Source of the DNA: Halostagnicola sp. A-GB9-2
GTDB taxonomy: Archaea; Halobacteriota; Halobacteria; Halobacteriales; Natrialbaceae
Direction of reading: 5' to 3'
DNA: 64,000 nt
Assembly: GCF_030068615.1 (NCBI RefSeq)
Contig: NZ_JASJOC010000010.1
Span: forward strand, 1-64,000
Shown: positions 1 to 64,000 of the stretch, in pieces
Layout of the letters: each line of letters opens with the position of its first letter
Numbering within the stretch: the stretch's first letter is position 1
The notes under the pieces: model-generated
The model's database searches: none
The model's input: only the letters and a program-made list of their open reading frames with translations
What the model was told of the DNA's origin: nothing
Translations under genes and position numbers: made by a program

Positions 1-8
1 CAATTGAA

Positions 9-1166
9 TCACCCCTTTGGCCGCTGTTCGATGTACTCGTACATGTCCGGTCGTTCTTCGAGTAGCTCCCGGAACTCCTCGAGTTGGCGCTCGAGTTCCG
101 GGGGCGTCTCTTCGTACAGATACGCGAAGATTTCCTCAATGGCGCGCTCTTCGAAGGCGTCCGCCGCTTGCACTGCCTCGTCGAACTCGGCTTCGACTTC
201 CTGCTCGATCGCATCCTCGTCGATTTCCTCCCAGCGCCCGGTTTCCTCGAGGAACGACCGATAGCGCTCGAGCGGATCGCGATCTTTCCATTCTTCTACC
301 TCGTCGTCGCTTCGGTACCGGGTCGGATCGTCGCTCGTCGTGTGGGCACCGCGACGGTAGGTGACCGCTTCGACTAACACCGGGTTCCCCTCGAGCGCCC
401 GTTCTCGAGCGGTCGAGACCGCGTTGTAGACGGCGAGGACGTCGTTGCCGTCGACTCGAATCCCGTCCATTCCGTAGGCCAGGGCCTTCTGGGCGATCGT
501 ATTCGAGTTCGTCTGCCCGTCGAACGGGAGCGAGATCGCGTACTGATTGTTCTGACAGAAGAACACGGCCGGCACCCCGAGCACGCCGGCGAAGTTCATC
601 CCTTCGTGGAATGCGCCGGTCGAGGTCGCGCCGTCTCCGAGGTTTGCGAACGAGACGGCGTCTTCGTCGCCGAGTTGCATTCCCCAGGCTTTGCCAGTCG
701 CCACCGGGATGTGCGATCCGATCGAGATTGCCAGGCCGAACACGTTCGCTCCTTCCATCTTCGAGGCGTCTTCGATGCCGCGCCAGTACAGGAGCAAGTC
801 CCGCATCGAGAGCCCGTGCATCAACATCGCCCCGGCTTCGCGCCCGTACGGGAAGATCCAGTCGTCTTCGGAGAGCGCAAAGCCGCTGCCGATGATCGCG
901 GCTTCTTGGCCCCGTCCTGAAGCGACCGTTCCGAGTTTCCCCCGGCGTTGGAGTTTCGTCGCTCGATTGTCGTACACGCGCTGAAGGAGCATCCAGCGGT
1001 ACAGATCGCGAAGCGCCTCGTCGTCTAGGTCCGGTACTCGGTCGGAATCGAAGGACCCGTCCGGACGTATCACCTGATACGTCTCGATCTCGAGGTCCCC
1101 CTGGGAAAGTGGATCGACACCGACGTCTTCGGACACAGGTGGAACTGATCGCGGACTGTCGTCCAT
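9..1166 (-). CDS. 2-oxoacid (pyruvate/branched-chain) dehydrogenase E1 component, alpha subunit
   Basis: Thiamine-diphosphate-dependent E1 alpha subunit of a pyruvate or branched-chain 2-oxoacid dehydrogenase complex; it decarboxylates the 2-oxo acid and passes the acyl group to the E2 lipoyl domain. The 385-aa protein has the family length. The ThDP motif is clear: GDGATSTGAFHEG begins at residue 177 and ends in the NN pair (QNNQYAIS, about residue 206). The loop RRGAHTTSDDPTRYR near residue 280 matches the conserved E1-alpha loop. The ATG at 1166 is the natural start and the TGA at 9-11 ends the gene inside the window. It reads out of the left edge, so the E1-beta, E2 and E3 genes expected downstream would lie beyond it. 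Substrate (pyruvate or branched-chain 2-oxo acids) cannot be fixed from this subunit alone. Confidence 0.92.
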   Translation of the reverse strand: MDDSPRSVPPVSEDVGVDPLSQGDLEIETYQVIRPDGSFDSDRVPDLDDEALRDLYRWMLLQRVYDNRATKLQRRGKLGTVASGRGQEAAIIGSGFALSEDDWIFPYGREAGAMLMHGLSMRDLLLYWRGIEDASKMEGANVFGLAISIGSHIPVATGKAWGMQLGDEDAVSFANLGDGATSTGAFHEGMNFAGVLGVPAVFFCQNNQYAISLPFDGQTNSNTIAQKALAYGMDGIRVDGNDVLAVYNAVSTARERALEGNPVLVEAVTYRRGAHTTSDDPTRYRSDDEVEEWKDRDPLERYRSFLEETGRWEEIDEDAIEQEVEAEFDEAVQAADAFEERAIEEIFAYLYEETPPELERQLEEFRELLEERPDMYEYIEQRPKG

Positions 1167-1409
1167 GGTATGCCTGAACTTGGCCTAATCAGTTTAATGT
1201 ATCTGTCTATAGTGGCATTTCTTTCCGATTTATTCGGGCGACGGTGACGGAAAATCCTCGGGACGAACACTTCGAATGTGCGTCAATCGCGGGGATACGG
1301 GTTTTAACGACTCGAGGGGGTCTCATCGGTTTTCAATCAACTCCGTAGCAAACCAACGTGACAGGATCATGGTGTACACTATCATCTGACATGGTAATTC
1401 ACCACAAAC

Positions 1410-1417
1410 CTTTTATC
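1410..1417 (+). promoter_or_regulatory. TATA-like box for the ABC transporter cluster
   Basis: CTTTTATC centred about 28 nt before the ATG at 1441, the spacing expected for a leaderless haloarchaeal transcript. The rest of 1167-1440 has no gene; it holds this promoter and the one for the divergent E1-alpha gene. Confidence 0.5.
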
Positions 1418-1440
1418 GGACTGGGGGTAATATCCTCGAT

Positions 1441-2460
1441 ATGCCACCACATAGCAGGAGGACTATCCTCAAGACTGGTGCAGCAGCCACAACCGTTGGG
1501 TTGGCGGGATTAGCGGGTTGTCTCGGGGGAGACGACGAGGATACGCTCCGGTTTAACTTCGTCGTGCCGGTCGAGAATCTGGGATCGTTACTCGACATTC
1601 CGGAAATCCAGGACGAACTCGACGGACTCGGCGAGGAGTACGAACTCGAAGTTTCGCAGGACTCGAGCACGCCGGACTCGATCAACGCGCTGGCGGCGGG
1701 CGAAGCGGACATGTCCCTGGTGACGACTGAAAGCTTCGGGAGTGCTATCATCGGGGACGCCGTTCCGAGCGGCCTGACCGCGATCGCGACCGACTTCTGG
1801 GACGCTCACCCTGATTATTTCGGCTTTGAGATCTACTCGTTGCCCGACTCGGACGTGATGGAACCGGAGGATCTCGAGGGGGCGACCCTCGGCGTGAACG
1901 CGACCGGGACAGGAATCCACGCGGTGTTCGAAAAACAGCTGGATAACCTTGGGCTGGACTCGGACCAAGACGTCGAGTATAACGAGCAGGGATTTGCGAC
2001 GTTCGTCGAAGGGTTGGAAGACGGCATCTTCGACGCCGCAATCTTTCCGGGGTTGTACGCGGTCGCGCCGCGAAACGAAGATTTCAACCTCGTGTTCGAC
2101 AGTCAGGACGCCTTTGGCGACGACTTCGAGGACGGCTACCCGTTCGCCTACACGGTCGCGACCGGCGACGCGCTCGAAGAAAAGGAAGACCAGATTCAGG
2201 CGTGGGGGGACGATTACCTCGATATCGTCGACTACATCGAAGAGAATCGAGACGAAGTAATTTCGCTCGCGTCGGATCACTTCGAAATCGACGAGGGACA
2301 GCTAGATGAGTTCTTCATGACCGAGAACGATTACTACAGGGACCAGATCGAAATTCAGGACGAGGAACTACAGGGGATCATGGACGAGTTGGCGGATCTC
2401 GAGATCCTCGCTGACCACTTTGACGTAGGGGATCACTACACCAACGAGTATATCACGTAG
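1441..2460 (+). CDS. ABC transporter substrate-binding lipoprotein, sulfonate/nitrate/taurine type
   Basis: Extracellular solute-binding protein of an ABC importer of the NMT1/THI5/SsuA-like superfamily. The N-terminus has a Tat signal (SRRTILKTG, residues 5-13) and a lipobox LAGC with Cys27, so the mature protein should be a membrane-anchored lipoprotein. Features typical of the fold follow: INALAAGEADMSLV near residue 80 and the second-lobe start LEGATLGVNATGTG near residue 143. The length of 339 aa is normal. It is the first gene of a four-gene unit with an ATPase and two permeases. The substrate is not determined by sequence; relatives take up sulfonates, nitrate, taurine or aromatic acids. 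The nearby amidohydrolase and Rieske protein suggest an organic acid, which is an inference. Confidence 0.85.
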   Translation: MPPHSRRTILKTGAAATTVGLAGLAGCLGGDDEDTLRFNFVVPVENLGSLLDIPEIQDELDGLGEEYELEVSQDSSTPDSINALAAGEADMSLVTTESFGSAIIGDAVPSGLTAIATDFWDAHPDYFGFEIYSLPDSDVMEPEDLEGATLGVNATGTGIHAVFEKQLDNLGLDSDQDVEYNEQGFATFVEGLEDGIFDAAIFPGLYAVAPRNEDFNLVFDSQDAFGDDFEDGYPFAYTVATGDALEEKEDQIQAWGDDYLDIVDYIEENRDEVISLASDHFEIDEGQLDEFFMTENDYYRDQIEIQDEELQGIMDELADLEILADHFDVGDHYTNEYIT

Positions 2461-2526
2461 GATGATAGGTCTCTGTTACCGAGTCGCACAATATTCAAAT
2501 AGGATGTTATACTACTACCACTCAAA

Positions 2527-3312
2527 ATGGTCGAAGGACACGTAACGATATCGAATCTGGAAAAAGTGTACGAGTCGGGGGACGAACGAACGAAGGCGAT
2601 CGACGATCTCTCACTGGAAGTGCCCAGTGGCGAGTTTCTCAGCGTCGTCGGACCGAGCGGGTGCGGAAAAAGCACCCTTCTCTATCTGGTCGCCGGATTT
2701 CTCGAGGAGTCGACGGGGACTATCGCCGTCGACGAACAACCGATCGAGGGCCCCGGAACCGACCGAGGGGTCGTCTTTCAAGATTACGCGCTGTTTCCGT
2801 GGCGAACGGTGATGGGAAACGTCACGTACGGGCTCGAACAGGACGGCGTCCCGAAAGAACAGCGGCGGGCGACGGCACAGGAGTTCATCGATATGATGGA
2901 TCTCGACGGGTTCGAGGATAAGTACCCGAAGGAGCTGTCGGGCGGGATGAAACAGCGGGTCGCACTCGCGCGAACCCTCGCGTACGATCCGAAGATACTC
3001 CTGATGGACGAGCCATTCGGCGCGCTGGATCAGCCGCTCCGTGAACTGCTTCAGGACCACCTCCTCGAGATCTGGCGCGACGTCGAGAAGACGGTGATGT
3101 TCATCACTCACGACGTCGAAGAGGCGGTGTACCTCTCCGAACGCGTGATGATCATGACGCGCCATCCCGGGACCAAAAAGACGACCATCGAGATCGACGT
3201 CGATCGAACGCAGGATAGAGAAGACATCATCATGTCGGATGCGTACACCGAAACCAAAAATCAGGTATGGCAGTCGCTACGGGAAGAGACACAACCGGAG
3301 GCACAACTCTAA
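2527..3312 (+). CDS. ABC transporter ATP-binding protein, SsuB/TauB type
   Basis: ATPase of the importer encoded by its neighbours. Walker A GPSGCGKST is at residues 42-50, the Q-loop is VFQDYALFPW, the signature is LSGGMKQRVALAR, Walker B is ILLMDEPFGALD and the switch His lies in FITHDVEEA. At 261 aa it has the size of SsuB/TauB/NrtD proteins and lacks the C-terminal regulatory domain seen in sugar-type ATPases. The ATG at 2527 follows the binding-protein gene by 66 nt, and AT-rich sequence in that gap could hold its own promoter. The permease ATG lies five bases after its stop. Confidence 0.92.
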   Translation: MVEGHVTISNLEKVYESGDERTKAIDDLSLEVPSGEFLSVVGPSGCGKSTLLYLVAGFLEESTGTIAVDEQPIEGPGTDRGVVFQDYALFPWRTVMGNVTYGLEQDGVPKEQRRATAQEFIDMMDLDGFEDKYPKELSGGMKQRVALARTLAYDPKILLMDEPFGALDQPLRELLQDHLLEIWRDVEKTVMFITHDVEEAVYLSERVMIMTRHPGTKKTTIEIDVDRTQDREDIIMSDAYTETKNQVWQSLREETQPEAQL

Positions 3313-3316
3313 ACCC

Positions 3317-4117
3317 ATGTCTTACGCCGACTTTCGATTGACGGACCTCGAGGAAACGTTGCCCGCTCCGTTCCAGCGGTTCGTCTGGTTCGTCTTCGAG
3401 TGGATCCCGTTGCTGATCGCGGCCGGGTTCTGGGAGTTCGCCAGCGGGACCTTCGTCCCCAGTGCGATCCTTCCGCCGCCGTCGGAGGTTGCGTACGTCA
3501 CCTGGGAGTTGCTTGCGACTGGTGACGTTATTTCCCACTTACAGATATCGCTGTACCGCGTCGGCGTTGGACTCGCGTTGAGCATTTCGATCGGCGTGTT
3601 ACTGGGCGTCGGGATGGCACGGTCAGATCCGGTCGAAGACTTCTTCGAGGTCTTCCTGGCGCTGATCTACCCCATTCCGAAAGCGGCGCTCGTCCCGCTT
3701 GCTATACTCTGGCTGGGCGTTGGAACGGAGACGGCGATCCTGATCGTCTTCCTCGCCTGCTTGCTTCCGATCGTCTTGAATAGTTACAACGCGGCCCAGA
3801 ACGTCGACCAGAATCTCATCTGGTCGGCCCAGATGATGGGAATGCCCTCGTGGAAGATTCCACTGAAGGTCGTTATTCCGGCAACGATCCCGAGTATTCT
3901 CACGGGGATTCGGCAAGCGATCCCGATCGCGTTCATCGCGCTCGTGAGCGCGGAGTTGATCGCTTCGAACGAAGGCGTCGGATTCGAAATTCTGCGCTAC
4001 AGCGAGGTCGGCGCGTACACGCAGATGTTCGCCGTCCTCGTGATTATCTCGGCGGCCGCGTTCTTCGCCGTCCGTGGCTACGAATGGTTAGAACGGAAGG
4101 TGGTTCGATGGACGTAA
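3317..4117 (+). CDS. ABC transporter permease, SsuC/TauC type (first)
   Basis: Integral-membrane permease of the importer, 266 aa from the ATG at 3317 (MSYADFRL). An upstream in-frame start at 3239 would lie inside the ATPase gene and is rejected. It has about six membrane spans in the BPD-transport inner-membrane fold. The cytoplasmic EAA-like loop, which docks on the ATPase, is seen as AQMMGMPSWKIPLKVVIPAT near residue 175. It overlaps the next permease by ten bases, so translation is probably coupled. Two different permease genes imply a heterodimeric channel. Confidence 0.88.
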   Translation: MSYADFRLTDLEETLPAPFQRFVWFVFEWIPLLIAAGFWEFASGTFVPSAILPPPSEVAYVTWELLATGDVISHLQISLYRVGVGLALSISIGVLLGVGMARSDPVEDFFEVFLALIYPIPKAALVPLAILWLGVGTETAILIVFLACLLPIVLNSYNAAQNVDQNLIWSAQMMGMPSWKIPLKVVIPATIPSILTGIRQAIPIAFIALVSAELIASNEGVGFEILRYSEVGAYTQMFAVLVIISAAAFFAVRGYEWLERKVVRWT

Positions 4118-4887
4118 GCAACAAACTCGCCGTCGATCGCAGCGATGCGATAAACGTCGGAAAGTCGATCTACTCGCTCGTTATCGTGCTCGTCCTCTGG
4201 GAAATCGTGACCCAACTCGGCATGGTCCACTATTACTTCCTGCCGCCGCTCTCAGATATCATCGTTCGGTTCTACGAGATGACGCTGGACGGGACGCTCG
4301 TCCACCACGGCTACCTGACGGTTCGACGCGCGCTCGTCGGCCTCGTCATCGCCTGCGTGTTTGGAATTCTCGTCGGTGTGTTGAGCGCACGAAATCGCGT
4401 CGCGAGCTGGTTCTGGGATCCGATCATCGAGGTCGGCTATCCGGTTCCGGTCATCGCACTCGTTCCTGTCTTCCTGTTCTGGTTCGGGACGGGCGATCTC
4501 GCGAAGATTATCCTCGTCGCTATCGGCTGTTTCTGGCCCGTCGCGATCAACGTTCGTAACGCGACTCGAGACGTTGATGAGAACCTCATCTGGTCGGCAC
4601 GAATGATGGGGACTTCGGATCGCCAACTCCTCAGAAAAGTGATCGTGCCCGCGTCAGCCCCCGGTATCATCTCCGGCATTCAGATCGCGTTACCGATATC
4701 GCTCATCATCACGTTCGTCTTCGAAATGGTCGCAGGCGGTGGTGGGCTGGGTCACATCGAGATCCAGGGCGTGCGATCGTTCGATTCGGTGCAAGTGTAC
4801 GCGACGCTGATCGCGATCATGATCCTCGGATTCATCCTCGACCGGGCGCTTCGACTGATTCGCTTTCGAATCCTCTCGTGGACGTGA
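4108..4887 (+). CDS. ABC transporter permease, SsuC/TauC type (second)
   Basis: Second permease of the importer, 259 aa. I choose the ATG at 4108 (MDVSNKLAV), which overlaps the end of the first permease; the longer frame from 3850 is antisense-free but lies wholly in that gene. Membrane spans alternate with a docking loop ARMMGTSDRQLLRKVIVPAS, the same position and pattern as in its partner. The stop TGA at 4885-4887 is followed five bases later by a palindromic repeat element, which may define the 3' end of the operon mRNA. Confidence 0.88.
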   Translation: MDVSNKLAVDRSDAINVGKSIYSLVIVLVLWEIVTQLGMVHYYFLPPLSDIIVRFYEMTLDGTLVHHGYLTVRRALVGLVIACVFGILVGVLSARNRVASWFWDPIIEVGYPVPVIALVPVFLFWFGTGDLAKIILVAIGCFWPVAINVRNATRDVDENLIWSARMMGTSDRQLLRKVIVPASAPGIISGIQIALPISLIITFVFEMVAGGGGLGHIEIQGVRSFDSVQVYATLIAIMILGFILDRALRLIRFRILSWT

Positions 4888-4892
4888 ACTAA

Positions 4893-4969
4893 TACTGCCG
4901 GCTGTACGTCGTTCACAATTTTCGTCGCCCCGGGGGTGTGAGGCCTTCACATAGTTACTGCCGGCAGTA
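4893..4969. repeat. 78-bp palindromic intergenic element, copy A (inverted relative to B and C)
   Basis: A 77-bp element ending in inverted repeats: left end TACTGCCGGCTGTA, right end TACTGCCGGCAGTA. The reverse complement aligns along its whole length with the element at 9731-9808 (one-base indel and a dozen or so substitutions), including the core ACCCCCGGGGCGACGA and the flank GTGAACGACGTACAGCCGGC. It begins five bases after a permease stop codon. The transcript could fold into a long double stem. Confidence 0.8.
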
Positions 4970-5083
4970 TAACCCGGTCGCAACGAATCATCGGTCGAGT
5001 TTGGTTTTCGCGGTGGTCGGGATTCGTCGTATGAAATGCTATAAGTGTCCCAAGCCCACATTCCAGAATGAGATTTGAGAACA

Positions 5084-6043
5084 ATGCACGTCGCAATAAT
5101 CGGTGGTGCGAGTACGATCGGCTCGACGGTTGCGTACACGCTGGCGTCGCTGGACCCGGCGCTAGATATATCACTCGTTGATAAAGCGCCGGAACCGGCG
5201 TGGGCCCACGCGATGGATATCACCCACTCGCTGTATCACGTCACGAACGCTCCGGTCGATGAATCGACGGCGGAGTCCTACGGGACGGTCCGGGGTATCG
5301 GAACCGACGAAATGGGTTCTCTCGATCCAGATGTCGTCGTTCTAACCGCCGCGGCACCCCGACCCGACGACGCTACGGATCGCGGGGCCCGCGAGGCGGA
5401 ACTCGAGGCCAACCGCTCGATCGCCGACGATGTCGCCTCACAGCTCCAGTCGGTCGATCCGGTTCCGGTAGTGGTGTTGACGAATCCGATCGATCGGATC
5501 ACCTACAGGCTCTGGAAGCAATCGGGTTGGCCCCGCGAGAAGTTCATCGGCTACTCGCTTTCGGAGACGGCCCGCGTTGCGTACGCGATAGCGGATCGCA
5601 AAAACGTTCATCCGAGCCGAGTTTCCTGTCCGGTGATGGGCGAACACGGCGAAGGAATCGTTCCCATCTTCTCGAGAGCCCGAATCGGTGACGATCCGGT
5701 TTCGCTGACTGACGAACAGCAGTCCGAGATCCTCGAGTACGTTCGATCGGTGCCGTTCGAAATCGCGTCGCGCCGAGGTGCGTCAGAAACGTCGAGATGG
5801 GTCACGAGCGCCGGTGTGACGAGAGTGGTGCGTTCCATACTATCCGGGGAAACTACCTCTCCGGGATGTCTCTCGACGCCGCTGGCGGGCGAATACGGCT
5901 TCGACGATGGCTGTCTCAGCGTTCCAGTTACCCTCGACTCCGGTGGCGTCACGGCGATCCACGAGTGGGAACTCGCCGACTCCGAACACGCCCAACTCGC
6001 CGACGCATTCGAGTCGGTTCGCGCGGATACAGGAGAATTCTGA
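5084..6043 (+). CDS. malate/lactate dehydrogenase-family oxidoreductase
   Basis: NAD(P)-dependent 2-hydroxyacid dehydrogenase of the LDH/MDH family, 319 aa. The Rossmann motif GGASTIG is at residues 7-13, the TNPID motif follows the NAD domain, and the catalytic His is His188 in MGEHGEG. The usual LDSAR motif, which gives the Asp partner of the His and a substrate-binding Arg, here reads SETAR (Glu161), so the Asp is replaced by Glu while the Arg is kept. I start at the ATG at 5084; a TTG at 5075 is possible. A TATA-like CTATAAG lies near 5039. It sits between an importer and an amidohydrolase and may act on a 2-hydroxyacid from that pathway. True malate or lactate activity is doubtful. Confidence 0.8.
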   Translation: MHVAIIGGASTIGSTVAYTLASLDPALDISLVDKAPEPAWAHAMDITHSLYHVTNAPVDESTAESYGTVRGIGTDEMGSLDPDVVVLTAAAPRPDDATDRGAREAELEANRSIADDVASQLQSVDPVPVVVLTNPIDRITYRLWKQSGWPREKFIGYSLSETARVAYAIADRKNVHPSRVSCPVMGEHGEGIVPIFSRARIGDDPVSLTDEQQSEILEYVRSVPFEIASRRGASETSRWVTSAGVTRVVRSILSGETTSPGCLSTPLAGEYGFDDGCLSVPVTLDSGGVTAIHEWELADSEHAQLADAFESVRADTGEF

Positions 6044-6120
6044 CACTCTCGGCTGTAACTATGTGTGAATTCTCGCACCCCCGAGCGGCGAGAATTGTGA
6101 ACGACTTCCAACCGAGAGTA
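6044..6120. repeat. 78-bp palindromic intergenic element, copy B
   Basis: Same orientation as the element at 9731. It starts at the base after the dehydrogenase stop codon TGA (6041-6043). The ends ACTCTCGGCTGTAA and TTCCAACCGAGAGT pair with compensating changes (CTCTCGG/CCGAGAG in place of CTGCCGG/CCGGCAG), while the core TTCTCGCACCCCCG is unchanged. Paired substitutions in the arms argue that base pairing is under selection. Confidence 0.8.
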
Positions 6121-6284
6121 TGTACTCGTGGCGGGGACGAAAACTAGCTTTAGCCGTCGTTTGCACCGGAAAATGGGATTCGGCAGATACTGGAGCGGCA
6201 CTGGTTGCATCGAACCTGCACAATCTTTATAGTCAAATGGAGACTCGTTATATGTGTGGTACTACCAGCCATGGGTGAACTAGG

Positions 6285-7373
6285 ATGATTGACGCGGCGG
6301 AACACCGTGTCGTCGACTGCGACTGGCACTATCAGGACTCGTTTACGGATATCGTCGAGTACATGGAGGAGCCCTGGAAGACGAAATACGAGAAGAGCAA
6401 CTGGGACGCGGCGGGCGTCAAACAAAATCTGAGTTCGTTTTTCCCCACGTCGACCGGCGACCGCCAGGCCTACGGGAAGATCGAACGCGAACACTCGAAC
6501 TACCCGGATAAAGCCGAAACGCCGGACAGAGTTCGGGAGGGAATGGAGTTTCTAGACGTCGACCAGAGCATCCAGATCTCTCATCTCGCACTCGCAATGG
6601 GCGGCGTACAAACCGATGACGAACGCACGCAGGCGTTTGCGAAAGCCCACATCGAGTACATGCTCGAGGAGGTTCTCGATCCGGACGACGGCGTGTACGG
6701 ACTCGCGCCGCTTCCCTACAGCGATATCGAAACGTCCCTCGAGATCCTCGACCGAGTCGAAAACGAACCGGCGATAAAGGGGGCGTGTTTCATCACCGCC
6801 GGCGCGAATCCCCCCCTCGGCAACCGGAAGTACGACCCGCTGTACAAACGGTGTGAGGAAATTGGTTACCCAGTGGTCTTTCACACAGGCGGATCGGGAC
6901 TGGATGACTACGTCCGAGCGGGCTATCAGGAGATGCTCGAGACGCACACGCTCGGCTTTCTCGAGTCGAACATGTCCCAACTCGTCAGCGTGACGTGTCA
7001 GGGCGTCCCCGAAAAGTTCCCGGATCTCGATATCGTGTTCATGGAATCGGGTGTCACGTACGTTCCTGGTTTGATCAGTCGCCTCGAGGAGGAGTACCTG
7101 AAACGGCCCGAAGAGGCGCCGTTGCTCGAGAAGCGACCGAGCGAGTATATCACCGACTACTACTTCGGCACCCAGCCACTCGAGGTCTCGGCCAGTCCCG
7201 ACCTCCTCGAGTTGTGTTTCGATATGTTGGGGACCGATCGGTTGCTCTACGCGTCGGACTACCCGCACTGGGACTTCGATAGCCCGTCGACGATCACAGA
7301 TCTCCCCTTCATCTCCGACGAAGAGCGGAAGGCTATCTTGGCGGGGAACGCTGTGGAGGTGTTCGACCTATGA
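6285..7373 (+). CDS. amidohydrolase family 2 (ACMSD-like) metal hydrolase/decarboxylase
   Basis: Member of the amidohydrolase-2 (aminocarboxymuconate-semialdehyde decarboxylase-like) group, TIM-barrel enzymes that use a divalent metal to hydrolyse or decarboxylate aromatic-type acids. The D-x-H strand-1 motif is DCDWH (residues 11-15), VVFHTGGSG supplies the strand-5 His, and YASDYPHWD gives the catalytic Asp325 and His328. The 362-aa length fits the family. The gene begins at the ATG at 6285, and its last four bases overlap the start of a Rieske protein (ATGA overlap), so the two are cotranslated. With the importer and dehydrogenase upstream, it suggests uptake and breakdown of an aromatic or heterocyclic acid; this is an inference and no substrate is proven. 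Confidence 0.85.
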   Translation: MIDAAEHRVVDCDWHYQDSFTDIVEYMEEPWKTKYEKSNWDAAGVKQNLSSFFPTSTGDRQAYGKIEREHSNYPDKAETPDRVREGMEFLDVDQSIQISHLALAMGGVQTDDERTQAFAKAHIEYMLEEVLDPDDGVYGLAPLPYSDIETSLEILDRVENEPAIKGACFITAGANPPLGNRKYDPLYKRCEEIGYPVVFHTGGSGLDDYVRAGYQEMLETHTLGFLESNMSQLVSVTCQGVPEKFPDLDIVFMESGVTYVPGLISRLEEEYLKRPEEAPLLEKRPSEYITDYYFGTQPLEVSASPDLLELCFDMLGTDRLLYASDYPHWDFDSPSTITDLPFISDEERKAILAGNAVEVFDL

Positions 7374-7747
7374 GCGACGAGGGACTCGTCGAGGTCAAGG
7401 CGGCCGAATCGTTCGAGGAGGGCGACCACGAACTGGTCGACGTTCGCGGCGTCGAGGTCGGCGTCGTCCGGGACGAAGACGAGTTCTACGCGTTTCGAAA
7501 CACCTGTCCGCACGACGGCGGGCCGGTGTGTACGGGTCCCGTCTCACGGAAGCTCGTCGGCGAGTTCGTCGGCCCCGGCGAACGCGTAGAGCGCTCGTTC
7601 AGCGACGAGAAGATCATCTCCTGTCCGTGGCACGGCTGGTCGTTCGACCTCGAGACGGGCGAAAACGTCGCAGATGACGGTATCGTTCTCCCGTCGTACG
7701 ACGTGATCGTCGAAGACGGTGTCGTGTACGTCGACGATGGTAGGTGA
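7370..7747 (+). CDS. Rieske [2Fe-2S] ferredoxin-like protein
   Basis: Stand-alone Rieske protein, 125 aa, acidic and soluble with no membrane anchor, so probably an electron carrier for an oxygenase rather than part of a bc complex. The cluster ligands are Cys46/His48 (CPH) and Cys85/His88 (CPWH). The spacing between the two motifs is 36 residues instead of the usual 15-17; the extra segment is GPVSRKLVGEFVGPGERVER. The ATG overlaps the stop of the amidohydrolase. No oxygenase large subunit is encoded nearby, so its partner is unknown. Confidence 0.85.
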   Translation: MSDEGLVEVKAAESFEEGDHELVDVRGVEVGVVRDEDEFYAFRNTCPHDGGPVCTGPVSRKLVGEFVGPGERVERSFSDEKIISCPWHGWSFDLETGENVADDGIVLPSYDVIVEDGVVYVDDGR

Positions 7748-7866
7748 GTGAACCGCAACCGCTCTCTCGGGTTACTCACGATTCGAAACGCTCTCGTCCC
7801 GGTTAATAATATACTTGTCAGTTGTACACTTTGTTCGAACGCGGTAATCGAACAGCCGATTCGCGA

Positions 7867-8355
7867 TTAGCCGACCCGGTACACGAATAACTTCACTCCG
7901 TTCGGTTGTCGAGTACCGGACGCCACGAACACGCTCTGTGTCAACCACTCGAGATCCGAATCGGCAGTTTCGAAGGAGGGGACCGACTGGAAGTAGACCT
8001 CGTCGGGATCGACGGGCTTTCCATCCCGAAGTCGCTTGCTGGTTTCCGGCGAAGCATAGCGAATCCCCTCGTTTTCGACGTAAACGCGGGACCCGTTGTC
8101 CGTTTCGAACGCGTACTTGGCGACGAGTTCGGTCGCGCGTTCGGTCCGGTACAGCTGGTAGTCGGCTCCCGCGGCCAGGACCGTCCCCTCACACCGTCCG
8201 GAGACGGTTCCTCCACTAATCGGAATGATGCGCCGTCGACCATCGCCCGTGTCGCCGATTTCGATGGGATCGTCGACTTCGATGTCGAGTTCGAGTACCT
8301 GCTCGAGCGTTGGAATATGCGGATCCGTCTCGTGGTCTGCGTTCTCTGTACCCAT
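7867..8355 (-). CDS. DUF3237 (UPF0311) family protein
   Basis: A 162-aa soluble protein with the DUF3237 pattern: IGDTGDGRRRIIPISGGTV near residue 52, then GADYQLYR and YAFETDNGSRVYVENEGIRY. Family members are small beta-barrel proteins with no established biochemical role, though some sit in catabolic gene clusters. It converges on the amidohydrolase/Rieske operon, so it is adjacent to that cluster but separately transcribed. The ATG at 8355 is preceded by AT-rich sequence rich in TTTTCT. Confidence 0.75.
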   Translation of the reverse strand: MGTENADHETDPHIPTLEQVLELDIEVDDPIEIGDTGDGRRRIIPISGGTVSGRCEGTVLAAGADYQLYRTERATELVAKYAFETDNGSRVYVENEGIRYASPETSKRLRDGKPVDPDEVYFQSVPSFETADSDLEWLTQSVFVASGTRQPNGVKLFVYRVG

Positions 8356-8556
8356 GACAGAAAACTCTCACCCCTGGCAGTTATAGTTAGTGTTAGAAAA
8401 TTTTAATGTGGTCGAGATTCGAGCCGATTTGCAACCGCGGTGGCTCCCGCGGTACTCCGTCGCGACTACCGACAGCCACTTCTATACGTGCACTATCACG
8501 TCGGTGAACGGTTCGTTTGCCTAAACGTTTAGTAGACTCCAGTCGAATGCTACCGT

Positions 8557-8982
8557 ATGGCAATCCTCTGTGCAATCGACGACGATCACTCGACCGAAGC
8601 GGTCCTGACGACGGCCGACGATCTCGCTCGAGCGTTCGACGACGAACTGGTCGTCCTTTCCGTCATGACCGAAGACCGATTCGAGGCCCGAGCAAAGAAC
8701 CAACCCGAATACTACGTCGACGACGCTGCTCGAGAGGCACAAACGACCGCTCGCGAAACCGCTGGCGACGTTCTTGAATCCACCGACCGAGTCGTCGCTC
8801 GTGGCAGAGTCGGTGATCCGGCCGAGGAAATTCTCGAGGTCGCAGAGCGGTTGCCCGCCAGATATCTCGTCGTGGGCGGACGGAAGCGCTCGCCCGTAGG
8901 CAAAGCGCTCTTCGGAAGCGTAACCCAGTCGATACTATTGGGCGCTTCCTCTCCCGTCGTTGCCGTCATGAGTGAGCAATAA
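8557..8982 (+). CDS. universal stress protein, UspA family
   Basis: Single-domain UspA protein, 141 aa. It opens with the usual first strand MAILCAIDDDHSTEAVL and ends with the nucleotide-binding motif G-x2-G-x9-G-S, seen as GGRKRSPVGKALFGS, so it should bind ATP. It is followed on the opposite strand by a second UspA gene with an almost identical C-terminal motif (RKRTPTGKALFGSVTQ), and the pair probably came from a local inverted duplication. Confidence 0.9.
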   Translation: MAILCAIDDDHSTEAVLTTADDLARAFDDELVVLSVMTEDRFEARAKNQPEYYVDDAAREAQTTARETAGDVLESTDRVVARGRVGDPAEEILEVAERLPARYLVVGGRKRSPVGKALFGSVTQSILLGASSPVVAVMSEQ

Positions 8983-9053
8983 CGCCCCGAATACGGCAAA
9001 TACGTCACAACGTCCCGGCTAGAGTATCACCGGATCACGGAAGCCGTGACAGC

Positions 9054-9446
9054 TTACTTCGGTGTACAGACGAGCACCGGCGTGTCCGATTCGAGGATCA
9101 CCTGTTGTGTCACGCTCCCGAAGAGTGCTTTCCCGGTCGGCGTTCGCTTTCGACTGACGAGGCTAATTGACTCGGCCTCGAGAGTCTCTGCCTTTTCGAT
9201 GATATCTCGCGCTGGATCTCCACCCGATTGGGATACCTCGACCGTGAACCCCTCTTCTTCGAGCAGTTCTGTGGCTTTCTTCACGGAACTCAGGCTCTCG
9301 ACGTCCGCATTTTCGCCGTCGGAACGGAAGACGTGATAGATGTGAACCGTCGTTTGGCTTTCCTCGAAGGGCTGTCTCGTAATGGACGCTACTTGAGTCT
9401 TTGTTCGTTCGACGCTCGTGTCGATGCACAACAGTATCGTTTTCAT
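9054..9446 (-). CDS. universal stress protein, UspA family
   Basis: UspA-like domain, 130 aa from the ATG at 9446 (MKTILLCIDTSVER). A longer frame to 9542 adds a basic leader unlike Usp N-termini and is rejected. The C-terminal segment SRKRTPTGKALFGSVTQQVIL closely matches the UspA encoded 70 bp away in the convergent direction, although the first Gly of the ATP motif is Ser here. The protein therefore may not bind nucleotide as its neighbour does. Confidence 0.85.
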   Translation of the reverse strand: MKTILLCIDTSVERTKTQVASITRQPFEESQTTVHIYHVFRSDGENADVESLSSVKKATELLEEEGFTVEVSQSGGDPARDIIEKAETLEAESISLVSRKRTPTGKALFGSVTQQVILESDTPVLVCTPK

Positions 9447-9730
9447 AGGTTGGTGATCTCGTTTCCTGTCGTCACTCCGGTGGGTCGATTGCGCGACCGA
9501 AGTACGTTCTCCCACACGTTCTATTCTACTAACGTATTTCAACTACTGAGTTATATGCATTTCTATCGTTATATGTAATACAAAACTCGGCATAAAGGAG
9601 ACGGCTCCTTCCAGTGTCGCTGATCGCTTTCGCCACCTCAGATGTGTGACACGACCTTGTTCCCCTTCGGCGGGTGATTCGCAACCGTAAGAGGACGTGT
9701 CCGGAGTTATTCGTCGACGAATCGTCCATA
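9447..9730. other. intergenic region without a recognised gene
   Basis: This stretch, together with repeat copy C, separates a UspA gene and a thioesterase gene that are both on the minus strand. The part 9530-9600 is AT-rich with TTATATG motifs and may carry the promoter of the UspA gene at 9446. I see no convincing gene or RNA. Confidence 0.4.
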
Positions 9731-9808
9731 TACTGCCGGCTGTAACGATGTGAAGATTCTCGCACCCCCGGGGCGACGAGAATCGTGAACGACGTACAGC
9801 CGGCAGTA
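9731..9808. repeat. 78-bp palindromic intergenic element, copy C
   Basis: The most regular copy: ends TACTGCCGGCTGTA and TACAGCCGGCAGTA pair perfectly over 14 bases, and an inner stem TTCTCG/CGAGAA encloses the core CACCCCCGGGGCGA. It abuts the stop codon of the thioesterase gene (TTA at 9809-9811 on the plus strand). On the minus strand the bases before the element read CTAA, the same as those before copy A, so the element appears to have supplied this stop codon. Confidence 0.82.
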
Positions 9809-10225
9809 TTAGTCTCCCTCGAGTTGGATGTCGACGGTTTCTAGCGAACGCCGAAGGTCGTCGGGAATCTCGATTCCGCTATCGCCTCCGATGGGAACGC
9901 AGACTCGGTGCTCGGTTCCTTCGAACACGATATCGCCGTCGTGAGTGGCCGTGTATTCGAACTGCACGCTCGTTTCACCGACGGTTGGCAGCAGTTCAAT
10001 TGCGACGTCGTCACCGGCCGCTATCTGTCGGTTGAAATCGAAGTCCATCGAAACGAGCGGCAACCCAAACTCATGGGTTTGGGACAGCTCCCAGAACGGC
10101 CAGCCGATGGCTTCCATACACATATCCGAAGTTTCGTGAACCGCGTCGATCATGCGAGGGTAGTGAGCGATACCGAACGGATCCGTATCCGAGAACCGTA
10201 CTGTCCAGATGCGCGTAAAACTCAT
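9809..10225 (-). CDS. acyl-CoA thioesterase, 4HBT hotdog family
   Basis: Hotdog-fold thioesterase of the 4-hydroxybenzoyl-CoA thioesterase family, which hydrolyses acyl- or aroyl-CoA. The active-site helix start is seen as VRFSDTDPFGIAHYPRMID near residues 9-27, with the catalytic Asp in the DTD segment. I start at the ATG at 10225 (MSFTRIWTVRF), 138 aa, because the family begins there and a TATA-like box at 10257-10263 lies about 35 nt upstream. The 40 extra residues of the longer frame are unlike the family. The stop codon lies directly against a palindromic element. Confidence 0.85.
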   Translation of the reverse strand: MSFTRIWTVRFSDTDPFGIAHYPRMIDAVHETSDMCMEAIGWPFWELSQTHEFGLPLVSMDFDFNRQIAAGDDVAIELLPTVGETSVQFEYTATHDGDIVFEGTEHRVCVPIGGDSGIEIPDDLRRSLETVDIQLEGD

Positions 10226-10256
10226 TGGTAACGTACTGTAGACGTGGTTTCGCCCC

Positions 10257-10263
10257 GTATAAA
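10257..10263 (-). promoter_or_regulatory. TATA-like box of the thioesterase gene
   Basis: TTTATAC on the minus strand, about 35 nt before the ATG at 10225, implying a leader of only a few bases. It helps to choose the shorter start. Confidence 0.5.
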
Positions 10264-10456
10264 TGTCGTGTGATTCCGCCGCCCCATCGGTTTTCGACCG
10301 TCTCGAAATGTGCCAGTCGATGACGGCTCCCCTGAGAATTGACAAATTAAATATTAATACTCAAAATTGATAACTCTGGGAGAGCGTTTCACCGAGCGAG
10401 CGATGCGCTCTCATTGTAGGTAACTTTTTATTACGACTGGACCACCTAGAACTACA

Positions 10457-11002
10457 ATGGTAGAAGACGATTCGTTTGACGTCTCGCCGCGCGACATCGT
10501 TATTCTCAAAGCGAGAGTGGACCATCCCACGGCATCGACACGGAAACTCAGTCAGGTTCTCGAGTCCGAGTACGGGATTACCCTTTCACACAATCGTATC
10601 AATGAAATCCTTCGGACGATGTCCGAAGAAGAAATATTCCGAGAGACAATCCTTCCGAACCGAGAGATTTTCAGGCACTATCAGTTCCGGATCGCGTTCA
10701 ACTTTCCGAACTTCGAGGAGAACTGGAGAGAGTGCTACGAAGATCTGATGAACGATCCGCATATTTTGATGTTTTTCACCGCAGACAGCAACTATCACTG
10801 GCACTGTATCACCCAGTTCAGAACGAACGATCAGATGGAACGCTGGGTACACGAGTTCTTCAAAGCCCACGGGGACCTCATTTCCGAGTTCCATAACACG
10901 ATGCTTCACAGCGTCCACAAGTTCCAGACTGAGGCGGCGATCTTCGATGACATCCTCGCGGAGACCGAGGAGGGCCGCCAGTATCTCGAGCACGAAGCGT
11001 AG
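10457..11002 (+). CDS. winged-helix transcriptional regulator, Lrp/AsnC-like
   Basis: A 181-aa regulator. The first 75 residues form a winged HTH (DIVILKARVDHPTASTRKLS then NRINEILRTMSEEEIFRETI), as in Lrp/AsnC proteins. The remainder resembles a divergent ligand-sensing domain rich in aromatic and acidic residues (YHWHCITQFRTNDQMERWV). The ATG at 10457 lies 29 nt from a TTTTTA box at about 10425-10430, so the mRNA is probably leaderless. The role is unknown; its neighbours do not reveal a target. Confidence 0.75.
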   Translation: MVEDDSFDVSPRDIVILKARVDHPTASTRKLSQVLESEYGITLSHNRINEILRTMSEEEIFRETILPNREIFRHYQFRIAFNFPNFEENWRECYEDLMNDPHILMFFTADSNYHWHCITQFRTNDQMERWVHEFFKAHGDLISEFHNTMLHSVHKFQTEAAIFDDILAETEEGRQYLEHEA

Positions 11003-11109
11003 ATCGATTAGCCACAGTATAGTCAACTTCTTTATAGCATCTCTAATATATATGGAAAATGGCCAATATTGAACAGTCCGTTGAAGGATACGGGCGTTCG
11101 TCACGTGAG

Positions 11110-11147
11110 ACACCGAGTGGGTGTGGATACACCGAGTGGGTGGGGAA
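11110..11147. repeat. tandem direct repeat, two 19-bp units
   Basis: Two head-to-tail units that both begin ACACCGAGTGGGTG (11110-11128 and 11129-11147) with three differences near the end. They lie in the 250-bp space after the Lrp-like regulator gene, between convergent genes, and code for nothing evident. Confidence 0.7.
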
Positions 11148-11254
11148 CCACACACATGGAGATGGGAGAGAATCCACTGCCCATCAGAACCGAGTCGTCG
11201 TTAGCTAAATAGAGAGCCTAAGCCCCATCTTCAAGGGGTTTTGGGCGGAGTCGT

Positions 11255-11782
11255 TCAGGCGTTCTGTTTGGCGAATCGCTCGCGAACCTTCTCCATTTTG
11301 GGTGCCGCGTGCATCGAACAGTAGGCGTCGTTCGGATTTTTTTCGAAGTAATTCTGGTGTTTCTGTTCTGCCTCGTAGAAGGTCTCGAGCGGTTCGATTT
11401 CCGTGACGATCGGGTCATCGTACCCGCCTTCGGCCTCGAGTGCCTCGACGAACGACTCCGCGAGCTCGAGTTGTTCGTCATCGTGAGCGTAGATGGCCGA
11501 CCGATACTGTGAGCCGACGTCGGGTCCCTCTCGGTCGCGAGTCGTCGGGTTGTGAATCGTAAAGAACACCTCGAGCAGTTTTTCGTAGCTGACCGTCTCC
11601 GGATCGTACTCCAGTTGCACGACTTCGGCGTGGCCAGTCGTTCCCGAACAGACCTCGCGATAGGTCGGGGTATCGGTGTCGCCGCCTGCGTAGCCCGACG
11701 TCGCCGACTCTATCCCGTCAAGTTGCTCGAACGCCGCTTCGACACACCAGAAACACCCGCCACCGAATGTCGCTTGCGCCAT
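11255..11782 (-). CDS. msrA: peptide-methionine (S)-S-oxide reductase MsrA
   Basis: Repairs methionine S-sulfoxide in oxidised proteins using thioredoxin-type reductant. The protein starts at the ATG at 11782 (MAQATFGGG); the catalytic Cys10 sits in the invariant GGCFWC motif, and later family blocks are visible: SGYAGGDTDTPTYREVCSG, GHAEVVQLEYDP and DVGSQYRSAIY. At 175 aa it is a complete single-domain MsrA without an MsrB fusion. The longer frame upstream is rejected because it adds residues before the catalytic strand. Confidence 0.95.
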   Translation of the reverse strand: MAQATFGGGCFWCVEAAFEQLDGIESATSGYAGGDTDTPTYREVCSGTTGHAEVVQLEYDPETVSYEKLLEVFFTIHNPTTRDREGPDVGSQYRSAIYAHDDEQLELAESFVEALEAEGGYDDPIVTEIEPLETFYEAEQKHQNYFEKNPNDAYCSMHAAPKMEKVRERFAKQNA

Positions 11783-11872
11783 ACCCTTACTCAGTGGTCG
11801 ACGAGGAAAGGTGTGACGGGAAACTCCGCTCCGATCGACCGCTGATTCGATTCCCACCGGATCGAATCGCCG

Positions 11873-12535
11873 TCAGTACAGAACGTCCCATTTCAGAAGC
11901 ACGCCGTCGTCGAGTTTCTCGATTTCCTCGAGCGAGAGCTCTGGATAGTTTTCGACGAAGCCGTCCCCGTCGGCGAGCGAGGGCGCATCGCGCCCACCGA
12001 TGATCTGCGGGCCGACGAAGACCGATAGCTCGTCGACCAACCCATCGTCGAGTAAGGAAAAGATGAGTTCACCGCCGCCTTCGACCATAATTTGTTCGAG
12101 CCCTTCCTGCTGGAGCGTCGCGAAGGCGCGAAGGAGGTCGACGCGGTCGTCACCGGCCGTGATGAGTGTCGCCCGTTCGGAGAGGTCCATCCGTCGTTCG
12201 ACCGGCGCGCTTTCGGCGACGCAGAGAAACGTTCGAGCCTCGTCGTCGACGACGTGTGCGTCCGGCGGCGTTCTGGCGTTCGAGTCGACGACAACGCGCA
12301 CAGGATTTGCTGACTCTCCGGCCTCAACGCGGCTCTCCCGGTGCCCGCTCCCTTTGACGGTAAGCCGGGGGTCGTCTGCGAGTACCGTTCCGACGCCGAC
12401 GACGATTGCATCGCTGTCGGCACGGAGGCGGTCGACGCGGGAGAAGTCTTCGTCTCCGCTGATTCGAACCTGTTCGCGGCGCCTCGAGGAGAGTTTTCCG
12501 TCCGCGCTCATCGCAGCGTTGACGACGACGTGCAT
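11873..12535 (-). CDS. arfC: 2,5-diamino-6-(ribosylamino)pyrimidinone 5'-phosphate reductase
   Basis: RibD-C-like reductase that acts in archaeal riboflavin and F420 precursor synthesis, reducing the ribosyl side chain of the diaminopyrimidine to ribityl with NADPH. The 220-aa protein shows the family pattern: VVNAAMSADGKLSSRRRE at the start, DAIVVGVGTVLADDP for substrate binding, VVVDSNARTPP, and the nucleotide loop IMVEGGGELIFSLLDDGLVDEL. No deaminase domain is fused, as expected for Archaea. It is separated from msrA by 90 bp and may share its transcript. Confidence 0.92.
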   Translation of the reverse strand: MHVVVNAAMSADGKLSSRRREQVRISGDEDFSRVDRLRADSDAIVVGVGTVLADDPRLTVKGSGHRESRVEAGESANPVRVVVDSNARTPPDAHVVDDEARTFLCVAESAPVERRMDLSERATLITAGDDRVDLLRAFATLQQEGLEQIMVEGGGELIFSLLDDGLVDELSVFVGPQIIGGRDAPSLADGDGFVENYPELSLEEIEKLDDGVLLKWDVLY

Positions 12536-12635
12536 ACGGGACCTCTAACGCGTTCGGTAAAGAATCCAGTGTCCTCACTACGGAGCGCGGAAACCGGGGA
12601 CGTTTTCATGGATACCAGCGAACGATCCGGTGTCT

Positions 12636-12854
12636 ATGCCGAACGACTCCGAGGACCAGCCTCACGTCCCAATCGTTTGCGAACAGTGTGAGACGACGGC
12701 TCGAGTAGCCCTTTCCGAGTTGGCGGAGACGCTCACGGGACACAATGAGCGATTGCACGATGGCGAGGAACTGGCGGTCGTCGATCCCGACGTCGCCGAT
12801 TCACTGGCCGATCTAATCGCTGACGATATGGGGTTGTTCGACGACGGCGCGTGA
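12636..12854 (+). CDS. small acidic protein with a single CxxC, unknown function
   Basis: A 72-aa acidic protein starting MPNDSEDQPHVPIVCEQCE; a GTG two codons upstream (12630) is an alternative start. One Cys-x2-Cys knuckle (CEQC) near residue 15 could form half of a zinc site, perhaps in a dimer. The remainder is predicted helical (LSELAETLTGHNERLHDG). The strong acidic bias and codon use match real haloarchaeal genes. It is divergent from arfC. I do not recognise the family. Confidence 0.6.
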   Translation: MPNDSEDQPHVPIVCEQCETTARVALSELAETLTGHNERLHDGEELAVVDPDVADSLADLIADDMGLFDDGA

Positions 12855-13239
12855 TTGCCCTCGAGTACCCCCTTCTTGCTGATGCTTCTCGCTCGATATC
12901 AAAAACACCGGAACCCGTTTCGGAAAAGCGCGGTCGTTCAGGTGTCTATCACGAAGTCGATATCGGTCCCAACACCTGTGCGGGAACCGGTCGGTCTCGA
13001 CGCCGTTAGGCTCGAACCAGGCGAGATGGAAACTAGCACATCATAGAATAGTGTCACGACGGCGACGTAGGCGTATCGAAGCTGGGACGTACGCAACAGC
13101 CAACGATTGTATTCTCAAAGAGTATTCGTCGTAGTTCTCTCTCTCTTGCCCGTGTTTTTCCGTAATTAGTGACCCTCGGCCACGGGATATATACGAGCCC
13201 CTATCCATTCTAGGACCAACGTTGGTGGTCGAAGATACA
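12855..13239. other. intergenic region, promoter of the FilR1-type regulator
   Basis: No gene seen. GATATATAC near 13185-13193 is a TATA-like box placed to start a transcript about 25 nt before the regulator's ATG. The remainder has no repeat or fold I can support. Confidence 0.45.
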
Positions 13240-13995
13240 ATGGAACGGGCACTCCTTCGGCGACAGGAATTACTTGAGGCGCTGGTGGACGCCCCCGGTA
13301 CGAAACCCGAACTCGTCGACCGTATCGCAGTTTCTCGATCGACGGTCGATCGCGGTATCGCTGATTTGCTGGAACGAGACTGTGTCGAGAAAGTCGATTC
13401 TCGATTTCAATTGACTGAAACCGGTCGACTGGCACTCGAGGCCCGTCTCGAATTCAGAACAATAATCGACCAAATTCAGGATGCGACGCCGTTGTTGGAC
13501 GTTACTGGCCTTGATTCGGTCTCGCTCGACCTTCTCCGTGGCGCAACGATCAACGTCGCTGATCCGCGACACCCGTGGAAGGTGCTCGAGCGGAGCGACG
13601 AGATTGTCAACGCTGCAAATGCGATGTATGGAACGGGTCCCGCTGTCTTTCCGAGATTCTTCGATGACATCTCCCGATCCGTGGAAAATCAGGGGCTGTT
13701 CTGTGAACTCGTATTAGATGACGCGGTGTTCGACTCTCTCGACGCGAGTCGCATTCAGATGTTACGCGAACTCGTCAAAGGCGATAACGGCTCCCTGTTT
13801 CTGACGGATTTGGACGACTCGTTCGCGGTCTGGATTTTTGATCTTCCGGACGAGGAATATGCTGGAATCACCGTTTACGGTTCTGCCGGCATCGAGGGTA
13901 TTATCTATAACGACACCCCGAACGCGGTATCGTGGGCTCGCAAGGAGTATCGGGAACGAAAAGAAGCGGCTGAGCTCCTGTGGGACTTTCAGTAG
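13240..13995 (+). CDS. HTH transcriptional regulator with FilR1/DUF1724-type C-terminal domain
   Basis: A 251-aa regulator. Residues 1-75 form a winged helix (RQELLEALVDAPGTKPELVD, then SRSTVDRGIADLLERDCVEK). The C-terminal two thirds match the archaeal FilR1/DUF1724 pattern: LLRGATINVADPRHPWKVL, a central LVLDDAVFDSL, and the ending VYGSAGIEGIIYNDTPNAVSWA. Haloarchaea carry many copies, mostly of unknown target. I use the ATG at 13240; a TTG at 13222 also leads the frame. Confidence 0.8.
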   Translation: MERALLRRQELLEALVDAPGTKPELVDRIAVSRSTVDRGIADLLERDCVEKVDSRFQLTETGRLALEARLEFRTIIDQIQDATPLLDVTGLDSVSLDLLRGATINVADPRHPWKVLERSDEIVNAANAMYGTGPAVFPRFFDDISRSVENQGLFCELVLDDAVFDSLDASRIQMLRELVKGDNGSLFLTDLDDSFAVWIFDLPDEEYAGITVYGSAGIEGIIYNDTPNAVSWARKEYRERKEAAELLWDFQ

Positions 13996-14055
13996 CCGGG
14001 TATCAGTTGGACGCAGATCTTCCGGGGCAGGTATCCGTTCTTCAGGAGCGAGTGC

Positions 14056-14376
14056 CTACCGTCGATCGATTTTTGTGTCGAACCCTTCGTTAGTAATCGT
14101 GATCGTGACTCGGTCGACGACCGGGTAATAGACCTTACAGTGATTGCCGTCAGCCTGGACGCTCACACCGGACGTGATGAGGCCCGCGTCCTCAAGGCTG
14201 TTCAATCGTCGGTAGATGGTGACCTTCGAACCCTCACAGCGCTCTCGCAGTTCGGCCGCTGTCGATGGACTCTCTTTGAGCGCCTCGAGGATCCCTGCTG
14301 CGTATTCGTCGCTAAGAAGGGACATTACGTCGGCGATGTCGATCTCGGTCTCGGGTGTTTCGGTTGTTTGAATCAT
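14056..14376 (-). CDS. ArsR-like winged-helix regulator
   Basis: A 106-aa winged-helix protein: IADVMSLLSDEYAAGILEALKESPSTAAELRERCEGSKVTIYRRL is the DNA-binding core, followed by a wing and a short beta-rich tail ending FDTKIDRR. It starts at the ATG at 14376 and is divergent from a CARF-domain regulator across a 96-bp AT-rich spacer, so the two regulators probably share and perhaps control that promoter region. It has no visible metal-binding Cys motif. Confidence 0.82.
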   Translation of the reverse strand: MIQTTETPETEIDIADVMSLLSDEYAAGILEALKESPSTAAELRERCEGSKVTIYRRLNSLEDAGLITSGVSVQADGNHCKVYYPVVDRVTITITNEGFDTKIDRR

Positions 14377-14472
14377 ACCTGATCGTACAGCGCAACACAT
14401 ATTCAATTCTGTTACAATACTATCAATACAAACGATACTACTATAGTATAGTTACTATCTATACTATCTATA
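14377..14472. promoter_or_regulatory. AT-rich divergent promoter with ACTATC repeats
   Basis: Spacer between two divergent regulators, very AT-rich for this genome. ACTATC occurs at 14419-14424, 14454-14459 and 14463-14468, and the 10-bp palindrome TACTATAGTA overlaps the likely TATA region about 30 nt before the ATG at 14473. Such repeats near the start site fit binding by a regulator, possibly one of the two encoded here. Confidence 0.5.
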
Positions 14473-15225
14473 ATGACACGAGACACGGAACTTCGGTCAA
14501 TCGTCGAGGTCCACATCGCCCCGCTGGGATACGAGTTCGATCGAATCAAAGAGCCCGTTCTGGAGTACAACGCGGATATACTCTATCTGCTCCGCGACCC
14601 CCAGCAGGAACGCCTCGACTATCACACGGCGCTAGAAACGACACTCACCGAACACGGCGTTTCCGTCAATTTCCGCAAAATCGATCTCGGAGACATGTAC
14701 GATGTTCTGGGCGAAATCACGACGATCGCTGATAGTTATGCCGACGACATCGTTCGAATCAATGTCTCGAGCGGCCCAAAACTGGCCGCGATCGGTGCCG
14801 CGCTGGCCTGTATGGCCACCGACGCGAGCGGCTATTACGTCCACCCGGAGTCCAGATCCCATCCCGTCGAAGAGACGCCGCGGACGAAGGGGATGCGGGT
14901 TGCCGAGCAACTCCCGTCGTACCCCCTCGAGACGCCGACGGAAGATCAGGTACAGATACTGAACTACATCGACGATACGGACGATTCGACGTACACGCCG
15001 AAAAAGAGCGATCTGATCACCTTCGCAGAGGAAGCCGGACTCGATTTCATCACGAGATCCGAGCCTGCGAACGACAAAGCGAAATTTGCGCTGTTAAACA
15101 ACCGGGTGATCACGCCGCTCGTCGACAACGGATATGTTCAGGTCGAATCCGTCGGCCGATCCAAACAGGTCTCCCTGACGGACACCGGCCACAACGCGTT
15201 ACGAGCGTTTCGTCACAAACTGTAG
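14473..15225 (+). CDS. CARF-domain transcriptional regulator (DUF6293/HFX_2341-like, Csa3-related)
   Basis: A 250-aa protein with an N-terminal CARF (Rossmann-like) domain and a C-terminal winged helix. CARF features are the strand-loop DILYLLRDPQQERL near residue 37 and the ligand-pocket motif RINVSSGPKLAAIGAALACM near residues 95-114; a HTH region follows (NNRVITPLVDNGYVQVESVGRSKQVSLTDTG). CARF domains in type III CRISPR systems sense cyclic oligoadenylates, and Csa3 regulates cas genes, but no cas gene or array is present here. The closest resemblance I recall is the haloarchaeal HFX_2341/DUF6293 family, of unknown ligand. The last codons and stop are duplicated in tandem. Confidence 0.78.
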   Translation: MTRDTELRSIVEVHIAPLGYEFDRIKEPVLEYNADILYLLRDPQQERLDYHTALETTLTEHGVSVNFRKIDLGDMYDVLGEITTIADSYADDIVRINVSSGPKLAAIGAALACMATDASGYYVHPESRSHPVEETPRTKGMRVAEQLPSYPLETPTEDQVQILNYIDDTDDSTYTPKKSDLITFAEEAGLDFITRSEPANDKAKFALLNNRVITPLVDNGYVQVESVGRSKQVSLTDTGHNALRAFRHKL

Positions 15226-15250
15226 GTGTAGATAAACTGTAGGTGTAGAC
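15217..15250. repeat. 17-bp tandem duplication across a stop codon
   Basis: AAACTGTAGGTGTAGA occurs twice with a 17-bp period (15217 and 15234). The first copy contains the last codons and TAG stop of the CARF regulator gene. The duplicate lies just after it and does not change the protein. Confidence 0.8.
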
Positions 15251-15301
15251 CTGGGGACCTCGAAACGGTGATTGTCGAACTCGAGGGCCGCGGGGTGAGC
15301 G

Positions 15302-16366
15302 TTACGAAATATCGGCACCCACCGCTTCTTCGACGGATCGGTACCCATCGCGTGCGAGTAAGCCGGCCAGCCCCTTGTTGATAGCTTTCGCGGTCGAGGG
15401 GCCGTTGTACACAAAACCGGTGTATAGCTGTACCAGCGAAGCGCCGGCCCTGATCTTCTCGTAGGCGCTTTCGGCCGAATCGACGCCGCCGACGCCGACG
15501 ATCGGCAAGTCGGTGTGCTCGGCGATCGTTCGAATAATTTCGGTAGACCGATCCTCAAGCGGAGCGCCGCTCAGCCCGCCCCACTCCTGTTGGTTCGGCG
15601 ACTCGAGTCCGTCTCTGCTCGTCGTCGTATTCGTTGCGATGATCCCGTCGAGCTCGAACTCCTCGACGATGTCGACCAGGTCGAGTATCGATTCCTCGGG
15701 GGAATCGGGGCCGATTTTGACGAGGATCGGAACGTCACGGTCGTTTTCGACTTCGATCGTCTCGAAAACTGCCCGAAGGTGTTCGGGGGAAGACTCGTCG
15801 AACTCCTCGGGCGTGTTTGGACAGGAAACGTTGACGACAACGTAGTCCGCAAACGGAGAGAGTCGGTCGAAAACGCGCCGATAGTCTTCGATCGCCTCGC
15901 GCTCGCCCGAGGTATTCATTTTGCCGATATTGACACCAAGGGGAATAGACGGGAGCCCGTCTCGCTGGAGTCGTTCCTTGACGCGTTCCATTCCGTGACC
16001 GTTGAACCCCATTCGGTTGACCATCGCCTCGTCCTCCCGAAGACGGAACAGGCGCGGCCGCCGGTTGCCCTCTTGTGGATAGGGCGTGACGGTTCCGATT
16101 TCGACGAACCCGAACCCGAGCGCCGACAGCGCGTGAGTCACTTCCGCGTTCTTGTCGAACCCGGCCGCGACGCCGACCGGGTTCGAAAATTTGGTTCCGA
16201 ACCGTTCGATTTCGAGAGCGGGGTTTTCGAACCGGTATGCGGCGGCCAGCCCGGCTCTTGTCGGCCGCGTCGATTGTGCCACCCGGAGTGCCCCCTTCCC
16301 GAGTTCGTGGGCCGTCTCGGCCGGCAGTTTGAACGCGAGCGGCCGAATTCTCGAGTAGATGCTCAT
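15302..16366 (-). CDS. pyrD: dihydroorotate dehydrogenase (quinone), class 2
   Basis: Oxidises dihydroorotate to orotate with FMN and passes electrons to quinone at the membrane, in pyrimidine synthesis. The 354-aa length and N-terminal extension (YSRIRPLAFKLPAETAHELG) are those of class 2 enzymes. Visible motifs are NPVGVAAGFDKNAE, GTVTPYPQEGNRRPRLFRL, the catalytic-loop Ser in VNVSCPNTPEE, and the FMN-phosphate segment GVGGVDSAESAYEKIRAGAS. The ATG at 16366 is natural. It converges with the CARF regulator. Confidence 0.95.
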   Translation of the reverse strand: MSIYSRIRPLAFKLPAETAHELGKGALRVAQSTRPTRAGLAAAYRFENPALEIERFGTKFSNPVGVAAGFDKNAEVTHALSALGFGFVEIGTVTPYPQEGNRRPRLFRLREDEAMVNRMGFNGHGMERVKERLQRDGLPSIPLGVNIGKMNTSGEREAIEDYRRVFDRLSPFADYVVVNVSCPNTPEEFDESSPEHLRAVFETIEVENDRDVPILVKIGPDSPEESILDLVDIVEEFELDGIIATNTTTSRDGLESPNQQEWGGLSGAPLEDRSTEIIRTIAEHTDLPIVGVGGVDSAESAYEKIRAGASLVQLYTGFVYNGPSTAKAINKGLAGLLARDGYRSVEEAVGADIS

Positions 16367-16626
16367 GAATACCGGTGCGAACGCCGGATAAGTAAACCTC
16401 TCGAAGGACGTCTTCTCTCCGTTCGAGAGCCGCTTCGGCGTCCTTCTTCGAACATCAATTCCGGTGGGAAATTCCTGACTCAGTCCTGCCTTCGGCGTCC
16501 AAACGAGTTAGCAAGGAATGCGGGCGGCGTTCTTGTGCTTCACTGCCGACGTTTCTCGTCGTCAGCGGGATTTTTGCGGCCCGTGGATCTCTCTCCGGCG
16601 ACTCGAGCAATGGGAATATCGAACAG

Positions 16627-16983
16627 TCAAGATTCGTTTCGACTCTTATCCGCAGGCGACTCGCCAACCCACTCTGCGTCCGGACCGAACTCGTCCTCGA
16701 GCAACGCTGGAACGTCCTCAGGCTGGATATCCGAGTACCATTCGTTTCGGGGCTGAATCGTTATCGCCGTCCCTCCTTCACTACAGAGTCCGAGACAACC
16801 CGTCGTGGTGACGCCGATCGGGGACCAGAAGGCGTTTCGCTCTCGGAGCCAGGATTTGATGGCCTCGAGCGTCTCGGTCGCGCCGACGTCGCCACAACAG
16901 GCGTGCTCCGAATCTCGGTCGTTCGTACAGACGAAGACGAACTGCTCGAGTCGCTCACGCTGTTCGTCCGTCCGTCGCTTCAT
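16627..16983 (-). CDS. thioredoxin-like [2Fe-2S] ferredoxin
   Basis: A 118-aa ferredoxin of the (2Fe-2S) thioredoxin-like type. Cluster Cys are C19, C29 or C30 (SEHACCG), C63 and C67 (TTTGCLGLCSEGG), the C-x10-C-x~33-C-x3-C arrangement of this group. It probably carries electrons or serves in cobalamin or CoA metabolism in the cytoplasm; no partner gene is adjacent. The ATG at 16983 begins MKRRTDEQRERLEQFVFVC. Confidence 0.85.
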   Translation of the reverse strand: MKRRTDEQRERLEQFVFVCTNDRDSEHACCGDVGATETLEAIKSWLRERNAFWSPIGVTTTGCLGLCSEGGTAITIQPRNEWYSDIQPEDVPALLEDEFGPDAEWVGESPADKSRNES

Positions 16984-17338
16984 TCGTCGCCACCGTTCGA
17001 TTGCAATCCTCGGTTCACTGGCATGGTACTCAAATATGCTTTATCTAATAAAAGTCTACTTTATCTCTGCCGGCGCGCCGGGGTGTTTTCCACTAAATGA
17101 GATGAATTGACATATGTGGGAAGTGACTAAATGTTTCGATATCTAATCAAAATCTCACTATTCGGTCAATAATGGGTTTCGTCGCGACCACGTCTCACGG
17201 CGGTCACTGCAGATATTTCCGCAAACCCGCCTGCGTCTCCGGTTCATAACGAAATAGTTTTCCTACGGGTACCGCTTGGGTCGAGTAACAGCAGTAAAGC
17301 TATGACAAACACACGACGGTCTCCCGGAGGGACGTGCC
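16984..17338. other. leader region of the Mrp antiporter operon
   Basis: No full gene. AT-rich between 17030 and 17170. Just before the operon, GGAGG at 17326-17330 is a Shine-Dalgarno site eight bases from the GTG at 17339, and a 15-codon reading frame (ATG 17302, TAA 17347-17349) overlaps the start of the first operon gene. A leader of this sort is unusual where most genes are leaderless. Confidence 0.45.
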
Positions 17339-18370
17339 GTGGCGGCTAACAAAATACTCGTTCCGCTGTCGGACACGGTTACTGTCCGTCAGACGGTCGG
17401 GTACGCCGTCCAGTCCGCTCTCGAGGACGCCGACGAACTCGAGTGTCACCTCGTGGTTGCGATCCCACATGACGGTGACGGCCCGGCAGGCGAATCGATT
17501 ATTGGCGAAGCCGAACAACTCCTCGAACGGGCGGCAAGTTGGGTCCACGAGGACGCCGGCAGTGTGAGCGTTTCGGTTCACACGGCCGTTCTCGGGACGA
17601 AAGAGTACCTATTTGGTCCTCGAGAGTACGCCGAAGAGTTTGCAACCTATGCGGGCGAGTATGGTATCGATTGCGTCGTCCTCGATCCTGAATACCAACC
17701 CGGCGTGACCGCACCGATGCTCCAACCGCTCGAGCGTGAACTGTCGAACGTCGGGCTCGAGTACGACGAAGCTCCGGTCGAACGACCGGCCAAGCACGAA
17801 CGACTTGTCGGACAGGCGAGTTTCGACCGAATGTTTGCACTTTTCTGGGTTTCTTACGGATTCTACCTTATTCTGGGCGATCCGACGTACTGGTTCGATC
17901 TCGTAACGGGTGCGGCCGTCGCGGGTATCGTCTCTCTCACGCTCTCAAATATCACCTTCACTGTCGCCCCCGATCGGATCAAGTCTCCGCTTCGGACCCT
18001 CCGATTTGGCCTCTACGTGCCGTATTTGATCTTCGAAATCGTCAAGGCCAACCTGGCGATCTCGGTCGTTATCCTGCGACCGTCGATGCCGATCGACCCG
18101 TCGCTAACGAGGGTAAATGCCCGCGTTCGCAGTGGACTTCCGTTGCTCGCGCTCGCAAACAGCATAACGCTTACACCCGGAACGCTTGCCGTGCGAGCGA
18201 ACGATCAACGGCTGATCGTGCACACGCTGATTCCGAGCGCACGTGAGGACCTGTTCGACGGCAGTCTCGAGCGTGCGGTCCGGTTCGTGTTCCACGGTCG
18301 CGACTCCGCGTCTATCGCGACGCCGAAAGAACGTGGAGACACCGAAATAATCGAGGGTGAGGACCTATGA
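17339..18370 (+). CDS. mnhE: Usp-like domain fused to MrpE/MnhE antiporter subunit
   Basis: First gene of the Mrp/Mnh-type cation/proton antiporter operon. Residues 1-150 resemble a universal-stress-protein domain (KILVPLSDTVTVRQTVGYAVQSALEDA; DCVVLDPEYQPG). The rest is MrpE: four or so hydrophobic stretches and the conserved end VNARVRSGLPLLALANSITLTPGTL, followed by LIVHTLIPS. The start is GTG with a good Shine-Dalgarno site. It overlaps the next gene by four bases. MrpE itself is not catalytic; the fused Usp domain lacks a clear G-x2-G-x9-G motif, so ATP binding is not assured. Confidence 0.88.
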   Translation: MAANKILVPLSDTVTVRQTVGYAVQSALEDADELECHLVVAIPHDGDGPAGESIIGEAEQLLERAASWVHEDAGSVSVSVHTAVLGTKEYLFGPREYAEEFATYAGEYGIDCVVLDPEYQPGVTAPMLQPLERELSNVGLEYDEAPVERPAKHERLVGQASFDRMFALFWVSYGFYLILGDPTYWFDLVTGAAVAGIVSLTLSNITFTVAPDRIKSPLRTLRFGLYVPYLIFEIVKANLAISVVILRPSMPIDPSLTRVNARVRSGLPLLALANSITLTPGTLAVRANDQRLIVHTLIPSAREDLFDGSLERAVRFVFHGRDSASIATPKERGDTEIIEGEDL

Positions 18371-18648
18371 CTACTGAACTCATTAATGACATCTTTCTCG
18401 TGGCGGCAGCCCTGTTCGTCGTTCTCGCAATCGCAATGTTCTACCGCGCCGTCGCGGGGCCGACGACCCAGGATCGACTGCTTGCCGTGAACGTCCTCGG
18501 GACGAACACGGTCGTGATCCTCGCCCTGCTCGCAGCCGGGCTCGATCAGCCGTGGTTCCTCGACGTGGCGCTCATTTACGCGTTGCTCAACTTCCTGATG
18601 GCTATCGCCATCTCGAAGTTCACGGTCGAACGGGGTGGGGTCCTATGA
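18367..18648 (+). CDS. mnhF: MrpF/MnhF antiporter subunit
   Basis: Small membrane subunit of the antiporter, 93 aa with three membrane spans. Family marks are FYRAVAGPTTQDRLLAVNVLGTN and the third span VALIYALLNFLMAIAISKF. The ATG overlaps the stop of the MrpE-like gene by four bases and its own stop overlaps MrpG, in the conserved order E-F-G. Confidence 0.93.
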   Translation: MTTELINDIFLVAAALFVVLAIAMFYRAVAGPTTQDRLLAVNVLGTNTVVILALLAAGLDQPWFLDVALIYALLNFLMAIAISKFTVERGGVL

Positions 18649-18998
18649 CCGATATCGTTACCCTGTTGACGGACGTGCAGTTCATGGCTATCGTCATCCT
18701 GTTAGCATTCGGACTGTTTTTCACGCTCGTCTCGACGGTCGGTGTCCTTCGGTTACCGGATATCTTCGCGCGTGCACACACCGCATCCCAGACTGACACC
18801 CTGGGAGCGGGGCTGGCACTCGCGGCCGTCGCGCTGGCGCTTGGCTGGCAGAACGCGACGGCTTATACCGTCCTGTTGCTGTTTTTCGTATTCATCACGA
18901 ACCCAACAGCGGCCCACGCGATCGCCCGTTCGGCGGCGGAGTCGGGCGTTACGCCGTGGGAAAAAGACGACGACAATACCGAGGGTGATGACCAATGA
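18645..18998 (+). CDS. mnhG: MrpG/MnhG antiporter subunit
   Basis: Membrane subunit, 117 aa. I start at the ATG at 18645 (MTDIVTLLTDVQFM), which overlaps mnhF by four bases. The family signature VSTVGVLRLPDIFARAHTAS is clear, followed by LALGWQNATAYTVLLLFFVFITNPTAAHAIARSA. A short acidic tail (DDDNTEGDDQ) is typical for a halophile. The stop overlaps the next gene. Confidence 0.93.
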   Translation: MTDIVTLLTDVQFMAIVILLAFGLFFTLVSTVGVLRLPDIFARAHTASQTDTLGAGLALAAVALALGWQNATAYTVLLLFFVFITNPTAAHAIARSAAESGVTPWEKDDDNTEGDDQ

Positions 18999-19534
18999 GT
19001 CTCGTCGCGTACACGCTCGCGGTGTTCATCCTGCTCACGGCTATCGCGACGGCGCTGTTTCGTGACGTGCTCTCTGCGATCGTCGTCTTCGGAGCCTATA
19101 GTCTCGGAATGGCGATCTTGTATACGTACCTGCTCGCACCCGATGTCGCGATGACCGAGGCAGCAATCGGCGCTGGTGTTACGACGATACTCCTCCTCTT
19201 GACGATTGCGCGAACCTCTCGGCCACCAACTGACCAACTCTTCGAGCGGATCAACGTCCCGGCGGTTGTCGTCGTGAGCGGCTTCGTTCTCGTCATGTTG
19301 GCAACCGTGTTGCCCGACATGTACGAGGTTGGCTCTCAGACCGCTCCAGCGTGGGCGAACGAGGAAGTCACTCAGTATTACATCCAGAACGCGTACGACG
19401 ACACCGGCGTGCAAAACGCTGTCACCGCCGTCCTCGCGTCCTACCGTGGGTTCGACACCTTCGGTGAGGCGGTCGTCGTCTTCGCCGCAGGGATCGCCGT
19501 TCTGCTGGTCCTCAAACGGGAGGTGTTCGTCTGA
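18995..19534 (+). CDS. MbhD/MbhE-like subunit (C-terminal part of MrpA)
   Basis: A 179-aa membrane protein that corresponds to the C-terminal portion of bacterial MrpA: a DUF4040/MbhD segment (DVLSAIVVFGAYSLGMAILYTYLLAPDVAMTEAAIGAG) followed by an MbhE-like segment ending in VLASYRGFDTFGEAVVVFAAGIAVLLVLKRE. In archaeal antiporters and hydrogenases these parts are encoded apart from the NuoL-like domain, as here. It overlaps mnhG by four bases and mnhB by one base. Confidence 0.85.
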   Translation: MSLVAYTLAVFILLTAIATALFRDVLSAIVVFGAYSLGMAILYTYLLAPDVAMTEAAIGAGVTTILLLLTIARTSRPPTDQLFERINVPAVVVVSGFVLVMLATVLPDMYEVGSQTAPAWANEEVTQYYIQNAYDDTGVQNAVTAVLASYRGFDTFGEAVVVFAAGIAVLLVLKREVFV

Positions 19535-20028
19535 TGGCCGACCAGTACGATGACACCTACACGGAGAGCCAGGTTATCCTGACCTCGGTGAAGATCATCG
19601 CCCCGTTTACGCTCACGTACGGCATGTTCATGGCCCTCCACGGGGCCGACACGCCCGGCGGGAGCTTCCAGGGCGGTGCGATTATCGGGGTTACGGTCCT
19701 CATGCTCGCGTTCGCCTTCGGCATCGAGCCGACTCGAAAGTGGCTCAAAAATTCCGCGATCGTCGGCCTCGTCGCCGGCGGTGTTGCCATCTTCGTCGGC
19801 GTCGGCCTCGCGACGATGGCCCTCGGCGGATCGTTCCTCGAGTACAGATTGTTCGAGACAGAACTCGGTATCCCCGACGGAACGGTCTGGGGAATGGAAG
19901 CGATCGAGATCGGCGGGATCGCGTTGATCGTCGCCGGCGTCGTCGTCACGCTGTTCTTCGCGACGGCGGCGGGCTTTACACCCGAACGCCGCACTCGAGA
20001 TCCTTCGGAGGTGACTGACGATGATTGA
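19534..20028 (+). CDS. mnhB: MrpB/MnhB antiporter subunit
   Basis: Membrane subunit, 164 aa with four hydrophobic spans. MrpB marks include SVKIIAPFTLTYGMFMALHGADTPGGSFQGGAI and IPDGTVWGMEAIEIGGIALIV. Its ATG shares a base with the preceding stop, and its end overlaps mnhC by eight bases, which points to translational coupling. Confidence 0.9.
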   Translation: MADQYDDTYTESQVILTSVKIIAPFTLTYGMFMALHGADTPGGSFQGGAIIGVTVLMLAFAFGIEPTRKWLKNSAIVGLVAGGVAIFVGVGLATMALGGSFLEYRLFETELGIPDGTVWGMEAIEIGGIALIVAGVVVTLFFATAAGFTPERRTRDPSEVTDDD

Positions 20029-20392
20029 CTTACTCGCTACACGGTACGCGTACGTCCTGATGTTCGTCCTGCTCGGTGTGGGACTCTACATGATGATCGC
20101 CAACGAGAACCTCGTGAAGAAGTTGATTGGGGTCAACCTGTTCCAGACGGCGATATTCCTGTTCTTCGTTTCGGTGGCCTACGTCGAGGGCGGGTCTTCG
20201 CCCGTCGTGCCCGCCGATTCAAACCCGGGCGAACTCCTCGTCGCGAGTCCGCTTCCCCACGTGATCGTGCTCACGGCGATTGTCGTCGGGATCGCACTCA
20301 CCGCGGTCGGACTAGCACTGATCGTTCGAATCTACTCGGAGTATGGAACGCTCCGCGAGGACACCCTTCGGGAGGTGCGATCCGATGAGTAA
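20021..20392 (+). CDS. mnhC: MrpC/MnhC (NuoK-like) antiporter subunit
   Basis: NuoK-like subunit with three membrane helices, 123 aa. The family regions are LGVGLYMMIANENLVKKLIGVNLFQTAIFLFFVSVAYVEGG and LPHVIVLTAIVVGIALTAVGLALIVRIY. It overlaps both neighbours. MrpC links the D-type and A-type modules in known Mrp complexes. Confidence 0.92.
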   Translation: MIDLLATRYAYVLMFVLLGVGLYMMIANENLVKKLIGVNLFQTAIFLFFVSVAYVEGGSSPVVPADSNPGELLVASPLPHVIVLTAIVVGIALTAVGLALIVRIYSEYGTLREDTLREVRSDE

Positions 20393-21935
20393 CGTCGAAC
20401 TGATCCCGGTATTGCTCGTCGTCGCTCCAATCCTCTTGGCCACGCTCCCCATCGTGCTCGGCCTTCGATTCGAGCGAACTGGTTGGTCCGTTACCGCACT
20501 TACTACGACGGGCCTCTTCGCGGCCAGCCTGATCCTGGCCCAGCGGGTCTATAGCACCCAATCGGCCGAGATTTACGGACTCGGCGGTTGGGACGAGCAG
20601 TTCGGGATCGTCCTCATCGCTGACCAGCTCTCGATGCTCATCGTCGTCCTCATCACGGCGACAGCGGCCGGCTTGCTCGCGTTTACCCGCCTCGCCGGTC
20701 CGCGCGGAAACACGTTCTACACCGGGTACCTGTTGCTCGTCGGCGGTCTTCTCGGACTCACGCTCACGGGCGACGTGTTCAACATGTTCGTCTTCCTCGA
20801 GATCGTCGGGCTCGGAACGTACGCCCTGATCTCGAGCGGCGACGGTCCCGAATCGGCCGTCGCGGCTCTCAAGTACCTTATCCTCGGTACCGTCGGCGCA
20901 TCGATCTACCTGATCGGCGTCGGCTTCCTGTTCATGGCAACCGGGACGTTGAATATGATGGAGTTGGCCGATGTCATCCAGAACGGCGGACTCGACGACC
21001 AACAGCTGAATCTCATCCGAGCCGCCTTCGCCTTTATGTTCGTCGGCTTCGCGATCAAGGTCGCACAGTGGCCGCTTCACACCTGGCAACCCGACGCGTA
21101 TCAACACGCTCCGGACGGCGTGACGCCGCTGATCGCCGCCCTCGTGTCGACAGTTTCGGCGTACGCGCTCGCTCGGATCATGTTCGACGTTTTCGGACCC
21201 GAATTCTTGATTCAGACGCCCTACGCCAGGGAAATTGTCGTTACCGTCGGATCGATCAGCGTTATCGCGGGGAGCACCCTCGCGGTGATCCAGCAGGACG
21301 TCAAACGGATGCTCGCCTACTCGTCGGTCTCGCAGTTCGGTCTCGTCGTCGCCGCGTACGGTGTCGTCACCGAGACCGCACTAACTGGAGCGATTATTCA
21401 CTTGATCGGCCACGGCGTGATGAAAGCCGGGCTGTTCGTCGCCGCGGGCGTCATCGCCATCGGCTACGGTGCACGAACCGTCGACGAATACGCCGGGCTG
21501 GCACACCACCGACCGGTCCCGGCTGCCGGAATGGCCGTCTTGCTCATCGCGCTCATCGGCATCCCGCCGTCAGTCGGCTTCATCGGCAAGTGGTACATCG
21601 CCGTGGGCGCGGTCGAGGCACAGGCCTGGTCGGTCGCGGCAGTCATCTTCCTCAGTACGATGTTGACGCTCGCCTACGCCGCTCGCCTGCTCGAGAAGAT
21701 GTACTTTACACCGGCCCGCAACGTTGATCCCGGTTCGCATCGCTCGACTGACGCAGGATCTCCGGTGGCCACCGACGGTGGTGCCAGTTCGCAGACTCGA
21801 GGCTCCCCGGACGCAGTTTCGCTCGGGATGCTTGCGTTGGTGGTCTCCGTTGCGATTATCGCAGTCATCCTCGGATTCGCCGGTGACGTGTTCTTCGAAC
21901 TGCTCGAGCCGTTCGTCGATGAGGTGTTTAATTGA
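20385..21935 (+). CDS. mnhD: MrpD/MnhD proton-translocating subunit (first of three)
   Basis: NuoL/M/N-family membrane protein with about fourteen helices, 516 aa from the ATG at 20385. Conserved ion-channel residues lie in FNMFVFLEIVGLGTYALIS (Glu) and in the KVAQWPLHTWQPDAYQHAPDGVTPLIAALVSTVSAYALAR block (Lys). The segment RMLAYSSVSQFGLV is the family signature before the discontinuous helix. A soluble loop of about 35 residues rich in Ser, Asp and Gly interrupts the end (NVDPGSHRSTDAGSPVATDGG), then a last helix. Confidence 0.92.
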   Translation: MSNVELIPVLLVVAPILLATLPIVLGLRFERTGWSVTALTTTGLFAASLILAQRVYSTQSAEIYGLGGWDEQFGIVLIADQLSMLIVVLITATAAGLLAFTRLAGPRGNTFYTGYLLLVGGLLGLTLTGDVFNMFVFLEIVGLGTYALISSGDGPESAVAALKYLILGTVGASIYLIGVGFLFMATGTLNMMELADVIQNGGLDDQQLNLIRAAFAFMFVGFAIKVAQWPLHTWQPDAYQHAPDGVTPLIAALVSTVSAYALARIMFDVFGPEFLIQTPYAREIVVTVGSISVIAGSTLAVIQQDVKRMLAYSSVSQFGLVVAAYGVVTETALTGAIIHLIGHGVMKAGLFVAAGVIAIGYGARTVDEYAGLAHHRPVPAAGMAVLLIALIGIPPSVGFIGKWYIAVGAVEAQAWSVAAVIFLSTMLTLAYAARLLEKMYFTPARNVDPGSHRSTDAGSPVATDGGASSQTRGSPDAVSLGMLALVVSVAIIAVILGFAGDVFFELLEPFVDEVFN

Positions 21936-23839
21936 TGACTGATCCGATTACGTCCATCCGCCCGCTCGCGGCCGTATTGGTCTCGGCGATCGCGATGGTA
22001 TTGATTATCGCGTCGTATCGCTATCCGAACGTTCGTGAAAGCTGGTCCGTGCTTGCCGCGCTCGCGAAATTTGGAATCGTCGTGAGTATGCTTCCCGGTG
22101 TGCTCGGCGGCGACACCTACCGGTGGAGTCTTTCGGACTCGCTTGGTGTTGAGTTCGTTGCAGGGATCGACTTCGCCCTCGAGGCCGATGGACTCGGCAT
22201 GCTGTTTGCGTTGCTCGCGAGTTTCCTCTGGATCTTCACCTCGTTCTACGCGGCCGGTTACATGCGCGGACTCGACGAACATGCCCAGACGAGGTTTTTC
22301 GCCGCCTTCGCGGCGAGTTTGTCGACCGCGGTCGGGATCGCGTTCTCGGCGAATCTGGTGACGATCTTCGTCTTCTACGAACTTCTTTCGTTAGTCACCT
22401 ACCCGCTGGTCGCTCACAACGAGGACGACGAGGCCCGGATCGCCGGCCGGAAGTACCTCACGTACACGTTCTTCGGCGGCGGCGTCTTCCTCCTGGCCGG
22501 CACCGTTATGATCTACTGGCTCACCTCCGGCATCGGCGATCCCACGGTCGCCTTCCAGACCGGCGGCATGGAAGCGGTTGCCGAAGCTGCCGGCGAGGAG
22601 GACAACCAGATCTACGCGCAGGCCGCGTTCTTCCTTCTGATCGCCGGATTCGGCGTGAAGGCGGCGGTAATGCCACTTCACTCCTGGCTCGCCGACGCGA
22701 TGGTTGCGCCGACGCCCGTTTCCGGACTGCTCCACGCGGTCGCGGTCGTCAAGTCCGGTGCGTTCGGGGTCGCGCGTGTGATCCTCGACGTGTACGGCGT
22801 CGAGACGATTCAGGATCTCCCGCTCTCGGTGCCGGTGGTCGGCGAAGTCGGGTTGAACGTTCCCGTCGCGATACTGGCGGCGTTTACCTTACTCGCCGCG
22901 AGTATCATCGCGCTCCGAAAGGACCACCTCAAGCGTCGGCTGGCGTACTCGACCACCGCACAGCTTTCCTACATCGTCCTCGGGCTCTCGATGCTCGAAC
23001 CGATCGCGATTTTGGGAGCGCTGTTCCATATCCCCGCCCACGCGTTCGGAAAGCTCACCCTGTTCTTCTGTGCCGGTGCGGTCCACGTCGAGACACACAC
23101 CGATTACGTCAGTGAGATGGCCGGCATCGGCAAACGCATGCCGCTTACGATGTCAGCGTTCGCGATTGGCGCGGCAGGGATGGCCGGTATCCCGCTCGTC
23201 GCCGGATTCGTGAGCAAGTTCTACATGCTCATCGGCGCGATGGATGTCGGCTACTGGCCCTTCGCACTCGCGCTGATCATTTCGGGTGTACTCAATATCG
23301 CGTACCTCTGGCCGGTCGTCTACACCGCGTTCTTCGAGAGCGAGGATCGCCACGACGCGAAACCGTTGCTCGAGTTCCCGCCGGGTGGCAAGCGCGAATC
23401 CTACGGCGTGATGCCCGGTGAGCAAGACGTCGCGACCGACGGTGGTGACCGTGACGCGGACGAAGACGGTGAAAGCGACGAAGCGGCCGACGAGGACGAC
23501 GGATTCGCGGTCGATATGAATCCAAGCGATGCGGACGTTCCGTTCGGTCCACCGGCCGGTGATGGCGACGACGCCCGAACTGAGGACACTGACGTTCACA
23601 ACGAGACCGATCACCACGCAGATGATGATCACGCCGAACACGGCCATCACCATGGCGGTGCACCGTCGGGTGGCTGGAAACGCCACTCGCCGTTCAGCGA
23701 GAGCACGTGGCTCATGCTGATGCCGATTTCCGTGATCGTGACCGGTGCGGTCGTACTTGGAGTCGTTCCCGATCACGCGATCTTCCTCGAGCTAGTTAGC
23801 TTCGTCGTCGAAGAAGTCACCGGAGAGGTGCTCCCATGA
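21935..23839 (+). CDS. NuoL/MrpA-D-type antiporter subunit with His/Asp-rich loop
   Basis: Second large ion-pumping subunit, 634 aa from the ATG at 21935 (one-base overlap with mnhD). NuoL/N-type blocks: VTIFVFYELLSLVTYPLVAHNEDDEAR (channel Glu), GFGVKAAVMPLHSWLADAMVAPTPVSGLLHAVAVVKSG, and RRLAYSTTAQLSYIV. Between the last two helices, residues about 495-580, lies a soluble segment with long Asp/Glu runs and a cluster of His (DHHADDDHAEHGHHHGG) that could bind a divalent metal. Whether this is the MrpA-like or a second MrpD-like subunit cannot be settled from sequence by eye. Confidence 0.88.
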   Translation: MTDPITSIRPLAAVLVSAIAMVLIIASYRYPNVRESWSVLAALAKFGIVVSMLPGVLGGDTYRWSLSDSLGVEFVAGIDFALEADGLGMLFALLASFLWIFTSFYAAGYMRGLDEHAQTRFFAAFAASLSTAVGIAFSANLVTIFVFYELLSLVTYPLVAHNEDDEARIAGRKYLTYTFFGGGVFLLAGTVMIYWLTSGIGDPTVAFQTGGMEAVAEAAGEEDNQIYAQAAFFLLIAGFGVKAAVMPLHSWLADAMVAPTPVSGLLHAVAVVKSGAFGVARVILDVYGVETIQDLPLSVPVVGEVGLNVPVAILAAFTLLAASIIALRKDHLKRRLAYSTTAQLSYIVLGLSMLEPIAILGALFHIPAHAFGKLTLFFCAGAVHVETHTDYVSEMAGIGKRMPLTMSAFAIGAAGMAGIPLVAGFVSKFYMLIGAMDVGYWPFALALIISGVLNIAYLWPVVYTAFFESEDRHDAKPLLEFPPGGKRESYGVMPGEQDVATDGGDRDADEDGESDEAADEDDGFAVDMNPSDADVPFGPPAGDGDDARTEDTDVHNETDHHADDDHAEHGHHHGGAPSGGWKRHSPFSESTWLMLMPISVIVTGAVVLGVVPDHAIFLELVSFVVEEVTGEVLP

Positions 23840-25677
23840 CAGAACTCGATATCCTTACGCACGCGTATCCACCGTTGATCGTCTTCGCAGCCGCATTGTT
23901 CATGCTCGTCCTCCCGAGGGTGCTCGGTTACGCGCTCGGGGCGTTGAGCCTCGCAGCGGTGACGGTTATCGCGTACCTAATTCCAGACGGTGCGTACCTC
24001 ACGACGACGTTCCTCGGATTCGCGGACATTCAGCCGTTCTTTGTCGACGAATTTAGTCGACTGGTCGGGCTCGGGCTCGGCTTTCTCGGCACGTTCGCCG
24101 TAATCTACGCCTACTCGAGTGGGGCGTCTCGAGTGCAGGGAGCCTTTGCGCTCGCTTACGTTGCTTCGGCGATCGGTGCGACGTTCGCTGGCGACTGGCT
24201 CGTATTGGTGTTCATGTGGGAGCTGATGGCTGTAACGAGCACGGTCTTGATCTGGAACTACGGCGGTGATGCCATCCGATCGGGGTACCGATACGCGATC
24301 GCCCACGGTATCGGCGGGAGCCTCCTGCTGTTCGCCGTTACGGCTCACTACGCGCAGGTCGGCGAGTTCACGTACGGTGCTGGCGTTGCTGACGGTGTCG
24401 GAATCGCACACACGGTGCCCGCGCTGCTGGCCGTCCTCGGAATTGGTGTTAACGTCGCGTTTGTCGGGTTTCACACCTGGCTTCCGGACACGTATCCAAA
24501 GCCCCACTTCGCGACATCGGTGTTCCTCGCGGCATTCACGACGAAGACAAGCGCGTTGATCCTCTACCGCGCATTCCCCGATGGCCATCTGTATCTCGCG
24601 TATATGGGCGGATTGATGGCCGTTTACGGCGTCGTCTTCGCTCTCCTTCAACACGACATGCGGGCTCTACTTTCCTACCACATTCAGGCCCAGCTCGGGT
24701 ACATAGTCGCAGGGATCGGAATTGGGTCCGCCATCGGTATCGCCGGTGCGATGGGACACCTGTTCAATAACGTTCTCTACAAGAGTCTGCTGTTCATGGC
24801 CGTCGGCGTCGTCATCTATCGAACCGGGGAGAACGACCTGTACAAACTGGGTGGGCTCTGGAAGGAGATGCCGCTCACTGCGATTGCGTTCCTCGTCGGT
24901 GCGCTCTCGATTACCGCCGTTCCTGGCTTCAGCGGATTCGTGAGTAAAGGAATGGTTCTCGACGCCGCGGATCCGGGATACTACGGCGGTCCGGAGTATC
25001 AGGCGCTGTACTGGTTGCTCTTTATCGGTGCGATCGGAACGTTCCTTTCGTTCATCAAACTCGGCTTCTACGTCTTCCTTCACGGGCCGAGCGATCGGAC
25101 GGTCAAGGACGCAGAAACGGGCCAGACTGTAGCGATGTTCTCCGTCGGTGGCGCCTGTCTCGTCCTCGGCCTACCGATAATTGGCTGGCCTGTCTTTACT
25201 GACCTCTTGCCACTGGTCGACGGGTCAGCGGTCGTCACCCCGGACTTTGAAACGACACTGCATCCGTACAGCCCCGGCCACCTCTTCGACTTCCTCGTAT
25301 TGGCAACCGTTTCGGTCGTCGGCTTCAAGATCATCCGCAAGCCGCTCTCGAAACTCGACCTCGGTGATCCAGCGATGTTTGTCAATCCGGCTACCTACTA
25401 CGTCGGTCGCGGATCGATGGTCGCCGTCACGGACACCTACCGCGCAGTTGACGCGGCCGCGGTCGGCCTCGTCCGCCAGGTCTATTGGATCGGTAACAAC
25501 CCCGTGCTGGCCGTCGACGCGCTCGGTCGCCGCATGCCGGACTGGATGGTCGAACTCGAGGAACGCCAGCCTGCAGATGGCGGTCGACCGTCGACGATTC
25601 ACCTCCGGGCGAGTATCGGGCTCACCGTCTTGATACTAACGGTGATCTTGACAATTATGCTCCTCCTTCTCGTATAG
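23836..25677 (+). CDS. NuoN/MrpD-type antiporter subunit (third)
   Basis: Third large NuoL/M/N-family subunit, 613 aa, last gene of the operon. Channel residues are in WLVLVFMWELMAVTSTVLIWNYGG and GVNVAFVGFHTWLPDTYPKPHFATSVFLAAFTTKTSALIL; the block MRALLSYHIQAQLGYIVAGIG follows. The C-terminal region (residues 470-613) extends beyond the core with a final helix TVLILTVILTIMLLLLV. Three pump-type subunits in one operon is the usual haloarchaeal arrangement and gives nine cistrons from mnhE. Confidence 0.9.
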   Translation: MTELDILTHAYPPLIVFAAALFMLVLPRVLGYALGALSLAAVTVIAYLIPDGAYLTTTFLGFADIQPFFVDEFSRLVGLGLGFLGTFAVIYAYSSGASRVQGAFALAYVASAIGATFAGDWLVLVFMWELMAVTSTVLIWNYGGDAIRSGYRYAIAHGIGGSLLLFAVTAHYAQVGEFTYGAGVADGVGIAHTVPALLAVLGIGVNVAFVGFHTWLPDTYPKPHFATSVFLAAFTTKTSALILYRAFPDGHLYLAYMGGLMAVYGVVFALLQHDMRALLSYHIQAQLGYIVAGIGIGSAIGIAGAMGHLFNNVLYKSLLFMAVGVVIYRTGENDLYKLGGLWKEMPLTAIAFLVGALSITAVPGFSGFVSKGMVLDAADPGYYGGPEYQALYWLLFIGAIGTFLSFIKLGFYVFLHGPSDRTVKDAETGQTVAMFSVGGACLVLGLPIIGWPVFTDLLPLVDGSAVVTPDFETTLHPYSPGHLFDFLVLATVSVVGFKIIRKPLSKLDLGDPAMFVNPATYYVGRGSMVAVTDTYRAVDAAAVGLVRQVYWIGNNPVLAVDALGRRMPDWMVELEERQPADGGRPSTIHLRASIGLTVLILTVILTIMLLLLV

Positions 25678-25776
25678 ATCGACAGGATTCGTCCGTTATC
25701 GCCTTCGTTGTCGCTCTCAGCGAGTACAGCCATCATCAGTACGGAGAATTTCACTGCATAGCGAGTTGTCTCGAGT

Positions 25777-26889
25777 TCAATCGTTCCGCGACTCGTTCGA
25801 CGAAGCGACGTCGATCACTCGGTAGTGATCCTCTCGGAGGGCGATCGATTGCTCGAGAAAGGAGACGCGAAGTGAGTTCGTTGGAGCTGTCGCGGCTCGG
25901 CGACGGGGGGCCTCGAGGTCGCGACTGACGCCGCTCGGGGTGAGATATTCGCCGTCGACGTCGATCCCGGCGTCCTTGCAGAGGCGCTTGAGGATCGTTC
26001 GAGCCCCTTCGGTCGTGATGGCCGGCGGCGTGATAGCGTGCTCCCGGAGGAGTGACTTTGCCGTCGTCTCCTCGAACAGGGAGTCGATCTCAGCCTCGTC
26101 GTATCCGCGTTCGGCAAGTGCCTCGCGAACGTGGTTGGCGATCGAAGGTGCGTGTCGCGTCGGGAATAACGGCCACTCGTTCGTCGGCGGGTCGAGCGCT
26201 ATTCGGTACCGACGGAGGGGGGTTCGAGCCCGTGCTGGGAGGGGGACGGCCTCGAAGCGCTGTGATTTTCCGAGAACCTGTATCGTTCCGGTGTAAAAGT
26301 CCACCTCGTTCCACGTCGCACCGGTGCGTCGAGTGTCATCCGGTGCGCGGAACAGCTCCGAGCCCCGAATTTCAGTGTGCGCTAACAGCGCGACGACCGC
26401 GTACTCTCGAAGCCGACTCCGTCTATTCCCCTCGTTTTCGTGGAGTGACTCGAGCGCTCTCGCTCGAACGTACTCCTCGAGTGTTTGCCGTTGGCGGTCC
26501 GTCCAGAACTCGTCTGTTTGCGTGTCGGTTTCGACCGGCAGAATCGCCTGCGCGTTCCGGGTGGACGCTGGATTCGTCTCGAGTAATCCACCCCGGACAC
26601 ACCACGACAGAAACGCGCGGACAACTGCGTAATACGTTCGAGCGGTGGACGGGGCGTACTTTCCCCGCTCCGTTCGATCTGCCAGCTCTCGGGCGTACGC
26701 CTCGAGATTCCGCCGGTCGAGCGCGAGCAACGCTGTCGTGTTTTGTTCCGTCTCGAGCCACGTTACCCACCGATGGAGGATCGATTCGGCGTTCGACGCG
26801 TAGGCTCCGGACCCAGACTCAGCGCTATCACCAACCGACTTGCGCTGTAAGTATGCATCCACGGCGTCCGAGATATTGACTTTTGACAT
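25777..26889 (-). CDS. tyrosine-recombinase-like protein, catalytic histidines missing
   Basis: A 370-aa protein built like a XerC/D-type integrase. Residues 5-150 form a SAM-like N-terminal domain (TARTYYAVVRAFLSWCVRGGLLETNPA). The C-terminal domain keeps the box I Arg (TEIRGSEL, about residue 175), the beta-hairpin Lys (VLGKSQRF, about 207) and the final Tyr356 (EDHYRVI). The segment that should read H-x-x-R reads TPSGVSRDL (about 319), so the His is gone, and the later His/Trp position is also lost. It may bind DNA or be a weak recombinase. I start at the ATG at 26889; the longer frame adds a poor leader. It is convergent with the Mrp operon and has no visible att sites. Confidence 0.75.
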   Translation of the reverse strand: MSKVNISDAVDAYLQRKSVGDSAESGSGAYASNAESILHRWVTWLETEQNTTALLALDRRNLEAYARELADRTERGKYAPSTARTYYAVVRAFLSWCVRGGLLETNPASTRNAQAILPVETDTQTDEFWTDRQRQTLEEYVRARALESLHENEGNRRSRLREYAVVALLAHTEIRGSELFRAPDDTRRTGATWNEVDFYTGTIQVLGKSQRFEAVPLPARARTPLRRYRIALDPPTNEWPLFPTRHAPSIANHVREALAERGYDEAEIDSLFEETTAKSLLREHAITPPAITTEGARTILKRLCKDAGIDVDGEYLTPSGVSRDLEAPRRRAATAPTNSLRVSFLEQSIALREDHYRVIDVASSNESRND

Positions 26890-27508
26890 GGATTTATCGC
26901 CACCATTGTTCGTCTCGCTGGCTTCGCGGGCGACGTTTTGGATACCGTTTTGTTGACTGTAAACGGAGATCGTTACTTGAATACCCATCCCAAGCCATTC
27001 GTTCGTTTCCTAGTGGATCCATCCTATAAATTTGTGTTTCGGTGTTCCGTCCCTTTTGAATCGCTGACCGCTCCCTCTACACAGATCTATTGAAATGTTG
27101 TCAATAAGACATAGGGTGATCGCAGTTTCCAATAAACTAAAATAGTTTATATGTATGGTTGGAATGTATATTTTGAAGGAAAAACTCCAAACCATTGTAA
27201 ACTCAATTAGACTCAGAATTTGTGCCCGTATTCGAGTTTTCACAAATATAATTATTTTGTTAGTTAATCCGATTTATATTTCATAGTACTGTTTTTCGTA
27301 GTGATTCATAGCACACCTGTTAGGAGAACGTCGTTTCTCACTCGAGGAGCCATTGTGTTCTCGTCTCGAGAACAACCGTTCTCGTTTCCGTGTGGGAAAA
27401 TCGCTAATCGAATCTATTACAATCATATATATGTAACGATAAGGACTAACTCGTCTACTACGTCGCGGCTCGTACTTGTTATCCTAACGAGAACAACTAT
27501 AATAGTTA
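26890..27508. other. AT-rich 619-bp intergenic region with GAGAAC palindromes
   Basis: No convincing gene. Composition from 27010 to 27500 is much richer in A and T than the genes around it. It holds the 17-bp palindrome GTTCTC-N5-GAGAAC at 27357-27373, an overlapping GAGAAC-N4-GTTCTC at 27368-27383, and GAGAACGTCGTTTCTC at 27333-27348. Further TTAC/GTAA repeats lie near 27417-27440. It lies between the end of the iclR-type gene and the start of the recombinase-like gene, both on the minus strand. Confidence 0.5.
27357..27373. promoter_or_regulatory. 17-bp palindrome GTTCTC-N5-GAGAAC, candidate operator (downstream copy)
   Basis: GTTCTCGTCTCGAGAAC, identical in plan to the palindrome at 28274-28290 and differing only at one spacer base. 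A second half-site overlaps it on the right. The two copies bracket the iclR-type gene, so IclR-type binding is plausible. A role in mRNA 3'-end formation of the iclR gene is an alternative. Confidence 0.5.
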
Positions 27509-28237
27509 CTATTTTGAACTGCTTTCGGAGCGATTCTTTCGAACGCGCTTTTCGATAGCGGCTCCGGCACTAATGACGAGTCCCGCAAAGTCTTCTTTCA
27601 ATCGTTTCCCGCTGACTCGCCGAGCTGGACCAGTCACTTCGAGGGCACCGATCGGTTGCTCGTCGGGCCCGGTAACGGGAACTGCGATGGCGTTTTGGGG
27701 CGATTCACCCGTCTGGATCGAAAACGTGATTCCCTGCTCGTGAGAGATCCTCGTGTCGGGATGTGTCTTTTCGGGAGTGTACGCTGTTTGTGAACTTCGT
27801 TTGACAATCGCGTGGCCGGCTGTCGAGCGGTATGGATCCACCATTTCACCGTCGCGCTCGGTCTGACTCTGTTGATTCTGACCCGTACACGAGTAGAGAT
27901 AGTACGCTGTCTCGTTTTCAACGACGACAATACTCACGTGTTCGCCGGTTACGCTCGCCAGATTTTCGACCGCAGGGATTGCCGGTTCGAATAGGACGTG
28001 GGCGTCTCGTGAAGCGACCCCGAGCGTGTAACATCGCAGTCCGAGCGAGTATTCGTACTCCGCTCGAGTTAAATATTGGAGGTCGGTCAGCGTCTGGAGG
28101 TGCTTGTGTACAGCGCTCTTTGCGAGGTCGATCTCGTCTGCGATCTCCGTCGTTGTCAGCCCTCCCTCGTCTCGAATCAGTTCCAGAATTTCAAAACTCG
28201 TCTGCGTCGCATTGATAGTGTACGTCCCGTCTCCCAT
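27509..28237 (-). CDS. IclR-family transcriptional regulator
   Basis: A 242-aa IclR regulator. The N-terminal winged helix is SFEILELIRDEGGLTTTEIADEIDLAKSAVHKHLQTL; the effector-binding domain follows with GEHVSIVVVENETAYYLYSC and STAGHAIVKRS and ends in IGALEVTGPARRVSGKRLKEDFAGLV. I start at the ATG at 28237 (MGDGTYTINATQ), as IclR proteins do; the 65-residue longer frame is basic and unlike the family. It is divergent from dgoD, so it likely controls the galactonate dehydratase and sugar importer in response to a sugar acid. Confidence 0.88.
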   Translation of the reverse strand: MGDGTYTINATQTSFEILELIRDEGGLTTTEIADEIDLAKSAVHKHLQTLTDLQYLTRAEYEYSLGLRCYTLGVASRDAHVLFEPAIPAVENLASVTGEHVSIVVVENETAYYLYSCTGQNQQSQTERDGEMVDPYRSTAGHAIVKRSSQTAYTPEKTHPDTRISHEQGITFSIQTGESPQNAIAVPVTGPDEQPIGALEVTGPARRVSGKRLKEDFAGLVISAGAAIEKRVRKNRSESSSK

Positions 28238-28273
28238 CCGTATGGATCGATAGGTGTCTAGCGTGATAAATCT

Positions 28274-28290
28274 GTTCTCCTCTCGAGAAC
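28274..28290. promoter_or_regulatory. 17-bp palindrome GTTCTC-N5-GAGAAC, candidate IclR operator
   Basis: GTTCTCCTCTCGAGAAC, 37 bp upstream of the iclR-type ATG and within the 193-bp divergent spacer to dgoD. The position fits autoregulation of the iclR gene. The dgoD TATA-like box (CTTTTGA, about 28401) lies 27 nt before its ATG. Confidence 0.55.
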
Positions 28291-28430
28291 GATATTGCCG
28301 GTCCTGCGGTCCTTTCCTCGTCGTGTCTTTCTGTTCGTTGTAGAACTGATCGTGAACTGCCGCAGTTTGGCGAATTCGACCGACAAGTACATGTGATGCG
28401 CTTTTGACCTTCAGAACGAGTCGTACTACC

Positions 28431-29585
28431 ATGACCGAAATCGTTGATTACGAACTGTACGAAGTTCCGCCGCGATGGCTGTTTTTGCGCGTCGAGACCG
28501 ACGATGGTCTCGTCGGGTGGGGAGAGCCAGTCATCGAAGGGCGTGCCAAGACCGTTCGATCGGCAGTAGAGGAACTGATGGACGCGTATATTCTAAACGA
28601 GAGCCCTTTTGAAATCGAAGACCACTGGCAAACGATGTACCGCGGTGGCTTTTACCGCGGCGGTCCGATTCTCATGAGTGCGATCGCGGGTATCGATCAG
28701 GCTCTGTGGGACATCAAGGGCAAACACTACGATGCCCCGGTGTATGAACTGCTGGGCGGTGCGACCCGAGACCGAATCAGGGTCTACCAGTGGATTGGTG
28801 GCGATCGACCATCAGATGTCGGCGAGGCGGCGGCCGAAAAAGTCGAACAGGGCTTTACCGCGCTGAAGATGAACGCAACCTCCGAGATTCAGCGCCTCGA
28901 CGATCCGGCGGCTGTGCAGTCTGCCGTCGACCGACTTCGGGAAGTTCGAGAAAGCGTTGGCCCCGAAATCGATATCGGCGTCGACTTCCACGGTCGGGTT
29001 TCGAAGCCGATGGCCAAACGGCTCGTCAAAGCGCTCGAACCCCACGAACCGATGTTCATCGAAGAGCCCGTTCTTCCCGAACACAACGACGCGTTGCCCG
29101 AAATCGCGTCCCATACGACCATTCCGATCGCAACCGGTGAACGAATGTTCTCCAGGTGGGATTTCAAGTCGGTGTTCGAGGACGGTGCGGTCGACGTTAT
29201 CCAACCCGATCTATCGCACGCGGGTGGTATCACGGAAGTGAACAAGATCGCGTCGATGGCTGAAGCGTACGATGTGGCGCTCGCCCCGCACTGTCCGCTC
29301 GGCCCCATTGCCCTCGCTTCCTGTATGCAAGTGGATATGTGTGCTCCGAACGCGCTTATTCAAGAACAGAGCCTGAATATCCACTACAACGAAACGAACG
29401 ACGTCCTCGACTATCTGGCTGACGGCGACGTGTTCGACTACGAGCAGGGGTACGTCACCGTTCCCGATAAACCGGGTCTCGGTATTGAACTGGACGAGGA
29501 GTACATCCGCGAACAGGCAGAAAACGACGTCGATTGGCACAATCCGATCTGGCGCCACGACGACGGAAGCATCGCTGAGTGGTGA
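28431..29585 (+). CDS. dgoD: D-galactonate dehydratase
   Basis: Enolase-superfamily enzyme that dehydrates D-galactonate to 2-keto-3-deoxygalactonate. The 384-aa protein follows bacterial DgoD almost block for block: PPRWLFLRVETDDGLVGWGEP, MYRGGFYRGGPILMSAIAGI, VDFHGRVSKPMAK with the first metal Asp, FIEEPV, IATGERMFSRWDF, QPDLSHAGGITE, APHCPLGPIALASC with the catalytic His, and the C-terminal WHNPIWRHDDGSIAEW. ATG at 28431. Divergent from an IclR regulator and followed by a sugar ABC importer, so it should serve the De Ley-Doudoroff-type galactose route or direct use of galactonate. No kinase or aldolase for the next steps is in the window. Confidence 0.95.
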   Translation: MTEIVDYELYEVPPRWLFLRVETDDGLVGWGEPVIEGRAKTVRSAVEELMDAYILNESPFEIEDHWQTMYRGGFYRGGPILMSAIAGIDQALWDIKGKHYDAPVYELLGGATRDRIRVYQWIGGDRPSDVGEAAAEKVEQGFTALKMNATSEIQRLDDPAAVQSAVDRLREVRESVGPEIDIGVDFHGRVSKPMAKRLVKALEPHEPMFIEEPVLPEHNDALPEIASHTTIPIATGERMFSRWDFKSVFEDGAVDVIQPDLSHAGGITEVNKIASMAEAYDVALAPHCPLGPIALASCMQVDMCAPNALIQEQSLNIHYNETNDVLDYLADGDVFDYEQGYVTVPDKPGLGIELDEEYIREQAENDVDWHNPIWRHDDGSIAEW

Positions 29586-29624
29586 GGAACGGATAGTTCG
29601 CTGAGTGGTGAGGACCGAATAGTT
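29573..29624. repeat. 26-bp tandem duplication across the dgoD stop codon
   Basis: Two units of 26 bp (29573-29598 and 29599-29624) that both begin CGCTGAGTGGTGAGGA and differ at two bases, followed by a partial third start (CGCTGA). The first unit holds the last dgoD codons and TGA stop. The duplicate is non-coding. Confidence 0.8.
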
Positions 29625-29736
29625 CGCTGATGGGTCCTCTCGAGCGCACGTTCGTCTCGTTTTATAAAAGGTGATAAATACGAATATCATCATAAACGTT
29701 AAGTAAGATTGATCCCTCAGCATAGATGAGCGTATT

Positions 29737-31014
29737 ATGTCCAATAATGACACGCATTCGCGACGACGGGTGCTAAAGGGTGCAGGGGTAACAGGTGCTG
29801 CCGGGATGATGGCACTTGCAGGCTGTCTCACGGGAGACGAGGACGACGAAAACACGTTGGAGGTCCTCCATGGTTGGACCGGTGGAGACGGTGCAGAAGC
29901 CGAAGAAGCACTTTTCGCCGCGTTCGAAGAGGAACATCCGGATATCGATCTCGACGACCAGGCGATCGGTGGTGGCGGAAACGAAAACCTCGATCAGACG
30001 GTTGCAACGCGGTTCAACAGCGACAACCCGCCGGGTTCGTTTGCCGGCTGGCCAGGTGCAAACTTAGAACAGTACGACGGCGTTCTCGGGGATATCGAGT
30101 CGGAGGTGTGGGACGAAGCTGATCTTGCGGACGCACACGTCGAGGAAGCCGTCGAGGCCTGCCAGTTCGATGGTGGGTATTCTGCCGTTCCGATCGGCTC
30201 CCACCGAATGAACGACCTCTTCTACAACGTCGAAGTTCTCGAGGACGCCGGTGTCGATCCGGACTCACTCGACGATATCGATGCGCTGATCGATGCGCTC
30301 GATACGGTCGATTCCGAAACGGACGCGACGCCGCTTGCAATGTCGCTCGAGGCGTGGGCGATCTTGCAAACCTGGGCGGTCGTCATGCTCAGTACGCAGG
30401 GATACGATGCCTACATGGACTTCATCGCGGGCGATGGAGACGAAGACGCAGTCCGCGAGACGTTCGAAACCCTCGAGGAAATCCTCGATAACTACATCAA
30501 CGACGACGCAGCCTCGGTCGGCTTCACCGAGGTTAACCAGGATATCATGGGCGGCGATGCCGCGTTTATTCACGAAGGTAACTGGGTTGCGGGTGCCTAC
30601 ATCAATAACGAAGACATCGAGTACGGTGAGGAGTGGGACGCCATCCGATACCCGGGTACTGAAGACATGTACGGATTGCACATCGATTCGTTCATCTACC
30701 CCGGTGATAACCCGGCCCCGGAGGAGACGGCAACTTTCCTCCGGTTCGCCGGTGGAGAAACCGCACAGGTCGAGTTTAACCAGTACAAGGGTTCAATCCC
30801 GACTCGGGAAGGTGTCCCGACGGAGGAGTTCAACGAATACCTCACGGAAACAATCGAGGACTTCGAGACCGCCTCCGAAAAACCGCCAACGCTCGCCCAC
30901 GGACTCGCCGTCGACCAGAGCACGCAGTCGTCTCTCGAGGAAGTTCTCAACAATAACTTCGCCGATCCATTCGACGTCGACGATGCAACCGAAGGCTTCA
31001 TGAACGCGGTATAA
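29737..31014 (+). CDS. CUT1-type sugar ABC transporter substrate-binding lipoprotein
   Basis: Extracellular sugar-binding protein, 425 aa. Tat signal SRRRVLKGAG (residues 8-17) and lipobox LAGC with Cys30 predict an outward-facing lipoprotein. The mature part resembles MalE/COG1653-type binders: VLHGWTGGDGAEAEEALFAAFEEEHPDID, GGYSAVPIGSHRMNDLFYNVEVLEDAGVDP, and DAAFIHEGNWVAG. Genes for two permeases and an ATPase follow directly. Being next to dgoD and an IclR gene, the ligand is probably galactose, galactonate or a galactoside; this is inferred. Confidence 0.9.
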   Translation: MSNNDTHSRRRVLKGAGVTGAAGMMALAGCLTGDEDDENTLEVLHGWTGGDGAEAEEALFAAFEEEHPDIDLDDQAIGGGGNENLDQTVATRFNSDNPPGSFAGWPGANLEQYDGVLGDIESEVWDEADLADAHVEEAVEACQFDGGYSAVPIGSHRMNDLFYNVEVLEDAGVDPDSLDDIDALIDALDTVDSETDATPLAMSLEAWAILQTWAVVMLSTQGYDAYMDFIAGDGDEDAVRETFETLEEILDNYINDDAASVGFTEVNQDIMGGDAAFIHEGNWVAGAYINNEDIEYGEEWDAIRYPGTEDMYGLHIDSFIYPGDNPAPEETATFLRFAGGETAQVEFNQYKGSIPTREGVPTEEFNEYLTETIEDFETASEKPPTLAHGLAVDQSTQSSLEEVLNNNFADPFDVDDATEGFMNAV

Positions 31015-31026
31015 TTCACAAACCAC

Positions 31027-31998
31027 ATGAAACGTCTTGTAGCGATTTTACGTGCCATACGGAACAAGCGACGCATCCGGACGGATGGTGGTACGACAGA
31101 CGAACGCTCGACCGTTAAGCGGTGGCTCGATAGTGATTTCCTTCAGTCGGCGCCGTTCTGGGGGCCCCCGCTCATCCTTATGGGTCTGTTCGTCTACGGG
31201 GCAATCGGCTGGAACTTCCTTCTTTCGCTGACGGATTACTCCGGATTCGGCGGTCCAGATTATACCAACCTTGGACTCCAAAACTACTCGCGGATGGTTC
31301 AGGACCCGGCTATCTGGGAGGCGACCTGGAACACAGTCGTCCTTCTCGTCGTCTTTACGATCGCGTGTTTAGCTCTCGGACTCGTACTGGCGATTTTGCT
31401 CGACCGCGAGATTCGCTTCGGTCGAGCGTTCCGTACGATATACCTGCTTCCGTTTGCACTGTCGTTCATCGTCACGGCGCAGTTCTGGCGGTGGATGTAC
31501 AACGTCAATGACGGAATCGTTAATCAGTTCATCGGATTGTTCGGTCTCGGACCGTACAACTGGCTTGGCGACCCGCGACTGGTGCTTGGGTCCGTCATAT
31601 TCGCACTTGTATGGCAGTTCAGCGGCTATACGATGGTTATTTATCTTGCTGCGCTCCGGTCGATTCCGACCGAGCAGTACGAAGCCGCGAGAGTCGACGG
31701 TGCGGGAACGTTCCGGATGTATTGGCGCGTAATTGTTCCGCAGTTGCGTCCCGCGATAGTCAGTGCAACGGTCGTGTTGGTGCTGTTCGCACTGAAGGCG
31801 TTCGACTTCCTGTACGCGGTCTTCGACGGCTACCGGCCTCGACAGGGAGCGGATATCCTTGCGACCAAGATGATGCGCGAGGGATTCAATAACTCCGAGT
31901 GGGCCTACAGTTCCGCGATCGGACTGACGCTGTTCATCCTTTCACTGGCCGTGATCGCGCCGTACCTGTACACCCAGTACAAGCGAGGTAACCTATGA
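31027..31998 (+). CDS. sugar ABC transporter permease, MalF/UgpA type
   Basis: CUT1 permease, 323 aa with about six membrane spans after a basic N-terminal tail of 40 residues (RAIRNKRRIRTDGG). The docking loop is EAARVDGAGTFRMYWRVIVPQLRPAI near residue 218. The ATG at 31027 is 12 bases after the binding-protein stop, and the end overlaps the next permease by four bases. Confidence 0.9.
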   Translation: MKRLVAILRAIRNKRRIRTDGGTTDERSTVKRWLDSDFLQSAPFWGPPLILMGLFVYGAIGWNFLLSLTDYSGFGGPDYTNLGLQNYSRMVQDPAIWEATWNTVVLLVVFTIACLALGLVLAILLDREIRFGRAFRTIYLLPFALSFIVTAQFWRWMYNVNDGIVNQFIGLFGLGPYNWLGDPRLVLGSVIFALVWQFSGYTMVIYLAALRSIPTEQYEAARVDGAGTFRMYWRVIVPQLRPAIVSATVVLVLFALKAFDFLYAVFDGYRPRQGADILATKMMREGFNNSEWAYSSAIGLTLFILSLAVIAPYLYTQYKRGNL

Positions 31999-32906
31999 GC
32001 GAAGAAACACTTTCGGCAGGTCAAAGCACCGATGACGAGCGTGTACTCGATCGAATCTCACTCACTCAGGCAGGTCTGTATACGTCACTGGTCGGACTGG
32101 TCCTCTTTTATCTGGTCCCAGTCCAATCCGGATTCGTTACGTCGATCAAGACCTCCGATGCGTTGATCAACACGCAACCGTTCGCGCCGCCAGGTCCCAA
32201 CGGTGCAACCCTCGAGAGTTGGGAGTTCGCGTTTAACGCCCTTTCACAGGGACTCATCAATAGTCTCCTGTTCACCGTTCCCGCGACGGTTCTCTGTGCG
32301 GTGTTGGGAAGCATGGCCGCGTACGGACTAACGCTCGTTAACTGGCGCGGGCAGGTTGCGGTTTTCGTCCTCTTTATCGCGGGGATCTTCATCCCGTATC
32401 AGGCGGTTATCGTTCCGCTCACCCAGTTCTGGTCGCAGTACGCGATGCTTGACCACAGGCTCGGACTGATTCTGTCCTCACACCACGCGACGATTCTCGA
32501 GCTCATCATCACCCACACCGCGTACGGGATACCGATCTGTACGTTGCTGTTCCGATCCCAGTACAAAACGATGTCCTGGGAGATGATCGAGGCTGCGAGG
32601 CTCGACGGCGCGTCGGTCTGGCGAATCTACAGACGCATCGTGTTGCCGCTCTCGATACCGATGTTCGCAGTGGTGTTTATTTTCCAGTTCACCCAGATCT
32701 GGAACGAGTTCCTGTTCTCGCTGACGATCATCGGGAGCGTCAACGATTCCGCCGCCTCGGCGACATTGATCCTGTCGGGGCTCGGTGAGGCGCTCGAGGG
32801 TGTCGACTACCCGCTTCGAATGGCGGGTGCGCTGATTACGGCAATCCCGACGTTGATCGTCTATCTCCTGTTCGCAGACAAGTTCGCGGAGGGGGTTCGC
32901 GTATGA
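31995..32906 (+). CDS. sugar ABC transporter permease, MalG/UgpE type
   Basis: Second CUT1 permease, 303 aa, with an ATG overlapping the preceding stop. EAA loop: EMIEAARLDGASVWRIYRRIVLPLSIPM; six membrane spans and the C-terminal FAEGVRV seen in MalG-type proteins. It is separated from the ATPase gene by 40 bp. Confidence 0.92.
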   Translation: MSEETLSAGQSTDDERVLDRISLTQAGLYTSLVGLVLFYLVPVQSGFVTSIKTSDALINTQPFAPPGPNGATLESWEFAFNALSQGLINSLLFTVPATVLCAVLGSMAAYGLTLVNWRGQVAVFVLFIAGIFIPYQAVIVPLTQFWSQYAMLDHRLGLILSSHHATILELIITHTAYGIPICTLLFRSQYKTMSWEMIEAARLDGASVWRIYRRIVLPLSIPMFAVVFIFQFTQIWNEFLFSLTIIGSVNDSAASATLILSGLGEALEGVDYPLRMAGALITAIPTLIVYLLFADKFAEGVRV

Positions 32907-32946
32907 TCGGTAGACAGATGGATCTGCCCGCACGGAGGTTCCAATA

Positions 32947-34116
32947 ATGGCTCAAACGAAACTCAACGACGTTACGAAAGTATTCACGGAAGACGACGGG
33001 AACGAAATCGTTGCCGTCGACGAGGTATCGATCGATATCGACGACGGCGAGTTCCTCGTTCTCGTCGGCCCGTCCGGTTGCGGGAAGTCGACGACGCTCC
33101 GGATGGTCGCCGGGCTCGAGTCGATTAGCTCGGGCGAAATCAGTCTCGATGACCGAGTGATAAACGATATCCCCGCCAAGAACAGGGATATCGCGATGGT
33201 GTTCCAGTCGTACGCCCTCTACCCGCACATGACCGTTCGAGAGAATATGTCGTTCGGGCTCGAGGAATCGACGGATATGCCCGACGACGAGATAGACGAG
33301 CGCGTCGAAGAGACGGCTGAGATGATGGGTATCGAGGAATTATTGGATCGAAAACCGGGGGAACTCTCGGGTGGGCAACAACAGCGCGTTGCACTCGGTC
33401 GAGCGATCGTTCGTGACCCGTCGGTTTTCCTGATGGACGAACCGCTCTCTAACCTGGATGCCAAACTTCGAGCGGAAATGCGAACGGAGCTCCAGCGCCT
33501 TCAGGAGGAACTCGATACCACGACGGTTTACGTGACCCACGATCAGACCGAGGCGATGACTATGGGTGACCGCGTTGCAATCCTCAACGACGGAACGCTT
33601 CAGCAGGTTGGGACGCCACTCGATTGTTACCACCGGCCAGCGAACCTGTTCGTTGCCGGATTCGTCGGAGAACCATCGATGAACTTCATCGATACGGATC
33701 TTCACAGTGAAGCCGACGAGACGATCCTGCAAGCCGATCTCTTCGACTATTCGATCTCCGATGAGATCGCGACGAAGGTTTCGGATTCGTCGGACCCGGT
33801 GCTCGGGATTCGTCCCGAGGACATCGGCATCTCCGAGGACCCTCCATCGGATAAACACGATGTTGCGGCGACGATTGATGTCATTGAACCGATGGGTGAC
33901 GAGAATATCGTTTACCTTCAGTTCGACAGCGAGGACTCGTCGAGGGAAGCGGAATCGATTATCGCGACGATCGGCGGAATGCGTCAGTTTGAGAGCGGAC
34001 AGACGGTGACCGCACACATTCCTGAAGATGCGATCCACCTCTTCCACGGGGAGACCGGTGAAGCGTTGCACAACCGGCGTCTCGAAACGGCCGAGTCCCA
34101 GGCGCCACAGCTCTGA
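32947..34116 (+). CDS. sugar ABC transporter ATP-binding protein, MalK/UgpC type
   Basis: ATPase of the CUT1 importer, 389 aa. Walker A GPSGCGKST (residues about 41-49), Q-loop MVFQSYALYPHMTVRENM, signature LSGGQQQRVALGRAIVRDP, Walker B VFLMDEPLSNLDAKLR, and switch His in VTHDQTEAMTMGDRVA. The C-terminal 150 residues are the MalK-type TOBE domains (LGIRPEDIGIS; GDENIVYLQF). The gene ends the operon. Bacterial counterparts may be shared by several importers. Confidence 0.93.
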   Translation: MAQTKLNDVTKVFTEDDGNEIVAVDEVSIDIDDGEFLVLVGPSGCGKSTTLRMVAGLESISSGEISLDDRVINDIPAKNRDIAMVFQSYALYPHMTVRENMSFGLEESTDMPDDEIDERVEETAEMMGIEELLDRKPGELSGGQQQRVALGRAIVRDPSVFLMDEPLSNLDAKLRAEMRTELQRLQEELDTTTVYVTHDQTEAMTMGDRVAILNDGTLQQVGTPLDCYHRPANLFVAGFVGEPSMNFIDTDLHSEADETILQADLFDYSISDEIATKVSDSSDPVLGIRPEDIGISEDPPSDKHDVAATIDVIEPMGDENIVYLQFDSEDSSREAESIIATIGGMRQFESGQTVTAHIPEDAIHLFHGETGEALHNRRLETAESQAPQL

Positions 34117-34202
34117 GGGAGACACCCGACGCTATTCGTCTGCCGTTTTCGATCGTTTCGCTATCCGTGACTTTTCATAACGAAAAATCAACATTCGTCG
34201 TG

Positions 34203-34961
34203 TCAGCTGTTCGTCGTCGCTCGCCTGTATCCGGTGGCGATGATACGACTGCCGGCGAGGACGAGATACGCGCCGAACAGCGAGGAGAGTAGTCCGGCGA
34301 CATCGGCCGATCCAATCGTAATCGAGACGGGTACGAGTCCGATGACGAACAGCGTAAAGCCCGTGATCCAGGCGGTGACGTACGGTAGCTCTCTGAGTGC
34401 AGGGAACACCTGCTCGCGATCGAACGCAGCGCGCATCGTACTGGCTTTCGTCGCGGCTACTACCGCGGCCGGAAGCGCGTAGACACTCACAAGGAAGAGG
34501 AACAACATCGCCGTCGAACTCACCATGAACACCGCCGGTATCTCGCCCCCGTCGGATCCCGCTTCGACGAATGAGGACACCGTCGTGAACATGAGCACGA
34601 GAGGTATTGCGAGAAAAACGACCGAGATACCCAACGATTTGAAACCGGATCGCAGCGACGCCCCCACCTTGAGCGGCGGTGGTGCCCGGTCGTCGTCGAC
34701 GAGGACGTGAGACAGGTATCCAACCAGTACGGCGAACGCAATCATCGTCGCGGTGCCGGGAACAAGGGCGGCTACCGATGGGACGAACGCTACGGTGTAT
34801 CGATAGCCGATGGCGATGGCGACGACGATTCCCGCGACGCCGAGGGCCGGCGTTCCTCTGGTTGGGTATTTGAGCGCGTCAACGAGCATTTTTCTGCTCG
34901 TTCTCGAGCTCCGCTCGTTTTCGGTGGTCGATTCGCTCTTGACGACCGAGCCGTTTCCCAT
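34203..34961 (-). CDS. DUF4013-type multi-spanning membrane protein
   Basis: A 252-aa membrane protein with about six helices in a hydrophilic frame; the first 25 residues are charged and Ser-rich. Features of DUF4013 seen are LVDALKYPTRGTPALGVAGIV at the start, a central LPAAVVAATKASTMRAAFDREQVFPALRELPYVTAWI, and a final helix with SRIIATGYRRA. Function unknown in the family. It lies convergent to the sugar importer operon and is transcribed alone. Confidence 0.7.
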   Translation of the reverse strand: MGNGSVVKSESTTENERSSRTSRKMLVDALKYPTRGTPALGVAGIVVAIAIGYRYTVAFVPSVAALVPGTATMIAFAVLVGYLSHVLVDDDRAPPPLKVGASLRSGFKSLGISVVFLAIPLVLMFTTVSSFVEAGSDGGEIPAVFMVSSTAMLFLFLVSVYALPAAVVAATKASTMRAAFDREQVFPALRELPYVTAWITGFTLFVIGLVPVSITIGSADVAGLLSSLFGAYLVLAGSRIIATGYRRATTNS

Positions 34962-35437
34962 ACACCCGTCTCACAGATTCCCACCGTTCTCCGTGACCTT
35001 TGTGTCCATATCGATTCGATACGGACTATTGGAGTAAGTGTGCTGTGATTGCGGGATGGAAGAGGAGGGAGATTCGACTCGATTCGACGGCTCGGATCCT
35101 GTACACGAAGGGGCGTTGTGGTCCACCGTTTTATGCAGATCCGTTGTTACTGGCTCCGCTGAATTTCATATAGCGTTATAGAATGTACAATTTTAGATTT
35201 GGGCGCGAAGTATTCTCTCTCGCCCATATTCTGCGTATTCGGCCGCTATGCATACCACTGTACTAAAGGACAGTTTAGTGCAGTGAATTTCACCACCCCG
35301 ATCCTGTCCCCCGACCGCGGAAACGTGGTGCCCAAAATCGACGCTCGAGAAAAGCACGGTACAGCACTATCGAACCCTCCGGACTACCAGCGGGCGCCTC
35401 GGAAAAGACTGCGGTGAATTGCTCACCGATTCGATTT
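34962..35437. other. intergenic region with one strong stem-loop
   Basis: No gene recognised. The main structure is the hairpin at 35256-35285. A second, weaker CACCAC/GTGGTG pairing (35291-35296 with 35325-35330) follows. No tRNA-like or rRNA-like sequence. Confidence 0.4.
35256..35285. repeat. 30-bp hairpin, 12-bp arms
   Basis: CACTGTACTAAA and TTTAGTGCAGTG pair over 12 bp with one mismatch around the six-base loop GGACAG. It lies about 150 nt beyond the stop of the PadR-like gene and might end its transcript or be a regulatory site. No T-run follows on either strand. Confidence 0.6.
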
Positions 35438-35713
35438 TCACGCGTCGATATACTGGTTTTCCCACTCGCGTCGTGCTTCGATCTCTCGGCGACCACGCCG
35501 CGTAGTCGAGTAGAAGTTCGTCCGCTGATCGAGTTCTCCTTTTTCGACTAGCCCCTTCTCGACGAGCGTGTCCAGATTCGGATACAATCGTCCGTGGTGA
35601 ATCTCCTTCTCGTAGTACCCCTCGAGTTCGTCTTTGATCGCTAACCCGTGAGGTTCGTCCAGTCCTTCGATTACTAACAGCAGGTCGCGTTGGAATCCAG
35701 TGAGGTCGTACAT
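35438..35713 (-). CDS. PadR-family transcriptional regulator
   Basis: Small PadR regulator, 91 aa. The full winged helix is visible: TGFQRDLLLVIEGLDEPHGL, then EIHHGRLYPNLDTLVEKGLVEKGE and the wing RTNFYSTTRRGRREIEAR. The usual dimer helix is short (EWENQYIDA), as in haloarchaeal short PadR proteins. The ATG at 35713 follows a TTATGATTATT-like AT-rich promoter zone. No adjacent target gene is evident. Confidence 0.88.
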   Translation of the reverse strand: MYDLTGFQRDLLLVIEGLDEPHGLAIKDELEGYYEKEIHHGRLYPNLDTLVEKGLVEKGELDQRTNFYSTTRRGRREIEARREWENQYIDA

Positions 35714-36103
35714 TCATTGAAGTATCTCAACCCAATAATCATAAATTCGTTGTTTTACGATTACGACATAGTCCCGTGACTTCATTTGTTTACTGGGTGA
35801 AAGAGACGCTTCGACTGCAGTTTCGGTTTTGTAAACAATAAAATAGGTGAGTAATATCCTGAGCAACCTCGCAACGACCGAGTTACTTCGGCCGGGGATA
35901 AATCCTTCTAATTTGATATATGACTGATTAGTCCGTAGCCAACTCTGTTTCTCTGAGTACCCACACTATCGGTTCCGTTCTACAATTCACACCACTAGGT
36001 TGATGAATTGAACCCGTCCTTGCTTTCCGGAGTGAAACTCCTTCGCTGACGGCAAAAGCACTCTTTCGGCATCGTTAAGTACTGATTGGCACATTACTTA
36101 CAT
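35714..36103. other. AT-rich divergent intergenic region
   Basis: Divergent promoter space of the PadR-like and XRE-type regulator genes. It holds TTGTTTAC near 35787 and GTAAACAA near 35831, an 8-bp inverted pair. No gene or RNA seen. Confidence 0.4.
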
Positions 36104-36811
36104 ATGATGGTCGAAGCGCGGGATAAGCTAGCCGAAAAAATCGCAGGAGAAATCGCGTTAAGCGAGAACCCCGGTGCGACGCTCCGGAAATGGCGAACGG
36201 ACTTCGAAATCGCCCAGAACGACCTCGCTGCTGAACTCGACGTCTCCGTCTCGGTGATTTCCGATTACGAAACCGGACGCAGGGAAAATCCCGGAAGCGG
36301 AACGATCCGACGCACAGTCAACGCGTTGCTCGATATCGACGAGTACCGAGGCGGGAAACATATCCGTCAACACGCTCGAGCGTTATCAGCCGGCCTGGAT
36401 AGCGATATCATTCTGGATCTCCACGAGTACCGTGCAAACGTCTCGCTCCAGCAGTGTTACGAAACCATCGAGGCAACGGAATTGGCAGCGGGAAGCCACG
36501 ATACAGTTGCGGGACACACGGTCGTCGACAGCGTCGAAGCTATTCGGCACCTCTCGAGCAGCGAATTCTACAACCTCTACGGACAAAGTACCAACCGTGC
36601 GCTGGTGTTTACGAACAACACGTCGGGAAAGGGGGCTCTCATTGCCCTTCGTGTTATCAACCCGACGCCGAATGCCGTCGTCCTTCACGGCGTAAGCGAA
36701 GACGAACTGTGGGAGTTCGCACCCGAACTCGCTCGCGGAGAGAACATTTCGCTGGCGGTTACGACGATCGATCTCGATTCGCTCCTCGACCGGCTTCGTG
36801 AAGCGTCGTAG
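36104..36811 (+). CDS. XRE-type HTH transcriptional regulator (COG1709-like)
   Basis: A 235-aa regulator from the ATG at 36104. After a short helix, residues 27-75 form a cro/XRE HTH: LRKWRTDFEIAQNDLAAELDVSVSVISDYETGRRENPGSGTI. The C-terminal domain (residues 110-235) is the conserved archaeal part of these proteins, with VDSVEAIRHLSSSEFYNLYGQSTNRALVFT and VVLHGVSEDELWEFAPELA. Such proteins are widespread in Euryarchaeota with unknown targets. A TTG at 36086 also leads the frame. Confidence 0.82.
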   Translation: MMVEARDKLAEKIAGEIALSENPGATLRKWRTDFEIAQNDLAAELDVSVSVISDYETGRRENPGSGTIRRTVNALLDIDEYRGGKHIRQHARALSAGLDSDIILDLHEYRANVSLQQCYETIEATELAAGSHDTVAGHTVVDSVEAIRHLSSSEFYNLYGQSTNRALVFTNNTSGKGALIALRVINPTPNAVVLHGVSEDELWEFAPELARGENISLAVTTIDLDSLLDRLREAS

Positions 36812-37206
36812 GTCGCAGTGACCATCGCTTTCTACGACTCCCATTCGATCGACGACCACCCGATATTCTGCTTTTCTGTCTAACCGATTTGTCTATCTAT
36901 AAGATCATCTCCGAGCAGTTTCGAAGTGTCTAATTGGTAGACTAATCCGTGATATTTTCTGTATTCGAGTAATTGATAACTGAAGTCGGCTTCTCAAACA
37001 ATCTCCATGGGGGTTCTCTCCACTGCTCGTACTAACACCTGTCAATTCCTCTTTTCATATTTACTCCCTCACTATTTATATATGTGTGATTTGGCACTTT
37101 TGTAGAACGCGTTACACACATATCTGTGTAACGCTCATCTCGTCGAGATCGACTTGGCCGTCGCCACTGATAGGGTTGCTCAAGTCAACAAAAAGGATAC
37201 GGTGGC
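36812..37206. other. AT-rich intergenic region between convergent genes
   Basis: Space between an XRE regulator and the SMC-related gene, which converge. Apart from the hairpin at 37109-37134 I see no gene, repeat or RNA. Confidence 0.4.
37109..37134. terminator. perfect 26-bp hairpin 3' of the SMC-related gene
   Basis: GCGTTACACA and TGTGTAACGC pair perfectly over 10 bp around a six-base loop. It lies 72 nt beyond the SMC-related stop (minus strand). No T-tract follows, so a terminator is only one reading; a regulator binding site is another. Confidence 0.4.
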
Positions 37207-39153
37207 TTAGATTTCGGTCACGTAGTGATGTGATTCGGGGAGGGGCTGGGCGTCCTCCGGGAGTAAGGCGACGACGAGGCAATCGACGTACTCTTCGAAG
37301 TACTCGACGAGCGACGCGATTCGATCGGAGTCGATAGCTTCGAGCGAGTCGAGCAACATGAATGGGACCTCCTCGTAAACGTTGTGAACGAGGTAACCGG
37401 CGAGTGCGAAGACGAGCCCCGTTACCTCTCGCTCGCTTTCGGAGAGGTGCGAAATCGTGTCTTCGTACGTCGCTCCCTCGTCGGTCGTCCGAACGACGTG
37501 AAGGTCGAACGCGGTTTTTGAAACGGTCCGGCGACCGTCCCGAACGCTCGTCTCTCGGCGTTCGATCCAGATTCGATCGATGTTTCCGTACTGGAGCACC
37601 GAAAGGATTGACTCCATGTGATCGTTGAACGCATCGATCGCATCCTCCTCGATCCGGTCGACGCGCGTTCGAAGCTCCGTCAGTTCCTCATCGATCTCCG
37701 TACGGCGTTTTTCGAGTTCGCCCCGGTCGTCGATCGTCGCCTCGAGTTCCTCGATCCGGTCGGCGACACCGCTTCGATCCGACTCGAGCTCCTCGAGTTC
37801 GAGTTCGACGCGGTTGAGTTCGCGGTGGGTCTCGAGAACGTCGCTGTAGTCGGTGTCTTCGAACGACTCCGCGTCCGCCTCGAGGTCCTCGACGCGCTCG
37901 TCTAATTCGCCCAGTTGCGCTTCGAGATCCTCGATCTGGCCCTCGCGCATTTCGATCTCGTCTTCGGTCGACGAGAGTTTCCGTTTGAGTTGGCTTCGTC
38001 GCTGAGCGTTTTCTTTGATCTCGGACTTTCGCTCCGAGAGCTCGTCGATCTGGTCTTGCACGTCGTTTCGCTCAGCAAGTGTGTTCTGGTGCAATGACTG
38101 GAGTCGTTCGAGCGTCGATTCGATCCGGTCCCGTTCGACGGTGGATCCGCACGTCCAGCAAACGATTTCGTCCGACTCCTCGACCAACTGGTCGGTTAGT
38201 TCCGCGGAATCGTCGTCGGATAACTCCCCGTCGAGATCGATCCCATCGCCCGAGAGCCGGTTCTCGTTGAACTGGATGACGTTTTGTAGCTCGGTTAGTT
38301 TCGAATCGAGCGATCGTTTTCGTTCTCGCAGTTCAGAGATACGCCCGTCGAGTCGGTCGGGAGACTCCGTGTTTTCGGCGGTGTGTTCCTCGATGGCTTC
38401 CTCGAGTTCGTCTCGTTCACGTTTGAGTTCCTGGAGACTTTCTCGCTCGGTCTCAAGATCGTATTCGACCGATTCGAACTCCTTGCGTGCGCTTCTGAGT
38501 TCGGCGAAGGCATCTTCTAACTCCTCTTTTCTCGTTCGGCTTTCGTCGACGTTGATCTCGTGTTCTTCGAGTTCCGTCTCGAGTTCGTCGATTCGGGCAC
38601 TCACTCGCTCGATTTCCTCTTCGAGTGACACTCGTTCGGATTCGAGTTCGGGAAGTTCGTCTTCGAGTCGCTGGAGTTCGGCGATCTGGTCGTCCAACTC
38701 CCGCTTTTCGTCCTCGAGAGACGAAATCTCGGCTTCGATTTCGTCGGTATCGATCGGCCGCATGATGATCTCACGAAGATCATCGCCGCGACCGACGGCT
38801 CGTCGGGCCTCGTTGGACTCCAGAAGGAACGCAAAGAGATCTGCGAGCTCGGAGTCCTCGAGGTACGGGTTTCCGTCGAAGGAGACACTGCCGTTCTGCC
38901 GATGGAGCGATCGAGTGAATTCGCTATCCTCGAATGTCAACTCGACGCCGCCTTCGTTTGCATCTCCTTTCAGGGACGATTGTTCGCTCCCCAGTGCGGC
39001 CATAATCGCCTGGAGAAAGGACGTCCGGTTTGTCGCGTTCCGCCCCGTGAGAACGTTAACACCGGGGTGGAGCGTGACTGAGGTTTCGTCGATCCCACCG
39101 ATATTTTCCGCAGTAAGATCGATTGTCGATTCGAGTGACTTCGCTGTTGACAT
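37207..39153 (-). CDS. archaea-specific SMC-related (Rad50-like) protein
   Basis: A 648-aa protein with an ABC-type ATPase split by long coiled coils, like Rad50/SMC. Residues 37-45 hold the P-loop-like GRNATNRTS, in which the usual Lys is Arg. Coiled coils run from about 125 to 530 (heptads rich in Glu, Arg and Leu) and are broken near residue 331 by CWTCG, a zinc-hook-like CxxC. The C-terminal lobe has LSESEREVTGLVFALAGYLV as signature and FMLLDSLEAID as Walker B, where the catalytic Glu is Ser. A TATA-like box 26 nt upstream (39176-39182) sets the ATG at 39153. The next gene upstream encodes an RdfA-like protein. Likely role: chromosome structure, DNA ends or cell-shape control; not proven. 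Confidence 0.85.
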   Translation of the reverse strand: MSTAKSLESTIDLTAENIGGIDETSVTLHPGVNVLTGRNATNRTSFLQAIMAALGSEQSSLKGDANEGGVELTFEDSEFTRSLHRQNGSVSFDGNPYLEDSELADLFAFLLESNEARRAVGRGDDLREIIMRPIDTDEIEAEISSLEDEKRELDDQIAELQRLEDELPELESERVSLEEEIERVSARIDELETELEEHEINVDESRTRKEELEDAFAELRSARKEFESVEYDLETERESLQELKRERDELEEAIEEHTAENTESPDRLDGRISELRERKRSLDSKLTELQNVIQFNENRLSGDGIDLDGELSDDDSAELTDQLVEESDEIVCWTCGSTVERDRIESTLERLQSLHQNTLAERNDVQDQIDELSERKSEIKENAQRRSQLKRKLSSTEDEIEMREGQIEDLEAQLGELDERVEDLEADAESFEDTDYSDVLETHRELNRVELELEELESDRSGVADRIEELEATIDDRGELEKRRTEIDEELTELRTRVDRIEEDAIDAFNDHMESILSVLQYGNIDRIWIERRETSVRDGRRTVSKTAFDLHVVRTTDEGATYEDTISHLSESEREVTGLVFALAGYLVHNVYEEVPFMLLDSLEAIDSDRIASLVEYFEEYVDCLVVALLPEDAQPLPESHHYVTEI

Positions 39154-39175
39154 TACAGAGAGGTTTGTGTTCCCT

Positions 39176-39182
39176 GTATAAA
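39176..39182 (-). promoter_or_regulatory. TATA-like box of the SMC-related gene
   Basis: TTTATAC on the minus strand, 26 nt before the ATG at 39153, the leaderless spacing. It also shows that the SMC-related gene can be transcribed on its own, apart from the upstream rdfA-like gene. Confidence 0.55.
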
Positions 39183-39256
39183 TAACCACCACCAGCGGAG
39201 GATCTTGTTCGTTCGCCATCCCTTTCAGCGCGGGTTGTCACGGTTCGAAGCGCAAT

Positions 39257-39874
39257 TTAGGACGAGCAGTCGCAGCCACCTGAATCGATGAGTTCGCCGA
39301 CGGTGTAGGTCGTTCCGCAGTTTTCACAGACGACTGTTACGGAAACGAGCACGTCATAGTTCTGTTCGGTGAGCAATTCGGCTCGGACTAGCTCTTCTAT
39401 CGTCGAATCGGTAACGACCTGCGTGCGACTTGCCAGTCGCTGAATCGTTTCTTTCTTTCGTTCCCGCCGCGATTCGTCGTCGTCGTTCTTCGGGAGCTCC
39501 GCTTCCCGAACCGTCGTCAAATAGGTGTGAATAGCCTGATGGGTGACGAAGTCGGAACGAACGTCGTCGATATTTACGCCGGTTCGTTCGAGCGACCGTC
39601 GCTTTCGGATCCGCTCCGAGGATGTCGCGTCGTCGTCGGTCAAAATTTCGTACGTGTTTTCGACGTCGCGGCGTGTTGGCGTTCCACCGGCCTCACGAAG
39701 GGCTTCCTGGAGGATGGCAATATTAAACTCCGTCGCGAGATCGCGGAGACTCGTCCGGTTCCCACCTTCACCGAGCCATTCGGCTTCGAGTCGGGCACCC
39801 CACTCATCGAGATCGTAGGTGTCGATCACCCGTTCGACTTTCGTTCGTCGACGACTGTCCGACTCAACTGTCAT
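39257..39874 (-). CDS. RdfA-like protein (rod-determining factor family)
   Basis: A 205-aa acidic protein that I assign to the haloarchaeal RdfA family because of its start (RRRTKVERVIDTYDLDEWGARLEAEWLGEGGNRTSLRDLATEFN) and its place just upstream of an archaea-specific SMC-related gene, which is the usual arrangement. RdfA is known as a factor for rod cell shape in Haloferax. The C-terminus has a Cys motif, VVCENCGTTYTVGELIDSGGCDCSS, that could bind zinc. The middle is alpha-helical. The function of this copy is inferred from family and neighbour only. Confidence 0.7.
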   Translation of the reverse strand: MTVESDSRRRTKVERVIDTYDLDEWGARLEAEWLGEGGNRTSLRDLATEFNIAILQEALREAGGTPTRRDVENTYEILTDDDATSSERIRKRRSLERTGVNIDDVRSDFVTHQAIHTYLTTVREAELPKNDDDESRRERKKETIQRLASRTQVVTDSTIEELVRAELLTEQNYDVLVSVTVVCENCGTTYTVGELIDSGGCDCSS

Positions 39875-40246
39875 ACGTCTACCATAGCATTCCGGTGATA
39901 CAAATGTTCCGGATGCCGGTTGTTTCCTCGGCGGGACTACCCGATTCTAACTTCACATTCACGCCCTCTCGAGTCGGTTGAGAAACGGGACCGTTTCGAC
40001 CTCCATGAGCAATCAACCGTTCCAATTTATGATGTAATCCGGTATTTCGTCAAGTCACGGAACGTCATCGATACCATCTTGATTACACCGATATGTGCGT
40101 AATGGGTTCTCCGGCCGTTCGAACTCGATCTGTTGGTACTCGCTCGGTTCCGGCGTCGCTTTTCGTGTGGCGGGAGGCTGAAAGACAGCGTTGAACCGTC
40201 CAATTACGACCCGCCATTTTACTATCTACACGCTCGTTGATTGGGT
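39875..40246. other. intergenic region, divergent promoters
   Basis: Between the rdfA-like gene and the acyl-CoA dehydrogenase gene. The TATA-like TTTTACTA at 40217-40224 lies 27 nt before the dehydrogenase ATG. I see no gene or repeat in the rest. Confidence 0.45.
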
Positions 40247-41392
40247 ATGGATCTCACGAACGAACAACGACTTATTCGGGATTCCGTCCGGGAGTTCGTC
40301 GAATCGGAGGTCACCGACGGCGTTTCGGAGGCAGACGAAACCCAGCGGTTTCCCGAAACCGTCTGGGATGGACTCGCAGAACTCGATCTCACCGGGCTCA
40401 CCGTCCCCGAGGAGTACGGCGGAATCGATGTGGATCAGCTCACGTATAGCATCGTCAACGAGGAGCTCGCAGCGGGACACCTCGCGGTAGCGACGGCCCT
40501 TTCCGTTCACTGTTTGGCGACCTCCTGTATTCGAAAATTCGGCTCGGACGCACACAAAAAGCGGTGGCTCTCGGAGATGGCCGCCGGCCGTCCCGTCGGC
40601 GCGTTCGCGTTATCCGAACCCCACGCCGGCTCGAATCCGGCCGCACTGTCGACTGCGGCCCGTCTCGAGGAAAGCACCAGCGGAGACCGGGACGAGGAGT
40701 ACGTCATCAACGGAAAGAAACAGTGGATCACGAACGGAGAACGGAGTGGCGTTATTATTCTGTTCGCTAAAACGGACCCTGACGACCCAACGACTGTCAC
40801 CCAGTTTCTCGTTCCCAAGGACGTAGAGGGGTTGGAAGTCGGAAAGAAAGAGGACAAACTCGGGCTCAGAGCGAGCGATACGACGACGCTGCTGTTCGAC
40901 GACGTTCGAATTCCGGCGGAGAATCGGCTCACCCCTGTCGGAGAGGGGCTCAAAGCGGCCTTCTCGATTCTCACGGGCGGTCGAATCGCCATCGCGAGTC
41001 AGGCGGTCGGCGTCGCACGGGCGGCCCTTGCGGACGCGATCGAGTACGCGAACGAGCGCGAACAGTTCGACGAACCCATCATCGAGCACCAGGCGATCGG
41101 ACAGAAACTTGCGGAGATGCAGACCAACGTGCAGGCCGCCCGATTGCTCACTCGAGATGCCGCGCGCAAGAACGAGGACGGCGTCGATTCGATGGCCGCG
41201 AGCATGGCGAAGTACTTCGCGAGCGAGACGGCGGTCGACGTCGCCAACGAGGCGATTCAGGTCCACGGCGGGTACGGGTACACGAAGGATTTCGACGTCG
41301 AACGGTACTACCGTGACGCCAAGATCACGACGATTTACGAGGGCACCTCGGAGATCCAAAAGAAGATAATCGCGAGAAACTTGAAGGACTGA
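40247..41392 (+). CDS. acyl-CoA dehydrogenase
   Basis: FAD enzyme that introduces the alpha-beta double bond into acyl-CoA, 381 aa from the ATG at 40247 (MDLTNEQRLIRDSVREF). Family blocks: LTVPEEYGGIDVDQL, FALSEPHAGSN for FAD and substrate, KQWITNG, LGLRASDTTTLLFDDVRIP, QVHGGYGYTKDFDVERYYRDAKI, and IYEGTSEIQ, where the Glu is the catalytic base. Short-chain or branched-chain substrates are typical, but chain length is not readable here. It precedes the methylmalonyl-CoA mutase gene on the same strand, suggesting branched-chain acyl or propionate metabolism. Confidence 0.94.
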   Translation: MDLTNEQRLIRDSVREFVESEVTDGVSEADETQRFPETVWDGLAELDLTGLTVPEEYGGIDVDQLTYSIVNEELAAGHLAVATALSVHCLATSCIRKFGSDAHKKRWLSEMAAGRPVGAFALSEPHAGSNPAALSTAARLEESTSGDRDEEYVINGKKQWITNGERSGVIILFAKTDPDDPTTVTQFLVPKDVEGLEVGKKEDKLGLRASDTTTLLFDDVRIPAENRLTPVGEGLKAAFSILTGGRIAIASQAVGVARAALADAIEYANEREQFDEPIIEHQAIGQKLAEMQTNVQAARLLTRDAARKNEDGVDSMAASMAKYFASETAVDVANEAIQVHGGYGYTKDFDVERYYRDAKITTIYEGTSEIQKKIIARNLKD

Positions 41393-41503
41393 TACCTTCT
41401 TTGGAACAGTTCTGAAATTCCTCGTGCTTCGAGCGGATCGATTTGGCAAACTGTAAGCGAACGAGAACAAGAGTTTAGGATATCGACACCATCATTGACG
41501 ACC

Positions 41504-43201
41504 ATGTACGACCCGGACGACCTCGAGACGGTTCGCAATCACCGCAAGCGCTGGGAGGAGGGTGCCCTCGAGCAGTCACTCGAGGGCGGTGAGCGAAAGG
41601 ATCGATTCGCGACCGTGTCGAACCACGAGGTCGATCGTCTGTATACGCCCGAGGACGTTGCCGACATGGAGTACGAGTCGGATCTCGGCTTTCCGGGCGA
41701 ACCGCCCTACACGCGCGGCCCCTATCCGACGATGTACCGCGGTCGGACGTGGACGATGCGACAGTTCGCCGGATTCGGGACCGCTGAGGAGACAAACGAG
41801 CGGTTTCGATACCTGATCGACCAGGGTCAAACCGGGTTGTCGGTCGCGTTCGATATGCCGACGCTGATGGGAATCGATTCCGACGATCCGATGAGCGAGG
41901 GCGAGGTCGGGAAGGAAGGCGTTGCGGTCGACACGCTGGCTGACTTCGAAATTCTCTTCGAAGGGATCGATATCGACGAGATATCCACCTCGTTTACGAT
42001 CAACCCCTCGGCCGCCGTGATCTATGCGATGTACGTCGCGCTCGCCGACCGGCAGGGCGTTCCCCGCTCGGAACTCCGCGGGACCCTCCAGAACGATATG
42101 TTCAAGGAGTTTATCGCCCAGAAAGAGTGGGTGATTCCGCCCGAGCCGTCGCTTTCGATCGTCACAGATACGATCGAGTTCGCTGTCGACGAAACGCCGA
42201 AGTTCCACCCGGTCTCGATTTCGGGCTATCACATTCGAGAAGCGGGCTCGACGGCGGCCCAGGAGGCGGCGTTCACGCTGGCCGACGGCTTCGCGTACGT
42301 CGAGGACTGTCTCGAGCGGGGGTTGGATGTCGACGAGTTCGCACCCCTCCTCTCGTTTTTCTTCAACTCGCACAACTCGATCTTCGAGGAGGTCGCGAAG
42401 TTTCGCGCGTCGCGTCGCCTCTACGCCCGCGTGATGGAGGACTGGTACGACGCCGAGAGGGCGGAATCGAAACGCCTGAAGTTTCACACGCAGACCGCGG
42501 GACAGTCGTTGACGGCCCAGCAGCCGCTGAACAATATCGTCCGAGTGACGATTCAGGCGCTCGCGGGCGTTCTGGGCGGAACCCAATCGCTACACACCAA
42601 CAGCTTCGACGAGGCGCTCGCCTTGCCGAGCGAGGATGCGGTTCGCGTCGCGCTTCGGACACAACAGATTATCGCCGAGGAGTCCGGTGCCGCGGACATC
42701 GTCGACCCTATGGGCGGGAGCTTCGCGATCGAAGCGCTAACGAACGAGATGGAGTCAGAGATCATGGCCTACCTCGAGGAGATCAGAGAAATTGGCGACG
42801 GATCGGTCCGAGACGGCATTCTTCAGGGGATCGAAGAGGGCTATTTCCACCGCGAGATACAGGAATCGAGCTACGACTACCAACAGCGCGTCGAACGCGG
42901 CGAGGAGGTCGTCGTCGGCGTCAACGAGTACACGATCGAGGAGGATACCTCTCCGGAAATTCTCCACGTCGACGAGACAACCCGCGAGAACCAGCTCGAG
43001 CGACTCGAGCGCGTAAAAGACGAGCGAGACGACGGCGAGGTCGAGGCGGCGCTCGAGGAACTATCGCGGTGTATAGAGGCAGACGAAAACGTCATGCCGC
43101 CGATCGTCGATGCCGTGAAGGTCTACACGACGATGGGCGAGATCATGCAGGTCTTCGAGGAGACGTACGGCTCGTATCAGGAGACCGTGAGTCTCGCCTG
43201 A
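41504..43201 (+). CDS. methylmalonyl-CoA mutase large subunit (alpha)
   Basis: Converts methylmalonyl-CoA to succinyl-CoA with adenosylcobalamin. At 565 aa it is the catalytic barrel alone; the cobalamin-binding domain is encoded elsewhere, as usual in Archaea. Visible are YTRGPYPTMYRGRTWTMRQFAGFGTAEETNERFRYL, GQTGLSVAFDMPTLMG, GTLQNDMFKEFIA, FHPVSISGYHIREAG and FHTQTAGQSLTAQQPLNNIVRVT, all typical substrate-channel segments. The ATG at 41504 is preferred to a TTG at 41495. It follows the acyl-CoA dehydrogenase by 111 bp. No B12-binding subunit or epimerase gene is found in the window. Confidence 0.95.
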   Translation: MYDPDDLETVRNHRKRWEEGALEQSLEGGERKDRFATVSNHEVDRLYTPEDVADMEYESDLGFPGEPPYTRGPYPTMYRGRTWTMRQFAGFGTAEETNERFRYLIDQGQTGLSVAFDMPTLMGIDSDDPMSEGEVGKEGVAVDTLADFEILFEGIDIDEISTSFTINPSAAVIYAMYVALADRQGVPRSELRGTLQNDMFKEFIAQKEWVIPPEPSLSIVTDTIEFAVDETPKFHPVSISGYHIREAGSTAAQEAAFTLADGFAYVEDCLERGLDVDEFAPLLSFFFNSHNSIFEEVAKFRASRRLYARVMEDWYDAERAESKRLKFHTQTAGQSLTAQQPLNNIVRVTIQALAGVLGGTQSLHTNSFDEALALPSEDAVRVALRTQQIIAEESGAADIVDPMGGSFAIEALTNEMESEIMAYLEEIREIGDGSVRDGILQGIEEGYFHREIQESSYDYQQRVERGEEVVVGVNEYTIEEDTSPEILHVDETTRENQLERLERVKDERDDGEVEAALEELSRCIEADENVMPPIVDAVKVYTTMGEIMQVFEETYGSYQETVSLA

Positions 43202-43292
43202 GACAGTCAATCTTCGGGTGCGGTGTGAAATTGCGTTCCGTTCGCCGCCGGTTTCACCAGAACTATTCCGCGCGTACACAACTAGTCTGCGT

Positions 43293-44336
43293 ATGGACGC
43301 CGTCAAAGTCACGGAACACGGTGGAATCGAGGAACTCGAGTACGGTGCGGTTCCGGATCCGGAACCAGCGCCGGACGAGGTACTGGTCGACATAAAAGCC
43401 GGCGCGCTGAACCATCTCGATATCTGGGTGCGCCGCGGGCTTCCCGGACTCGACCTCGACCTGCCACACGTTCCGGGCAGCGACGCGGCAGGTCTCGTCG
43501 AGTCGGTCGGTGAAGACGTCACCCAATACGAGAGCGGGGATCGAGTCGCCCTCTCCGCGGGGGTCTCCTGTGGCGAGTGTGAGTTCTGTCGCGACGGCGA
43601 GGCCTCGCTCTGTGAGACCTTTCACATCATCGGCGAACACGTCACGGGCGTTCACGGTGAATACGCCGCGATTCCGGCGGAAAACCTGATCCGAGTGCCG
43701 GATCACGTCGACTGGGAGACGGCGGGGTCGGCGACGCTGGTCTTTCAGACGGCCTGGCGGATGCTGATCGAACGCGCCGAATTGAAGGCGGGCGAGACGG
43801 TGCTGGTCCTCGGTGCGAGCGGCGGCGTCGGTCACGCGGCATTACAGATCGCCGACTACGCCGGCGCGGAAATCTACGCGACCGGAAGCAGTGCGGAGAA
43901 GTTAGAGTACGCACGCGAACACGGTGCAGATCACGTGTGCAATTACGAGGAGGAGAACTTCGCCGACTGGATTCACGACGAGACCGACGGCCGCGGCGTC
44001 GACGTCGTCGTCGAACACGTCGGCGAACCGACCTGGCGTGACTCGATCAAGAGCCTCGCCAAGGGCGGCCGGCTCGTCACTTGTGGCGGCACTGCGGGTG
44101 GCGCTCCCGAAACGGACATCAATCGCATTTTCTGGAACCAACTGAACATCCTGGGTTCGACGATGGCGACGCCCGGCGAGGTCGACGACGTAATGGAACT
44201 CGTCTGGGACGGAACGTTCGAACCGGCTATCCGAGACGTGTTACCGATGAGCGACGCCGCTCGAGCACACGAAATGCTTCAGGATCGTGAAGGGTTCGGC
44301 AAGGTCGTCGTCAAACCGGATAGCGAATTGGACTGA
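43293..44336 (+). CDS. zinc-binding dehydrogenase, MDR superfamily
   Basis: Medium-chain alcohol dehydrogenase/quinone-reductase-family oxidoreductase, 347 aa. The structural zinc is held by CGECEFCRDGEASLC (C-x2-C-x2-C-x7-C). The cofactor Rossmann motif is GASGGVGHAALQIA near residue 170. The position of the catalytic-zinc Cys near the start reads NHLDIWVRRG, with Asp in its place, as in some halophilic MDR enzymes. Substrate unknown. It lies 92 bp after the mutase gene in the same direction; shared transcription is possible. Confidence 0.85.
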   Translation: MDAVKVTEHGGIEELEYGAVPDPEPAPDEVLVDIKAGALNHLDIWVRRGLPGLDLDLPHVPGSDAAGLVESVGEDVTQYESGDRVALSAGVSCGECEFCRDGEASLCETFHIIGEHVTGVHGEYAAIPAENLIRVPDHVDWETAGSATLVFQTAWRMLIERAELKAGETVLVLGASGGVGHAALQIADYAGAEIYATGSSAEKLEYAREHGADHVCNYEEENFADWIHDETDGRGVDVVVEHVGEPTWRDSIKSLAKGGRLVTCGGTAGGAPETDINRIFWNQLNILGSTMATPGEVDDVMELVWDGTFEPAIRDVLPMSDAARAHEMLQDREGFGKVVVKPDSELD

Positions 44337-44566
44337 GTCACTCTGGTTCGATCCCGCTTCGGGACCGATATAGCACACCGTTTTGTGGCCGATGACGTCG
44401 TTTCCTGATTATATGAGAAATATGATAGTTTTTCGAACAACTCTTGCCAAATATACAACTCATATCCGATATCCCAACGAGTGATACACCAACGAATTAT
44501 ATTCGCCGTGAACGGCCGCCACTCGAACAAGGGATCGGGCACGCTCGCAGTTATTCTACCACCTGC

Positions 44567-45415
44567 TCAATACGGGGGCTTCAGCTCCGTCGAGACGTAC
44601 TCGGCGAGTTCCTCTACCGATTCCAGGATATCCCGTTCGTGATCCTCGAGCTGTCGGTACTCCTCGTTCGCTTCGAACTCGTGGAAGCTCGTCTTCGCGA
44701 CGCGAACGTCTTCGAATAGCGACGGACAGTCATCGATTCCGATGCCCGTCGCCGGGAGTTCGGCTGACACGTCGGCGATGTTGTTAGCATACTCGCCCGT
44801 CCCGTCGGACTCGAGGCCAGTAGGAACCGTTCCGAGCACGTCCACCTCGATCGAATCGAGCGTCTCTTCGATCGTTTCGAATTCGCTCTCGAGCGTCTCG
44901 ACTTGTGTGCCCGCTTCGAACGGAATCAGGACATTTGGGGCGGCGTACACGCCGTTGTAGGCGCACTGATTGATTCCTGTTCCAGAATCGACCAGGATAA
45001 TATCGTATTGGTAGAATACTTTGGAATCAGAGAGAACTCGGTGGAGCTGTTCCGTTTTCGGGTATTCGTAGCCGATCCGTGGTGCGGACTGTTCTGAGAG
45101 GACGGCGTTTTGTTCGAGGATGGAGTCGAGTTCCGCGAGATAGTCGTGGGTCGGTACGATGTCGACGCCCGACTCTGCCGATCGAATGAGTTCGTCGAAC
45201 GGCTCGGTATCCTCTTCGAGCAAGTGAGAGACGATATTTTCCTCGTATCTGTCTTGTGTCTCGAGGCCGAAGTACTCCGTCAGACCGCCGCCCGGCGGTG
45301 TGAAATCGACAACAAGAACCCGATCACCTCGCTCGGCCTGGGCTCGAGCGAGGCTCGCGGTGATGGCAGTGGTTTGAGGCCCCCGTTCGCTGGACCAGAC
45401 GGAATACGTGTGCAT
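44567..45415 (-). CDS. ParA/MinD-like protein with degenerate Walker A
   Basis: A 282-aa protein of the ParA/SIMIBI fold. Residues 1-45 match ParA strand 1 to strand 2, but the deviant P-loop KGGxGKTT is SERGPQTT (residues about 9-16), with both Lys replaced. The Walker A' Asp (VLVVDFTPPGGG, residue 37) and Walker B (YDIILVDSGTG) are kept. It may bind nucleotide weakly or act as a regulator rather than a segregation motor. There is no ParB or centromere-like repeat next to it. ATG at 45415. Confidence 0.75.
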   Translation of the reverse strand: MHTYSVWSSERGPQTTAITASLARAQAERGDRVLVVDFTPPGGGLTEYFGLETQDRYEENIVSHLLEEDTEPFDELIRSAESGVDIVPTHDYLAELDSILEQNAVLSEQSAPRIGYEYPKTEQLHRVLSDSKVFYQYDIILVDSGTGINQCAYNGVYAAPNVLIPFEAGTQVETLESEFETIEETLDSIEVDVLGTVPTGLESDGTGEYANNIADVSAELPATGIGIDDCPSLFEDVRVAKTSFHEFEANEEYRQLEDHERDILESVEELAEYVSTELKPPY

Positions 45416-45565
45416 GTACGGGGATAGATGGCCCGGTGCTCAAAAACGCTGTCCAATCGAAATAGGCGACGTGGGTTTGTTCACTCGATCGACAAAATCT
45501 GAATCGCTGACAACTAGTCCTGTTTGAAAATGGAATTGTATTGTAAATATCAGCCTTGGGAAGGT

Positions 45566-45916
45566 ATGCCCTCCCGCAGAAATACCCTTCGTACTACTTT
45601 CGGGGCCTTTACAGTGGGCCTTTCCGGCTGTACCGATCACCTTCATGTCGGCGAAAATGGTGCGGTTTTCCCGTCGAAATGGAAAACGGCCCTCATCTTC
45701 CCCAGATTCGGTACGAACGCCGACGAAGAGCCGCTCGTCGTCGTTCCCGGCCGAGACACTCGCAATCTCGCGTTACCACGGAATCTCGCCAATACGATCG
45801 GATCACAGGTCGATCCGTCACTCCGACAGCGGCGGAATAGATTCTTGTCTCATAGGGTCGGTTGTCCCTGTGTACCGGTTTGTCGCCAGAGCGGGGTGGC
45901 GGCTGGCCGGAAATGA
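45566..45916 (+). pseudogene. Tat lipoprotein remnant
   Basis: The first residues from the ATG at 45566 are a good Tat lipoprotein signal: MPSRRNTLRTTFGAFTVGLSGC. After the lipobox the reading frame does not resemble any exported protein I know, becomes basic (RQRRNRF), and runs into a terminal-inverted-repeat element at 45852 that supplies its last 22 codons. I read it as the start of a lost lipoprotein gene with frame damage or truncation. A short functional lipoprotein is less likely. Confidence 0.45.
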
Positions 45917-45933
45917 CTGACAACCGACCCTAT
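45852..45933. repeat. 82-bp terminal-inverted-repeat element
   Basis: Arms ATAGGGTCGGTTGTC and GACAACCGACCCTAT pair perfectly over 15 bp; two or three more bases pair outside with one mismatch. An inner CGCCA/TGGCG stem lies within. The plan (about 80 bp, long outer stem, shorter inner stem) matches the elements at 4893, 6044 and 9731, but the sequence differs. It overlaps the end of a broken lipoprotein frame. No flanking target duplication is clear. Confidence 0.7.
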
Positions 45934-46127
45934 CAGATGGTCACTTCGGAATCAGTGTTCGATTCGATAATCGAAACTCGAGATTCCGACCGCTCGAGGG
46001 TCCGTGTTGTTCGACGAAACGACTGATCGAGAATCGCGCCTCCCTCTGAAACGGTTTATTCCGAACTAGCGTGTATTTCCGACGGGCCGAACGCTTTAAC
46101 CCAGGAACCTCGTATTCTCGTATACGA

Positions 46128-46535
46128 ATGGACCGGAGTAGCCAGTCGCCGATGTTGTACGCGCTTTTGGGGGTCGCGTTGCTCGTTACAGTCCTCGTTC
46201 ACCTCTCGGTGCTTCCGAGATATTACCCCGGTGATCTCTTCATGACCGCGCTCACGCTGGTTGTCGGCTGGCTCACGTTTGCGATCGTCTGGTACCTTAC
46301 CGGCCGAATCTACTCGACGCCCGGAGAGTTACCGACGATGCGGTCCGCAGATATCGGTTTGGGTCTCTTTCTTGTCTCCCTGCTGATCGCGCTCTTTATG
46401 GATTCGATGGGATTCACTCCCGAAACTGTTCTCGAGGCCTTCGTCCTCCCCGCGATCGGTATTTATGTCGGTCTCGCATTGCTCGGCTGGTCGATCGGTC
46501 GTCGAACGAAAGCGATCAACCGAATTTCGAGTTGA
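46128..46535 (+). CDS. four-helix membrane protein, unknown function
   Basis: A 135-aa protein from the ATG at 46128 (MDRSSQSPMLYALLG) with four strongly hydrophobic stretches (ALLGVALLVTVLVHLSV; MTALTLVVGWLTFAIVW; LGLFLVSLLIALFM; VLPAIGIYVGLALLG) and a short basic C-terminal tail. It converges with a UspA gene eight bases away. I do not recognise the family. Confidence 0.7.
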   Translation: MDRSSQSPMLYALLGVALLVTVLVHLSVLPRYYPGDLFMTALTLVVGWLTFAIVWYLTGRIYSTPGELPTMRSADIGLGLFLVSLLIALFMDSMGFTPETVLEAFVLPAIGIYVGLALLGWSIGRRTKAINRISS

Positions 46536-46543
46536 CTCCGCCG

Positions 46544-46984
46544 TTACTGTTCGGATCCCGAATTAGCGACGAAAACGGGGATGTCACCGAATCGAATGAC
46601 GTGGTCGGTGACGCTCCCGACCGCCATTCGGTGTACCCCGCCCCGGCCGCGGGTTCCCATGACGATCACGTCGGCATCGACTTCGTCGGCCGCCTCGAGT
46701 ATCTGTTTTCCCGGCGATCCCGTCCGGACTGCAGTCGTCACCTCGATATCGTGCTCCTGTGCTTTCTCAGCGATTTCTTCGACGTACTCCGTGGCTCTTC
46801 CGCTCATTGCGTCTTCGGCGCTCGAGGCGTCACCCGGTAATCGAATGTCCCCGAGCGGTCCAGCGTCGGCCACGGAAACGATGTGTACGCGGGCAGAGTG
46901 GGTTTGTGCGAGTTCGAGTCCCTTTTGTGCGGCAGCCCTGGCGTATTCGCTGCCGTCCGTCGGGATCAAGATTGTATCGAACAT
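46544..46984 (-). CDS. universal stress protein, UspA family
   Basis: Canonical UspA, 146 aa, ATG at 46984; a GTG two codons upstream is possible. MFDTILIPTDGSEYARAAAQKGLELA opens the fold, and MGTRGRGGVHRMAVGSVTDHVIR gives the complete G-x2-G-x9-G-S nucleotide motif, so it should bind ATP. Confidence 0.93.
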   Translation of the reverse strand: MFDTILIPTDGSEYARAAAQKGLELAQTHSARVHIVSVADAGPLGDIRLPGDASSAEDAMSGRATEYVEEIAEKAQEHDIEVTTAVRTGSPGKQILEAADEVDADVIVMGTRGRGGVHRMAVGSVTDHVIRFGDIPVFVANSGSEQ

Positions 46985-47328
46985 ACGCACTCTCGACGCT
47001 CCAGATACGTCAACGTAGCCCCGAACGGTCTCCGAGTTGCGTTCTTAGTCCGCTCCTTGCTTACGTCGAGTCGGCAAGCTGATCCGAGGATATCCCACCT
47101 CATTCACTCCCGTCTCGAGTTCGCAGGTATCGTTCCACAGTCGTGACTATCGTTTCGAATTTACGAGCGGTATCGGATATACTCTCCATTCGGGCGTGAT
47201 TTGTGCAGGCGGCAAACGTACCGTAGGCTGGCCCTATAGTTGACTCGAGAGTCACCGACGTCGCTCGTGGCATTGTTCCATCGTTTGCAAGCATTATCCA
47301 CTTCGGTCCCCCAGTTGACACCTCGACT
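46985..47328. other. intergenic region without a recognised gene
   Basis: Divergent spacer between a UspA gene and a small membrane-protein gene. Neither strand shows a reading frame with haloarchaeal codon bias. GCATTATCC near 47292 may be part of the downstream promoter. Confidence 0.35.
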
Positions 47329-47685
47329 ATGGTAGTCGCCTCAGCAATCGTCTTCGTTGTGAGCCTCCTGATCGGTGCAGCCGGAATATACGTCGGTGCT
47401 CGCGTCATCGTCGGTGCCGGCGACTACGATCACGCGATCGTTACAGCACTGATCGGTGCGATAATCTGGAGCGTTGTCGGCTTTCTGGTCGGCTGGATTC
47501 CGTTACTGGGGCCGTTGTTAGCTCTTCTCGCGTACATCGCGGTCATCAATTTCCGCTACCCGGGAGAGTGGACGGCTGCCGCGATGATCGGACTCCTCGC
47601 GTGGTTGACGGTCCTGATCGTGCTCTATGCGCTTGCCGCGATCGGCGTGACCGGATTCGATGCCGTCGGCGTTCCTGGATTCTAG
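47329..47685 (+). CDS. small membrane protein, unknown function
   Basis: A 118-aa membrane protein with four spans (VVASAIVFVVSLLIGAAGIYVGARV; ALIGAIIWSVVGFLVGWIPLLGPLLALLAYIAVI; AAMIGLLAWLTVLIVLYALAAIG). Related small proteins are common in haloarchaeal genomes as conserved hypotheticals. ATG at 47329. A terminal-inverted-repeat element lies 57 bp after its stop. Confidence 0.7.
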   Translation: MVVASAIVFVVSLLIGAAGIYVGARVIVGAGDYDHAIVTALIGAIIWSVVGFLVGWIPLLGPLLALLAYIAVINFRYPGEWTAAAMIGLLAWLTVLIVLYALAAIGVTGFDAVGVPGF

Positions 47686-47742
47686 CGCCGCCGGTCGCGC
47701 TCGCTTCGGACCCGTTGAATCCCGTAGATACGCTTTTATCAT

Positions 47743-47876
47743 ACGGACTGCTGTAAGTCATTGCCAGTACAACCGCGACCGCCCTGCGGTTGCAACGGTT
47801 GACTCGCTTCGCTCCTCCACCGAGGCTCGTCTCACACGGTTCGACTCACCACCGGTAAATCGTTACAGCAGACCGT
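47743..47876. repeat. 134-bp terminal-inverted-repeat element
   Basis: Arms ACGGACTGCTGTAA and TTACAGCAGACCGT pair at 13 of 14 bases. Inner palindromes include AACCGCGACCGCCCTGCGGTT. It fills the gap between two convergent genes, its right end one base from the MATE stop codon. It looks like a MITE-type or other small non-autonomous element; I see no coding sequence in it. Confidence 0.65.
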
Positions 47877-47877
47877 C

Positions 47878-49392
47878 TCAGTCGTCAGCAGGCGCTTTAT
47901 CGGGGCGGTAGCTTCGACTGATCGCCTTCCATCTGCCGGTCGAGAACCGGTAGTAGTTGATCACTGCGGGTGTAAGCGCCTCCGCGAAGAAGGTGAGATA
48001 GAGCCCGGTAAGTCCCAGTGCGGGTATCGTTCCGCCCGAAATCGTCAGCTCGAGGATCGGAGTCGGACCGATATTCGGGATCGACACGGCTGTCGCGCCG
48101 AGATACGCGACGGGGATCGAGAGCCCGAACATCCCGAGCAGTTGGCTGTAGAACGGCCACCGCGTGTCGCCGCTTCCGTTGAGTGCTCCCGCGGCCGCCG
48201 TGTACACTCCTTTGAAGACGATCGCCCCGCACGCCGCCCGTATGAGCCCAACTGCCGTCGGTATCGATAGCTCCGCCGGATCGTTGGTAAACGCCAGCGC
48301 GATCGGTTCCGCGAAGACGAAGACGATCGCTCCGGCGATCAGATAGACCGCCGTCGAAAAGTAGACGATTTCCCTGCCGTAGCGCTCGGCGGTGTACTCG
48401 TCGCCCGTCCCGAGGTTCTGGCCGACGAGACTCGAGGCGGCGAGGCCGAAGCCCCAACCGGGCGTGTTCATCAGGCCCCAGATCCGGCGGGCGATGACGT
48501 AGGCGGCGACGGTATCCTGTCCGAAGATATCGACGATGGCGAGCATCGGAAACTCGGCGATCGTCCAGACGAGCTTCGATCCGAGCACGGGGAGTCCGAT
48601 CGTCGTCAGGTCCCAGATCGTTTCCCCGTCGAGGTAGCTTCCGACGGGACTGATGCTGACGTCGAACGGCTCGAGGCCCGGAAGCCGTCCCGTGATCAGT
48701 CCGACGCCAAACGTGCCGGTCACGACGACGTTCGCGATGACGGTCCCCAGCGCGGCACCGACGACGCCCATCCCGAGGCCGAAGATAAGAACGGCGTTGA
48801 GGACGATGTTCGCGACCGCGCCGCCCGCTCGGACGACCATCGGGGTCCATGAGTCGTCCATCCCGACGAACGTGCGACTGCCGATCAGGTTCAGCCCCGC
48901 GAAGGGGATTCCCAGCGCAACGACTCGCAGGTACTCGGCTCCGTATTCGATCGCCTCCTCGTTGTTACTGATCAGCGAGATGAGTTCGACGGGGTAGGCC
49001 CAGAACACGGCCGCAACCGGTACCGTTACCGCGAGGACGCAGACGACGCTCGAGCGGACCGCCTGGCCCATCTGATCGAAGCGGTCAGCTCCGTACCGCT
49101 GTGAGACCAGTGCGATCGTTCCGCCCGCGACGCCGCCGCCGAGGGCGAAGGCGAGCCCCCAGTAGGGGGCAGCGAACCCGACTCCGGCGATGGCACCCGA
49201 ACCGACGGCGACGCCGACCATCGCGACGTCGACGGCGTTTTTCGACATTCGTGCGAGCCCGGTGACGATTCGGGGCCACGCAAGATCGGTTGTCCGGCGC
49301 GCTCGCTCGCGGTCTATCAAACCGAGGCGGGCGAGCGCGAGTCCGATCCAGAGGATGAGTTGTCGGAACGGGTTCGGAATTCGTCGTGCCAA
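47878..49392 (-). CDS. MATE-family multidrug/cation exporter
   Basis: Twelve-helix MATE exporter (504 aa) that expels organic cations in exchange for Na+ or H+. Family landmarks: TGLARMSKNAVDVAMVGVAVGSGAIAGVGFA in helix 1-2 and the second-half repeat TIGLPVLGSKLVWTIAEFPMLAIVDIFGQDTVAAY, with GALNGSGDTRWPFYSQLLGM near the end. The ATG at 49392 is natural. No regulator is adjacent. Confidence 0.93.
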   Translation of the reverse strand: MARRIPNPFRQLILWIGLALARLGLIDRERARRTTDLAWPRIVTGLARMSKNAVDVAMVGVAVGSGAIAGVGFAAPYWGLAFALGGGVAGGTIALVSQRYGADRFDQMGQAVRSSVVCVLAVTVPVAAVFWAYPVELISLISNNEEAIEYGAEYLRVVALGIPFAGLNLIGSRTFVGMDDSWTPMVVRAGGAVANIVLNAVLIFGLGMGVVGAALGTVIANVVVTGTFGVGLITGRLPGLEPFDVSISPVGSYLDGETIWDLTTIGLPVLGSKLVWTIAEFPMLAIVDIFGQDTVAAYVIARRIWGLMNTPGWGFGLAASSLVGQNLGTGDEYTAERYGREIVYFSTAVYLIAGAIVFVFAEPIALAFTNDPAELSIPTAVGLIRAACGAIVFKGVYTAAAGALNGSGDTRWPFYSQLLGMFGLSIPVAYLGATAVSIPNIGPTPILELTISGGTIPALGLTGLYLTFFAEALTPAVINYYRFSTGRWKAISRSYRPDKAPADD

Positions 49393-49590
49393 CGGAATCG
49401 GTACCGGCTAGACGACCCCCCGGAAAAGACGTTCCCGACGCGGCAGGGAAAACCGGTTCCGGTTCGACACCACACCTCACAGTGAATCAGTCCCAATCAC
49501 GGTGCTCAACCGTGCTCCCCCCGAATGACTCGGGCAAAAAGGCAATCTACGTGTCTTCGATCCCGATGGAGAGAATACCTGTCCCCTCTG

Positions 49591-49785
49591 TCATACCGCG
49601 ACGATTCCCGATTCTTGAACAGCATGATCGCCGGTTTCGTGTGGCGACAGTTTGCGTTCTTCCGCAAGGACGATAGCAGTCTCTTCGTCCGTACTCTGCA
49701 CTTCGAGAGCCCGAGTAGAGCCAGTCAGCTTCCATACCGTGGGTGTTCCGTTATCAGGGATTTCGGGGAGTTGCTGTTGAATCAA
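49591..49785 (-). CDS. possible small acidic protein
   Basis: A frame of 64 residues (start TTG at 49785; no ATG) in a 450-bp space: PTVWKLTGSTRALEVQSTDEETAIVLAEERKLSP and so on. Third-base GC is only moderate, but composition is acidic and halophile-like. It may be a real small gene or a remnant. The rest of 49393-49845 shows nothing recognisable. Confidence 0.35.
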   Translation of the reverse strand: MIQQQLPEIPDNGTPTVWKLTGSTRALEVQSTDEETAIVLAEERKLSPHETGDHAVQESGIVAV

Positions 49786-49845
49786 ATATCCTGAAAGCAG
49801 GAGAATTATCCCCGAAGCGGTCGATGAGAGAAGGCATCGACTCTC

Positions 49846-50154
49846 TCAACTCGAGCCCGGATTCCCCGACTCTTCGATCCGCCGTTCGTACTTCTCAATC
49901 GACTCCTCGAGCGCGGCGGTCGCGTCGACATCGAGCGACGCACAGACCGCGAGCAGCGAAAACATCGCGTCGCCGAGTTCGTCTCTCGGCACCTGGGCCC
50001 GTTCGGGTTTCGAACCGTACTCGGTCGACGCGTTGATCGCTCCCGCGATTTCGCCCACTTCCGCGGACAGATCCAGAACGTGATTTTCAGGCGGGCTCTC
50101 GAGGTCGTGCTCCTCGAGAAAGGCGTTCACCGTGGTCTGGCAGTTGTCGTCCAT
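49846..50154 (-). CDS. MazG-like nucleotide pyrophosphohydrolase
   Basis: Short all-alpha NTP pyrophosphatase of the MazG superfamily, 102 aa from the ATG at 50154 (MDDNCQTTVNAFLEEH). The metal-binding acidic motifs are AEVGEIAGAI (E-x2-E) and DELGDAMFSLLAV (E-x2-D). It hydrolyses non-canonical or excess NTPs to NMP in known relatives. Divergent from a UspA gene, suggesting a stress or housekeeping role. Confidence 0.82.
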   Translation of the reverse strand: MDDNCQTTVNAFLEEHDLESPPENHVLDLSAEVGEIAGAINASTEYGSKPERAQVPRDELGDAMFSLLAVCASLDVDATAALEESIEKYERRIEESGNPGSS

Positions 50155-50273
50155 CACGTTTTTCGTATAAAGAGGGAGTAAATAACGGTTTGGCAAGCGG
50201 CTACGAACGTCCGGATTCTCATCCGTTCGCTATCGGGCTGGCCCTTATTGTACTCCTCCTCGAAGGACTGGCT

Positions 50274-50702
50274 ATGAACGCCGACGAACGCGTCCTCGTC
50301 GCCCTCGACGGCTCCGAGCAGTCCGAACGCGGTCTCGAGTACGCTCTCGAACGGTTTCCTGAAGCCACCATCCTCTGTTTCCACGCGATCGACCCGTTCG
50401 ATCCGAACCCCGAGGATATCGATGACCAACCGTTGACCGACGAATGGCTCGAGACCGAACAGCGACGCGCATCGGAACTGTTCGACCGGGCACTCGAGGG
50501 TCACGACATTGCAAACCCTATCGAACGGGAAACGTCAGTTGGTTCCCCCGCGGAATCGATCGTCGCGTGTGCGGAGGAATCCGATGCTGATCATGTGGTT
50601 ATCGGTAGCTACGGCCGCGGCGGAGCGTCACAGCTTCACCTCGGAAGCGTCGCCGAAATCGTCGTTCGCCGTGCCCCGGTTCCGGTGACCGTCATCAGGT
50701 AG
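50274..50702 (+). CDS. universal stress protein, UspA family
   Basis: UspA domain, 142 aa from the ATG at 50274 (MNADERVLVALDGSEQSERGLEYAL). The ATP motif is complete: GSYGRGGASQLHLGSVAEIVVRRAPVPVTVI. Upstream in-frame hydrophobic residues (LALIVLLLEGLA) are not part of Usp proteins and are excluded. Confidence 0.92.
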   Translation: MNADERVLVALDGSEQSERGLEYALERFPEATILCFHAIDPFDPNPEDIDDQPLTDEWLETEQRRASELFDRALEGHDIANPIERETSVGSPAESIVACAEESDADHVVIGSYGRGGASQLHLGSVAEIVVRRAPVPVTVIR

Positions 50703-50870
50703 CCCGAACGCGACCGCCGGTTGGAACTGGCGGGTGATTAGGGTCCCGTCGCACGTCACCAAACCGGCTCACGTTCTAGGACTGGCGCACATTCCGAGGT
50801 CGACCACACCTGAGGCTGGGCAAACAGTGGATGCAGCGGACGGCGGAGGAAGCGGGGAGACTTTTCCTCG

Positions 50871-51143
50871 TTAGCAACTCAGGCCGTGCGTATCCGGGTC
50901 GACGACTGCGCCGGTCTCCTCGACGTGAACCTGCCCCGTCGAGTCGATTCGAATGAAGTAGTCTTTATATGTGAACTCGAGCGTCGGCTGTACTCGGTCC
51001 GAGGATACCGAGTCGTAAAGCGAGTCGAGAGCGTCCGTGTCGATCACGTCGTAAATCGGCGGGGAGAGCTCGGTCGATGGCACGCCCTCACGATCTGCGA
51101 TTTTCTCGACCACTTGGAGGCTCATCAGTTCCTTGCGTGTCAT
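50871..51143 (-). CDS. HalOD1 output-domain protein
   Basis: A 90-aa protein made only of a HalOD1 domain: SLQVVEKIADREGVPSTELSPPIYDVIDTDALDSLY then LEFTYKDYFIRIDSTGQVHVEE. In haloarchaea such domains are output modules of two-component or light/sensory proteins and also occur alone, with unknown action. The ATG at 51143 is chosen over a GTG at 51158 because a TATA-like box centres 27 nt upstream. Confidence 0.85.
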   Translation of the reverse strand: MTRKELMSLQVVEKIADREGVPSTELSPPIYDVIDTDALDSLYDSVSSDRVQPTLEFTYKDYFIRIDSTGQVHVEETGAVVDPDTHGLSC

Positions 51144-51164
51144 ATAATTCGCTGCCACGTTGGG

Positions 51165-51174
51165 TTATATAAAT
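51165..51174 (-). promoter_or_regulatory. TATA-like box of the HalOD1 gene
   Basis: ATTTATATAA on the minus strand, 27 nt before the ATG at 51143, giving a leaderless transcript. It rules against the upstream GTG start. Confidence 0.55.
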
Positions 51175-51256
51175 ATCGGTGATCCTTCGATGACGCTCGT
51201 CAGCTATGCGTCTGACGTTGTTGTGGGTAAATAGATTTGCATGCTGCAACTCGATC

Positions 51257-52870
51257 CTATTCTCCAGAATCGATATCGAGGTGTCCGAGCTGTTCCTGGA
51301 GACAGGCCTCGAGATCCGGGTTTATTACCACCTCATCGCCGAGCCCCGGCGTCGCGGGCTCCTCGGTGGTGAAGAGTTCGACGGACGCGAGGACGGTGTT
51401 GTCAGGATCGAGTCCGAACTCCGCTACGGCGTCGATACGGCGTTCTCCGTCGACACCGCCGACCGGTTCGCTAATCGTCCCAACCTGGCCGTCACCGGGG
51501 TCGAAGGTGATGTTCAAAATAACATCCGTATAATCACCGACGACACGGACCCGCTGGCAGTCGAGATACTCGATCGTTTCATCTTTCGGAGGCTCTTTCG
51601 GCGGTTTATCTTCACCCAAAACCGAAACCGTTCGCGCCCAAGCTGCAGGCTGTTCACCGTCGACCCGTCTCCCGGCGGCGACGACTCCACCGTCGTGTCC
51701 TCGAGAGAGGGAGCCGACGACACTCGACTGATCGGCCTGGAAGTCAGTCCGATCGAGCGTTCCGACCCAGCCGTTCCCGTTCCGAGCGCCCCCGGCGACG
51801 ACGCCCGACGGGGTCAGTTGTGCACAGAACAGCGGCGTGTCTTCCAGCGTTTCGAGCCACTGCTGGGTTCCATCGTCTGTGTACGCCGCCACAAACCCAT
51901 CACCCGTTCCTTCCGGATTGCGGAGCGCCGAGCGTCCGAACCGATCGACCGCGCCGCTTACGCCAACAACCAGAAAGTCATAATTTTCCACATCGCTTTG
52001 TACGACATCGTAGACGAGCGTGGGTTCGTCTTCCTCGAGAGCGAAGCGGTCGTCCCACCGCTCGTTCAGATCGTCGCCGATACCGAGTACCCACCCCCGG
52101 GGCGGCGCTTCTGAATCCGGTTCGTACGAGCCGGCGACGACGTAGCCGTCCGATGCCGGCGCGATAGCGTTGAACACGTCGGACCTGCTCGTGGTCTCGA
52201 GGTCGCGCTCCGTCGCCGGATATCTGGTGAACCCTGCGACTGATCCGTCCCCTTCGAGTTCGACGAGCCAGCCTGCGCTCCCGAGCATGATACCCGGCGA
52301 TTCTGCCCCACAGCAGAGAAAGCCGTCTTCGGTTTCGATGCCATCTCGAAGATAGCTAAACGCGGAGGCGTCCTCCAGTTCGCCGAGTGACTGCTCGCTT
52401 TGGACGGCTCCGTCTTCGTCCACATCGTAGATGCGAGTGACGTATACCGCGGCTCCGTCGAAATACGTCCAGCCGACCAGCAGGAATCCGTCGCCGGTTT
52501 CGAGTGGAAGCGTTAGCCAATCTTCGGGAATCGGCCCCGTCGGCGGCTCCATCTCTCGAGCCTCCTGTTGGGGGGTCGATCGGTACGTCTCCTCCCACTC
52601 CAGTTCTCCGGTTTGGGCGAGTTTGGTCGCCAGTCCCTGTGTTCCGAACTCGTCCGGAACGTCGCTCCCGCCGACCAGCAGGTAGCCGTCGTCAACTCGC
52701 AGGGAATTTTCGTACAGACTACTCGGCGCAGTGAGATATTCCCATCCCGATACAGGTGCGTCCGCAGTCTCTTTCGCTGGGTCGCGAGCCATCGCCGATC
52801 CGGTTATCGACGAAAGAATTGCTGCGGACGCTGTCGCCGTGAGAAACCGTCGCCGGTCGAACCCTACCAT
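51257..52870 (-). CDS. Tat-exported beta-propeller-like protein
   Basis: A 537-aa exported protein. The Tat signal is FDRRRFLTATASAAILSSITGSAMA with no lipobox, so it is secreted or lightly attached. The mature part has repeated blocks with G-x-V-V-A-G motifs separated by Trp and Asp-rich turns (DGYLLVGGSDV; GDGFLLVGWTYF; DGYVVAGSYEP; GVVAGGARNGNGWV), as in beta-propellers that use PQQ-like or Kelch-type blades. The end carries KPPKEPPKDE, then a beta-sandwich-like tail. Ligand or enzymatic activity cannot be assigned. Start at the ATG at 52870 (MVGFDRRRF); an upstream ATG at 52903 adds 11 residues. Confidence 0.75.
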   Translation of the reverse strand: MVGFDRRRFLTATASAAILSSITGSAMARDPAKETADAPVSGWEYLTAPSSLYENSLRVDDGYLLVGGSDVPDEFGTQGLATKLAQTGELEWEETYRSTPQQEAREMEPPTGPIPEDWLTLPLETGDGFLLVGWTYFDGAAVYVTRIYDVDEDGAVQSEQSLGELEDASAFSYLRDGIETEDGFLCCGAESPGIMLGSAGWLVELEGDGSVAGFTRYPATERDLETTSRSDVFNAIAPASDGYVVAGSYEPDSEAPPRGWVLGIGDDLNERWDDRFALEEDEPTLVYDVVQSDVENYDFLVVGVSGAVDRFGRSALRNPEGTGDGFVAAYTDDGTQQWLETLEDTPLFCAQLTPSGVVAGGARNGNGWVGTLDRTDFQADQSSVVGSLSRGHDGGVVAAGRRVDGEQPAAWARTVSVLGEDKPPKEPPKDETIEYLDCQRVRVVGDYTDVILNITFDPGDGQVGTISEPVGGVDGERRIDAVAEFGLDPDNTVLASVELFTTEEPATPGLGDEVVINPDLEACLQEQLGHLDIDSGE

Positions 52871-53100
52871 ACGACCCTCTCCGTCAGGCGGCGTATCAAT
52901 CATTTTTTAGAAACTGATGACCGTCATTTGTAGCAACTACCTACTCGAATTGAGTGTTGAAAATCCGTGTCTGTCCGGGAAAATCGAGTGACAGTCGCTG
53001 TGGTATCTCCCTTTCGCTGTCAACGGTTCCCCTAGCGAGAATAGCGGTCCCCTACATGTCAGCTACCGCTCCTCTAACCCGGTTGATCGCGGTGGGACTT

Positions 53101-53805
53101 TCAGCCGGAGTGGTCGGGTTCGGTGTCGACGGCCGATGAATGACCGTCCAAGGAGTCGAAGGATACGGCTTTGCTCCGATCGCTGTTTTCCGTCTCGAGT
53201 TCTGCCTGCACCTTATCGGTGAGGAGATCAACCGCAACCCGATTAGCTCCCTCCGGAATGATGATATCGGCGTCGGATTTCGTCGGTTCGACGAACTGTT
53301 CGTGCATCGGTTTAACCGTCCCTAGATACTGATCGATAACCCCCTCGAGTTCCCGTTCGCGTTCGATCACGTCCCGTTGAATCCGACGGAGGATTCGAAC
53401 GTCTGCATCGGTCATCACGTACACCCGAAGATCCAGCATGTCGAGGATCTCTTCGTCGTACAATGCGAGGATTCCCTCGAGGATGAGGATGTCCGTCGGC
53501 TCGACGGTAGTCGTCTCCACCTTCCGGTTGTGGACGTCGAAATCGTACTGTGGCATTTCGACCGCTTGCCCCATCGAGAGCGAGTCGAGGTGACTCCGCA
53601 ACAGCTCCCATTCGAACGCCGACGGATGGTCGTAGTTGACCGATTTTCGTTCCTCGTACTCGAGGTGAGAAAGGTCCTTGTAGTAGTTGTCGAGCGGAAT
53701 GCGCGTCACGGCCTCGCCGACGGCATCGGCGATTTCTCGGGACACCGTCGTCTTGCCGGCCCCGGTTCCGCCGGCGATGGCGATGACGAACGAGGGAATA
53801 CTCAT
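53101..53805 (-). CDS. udk: uridine kinase
   Basis: Phosphorylates uridine and cytidine with a nucleotide donor in pyrimidine salvage. The 234-aa protein has Walker A GGTGAGKTT (residues 12-20) and the family patterns IPLDNYYKDLSHLEYEERKSVNYDHPSAFEW, YDFDVHNRK, ILILEGILALYDEEILDMLDLRVYV and RRIQRDVIERERELEGVIDQYLGTVKPMHEQFVEPTKSDADIIIPEG. The last 25 residues (DGHSSAVDTEPDHSG) are an extra acidic tail. ATG at 53805. Confidence 0.93.
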   Translation of the reverse strand: MSIPSFVIAIAGGTGAGKTTVSREIADAVGEAVTRIPLDNYYKDLSHLEYEERKSVNYDHPSAFEWELLRSHLDSLSMGQAVEMPQYDFDVHNRKVETTTVEPTDILILEGILALYDEEILDMLDLRVYVMTDADVRILRRIQRDVIERERELEGVIDQYLGTVKPMHEQFVEPTKSDADIIIPEGANRVAVDLLTDKVQAELETENSDRSKAVSFDSLDGHSSAVDTEPDHSG

Positions 53806-53898
53806 CGATCATTCCTTACTCCCGACCGTTAAGAAGGTCGTGAAATCCGGCCGATGAACCTGTTAGCTATTGCGAACGAATACGAAGACGGAGGACGG

Positions 53899-54210
53899 CT
53901 ACGACTCGCTCGAGCTATCGTACATCGAGTCGAATTCTCGTTCGCCCCGGATTAGCTCGTCGACGCCGTCCGTGAGGGTCACCGAGCCGAACACGGTGGC
54001 CCGGTAGTACGTGTACAGCCCATCCTGGTCCCGTTCGGTGCGCTGTCGTTTTTCGACGAGACCCACGTCGAGAAGTTCGTTTAGGTGATAGTGGAGCGTG
54101 CTGTCGTCCACGTCGAGGGCCTCCTCGAGTTGCTTGGGGCTCATATCGCCGCCGTGGACGAGCCGATAGCAAATCTCGCATCTGGTTCGATGACCGACAG
54201 CGGTGTGCAT
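53899..54210 (-). CDS. winged-helix regulator, broken by an in-frame TAG near its N-terminus
   Basis: From the ATG at 54210 it encodes a 103-aa winged helix: AVGHRTRCEICYRLVHGGDMSPKQLEEALDVDDSTLHYHLNELLDVGLVEKRQ, then a wing and a short C-terminal segment. The preceding 31 codons (54211-54303) are open in the same frame and match the N-terminal part I would expect of this haloarchaeal family, but they end in TAG directly before this ATG. The DNA-binding core is intact, so the short form could still work if translation restarts at 54210. Confidence 0.72.
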   Translation of the reverse strand: MHTAVGHRTRCEICYRLVHGGDMSPKQLEEALDVDDSTLHYHLNELLDVGLVEKRQRTERDQDGLYTYYRATVFGSVTLTDGVDELIRGEREFDSMYDSSSES

Positions 54211-54303
54211 CTAGACGTACTCCTCAAGGGTGAGGACGCTTTGTTCTGGGAGGAGGTCCTCCGGGGCCTTCTCCTCGGTTGGCCGTTTGCTGTCGGTCGA
54301 CAT
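54211..54303 (-). pseudogene. 30-codon N-terminal part of the winged-helix gene ending in TAG
   Basis: ATG 54303 to TAG 54211-54213: MSTDSKRPTEEKAPEDLLPE followed by QSVLTLEEYV. The frame is the same as that of the winged helix which starts at the next codon. A TATA-like ATCTAAAT about 30 nt upstream of 54303 marks this as the true transcript start. I read it as one gene split by a point mutation to an amber codon, or as a coupled leader peptide. Confidence 0.6.
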
Positions 54304-54369
54304 CTTGTGTTGTCCTGCGACTATCAATCATTTAGATTTTGTCAAGCCGAAGACTACTGAGAACTCTCT

Positions 54370-54378
54370 TTTTTATAA
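54370..54378 (+). promoter_or_regulatory. TATA-like box before the gene at 54400
   Basis: TTTTTATAA ends about 22 nt before the ATG at 54400, as in leaderless genes. It fixes the start against an earlier out-of-frame ATG at 54390. Confidence 0.5.
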
Positions 54379-54399
54379 GATAGTGAGTCATGAGTAGGT

Positions 54400-55026
54400 A
54401 TGACCACAGAAATTATGCGCGATTTTATCCGCGGTCAACTTGGAAACGTGAAATACGATCGGTTCCTTCTTTATCTGATGGGCCCGTATAAATCGTTCAA
54501 CCTCAACTACGTATTGAGCGAAACGGAACGTGAACGGATCGACATCGACGACCTGCCCGGTCCGCTGCGTCAGCTTTTTCGGAGCAAAGACGAAATCGAC
54601 GAGGCCAAAGCGCTCTTGCGACGGGTACAAGGATCGTTACGGACGGATCCAGGTGTGAACGCCTTCTTGGCTTTGGATCTCGGAGTTGATACGACGGAGG
54701 TCGATGCCGCAACGCAAAGCATAGCGTATACTCGATGCAGTAATGCAACGGCGTTCGTTCTCCCCTTTCTTGGCCACAACTTCGGCGTCGGAGAAGAAGC
54801 AGGGAGCATTCTCGAGACGTTTTCGGAGACGTATGGCGATCGACTTGTCTTCGCTCACGAAAATGACGTAATCAGTGCGATGATCCGGTCAGCGCAAGTG
54901 CGGTGGGATTTGCGGATTGTAACGTACGAAACGGAGGACGAACTTGTCACCAAACTCCGACGATTTCCGGGAGGAATTATGCACCGCGAGCGGCGCGTCG
55001 AGATTTCTAATAGGAGACCGAATTAG
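54400..55026 (+). CDS. uncharacterised haloarchaeal protein (DUF7509-like)
   Basis: A 208-aa soluble protein, MTTEIMRDFIRGQLGNVKYDRFLLYLMGPYKSFNLNYVLSE. The opening resembles a haloarchaeal group that I recall as DUF7509, whose members begin with a TIR- or nucleotide-base-like strand (FLLYLMGPY). A later segment RLVFAHENDVISAMIRSAQVRWDLRIVTYETEDELVTKLRRF is consistent with a Rossmann-type sensing fold. It is divergent from the split winged-helix gene, so the two may be regulated together. No function is known. Confidence 0.65.
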   Translation: MTTEIMRDFIRGQLGNVKYDRFLLYLMGPYKSFNLNYVLSETERERIDIDDLPGPLRQLFRSKDEIDEAKALLRRVQGSLRTDPGVNAFLALDLGVDTTEVDAATQSIAYTRCSNATAFVLPFLGHNFGVGEEAGSILETFSETYGDRLVFAHENDVISAMIRSAQVRWDLRIVTYETEDELVTKLRRFPGGIMHRERRVEISNRRPN

Positions 55027-55321
55027 TATTTATCATGTTCTATACTTCACATGACTTGCCGTCCCTCGAGCAGTCAGTAGGAATGCTGATCGCTCGAACC
55101 GCCAGCAGACTGTGGCGAGTGATGTATCACGGGAACCCGGGTGCTCCGGTCAATGCGGGTAGTAATCCGCCTTAATCAGCGGTCGATTATTTCATCACGT
55201 AATAGTGGTATTGGGTGTGGAATGTCGACTCCAAAGCGTTTGTGCAGTACGAGCCCCACTCATTGATAATTGGTAACAATTAACGCCCTCCGGGAAGTAG
55301 ACGACATGACGGCTGATTCCA

Positions 55322-56722
55322 ATGACCTTGGCAACGGTCCCGCGGTACGACGGTGATCGGATCGCCTCTCGGAAGGGCCACGCGGTCGTAATCGGCGCGA
55401 GCATGGCCGGGTTGTTCACAACGCGCGTCCTCGCGGATGCGTTCGACGAGGTTACGGTGATCGAACGCGACCAGCTCACGGCCGAGATCGAAACGCGACC
55501 CGGAGTTCCACAGGGAAAACACGTACACGTGCTTTTAGAAGGCGGCCGGGCGACTATAGAGGACCTGTTTCCGGGATTTTGTGACGAGTTATTGGATGCC
55601 GGTGGCGTGATTGCAAATGGGGAGGAGTTCAAAGTCTTCGTCCAGGGTGACACCCTCGTGACTACGGACCGCCAATCGTTGCACCTCTCCACGCGCGCCC
55701 TCTACGAACACCTGGTCCGCCGACACGTCGACTCGTTCGACAACGTTTCCCTGCGATCACCCTGTCGGTTCGTCGACTACGTCGCTAACGAAGACGCAAC
55801 GGCAGTCAAAGGGGTGGTGATTCGAAATAAACACTCCGAGCGGGAGATTCTCGCGGCCGATCTCGTTGTCGATGCCACTGGCCGGACGAGTCGAACGCCC
55901 GCGTGGCTCGAGAAGCGCGGATACGATCCGCCGCCCCTCGAGGAGGTTACCATCGACATCGGGTACGCCTCGACGTTCATCGAGCGCCCTGCGGACGACC
56001 ACCTCGGGATCTCTATGGAAGCCGAGACACCTCGTACTCGCGGCGCGTTCGTCTTTCCGGTCGAAGGTAATCGATGGCTGCTCAACTTACACGGGGTACA
56101 TGGCGACTATCCGCCGACGGACCCCGAGGGCTTCAGGGAGTTCTCGACGAGCCTGCCGACCACGACGGTAACGGACCTCTTGGACGAGCACCCGATGACG
56201 GACGAGAACATCGCCTTCTATCCCTTCCGGTCGAACCGCCGGTACCGGTACGAAGCTCTCGAGCGGTTTCCCGAGGGGCTGATCGTTATCGGCGATGCAA
56301 TCGCCAGCTTTAATCCGGTCAACGGACAGGGAATGTCGGTCGCTGCGTTAGAGGCATTGGCACTCCACCATGTCCTTGCGGGGGGCGAGCGCGACGGGAT
56401 GGCACACCGCTTTTTCGAGGCCGCTTCGGATGTCGTCGATATCGCGTGGGACCTGACGATCGGAGCCGACCTCGAGTTTCCACAAACCGAGGGATCGCTT
56501 CCTCGACGGACGGCCATCTTCGACTGGTATTTGAACCGTCTGACCCGCCGCGCCCACACCGACGTTTGGTTATCGAATCGCATGTGGACCGTCTTCATGC
56601 TCGAGCAACCGCCGTCGGTGTTATTTCGACCCCGAGTCATCTGGCGCGTGCTCGGGCCCGCTCGTCGTCCCAGGCGCGAGAAATCGTCACAAGGTGAGCC
56701 GCCTCGAGATCGACCTCCCTGA
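55322..56722 (+). CDS. FAD-dependent oxidoreductase, halogenase/geranylgeranyl-reductase type
   Basis: Flavoprotein of the p-hydroxybenzoate-hydroxylase-like group, 466 aa. The FAD motif is VVIGASMAGLFTTRVLADAF near residue 22. The second FAD motif GDAIASFNPVNGQGMSVAALEALAL lies near residue 325, and DATGRTSRTPAWLEKRGY between them is the DG motif region. The protein has a basic C-terminal tail. Family members hydroxylate, halogenate or reduce isoprenoid and aromatic substrates; no such substrate can be read here. ATG at 55322. Confidence 0.85.
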   Translation: MTLATVPRYDGDRIASRKGHAVVIGASMAGLFTTRVLADAFDEVTVIERDQLTAEIETRPGVPQGKHVHVLLEGGRATIEDLFPGFCDELLDAGGVIANGEEFKVFVQGDTLVTTDRQSLHLSTRALYEHLVRRHVDSFDNVSLRSPCRFVDYVANEDATAVKGVVIRNKHSEREILAADLVVDATGRTSRTPAWLEKRGYDPPPLEEVTIDIGYASTFIERPADDHLGISMEAETPRTRGAFVFPVEGNRWLLNLHGVHGDYPPTDPEGFREFSTSLPTTTVTDLLDEHPMTDENIAFYPFRSNRRYRYEALERFPEGLIVIGDAIASFNPVNGQGMSVAALEALALHHVLAGGERDGMAHRFFEAASDVVDIAWDLTIGADLEFPQTEGSLPRRTAIFDWYLNRLTRRAHTDVWLSNRMWTVFMLEQPPSVLFRPRVIWRVLGPARRPRREKSSQGEPPRDRPP

Positions 56723-56800
56723 CGAAATGCAGCTTAATCCCGTGTAGATACAATCTAATCGACACGAAGGTGTTTATTTGATGCCACTAGACCAACAGTT

Positions 56801-57088
56801 ATGGTTGTGATTAAGCGACTGTTCAGAGAACCTGATGGTCGCCGTACGGGGGCAGTATGGATCGCTATAGGTCTCTTCTTCCTCGGACTATACGGTTACT
56901 ACAGTATTATTAACCCTGGTGGATCATCTTCGGCACTACACTTCGGCGTACTGTGGATACTGATAGGGATTCCAGAACTTCTCCCGAAAGAGCGTGAACA
57001 GATCGCTGGGGGACTTCGAATTATCGGGTTGGTATTCGCCGTCGCTTTGATAGTCTTCTATCTCTCTCGACTCTCTTTCTTCCCATAA
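56801..57088 (+). CDS. small three-helix membrane protein
   Basis: A 95-aa protein with three hydrophobic stretches (GAVWIAIGLFFLGLYGYYSII; ALHFGVLWILIGIPELL; IIGLVFAVALIVFYLSRL). ATG at 56801 with a TATA-like GTTTATTT centred 25 nt upstream. Function unknown. Its last 31 bases overlap the end of a convergent small gene. Confidence 0.68.
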   Translation: MVVIKRLFREPDGRRTGAVWIAIGLFFLGLYGYYSIINPGGSSSALHFGVLWILIGIPELLPKEREQIAGGLRIIGLVFAVALIVFYLSRLSFFP

Positions 57089-57279
57089 ATTGGATTGTCG
57101 TCATCCGGTTTGATGACGCGATCGCCGGGCGTGAACGGATTGTTTGCGTGCTCGAGATTCGTGTGTCGGTGTAGAACTTGATATCCTGATCGTATAGTAG
57201 GAACGAGCTTCGAGGGATGGATTTTGTGCCAGGTTCCGGGTCCGTCATCGACCAGCATGTAGCACAACATTTTGCACAT
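57058..57279 (-). CDS. small hypothetical protein
   Basis: A 73-aa frame with coding-like codon use: MLVDDGPGTWHKIHPSKLV then SGYQVLHRHTNLEHANNPF and GDRVIKPDDDNPIYGKK. ATG at 57279, or 57258 at MLVDD. I do not recognise the family. Its end overlaps a membrane-protein gene tail to tail, and its start is divergent from a truncated HTH gene, so it may itself be part of a remnant. Confidence 0.45.
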   Translation of the reverse strand: MCKMLCYMLVDDGPGTWHKIHPSKLVPTIRSGYQVLHRHTNLEHANNPFTPGDRVIKPDDDNPIYGKKESRER

Positions 57280-57299
57280 ACTGCAATAACTTGTCTATT

Positions 57300-57740
57300 A
57301 TGCAAGAACAAACGCGTGTCCTCCTCGATTACCCTTTTCCTGAGGAACGGGTCTTTCGGTATCAGGCGATGCAGGATATCCTTCATCATCTCGTTAACAC
57401 CCCGTTCGAAGAATTCACGCAGAAGGAATTGGCGACGATCACTGGGGCTGATGTCTCATCAGTCTCTCGATCTGTCGATCTTCTCGAGCAACTTGGTGTC
57501 CTCACTCTTAACGGGGGGAAACCCGCAGAAATCACAATGGATCAGGACCACTTCACCGGCTCTAATCCGCTCCTTACGATTCCCCAACAGGAGTTCCGAA
57601 AGCCGGTCAAGGCATTTCTCGATGAACTTACCGACGACATCGAACCCGCTCCCTCGAGACACCAGCTGTCTTCAGTACACACCTCGCTATCGAGGGGAAG
57701 AGTCTGTCTTTGCCGTCAGAAAACTACCAACCCTATTTGA
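57300..57740 (+). pseudogene. truncated HTH-nucleotidyltransferase gene
   Basis: From the ATG at 57300 residues 1-95 match the N-terminal HTH part of haloarchaeal HTH-nucleotidyltransferase proteins (VLLDYPFPEERVFRYQAMQDILHHLV; TQKELATITGADVSSVSRSVDLLEQLGV; LLTIPQQEFRKPVKAFLDELTDDI). Intact relatives then show a G-S-x-A-R-G-E nucleotidyltransferase core; here the frame turns into SRHQLSSVHTSLSRGRVCLC and stops with no such core. The gene is probably a decayed fragment. Confidence 0.5.
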
Positions 57741-57895
57741 TCGTCTCTGGCGTAGGTTGAAATGGATAATTAGAACAATTTTGGCTCATAGTAGGTTATT
57801 TGGCCATCTATAAACCCAACCAATCGCAGAGATAACAACCGATGTAGGTAAATAGTATATGGGCGTTCACTACTGTGTCGAATGAGTTGCCCCCA

Positions 57896-58801
57896 ATGAG
57901 TACGAAACACACCACCACGCAGACGATTTATCCAACCGCTCGAGACGGATTCCTCGACGATGCCGCCAGATGGGAAGCGACAAAGCTGGATATTTGCGAG
58001 TTCATCGAACGCACAGTGACGAACGCTGGCGCGGAGGGAGTCGTCGTCCCGATGAGCGGCGGCATCGACTCGACGCTCACCACGGCGCTGGCAGTCGAAG
58101 CCCTCGGAAACGATCGCGTTCTCGGCCTGGGACTACCGGCTTTGAAAACGGATAGCCGAAACGCGGCGGAGGCTCGGACCATCGCTGAGGGACTCGGTAT
58201 CGAGTTCCGCGAAATGCAGCTACAGCCCATAGTCGCCGCGTTCGAGGAGGCGATGGCCTCGATGGCCCCCAACGAAAACGATGTTTCGGCGCTCGGAAAC
58301 GTGGTTGCCCGCTCGAGAATGATCTGTGCCTACTACGTCGCGAACACGCAATCTCGCCTCGTCTGTGGGACGGCGAATCGATCAGAACTCCTGCTCGGCT
58401 ACTTTACGAAATACGGCGACGGTGGCGCGGACCTCTACCCGCTGGGGGATCTGTACAAGTCGGACGTCCGGTCGCTCTCACAACATATCGGACTTCCACG
58501 ACGGATCATTACGAAAGACCCCACCGCAGGGTTACTGGCGGATCAAACCGACGAGGATGATCTCGGCGCGACCTACGATGTAATCGATCCGTTTTTGCGC
58601 CGACTGGCCGAGGCCGATCACAACGCGTGTGTCGAAGAAGTCGCCGATGGGCTCGCTATCGACTTCGAGACCGCCGAGCAGATCGCCTCGATGTACGCCG
58701 ATTCCGTCCACAAACGAACCCTTCCCCCGAGGCCGGGTCTCGAAACTGCCGGTGAAATGCGCTCTTCGAGTCCGGAGCACGCTGGCTCACTCGTGAACTG
58801 A
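57896..58801 (+). CDS. nadE: ammonia-dependent NAD synthetase
   Basis: Amidates nicotinate adenine dinucleotide to NAD with ATP and ammonia. The PP-loop motif SGGIDSTLT is near residue 56; later blocks are GLGLPALKTDSRNAAEARTIAEGLG, YYVANTQSRLVCGTANRSELLLGYFTKYGDGGADLYPLGDLYKSDVR and TAGLLADQTDEDDLGATYDVID. At 301 aa it lacks a glutaminase domain. I take the ATG at 57896, which follows an AATAGTATAT box near 57851-57860; a GTG at 57875 is possible. Confidence 0.93.
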   Translation: MSTKHTTTQTIYPTARDGFLDDAARWEATKLDICEFIERTVTNAGAEGVVVPMSGGIDSTLTTALAVEALGNDRVLGLGLPALKTDSRNAAEARTIAEGLGIEFREMQLQPIVAAFEEAMASMAPNENDVSALGNVVARSRMICAYYVANTQSRLVCGTANRSELLLGYFTKYGDGGADLYPLGDLYKSDVRSLSQHIGLPRRIITKDPTAGLLADQTDEDDLGATYDVIDPFLRRLAEADHNACVEEVADGLAIDFETAEQIASMYADSVHKRTLPPRPGLETAGEMRSSSPEHAGSLVN

Positions 58802-59118
58802 TACTGTCGACATCGACACTGGGTTCTCCTCCACCAGCCTCGAGTTCGCCTCGGTTACCGTTCCCTCATTGCTATCGTCGACCTTCCCTTGTCAGCAAGG
58901 GCAGTGCCGGTTTCTTTTCAAAACTGACCGCAAAACCGCGTTCAGTACACTGGACGAACTGATCATCGACACTCGAAAGAACGTGATTACTGACTCGAAA
59001 TTTTTGTCAGTGTAGGTTCGAAGAATCGTGCTGTATTTAGGAGTCATATTTAGCGTTCTGTAACTCGTTCAAACCGAAGGACCGATCGACAACAAAGGAG
59101 GCCGACGCGAGCTACAAG
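58802..59118. other. intergenic region downstream of nadE
   Basis: Contains the terminator-like hairpin at 58886-58901. Near the next gene there is GGAGG at 59097-59101. I see no gene, repeat or RNA otherwise. Confidence 0.4.
58886..58918 (+). terminator. possible terminator of nadE
   Basis: CCCTTG-TCAG-CAAGGG, a six-bp hairpin with a four-base loop 84 nt after the nadE stop, followed by the pyrimidine-rich TTTCTTTT. T-tracts are the usual archaeal termination signal. Confidence 0.35.
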
Positions 59119-59574
59119 ATGCTCGGTCTCGAACCAGAGGATATGGTCCCATCACACGTGCTCGTTCCGCTAGATGGCTCGCCATTAGCCGACGATGCTC
59201 TCTCTCATGCACTCGAAGTCTTTGACTGTCGTATCACTGTCCTGAATATCGTGACGCCACTTGACGCAACCATGAGTGAAGGCAACATTCTGGAGGCGGA
59301 TGAGGCGCGACTCGATGAAGCATATGACCGAGCTGACCAGTTGATCGAACGGTCCCGCCATCAGGCTTCGGCCATGAACCGCACGGTCGAATCGGCGGTC
59401 GAGACAGGGGAGCCAGCGGAAATAATTCTCGCGTACATCGATGCTTCTGATGTGGATCACGTGGTGATAGGCGGTCACGGAGGCCCCAAAAGCAGCGCTC
59501 TTCGCCGTCTGCTCGGGACCGTGGCTACCGCTGTGGTCGGTAAATCACCCGTGCCGGTGACGGTCGTCAGGTAA
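59119..59574 (+). CDS. universal stress protein, UspA family
   Basis: UspA protein, 151 aa. VLVPLDGSPLADDALSHALEVF opens the fold. The C-terminal part reads GGHGGPKSSALRRLLGTVATAVVGKSPVPVTVV, a complete nucleotide motif (G-x2-G then G-T). It converges on the phosphate transporter gene 22 bp away. The ATG at 59119 adds eight residues before the family start; the ATG at 59143 (MVPSHV) is an alternative. Confidence 0.88.
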   Translation: MLGLEPEDMVPSHVLVPLDGSPLADDALSHALEVFDCRITVLNIVTPLDATMSEGNILEADEARLDEAYDRADQLIERSRHQASAMNRTVESAVETGEPAEIILAYIDASDVDHVVIGGHGGPKSSALRRLLGTVATAVVGKSPVPVTVVR

Positions 59575-59596
59575 TTCCCGCGAACAGGTCGCCGCC

Positions 59597-60805
59597 TTAC
59601 TCAATACCCAGAAGCGTCGAGAATAGTCGGTAGAGTCCAAAGCCGATCACAATAGAGCTCGTGAGCGTGAGCACCCAGAAGGTGATTGTTACGGCGATTT
59701 TCCGCCGGGAGACGCCCGCAGTGCCCGCAGCTAAGCCGCCACCGATCACACCCGAAATGATGATGTTGTTGAACGAAATTGGAATGCCGAGTGCGATTGC
59801 CGTTTGGGCGATGACAAACCCGGGAACGAGCGCCGCGATCGAGCGGCGCACGCCTAACTGTGCGTACTCTCGAGAGGTCGCCTGTAACAGCCGCGGAGCG
59901 CCCATCCATGCCCCGATAAGGATACCCGTCGCGCCAATGGCTAACAACGCGGTTCCGGGTAGCCCGAGTTCGATGCCGTACAGTTCCTCCAGCGGTCCGG
60001 TTGCGAGTCCGACCTGGCTGCCGCCACTACTAAACGCAACAATTCCACCGAGACCGAGGAGGAACGTCCGGATTCCTTGCTCGGCCGACACGTGTACTTT
60101 TCGCCGAATGTATTGAAAGGCGATTCCGGCGAATCCGATGGTGATGGCAATAACTGACAAGTCGATTCCGAGAAGGGTTGGGCTTCCCAGCGTGTGTGAG
60201 ACAAGTTCTGCGACTGACCCCTGCGGACGCTCGGGATTGGGGATCACTCCGAGTCGAATGTGGGCAAGGATTCCCGCGACGATGGCTGCTAACAGGGGGA
60301 CGCTGACGGTTTCAGGGATATCATCTCTGCGAAGGAGCGTCGCTGTAAGAAAGGCCATCCCACCCGACGTCGGCGGGACAAGCAGCCAGAACGTCCCGAG
60401 TCGCTGATAGGTATCGAATGCTGGGTCTCCACCGAGAGAAAGGCCAACGCCGACCATCGCGCCAGTCGTCGCAAACGCCGCTGGAACCGGGTAGCCTGTG
60501 TAGACGCCGAACGCCATGAACGATGCGGCGACCAGTAATCCTGTTGTTGCAGCGAGCGGCGTGATCGTCGTCTCGAGAATCAGGTTTTCGCCGACTGTTT
60601 CAGAAATACTCCCCCCTTGGGTGAGCGCACCTGCTGCGGCGAGGATCCCAATTAGGAAGGCGGCCTGCATCGTCGAGATAGCATTGGCACCGATCGCTGG
60701 TGCGAACGGGGGTGAGTTACTGTTCGCCCCGAGTGACCACGCCATAAACAGACAAGCCACCGTTGCAAGCCCGACGAGGCCCCAGAACGTCAGCGTCACG
60801 GACAT
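59597..60805 (-). CDS. PiT-family inorganic phosphate transporter
   Basis: Na+- or H+-coupled phosphate permease, 402 aa with ten to twelve membrane helices. PiT repeats have GAN-type signatures: AWSLGANSNSPPFAPAIGANAISTMQAAFLIG in the first half and FVIAQTAIALGIPISFNNIIISGVIGGGLAAG in the second. In the first repeat ANDVAN-like residues are changed to ANSNSP, as in haloarchaeal forms. The ATG at 60805 is chosen; a TTG two codons earlier also leads the frame. Confidence 0.9.
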   Translation of the reverse strand: MSVTLTFWGLVGLATVACLFMAWSLGANSNSPPFAPAIGANAISTMQAAFLIGILAAAGALTQGGSISETVGENLILETTITPLAATTGLLVAASFMAFGVYTGYPVPAAFATTGAMVGVGLSLGGDPAFDTYQRLGTFWLLVPPTSGGMAFLTATLLRRDDIPETVSVPLLAAIVAGILAHIRLGVIPNPERPQGSVAELVSHTLGSPTLLGIDLSVIAITIGFAGIAFQYIRRKVHVSAEQGIRTFLLGLGGIVAFSSGGSQVGLATGPLEELYGIELGLPGTALLAIGATGILIGAWMGAPRLLQATSREYAQLGVRRSIAALVPGFVIAQTAIALGIPISFNNIIISGVIGGGLAAGTAGVSRRKIAVTITFWVLTLTSSIVIGFGLYRLFSTLLGIE

Positions 60806-61475
60806 TTCCAAAGCTGTGTGAGTCGTTCGACCCGCGACTTACCAACGACACCAGTTGAACGTACAAGAAGTATTGTCTTGCCTGTTCGCGGGATGATCGC
60901 CTGTGTGATTGTCCCGACGAGTTGTCGCTGATCTGCGTTCTGTCGTCTTCCTCTGAAGAGGAGCATATCGTGGTCCGAGGTGAGGTACCTCCAGTCTTAT
61001 TTCGATTGTCTGTCCGTTATTGACAAATTACCGGTCATACATTTTCCAGCCGTTCTACAAACGCTTAGATCCTGGGTTGTCATGAGTATGTGCGCCGAGC
61101 AAAATCAATTTGGCCCTTGCCACTCAAGCAGTGATTGTTCGACAGGTCACTATGGTGTTCGAATATAGTTGTTCAGCCGCTTCTGACCGTTTCGAGCGCC
61201 GCAGGTGTCGGTAAGGACGAATTTTTGTTGGATGGAACGAGTCGTGAACCGACCGAGCGGTCGCCGCGCGACGGCAGACCGGTACGATCCACTGTGCAGA
61301 GCTGGCCTGTCTCGAGAGTGAACGTTGTGGTTGTGCGTTGTCGACTCTCGTGCCCGACTGACTGTCGTGTCCCACGACAGGTGCGCTAGGACTTTATCTA
61401 AATTGACAGCGTACAAACACTGGTATGACGCTTAGGACTACAGTGTCGACTCGTTTCTCAGGAGGTCGATCGTAA
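60806..61475. other. 670-bp intergenic region with one hairpin
   Basis: No gene that I can support on either strand. An eight-bp perfect hairpin, CTGTCGTG-TCC-CACGACAG, is at 61362-61380. The last 100 bases upstream of the next gene contain TTTATCTAAATT near 61393, a TATA-like stretch. The remainder may hold decayed sequence. Confidence 0.4.
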
Positions 61476-62465
61476 ATGTGTACCCGGCTCGTGTATCTCG
61501 GCCCGGAAGGCCGGACGCTCACGGCCCGTTCCATGGACTGGAAGGTAGATATCGGGACCAATATCTGGGCGCTCCCTCGCGGTATCGATCGCAACGGTCA
61601 GGTCGGTCCGGCTTCGATCGAGTGGACGGCCGAGTACGGAAGCGTCGTCGCCACCGCCTACGACATCGCGACCACCGACGGCATGAACGAATCCGGTCTG
61701 GTGGCCAACCTGCTGTGGCTCCCCGAGTCGGAGTATCCGGACTGGGACGGCGACGAACCTGCCGTCTCGATCTCGCTGTGGGCGCAGTACATGCTCGATA
61801 ATTTTGCCACGGTATCCGAGGCCGTCGAGGCAGTTCGCGACGAAAACTTCGTGGTCGTCTCCCAGAACGTCCCGGGAGAGGATCGGCTGGCGGCGCTTCA
61901 CCTCTCCCTCTCGGATGCGACGGGAGACAGCGCGATCATGGAGTACGTCGACGGCGAGTTGGTCATCCATCATGACCGCGACTACCAGATCATGACGAAC
62001 TCGCCGACGTACGACAAGCAGCGTGCGCTGGCCGAGTACTGGGAGCAGATCGGCGGCACGGTCATGCTTCCGGGAACGAACCGCCCGGCCGACCGATTCG
62101 TTCGGGCGCGCTTCTACACGGACGCGATCCCCAAAGTCGAGGACCGCCGCGATGCGACCGCTAACGTGTTCAGCGTGATCCGGAACGTCTCGGTGCCCCA
62201 CGGCATTACCACGCCGGACGAGCCACACATTTCGTCGACGCGCTGGCGGACGGTCGCGGACCACAAGGACGGCGTCTACTACTTCGAGTCGGCGCTTGCC
62301 CCCAACGTATTCTGGGTCGAACTCGACAACGTCGACTTCTCAGCCGGTTCCGACGTCCGGACTCTCCAGTTGGGACCGGACCAGTCCGAGGTTTTCTCGA
62401 GCGACGCGTCCGATCAACTCTCTGACGCCGAGCCCTTTTCGTTTCTCGGGTTGCAGGCCGCGTAG
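61476..62465 (+). CDS. linear amide C-N hydrolase, choloylglycine hydrolase family
   Basis: Ntn-type hydrolase, 329 aa. The start ATG is followed at once by Cys2 (MCTRLVYLG), the nucleophile after removal of Met. RSMDWK near residue 18 supplies the Arg/Asp pair; TNSPTYDKQ near residue 170 and SSTRWRTVADHKDGVYYFES near the end hold other active-site positions. Bacterial relatives cleave bile salts, penicillin V or N-acyl homoserine lactones. The substrate here is unknown. It converges with the glycoside hydrolase gene. Confidence 0.88.
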   Translation: MCTRLVYLGPEGRTLTARSMDWKVDIGTNIWALPRGIDRNGQVGPASIEWTAEYGSVVATAYDIATTDGMNESGLVANLLWLPESEYPDWDGDEPAVSISLWAQYMLDNFATVSEAVEAVRDENFVVVSQNVPGEDRLAALHLSLSDATGDSAIMEYVDGELVIHHDRDYQIMTNSPTYDKQRALAEYWEQIGGTVMLPGTNRPADRFVRARFYTDAIPKVEDRRDATANVFSVIRNVSVPHGITTPDEPHISSTRWRTVADHKDGVYYFESALAPNVFWVELDNVDFSAGSDVRTLQLGPDQSEVFSSDASDQLSDAEPFSFLGLQAA

Positions 62466-62530
62466 CACCGCGTCCACAATCGATTATTTCGATCGCGGCA
62501 GTTCCTCGACTCTCGACCCACCGATGGGAC

Positions 62531-64000
62531 TCACTCGTGTTCGACCCACGCACCGGCGTCGTCGCCGTAGGTGCGTTCTTCGTCCTGTCCGGAGTTGAGC
62601 ACGCTGTCGAGGACGCCGGTCGAGAGCGCGCTTTCGGGATCGAACGCGTCGGAGGTGAGGTAGGATTCGAGGCTGTGGCGGAACTGTCGGACCGAAGGAT
62701 CGTCCCCGGAGAGGTCCAGCGTACAGACGGCGAGCTTTCCGTCGCCCACCGCGGTTTCGAAGTAGACGCCGAGCTTGTGGTTTCGGTAGATCGTATCGAT
62801 TATCTGGACGAGCGGTTCGAACTCGGCGGGTGCGTCGTCGAGAACGATCGGGCGCGAACGCCGCAGCAGGGACCACCACTGCCAGTCGGTGTACTCCTCG
62901 GTGGGGAAGGCGTCGAACAGCGGGTGATCCGCATCCGTCGTCATTCCGAGGGTACCCGGCTTCCCGTTTCGCTTGAAAACCTCATAGTTCCAGAAGTCCG
63001 GCTGGAACGACCCTTCGAGAGCGTATCGAAGCGCGCTCGGCTCCGGAAGCAAGAGGATCGTCTCGCCGTCCGTCAGTCGCTCTCGCGTCTCCTCGTCGAA
63101 CCGACGGGAAACGCCAAACTCGTCCGCCTCGCTGGCAGACTCGAGCTCTTCGGGGTAGACCCAGATTGGATAGGACGTTCGCAGATCGACGGCAGAGCCA
63201 TCCTCGACATCCCTGCCGGCAACCTCGAGGGTTACCTCGAGTCGAGCGGGTGCGGAGACGTCGTCTAACGGGGCGTCGATCGTTCCGAGTGTTACCAGAT
63301 CTCCCTGTGGGATCTCAGCGTGGCTCGAGTCCCCTGTCGCGAGTTCCGACCCGTCAGAACCGGCTATCGACCAGGCCGTGGTCGCGTCCGCTATCGTCCC
63401 GGGCCCGTAGTTGGCGAGCGCCGCTTCGGCAGTGAAGTCGTCGCCGGTCGTGAAGGTGTACCGGTCGAACGAGAGGAGCGGAACGCGCGCGTCACAAAAG
63501 CGTCGCCATTCGTGGGGCTCGATCAGTCCTTTCGACTCCATGAACGAGTCGAGAATTCCGACCATGGCGGTGCCCTGACCCGGAAAGTCGTCGAGGCCGA
63601 GAAGCTGAAAGCCGCCGAAACCGGCCGTCCGGAACGCGGCCTCGATATCTTCGCGGTAGCAGGTAATCGAGAGTTCTCCGGAAGCGTTCTGGAAGTTCTT
63701 GTCCGAGCCTTCCATGTAGCGATCGGCGAGCGAGCGTTCGAACCGCTCGAGGCTACGGGCCTGGAGTACCCCGCGATACTTGCGCGCCTCGTCGTAGTTC
63801 GGATGGATCTGGTACTGGCCGATTTCGTGACCGACGACGGGGAGGTCGTAGGGCTCGAGTTTCTTCTCGTAGTCGACAGTCGTCGACGGCGGGGAGTCGT
63901 TGATGTGTCCGGTTCCGCGGATGGGTGTTCGGTCGACATCCCAGTGGCTTGCTTCGGGATCCTCGGGAACGTTGGCGGTGATAAAGAAGTCGTCGGCCGC
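62531..64000 (-). CDS. GH2-like glycoside hydrolase (partial, runs off the right edge)
   Basis: The frame is open from the TGA at 62531 to the end of the window, giving 489 residues without a start; the Met at 63715 is internal. Reading from the edge, the TIM-barrel end shows PVVGHEIGQYQIHPNYDEARKYRG, a Glu-containing motif typical of glycoside hydrolase family 2 and related barrels, then ERSLADRYMEGSDK and FGGFQLLGLDDFPGQG. The later part is a beta-rich C-terminal domain (FTTGDDFTAEAALANYG). A beta-galactosidase, mannosidase or glucuronidase activity is possible. The N-terminus lies beyond the edge, so a signal peptide cannot be judged. Confidence 0.82.
   Translation of the reverse strand, partial: AADDFFITANVPEDPEASHWDVDRTPIRGTGHINDSPPSTTVDYEKKLEPYDLPVVGHEIGQYQIHPNYDEARKYRGVLQARSLERFERSLADRYMEGSDKNFQNASGELSITCYREDIEAAFRTAGFGGFQLLGLDDFPGQGTAMVGILDSFMESKGLIEPHEWRRFCDARVPLLSFDRYTFTTGDDFTAEAALANYGPGTIADATTAWSIAGSDGSELATGDSSHAEIPQGDLVTLGTIDAPLDDVSAPARLEVTLEVAGRDVEDGSAVDLRTSYPIWVYPEELESASEADEFGVSRRFDEETRERLTDGETILLLPEPSALRYALEGSFQPDFWNYEVFKRNGKPGTLGMTTDADHPLFDAFPTEEYTDWQWWSLLRRSRPIVLDDAPAEFEPLVQIIDTIYRNHKLGVYFETAVGDGKLAVCTLDLSGDDPSVRQFRHSLESYLTSDAFDPESALSTGVLDSVLNSGQDEERTYGDDAGAWVEHE

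Follow-up and report, generated by a model that had tools for sequence, protein, structure and literature searches.

Palindromic elements at gene ends in the window

The window, i.e., the complete stretch of 64,000 nucleotides of Halostagnicola sp. A-GB9-2 that was analysed, carries three palindromic elements of about 78 bp located at the ends of genes. Copy A (77 bp, positions 4893-4969, minus strand) is inverted relative to the two others. It begins 5 bp after the TGA stop (4885-4887, plus strand) of an ABC-transporter permease-like gene and is bordered by two identical TAA triplets, the left (4890-4892) and right (4970-4972) target site duplications (TSDs). Copy B (77 bp, 6044-6120, plus strand), whose terminal inverted repeats (TIRs) are of the CTCTCGG/CCGAGAG subtype, directly adjoins the TGA stop (6041-6043, plus strand) of a malate/lactate-dehydrogenase-like gene (5084-6043). 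This stop codon doubles as the left TSD, and the right TSD has decayed to TGT (6121-6123). Copy C (78 bp, 9731-9808, plus strand), the best-preserved palindrome of the three, directly adjoins the TTA at 9809-9811, which is the TAA stop of a thioesterase-like gene on the minus strand and doubles as the right TSD, the left one having decayed to ATA (9728-9730).

The three copies are found exactly where a preliminary description of this DNA had located them, and the distance of 0-5 bp from a stop codon that it gave for each of them holds. The dense cluster that it saw there indeed consists of three copies in 4.9 kb but is only mildly unusual (P about 0.03 given the ~42 copies of the genome). No Rfam match is present within the window. 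In a genome of the same genus (G003), the genes around sites A and B are kept in synteny and both elements are absent; its gene at site B ends at the same position as the gene of the window, without the element.

A dispersed haloarchaeal family

The element is short (~78 bp), non-coding, devoid of a transposase gene and near-palindromic from end to end, with a TIR of 14 bp, TACTGYCGGCTGTA, at both ends. The search of the whole genome and of related haloarchaea suggested in the preliminary description reveals that the own genome carries some 40 copies of a family also present in many haloarchaea. Using copy C as a query, BLAST recovers ~40 dispersed places in the 4.68-Mb genome down to E~1e-12, and at least two further copies emerge from a search with the TIR pattern. 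When at most one mismatch is allowed, this pattern matches 44 + 46 times vs 5 + 9 times for the reversed-pattern control, and the copy number in the genome is far above chance. The own copies display a mean identity of 89% to their own consensus and of 82% to one another.

A pattern scan of GTDB genomes detected at least 112 stretches, all of them with haloarchaeal titles among the matches listed. Haloarchaeal plasmids also carry copies, and no match to the element pattern was found in viral contigs. Copies are detectable in 4 of the 40 relatives and in none of the four genomes of the same genus. In the genome of Natribaculum breve (G019; CP095391), one copy lies on contig C2 at 99693-99770, and each strand carries over 130 of the family's TIR ends. 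The 14-mer end is self-palindromic, and the seemingly overlapping dimers (L063, L129, L134, L137, etc.) are probably an artefact of this property; the list of 185 copies used below for placement is inflated by a few of these pairs, with hardly any effect on the set of 127 copies with a perfect TSD. Variants of 128 bp, with an additional hairpin segment inserted in the core, are found in the Halobacteriaceae archaeon SHR40 (G045, L190-L193).

Target site duplication and empty sites

Flanks of 3 bp are identical on both sides in 140 of the 203 copies for which they can be read, and all 140 are TNA triplets (67 TGA, 52 TCA, 14 TAA, and 7 TTA), the preferred target context being C-TSA-G. For two miniature inverted-repeat transposable elements (MITEs) of this family in N. 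breve, the homologous sites of N. longum (CP095395) are empty and display a single TNA in a junction that is otherwise unchanged. Copies are thus shown to insert precisely, as one unit, duplicating a 3-bp TNA target and preferring C-TSA-G. The family is a MITE and not an element of the REP or terminator type. Two options had been envisaged in the preliminary description, namely a REP-like element ending or protecting mRNAs and small mobile elements settled at gene ends. Only the latter is supported, by the TIRs, the 3-bp target duplication, the precise empty sites and the likely partner insertion sequence (IS) described below.

A candidate IS630-family partner

A looser pattern (TNA followed by TACTRNCNGB) applied to N. 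breve uncovered an insertion sequence of ~1,070 bp with the ends TACTGTCGGCT... and TACTCACGGACATAAGTACGTAAAG, the transposase of which has 18 matches in this genome. Both halves of the transposase score above the cut-off of the NCBIfam IS630 model (NF033545), with Pfam DDE_3 (PF13358)/HTH_33. The duplication known for IS630 elements is TA and not a 3-bp TNA. The present IS combines an IS630-type DDE transposase with a duplication other than the 2-bp TA: among ten complete N. breve copies of ~1,070 bp, TNA stands on the right side in 10/10, a side that, unlike the left one, was outside the selection criterion, and left and right triplets are the same in 8/10. For one full-length N. breve copy, a clean empty site with a single 3-bp TCA is found in N. 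longum.

The left 11 bp of the IS match the MITE terminus at its exact end, and the best left ends, e.g., TACTGTCGGCTGAA, match 13 of the first 14 bases of the MITE. Positions 12-26 of the MITE resemble the right end of the IS, with a mean z of about 3 against shuffles and values above the shuffles in ~70% of cases. Related IS in other genomes (84-90% protein identity) end in TACTG[TA]CGGCT[AG]AA and TACTCACGGACATAAGTACGTAAA, with small variations. The MITE thus shares its ends and its duplication with an autonomous IS630-type element, as seen in the genome of N. breve, where amplification is recent, and in relatives of this species. Judging from these sequences, the ~1,070-bp IS is likely the autonomous partner of the MITE, which itself looks like a condensation of the IS ends.

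The distribution across genomes counts against this partnership, as the correlation between IS and MITE presence is weak: among 41 genomes, a close IS and the MITE co-occur in only two of the five MITE-bearing ones, and four of the 41 have a close IS without a BLAST-detectable MITE. A search for longer autonomous copies bounded by the identical 13-bp TIR found none in the own genome and none among the matches listed for six MITE-rich genomes; solo ends and widely spaced end pairs were checked as candidates for such copies and rejected. An IS1031-like parent of the IS5 family, considered for its TNA, was dropped once the IS630-type IS surfaced.

In most N. breve copies of the IS (L269 and others), an apparent frameshift at a run of A (CAAAAAAAG) divides the transposase between two frames, whereas two transposase matches of the same genome each fall within one long uninterrupted frame (355 and 371 aa), which suggests frameshifting.

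In the genome of the window, a search at E<=1e-30 yields no close relative of the partner's IS630 transposase; the best match there is 37% identical and has internal stops. The window copies are diverged and the target duplications are decayed in two of the three. The lack of a close partner IS together with the decayed duplications suggests that the window copies are inactive relics.

Placement at stop codons

With genes called by a self-trained gene caller, 64 of the 185 copies stand exactly at a stop codon. For the perfect-TSD set, placement was counted on the pre-insertion sequence: 45 of the 127 copies are at stops, 74 are intergenic and 8 are in genes, whereas 7.8, ~35, and 84, respectively, would be expected if TNA sites in the same 5-mer contexts were targeted uniformly. 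The placement noticed in the preliminary description is therefore real, and the random insertion within genes that could have spoken against it is not observed. Expressed as observed/expected by 5-mer context, the ratio is 5.8 at stops, about 3 in the 3' flank, 2.4 in the 5' flank, 1.4 far from genes and 0.1 inside them. A similar split is displayed by recent MITEs of N. breve (5 at stops, 13 intergenic, 1 inside a gene), and on the plasmid pHH400 of Haloarcula hispanica the element lies immediately next to the stop of HAH_RS18455, a CDS annotated on the minus strand.

This placement is largely accounted for by the fact that TNA includes TGA and TAA, combined with the loss of insertions within genes. 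Indeed, as both stops are TNA sites, an insertion on them doubles the codon without altering the protein, and, because insertions inside genes are lost, survivors accumulate at stops and 3' flanks. A residual, about twofold, excess at stops could be due to survival or to targeting.

Alternative explanations

When the comparison is confined to non-coding sites sharing the 5-mer, 21 insertions are expected at stops vs 45 observed (z 5.9), an excess that could mean that the transposase of the MITE actively targets gene 3' ends, e.g., via a feature of transcription termination. This is considered quite unlikely, as a 3.5-fold enrichment is also seen over the first 40 bp of the 3' flank, in line with a smooth gradient of survival, and as none of the 22 placed copies of the partner IS stands at a stop. 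Nine of these IS copies lie inside called genes; the sample is small and was chosen by TNA flanks. The placements of MITE and IS differ, a point against the present model. It is very unlikely, in turn, that a different transposase moves the MITE and that the resemblance to IS630 ends is only a coincidence or a matter of shared ancestry. The own genome and several MITE-rich genomes without a close IS would fit such a scenario, which leaves aside that MITE and IS have in common the 11-bp terminus at the exact end, a subterminal sequence and the TNA duplication, itself unusual.

A REP-like functional RNA hairpin, selected at gene ends for transcription end or for protection of mRNA 3' ends, would account for the stop-codon excess beyond the target sequence and for the stable hairpins formed by the three window copies (z -2.0 to -8.3). 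Strong hairpins are nevertheless to be expected of any element that combines long TIRs with a palindromic core. Selection for the fold had been deduced in the preliminary description from the arm change of copy B, a conclusion that is not retained since the CTCTCGG/CCGAGAG variant recurs in another copy of the own genome (L034) and in MITEs of a relative (G007, L154), and is thus an inherited subfamily variant rather than an independent compensation. Similarly, the expected excess of compensating arm changes is absent: five pairs vary on both sides vs 4.2 in shuffles, the covariation falls mostly on two pairs of the TIR and one of the core, and doubly changed cells are in excess chiefly owing to inherited TIR variants. 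The independent compensatory changes of a selected RNA hairpin or terminator are therefore lacking. Besides, a REP-like role fits poorly with the precise empty sites and their TSD, with the many copies away from stops (the 74 intergenic ones), with the fact that copies at own stops show no preference for the sense orientation (4 sense vs 10 antisense) and with the absence of the element from same-genus relatives carrying the same genes. This explanation appears extremely improbable.

Proposed mechanism

The repeats of the window are read here as relic copies of a TNA-duplicating MITE, probably moved by an IS630-type transposase, the survivors of which stand at stops; the probability of this reading is put at about 0.88. 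An IS630-family transposase, as far as can be judged from the ends, would recognise the MITE and move it in trans. Insertion onto a TGA or TAA stop would duplicate the codon and leave the stop of the gene intact, whereas insertions inside genes would be eliminated, so that survivors would pile up at stops and in 3' flanks. At stops, the TSD copy acting as the stop would be kept by selection while the other one would drift, as may be the case for copies B and C. A broader proposal is tentative and rather unlikely to hold as a whole: in one haloarchaeal IS630 subgroup, a shift from TA to the 3-bp TNA would have created self-healing sites at stops, and hence a safe-haven strategy of MITEs across the class, possibly biased towards gene ends.

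Relation to known elements

RUP from Streptococcus pneumoniae, with IS630-Spn1, is the nearest published analogue and uses TA-containing targets (PMC2229807). It is a non-coding MITE of 107 bp, with ~108 intergenic copies and TIRs like those of an IS630-family IS (PMC2229807), whereas the present element is archaeal, palindromic over its whole length and associated with a 3-bp TNA. The MITEs of Haloquadratum walsbyi are likewise non-coding and haloarchaeal; according to PMC3119063, they have the terminal repeats and the duplication length of their parent transposon, and copies may outlive the functional transposase. In contrast with the present family, the main text of that paper mentions no IS630 parent for them. 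The same paper describes the SMRs of Haloquadratum, which are also short haloarchaeal repeats (~110 bp) with prominent ITRs and many copies, but which are presented as lacking a target duplication and targeting other mobile elements (PMC3119063); the element studied here does have a duplication. The palindrome-associated transposable elements (PATEs) resemble it as short transposase-free haloarchaeal repeats with palindromes and differ by being IS605-related and, as described there, without ITRs or duplication (PMC3119063). REP/BIME elements are palindromic, present in many copies and near gene ends as well; they have no target duplication, whereas the present element has the 3-bp TNA, TIRs and a DDE-type partner. 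No description of the family was found in the open-access literature, to which this claim of novelty is confined, and a literature search for the terminus TACTGCCGGC returned unrelated papers only.

A palindrome recurring at many haloarchaeal gene ends, which might otherwise pass as a terminator or regulatory RNA, is thereby explained and linked to a specific transposase group. The TNA duplication, as opposed to the TA typical of IS630, offers a simple reason for the presence of a harmless mobile element exactly on stop codons. With its abundant TIR ends and many near-identical full-length IS copies, N. breve represents a ready system for transposition tests. The same genome (G019) harbours a second MITE family of 78 and 108 bp (L235-L262) with the TIR TACTRCCGGACA, which has an unrelated palindromic core yet the same TNA duplication. 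Two of its loci (L251 and L261) are nested, the 78-bp family being inserted inside the 108-bp family at an internal TGA/TCA.
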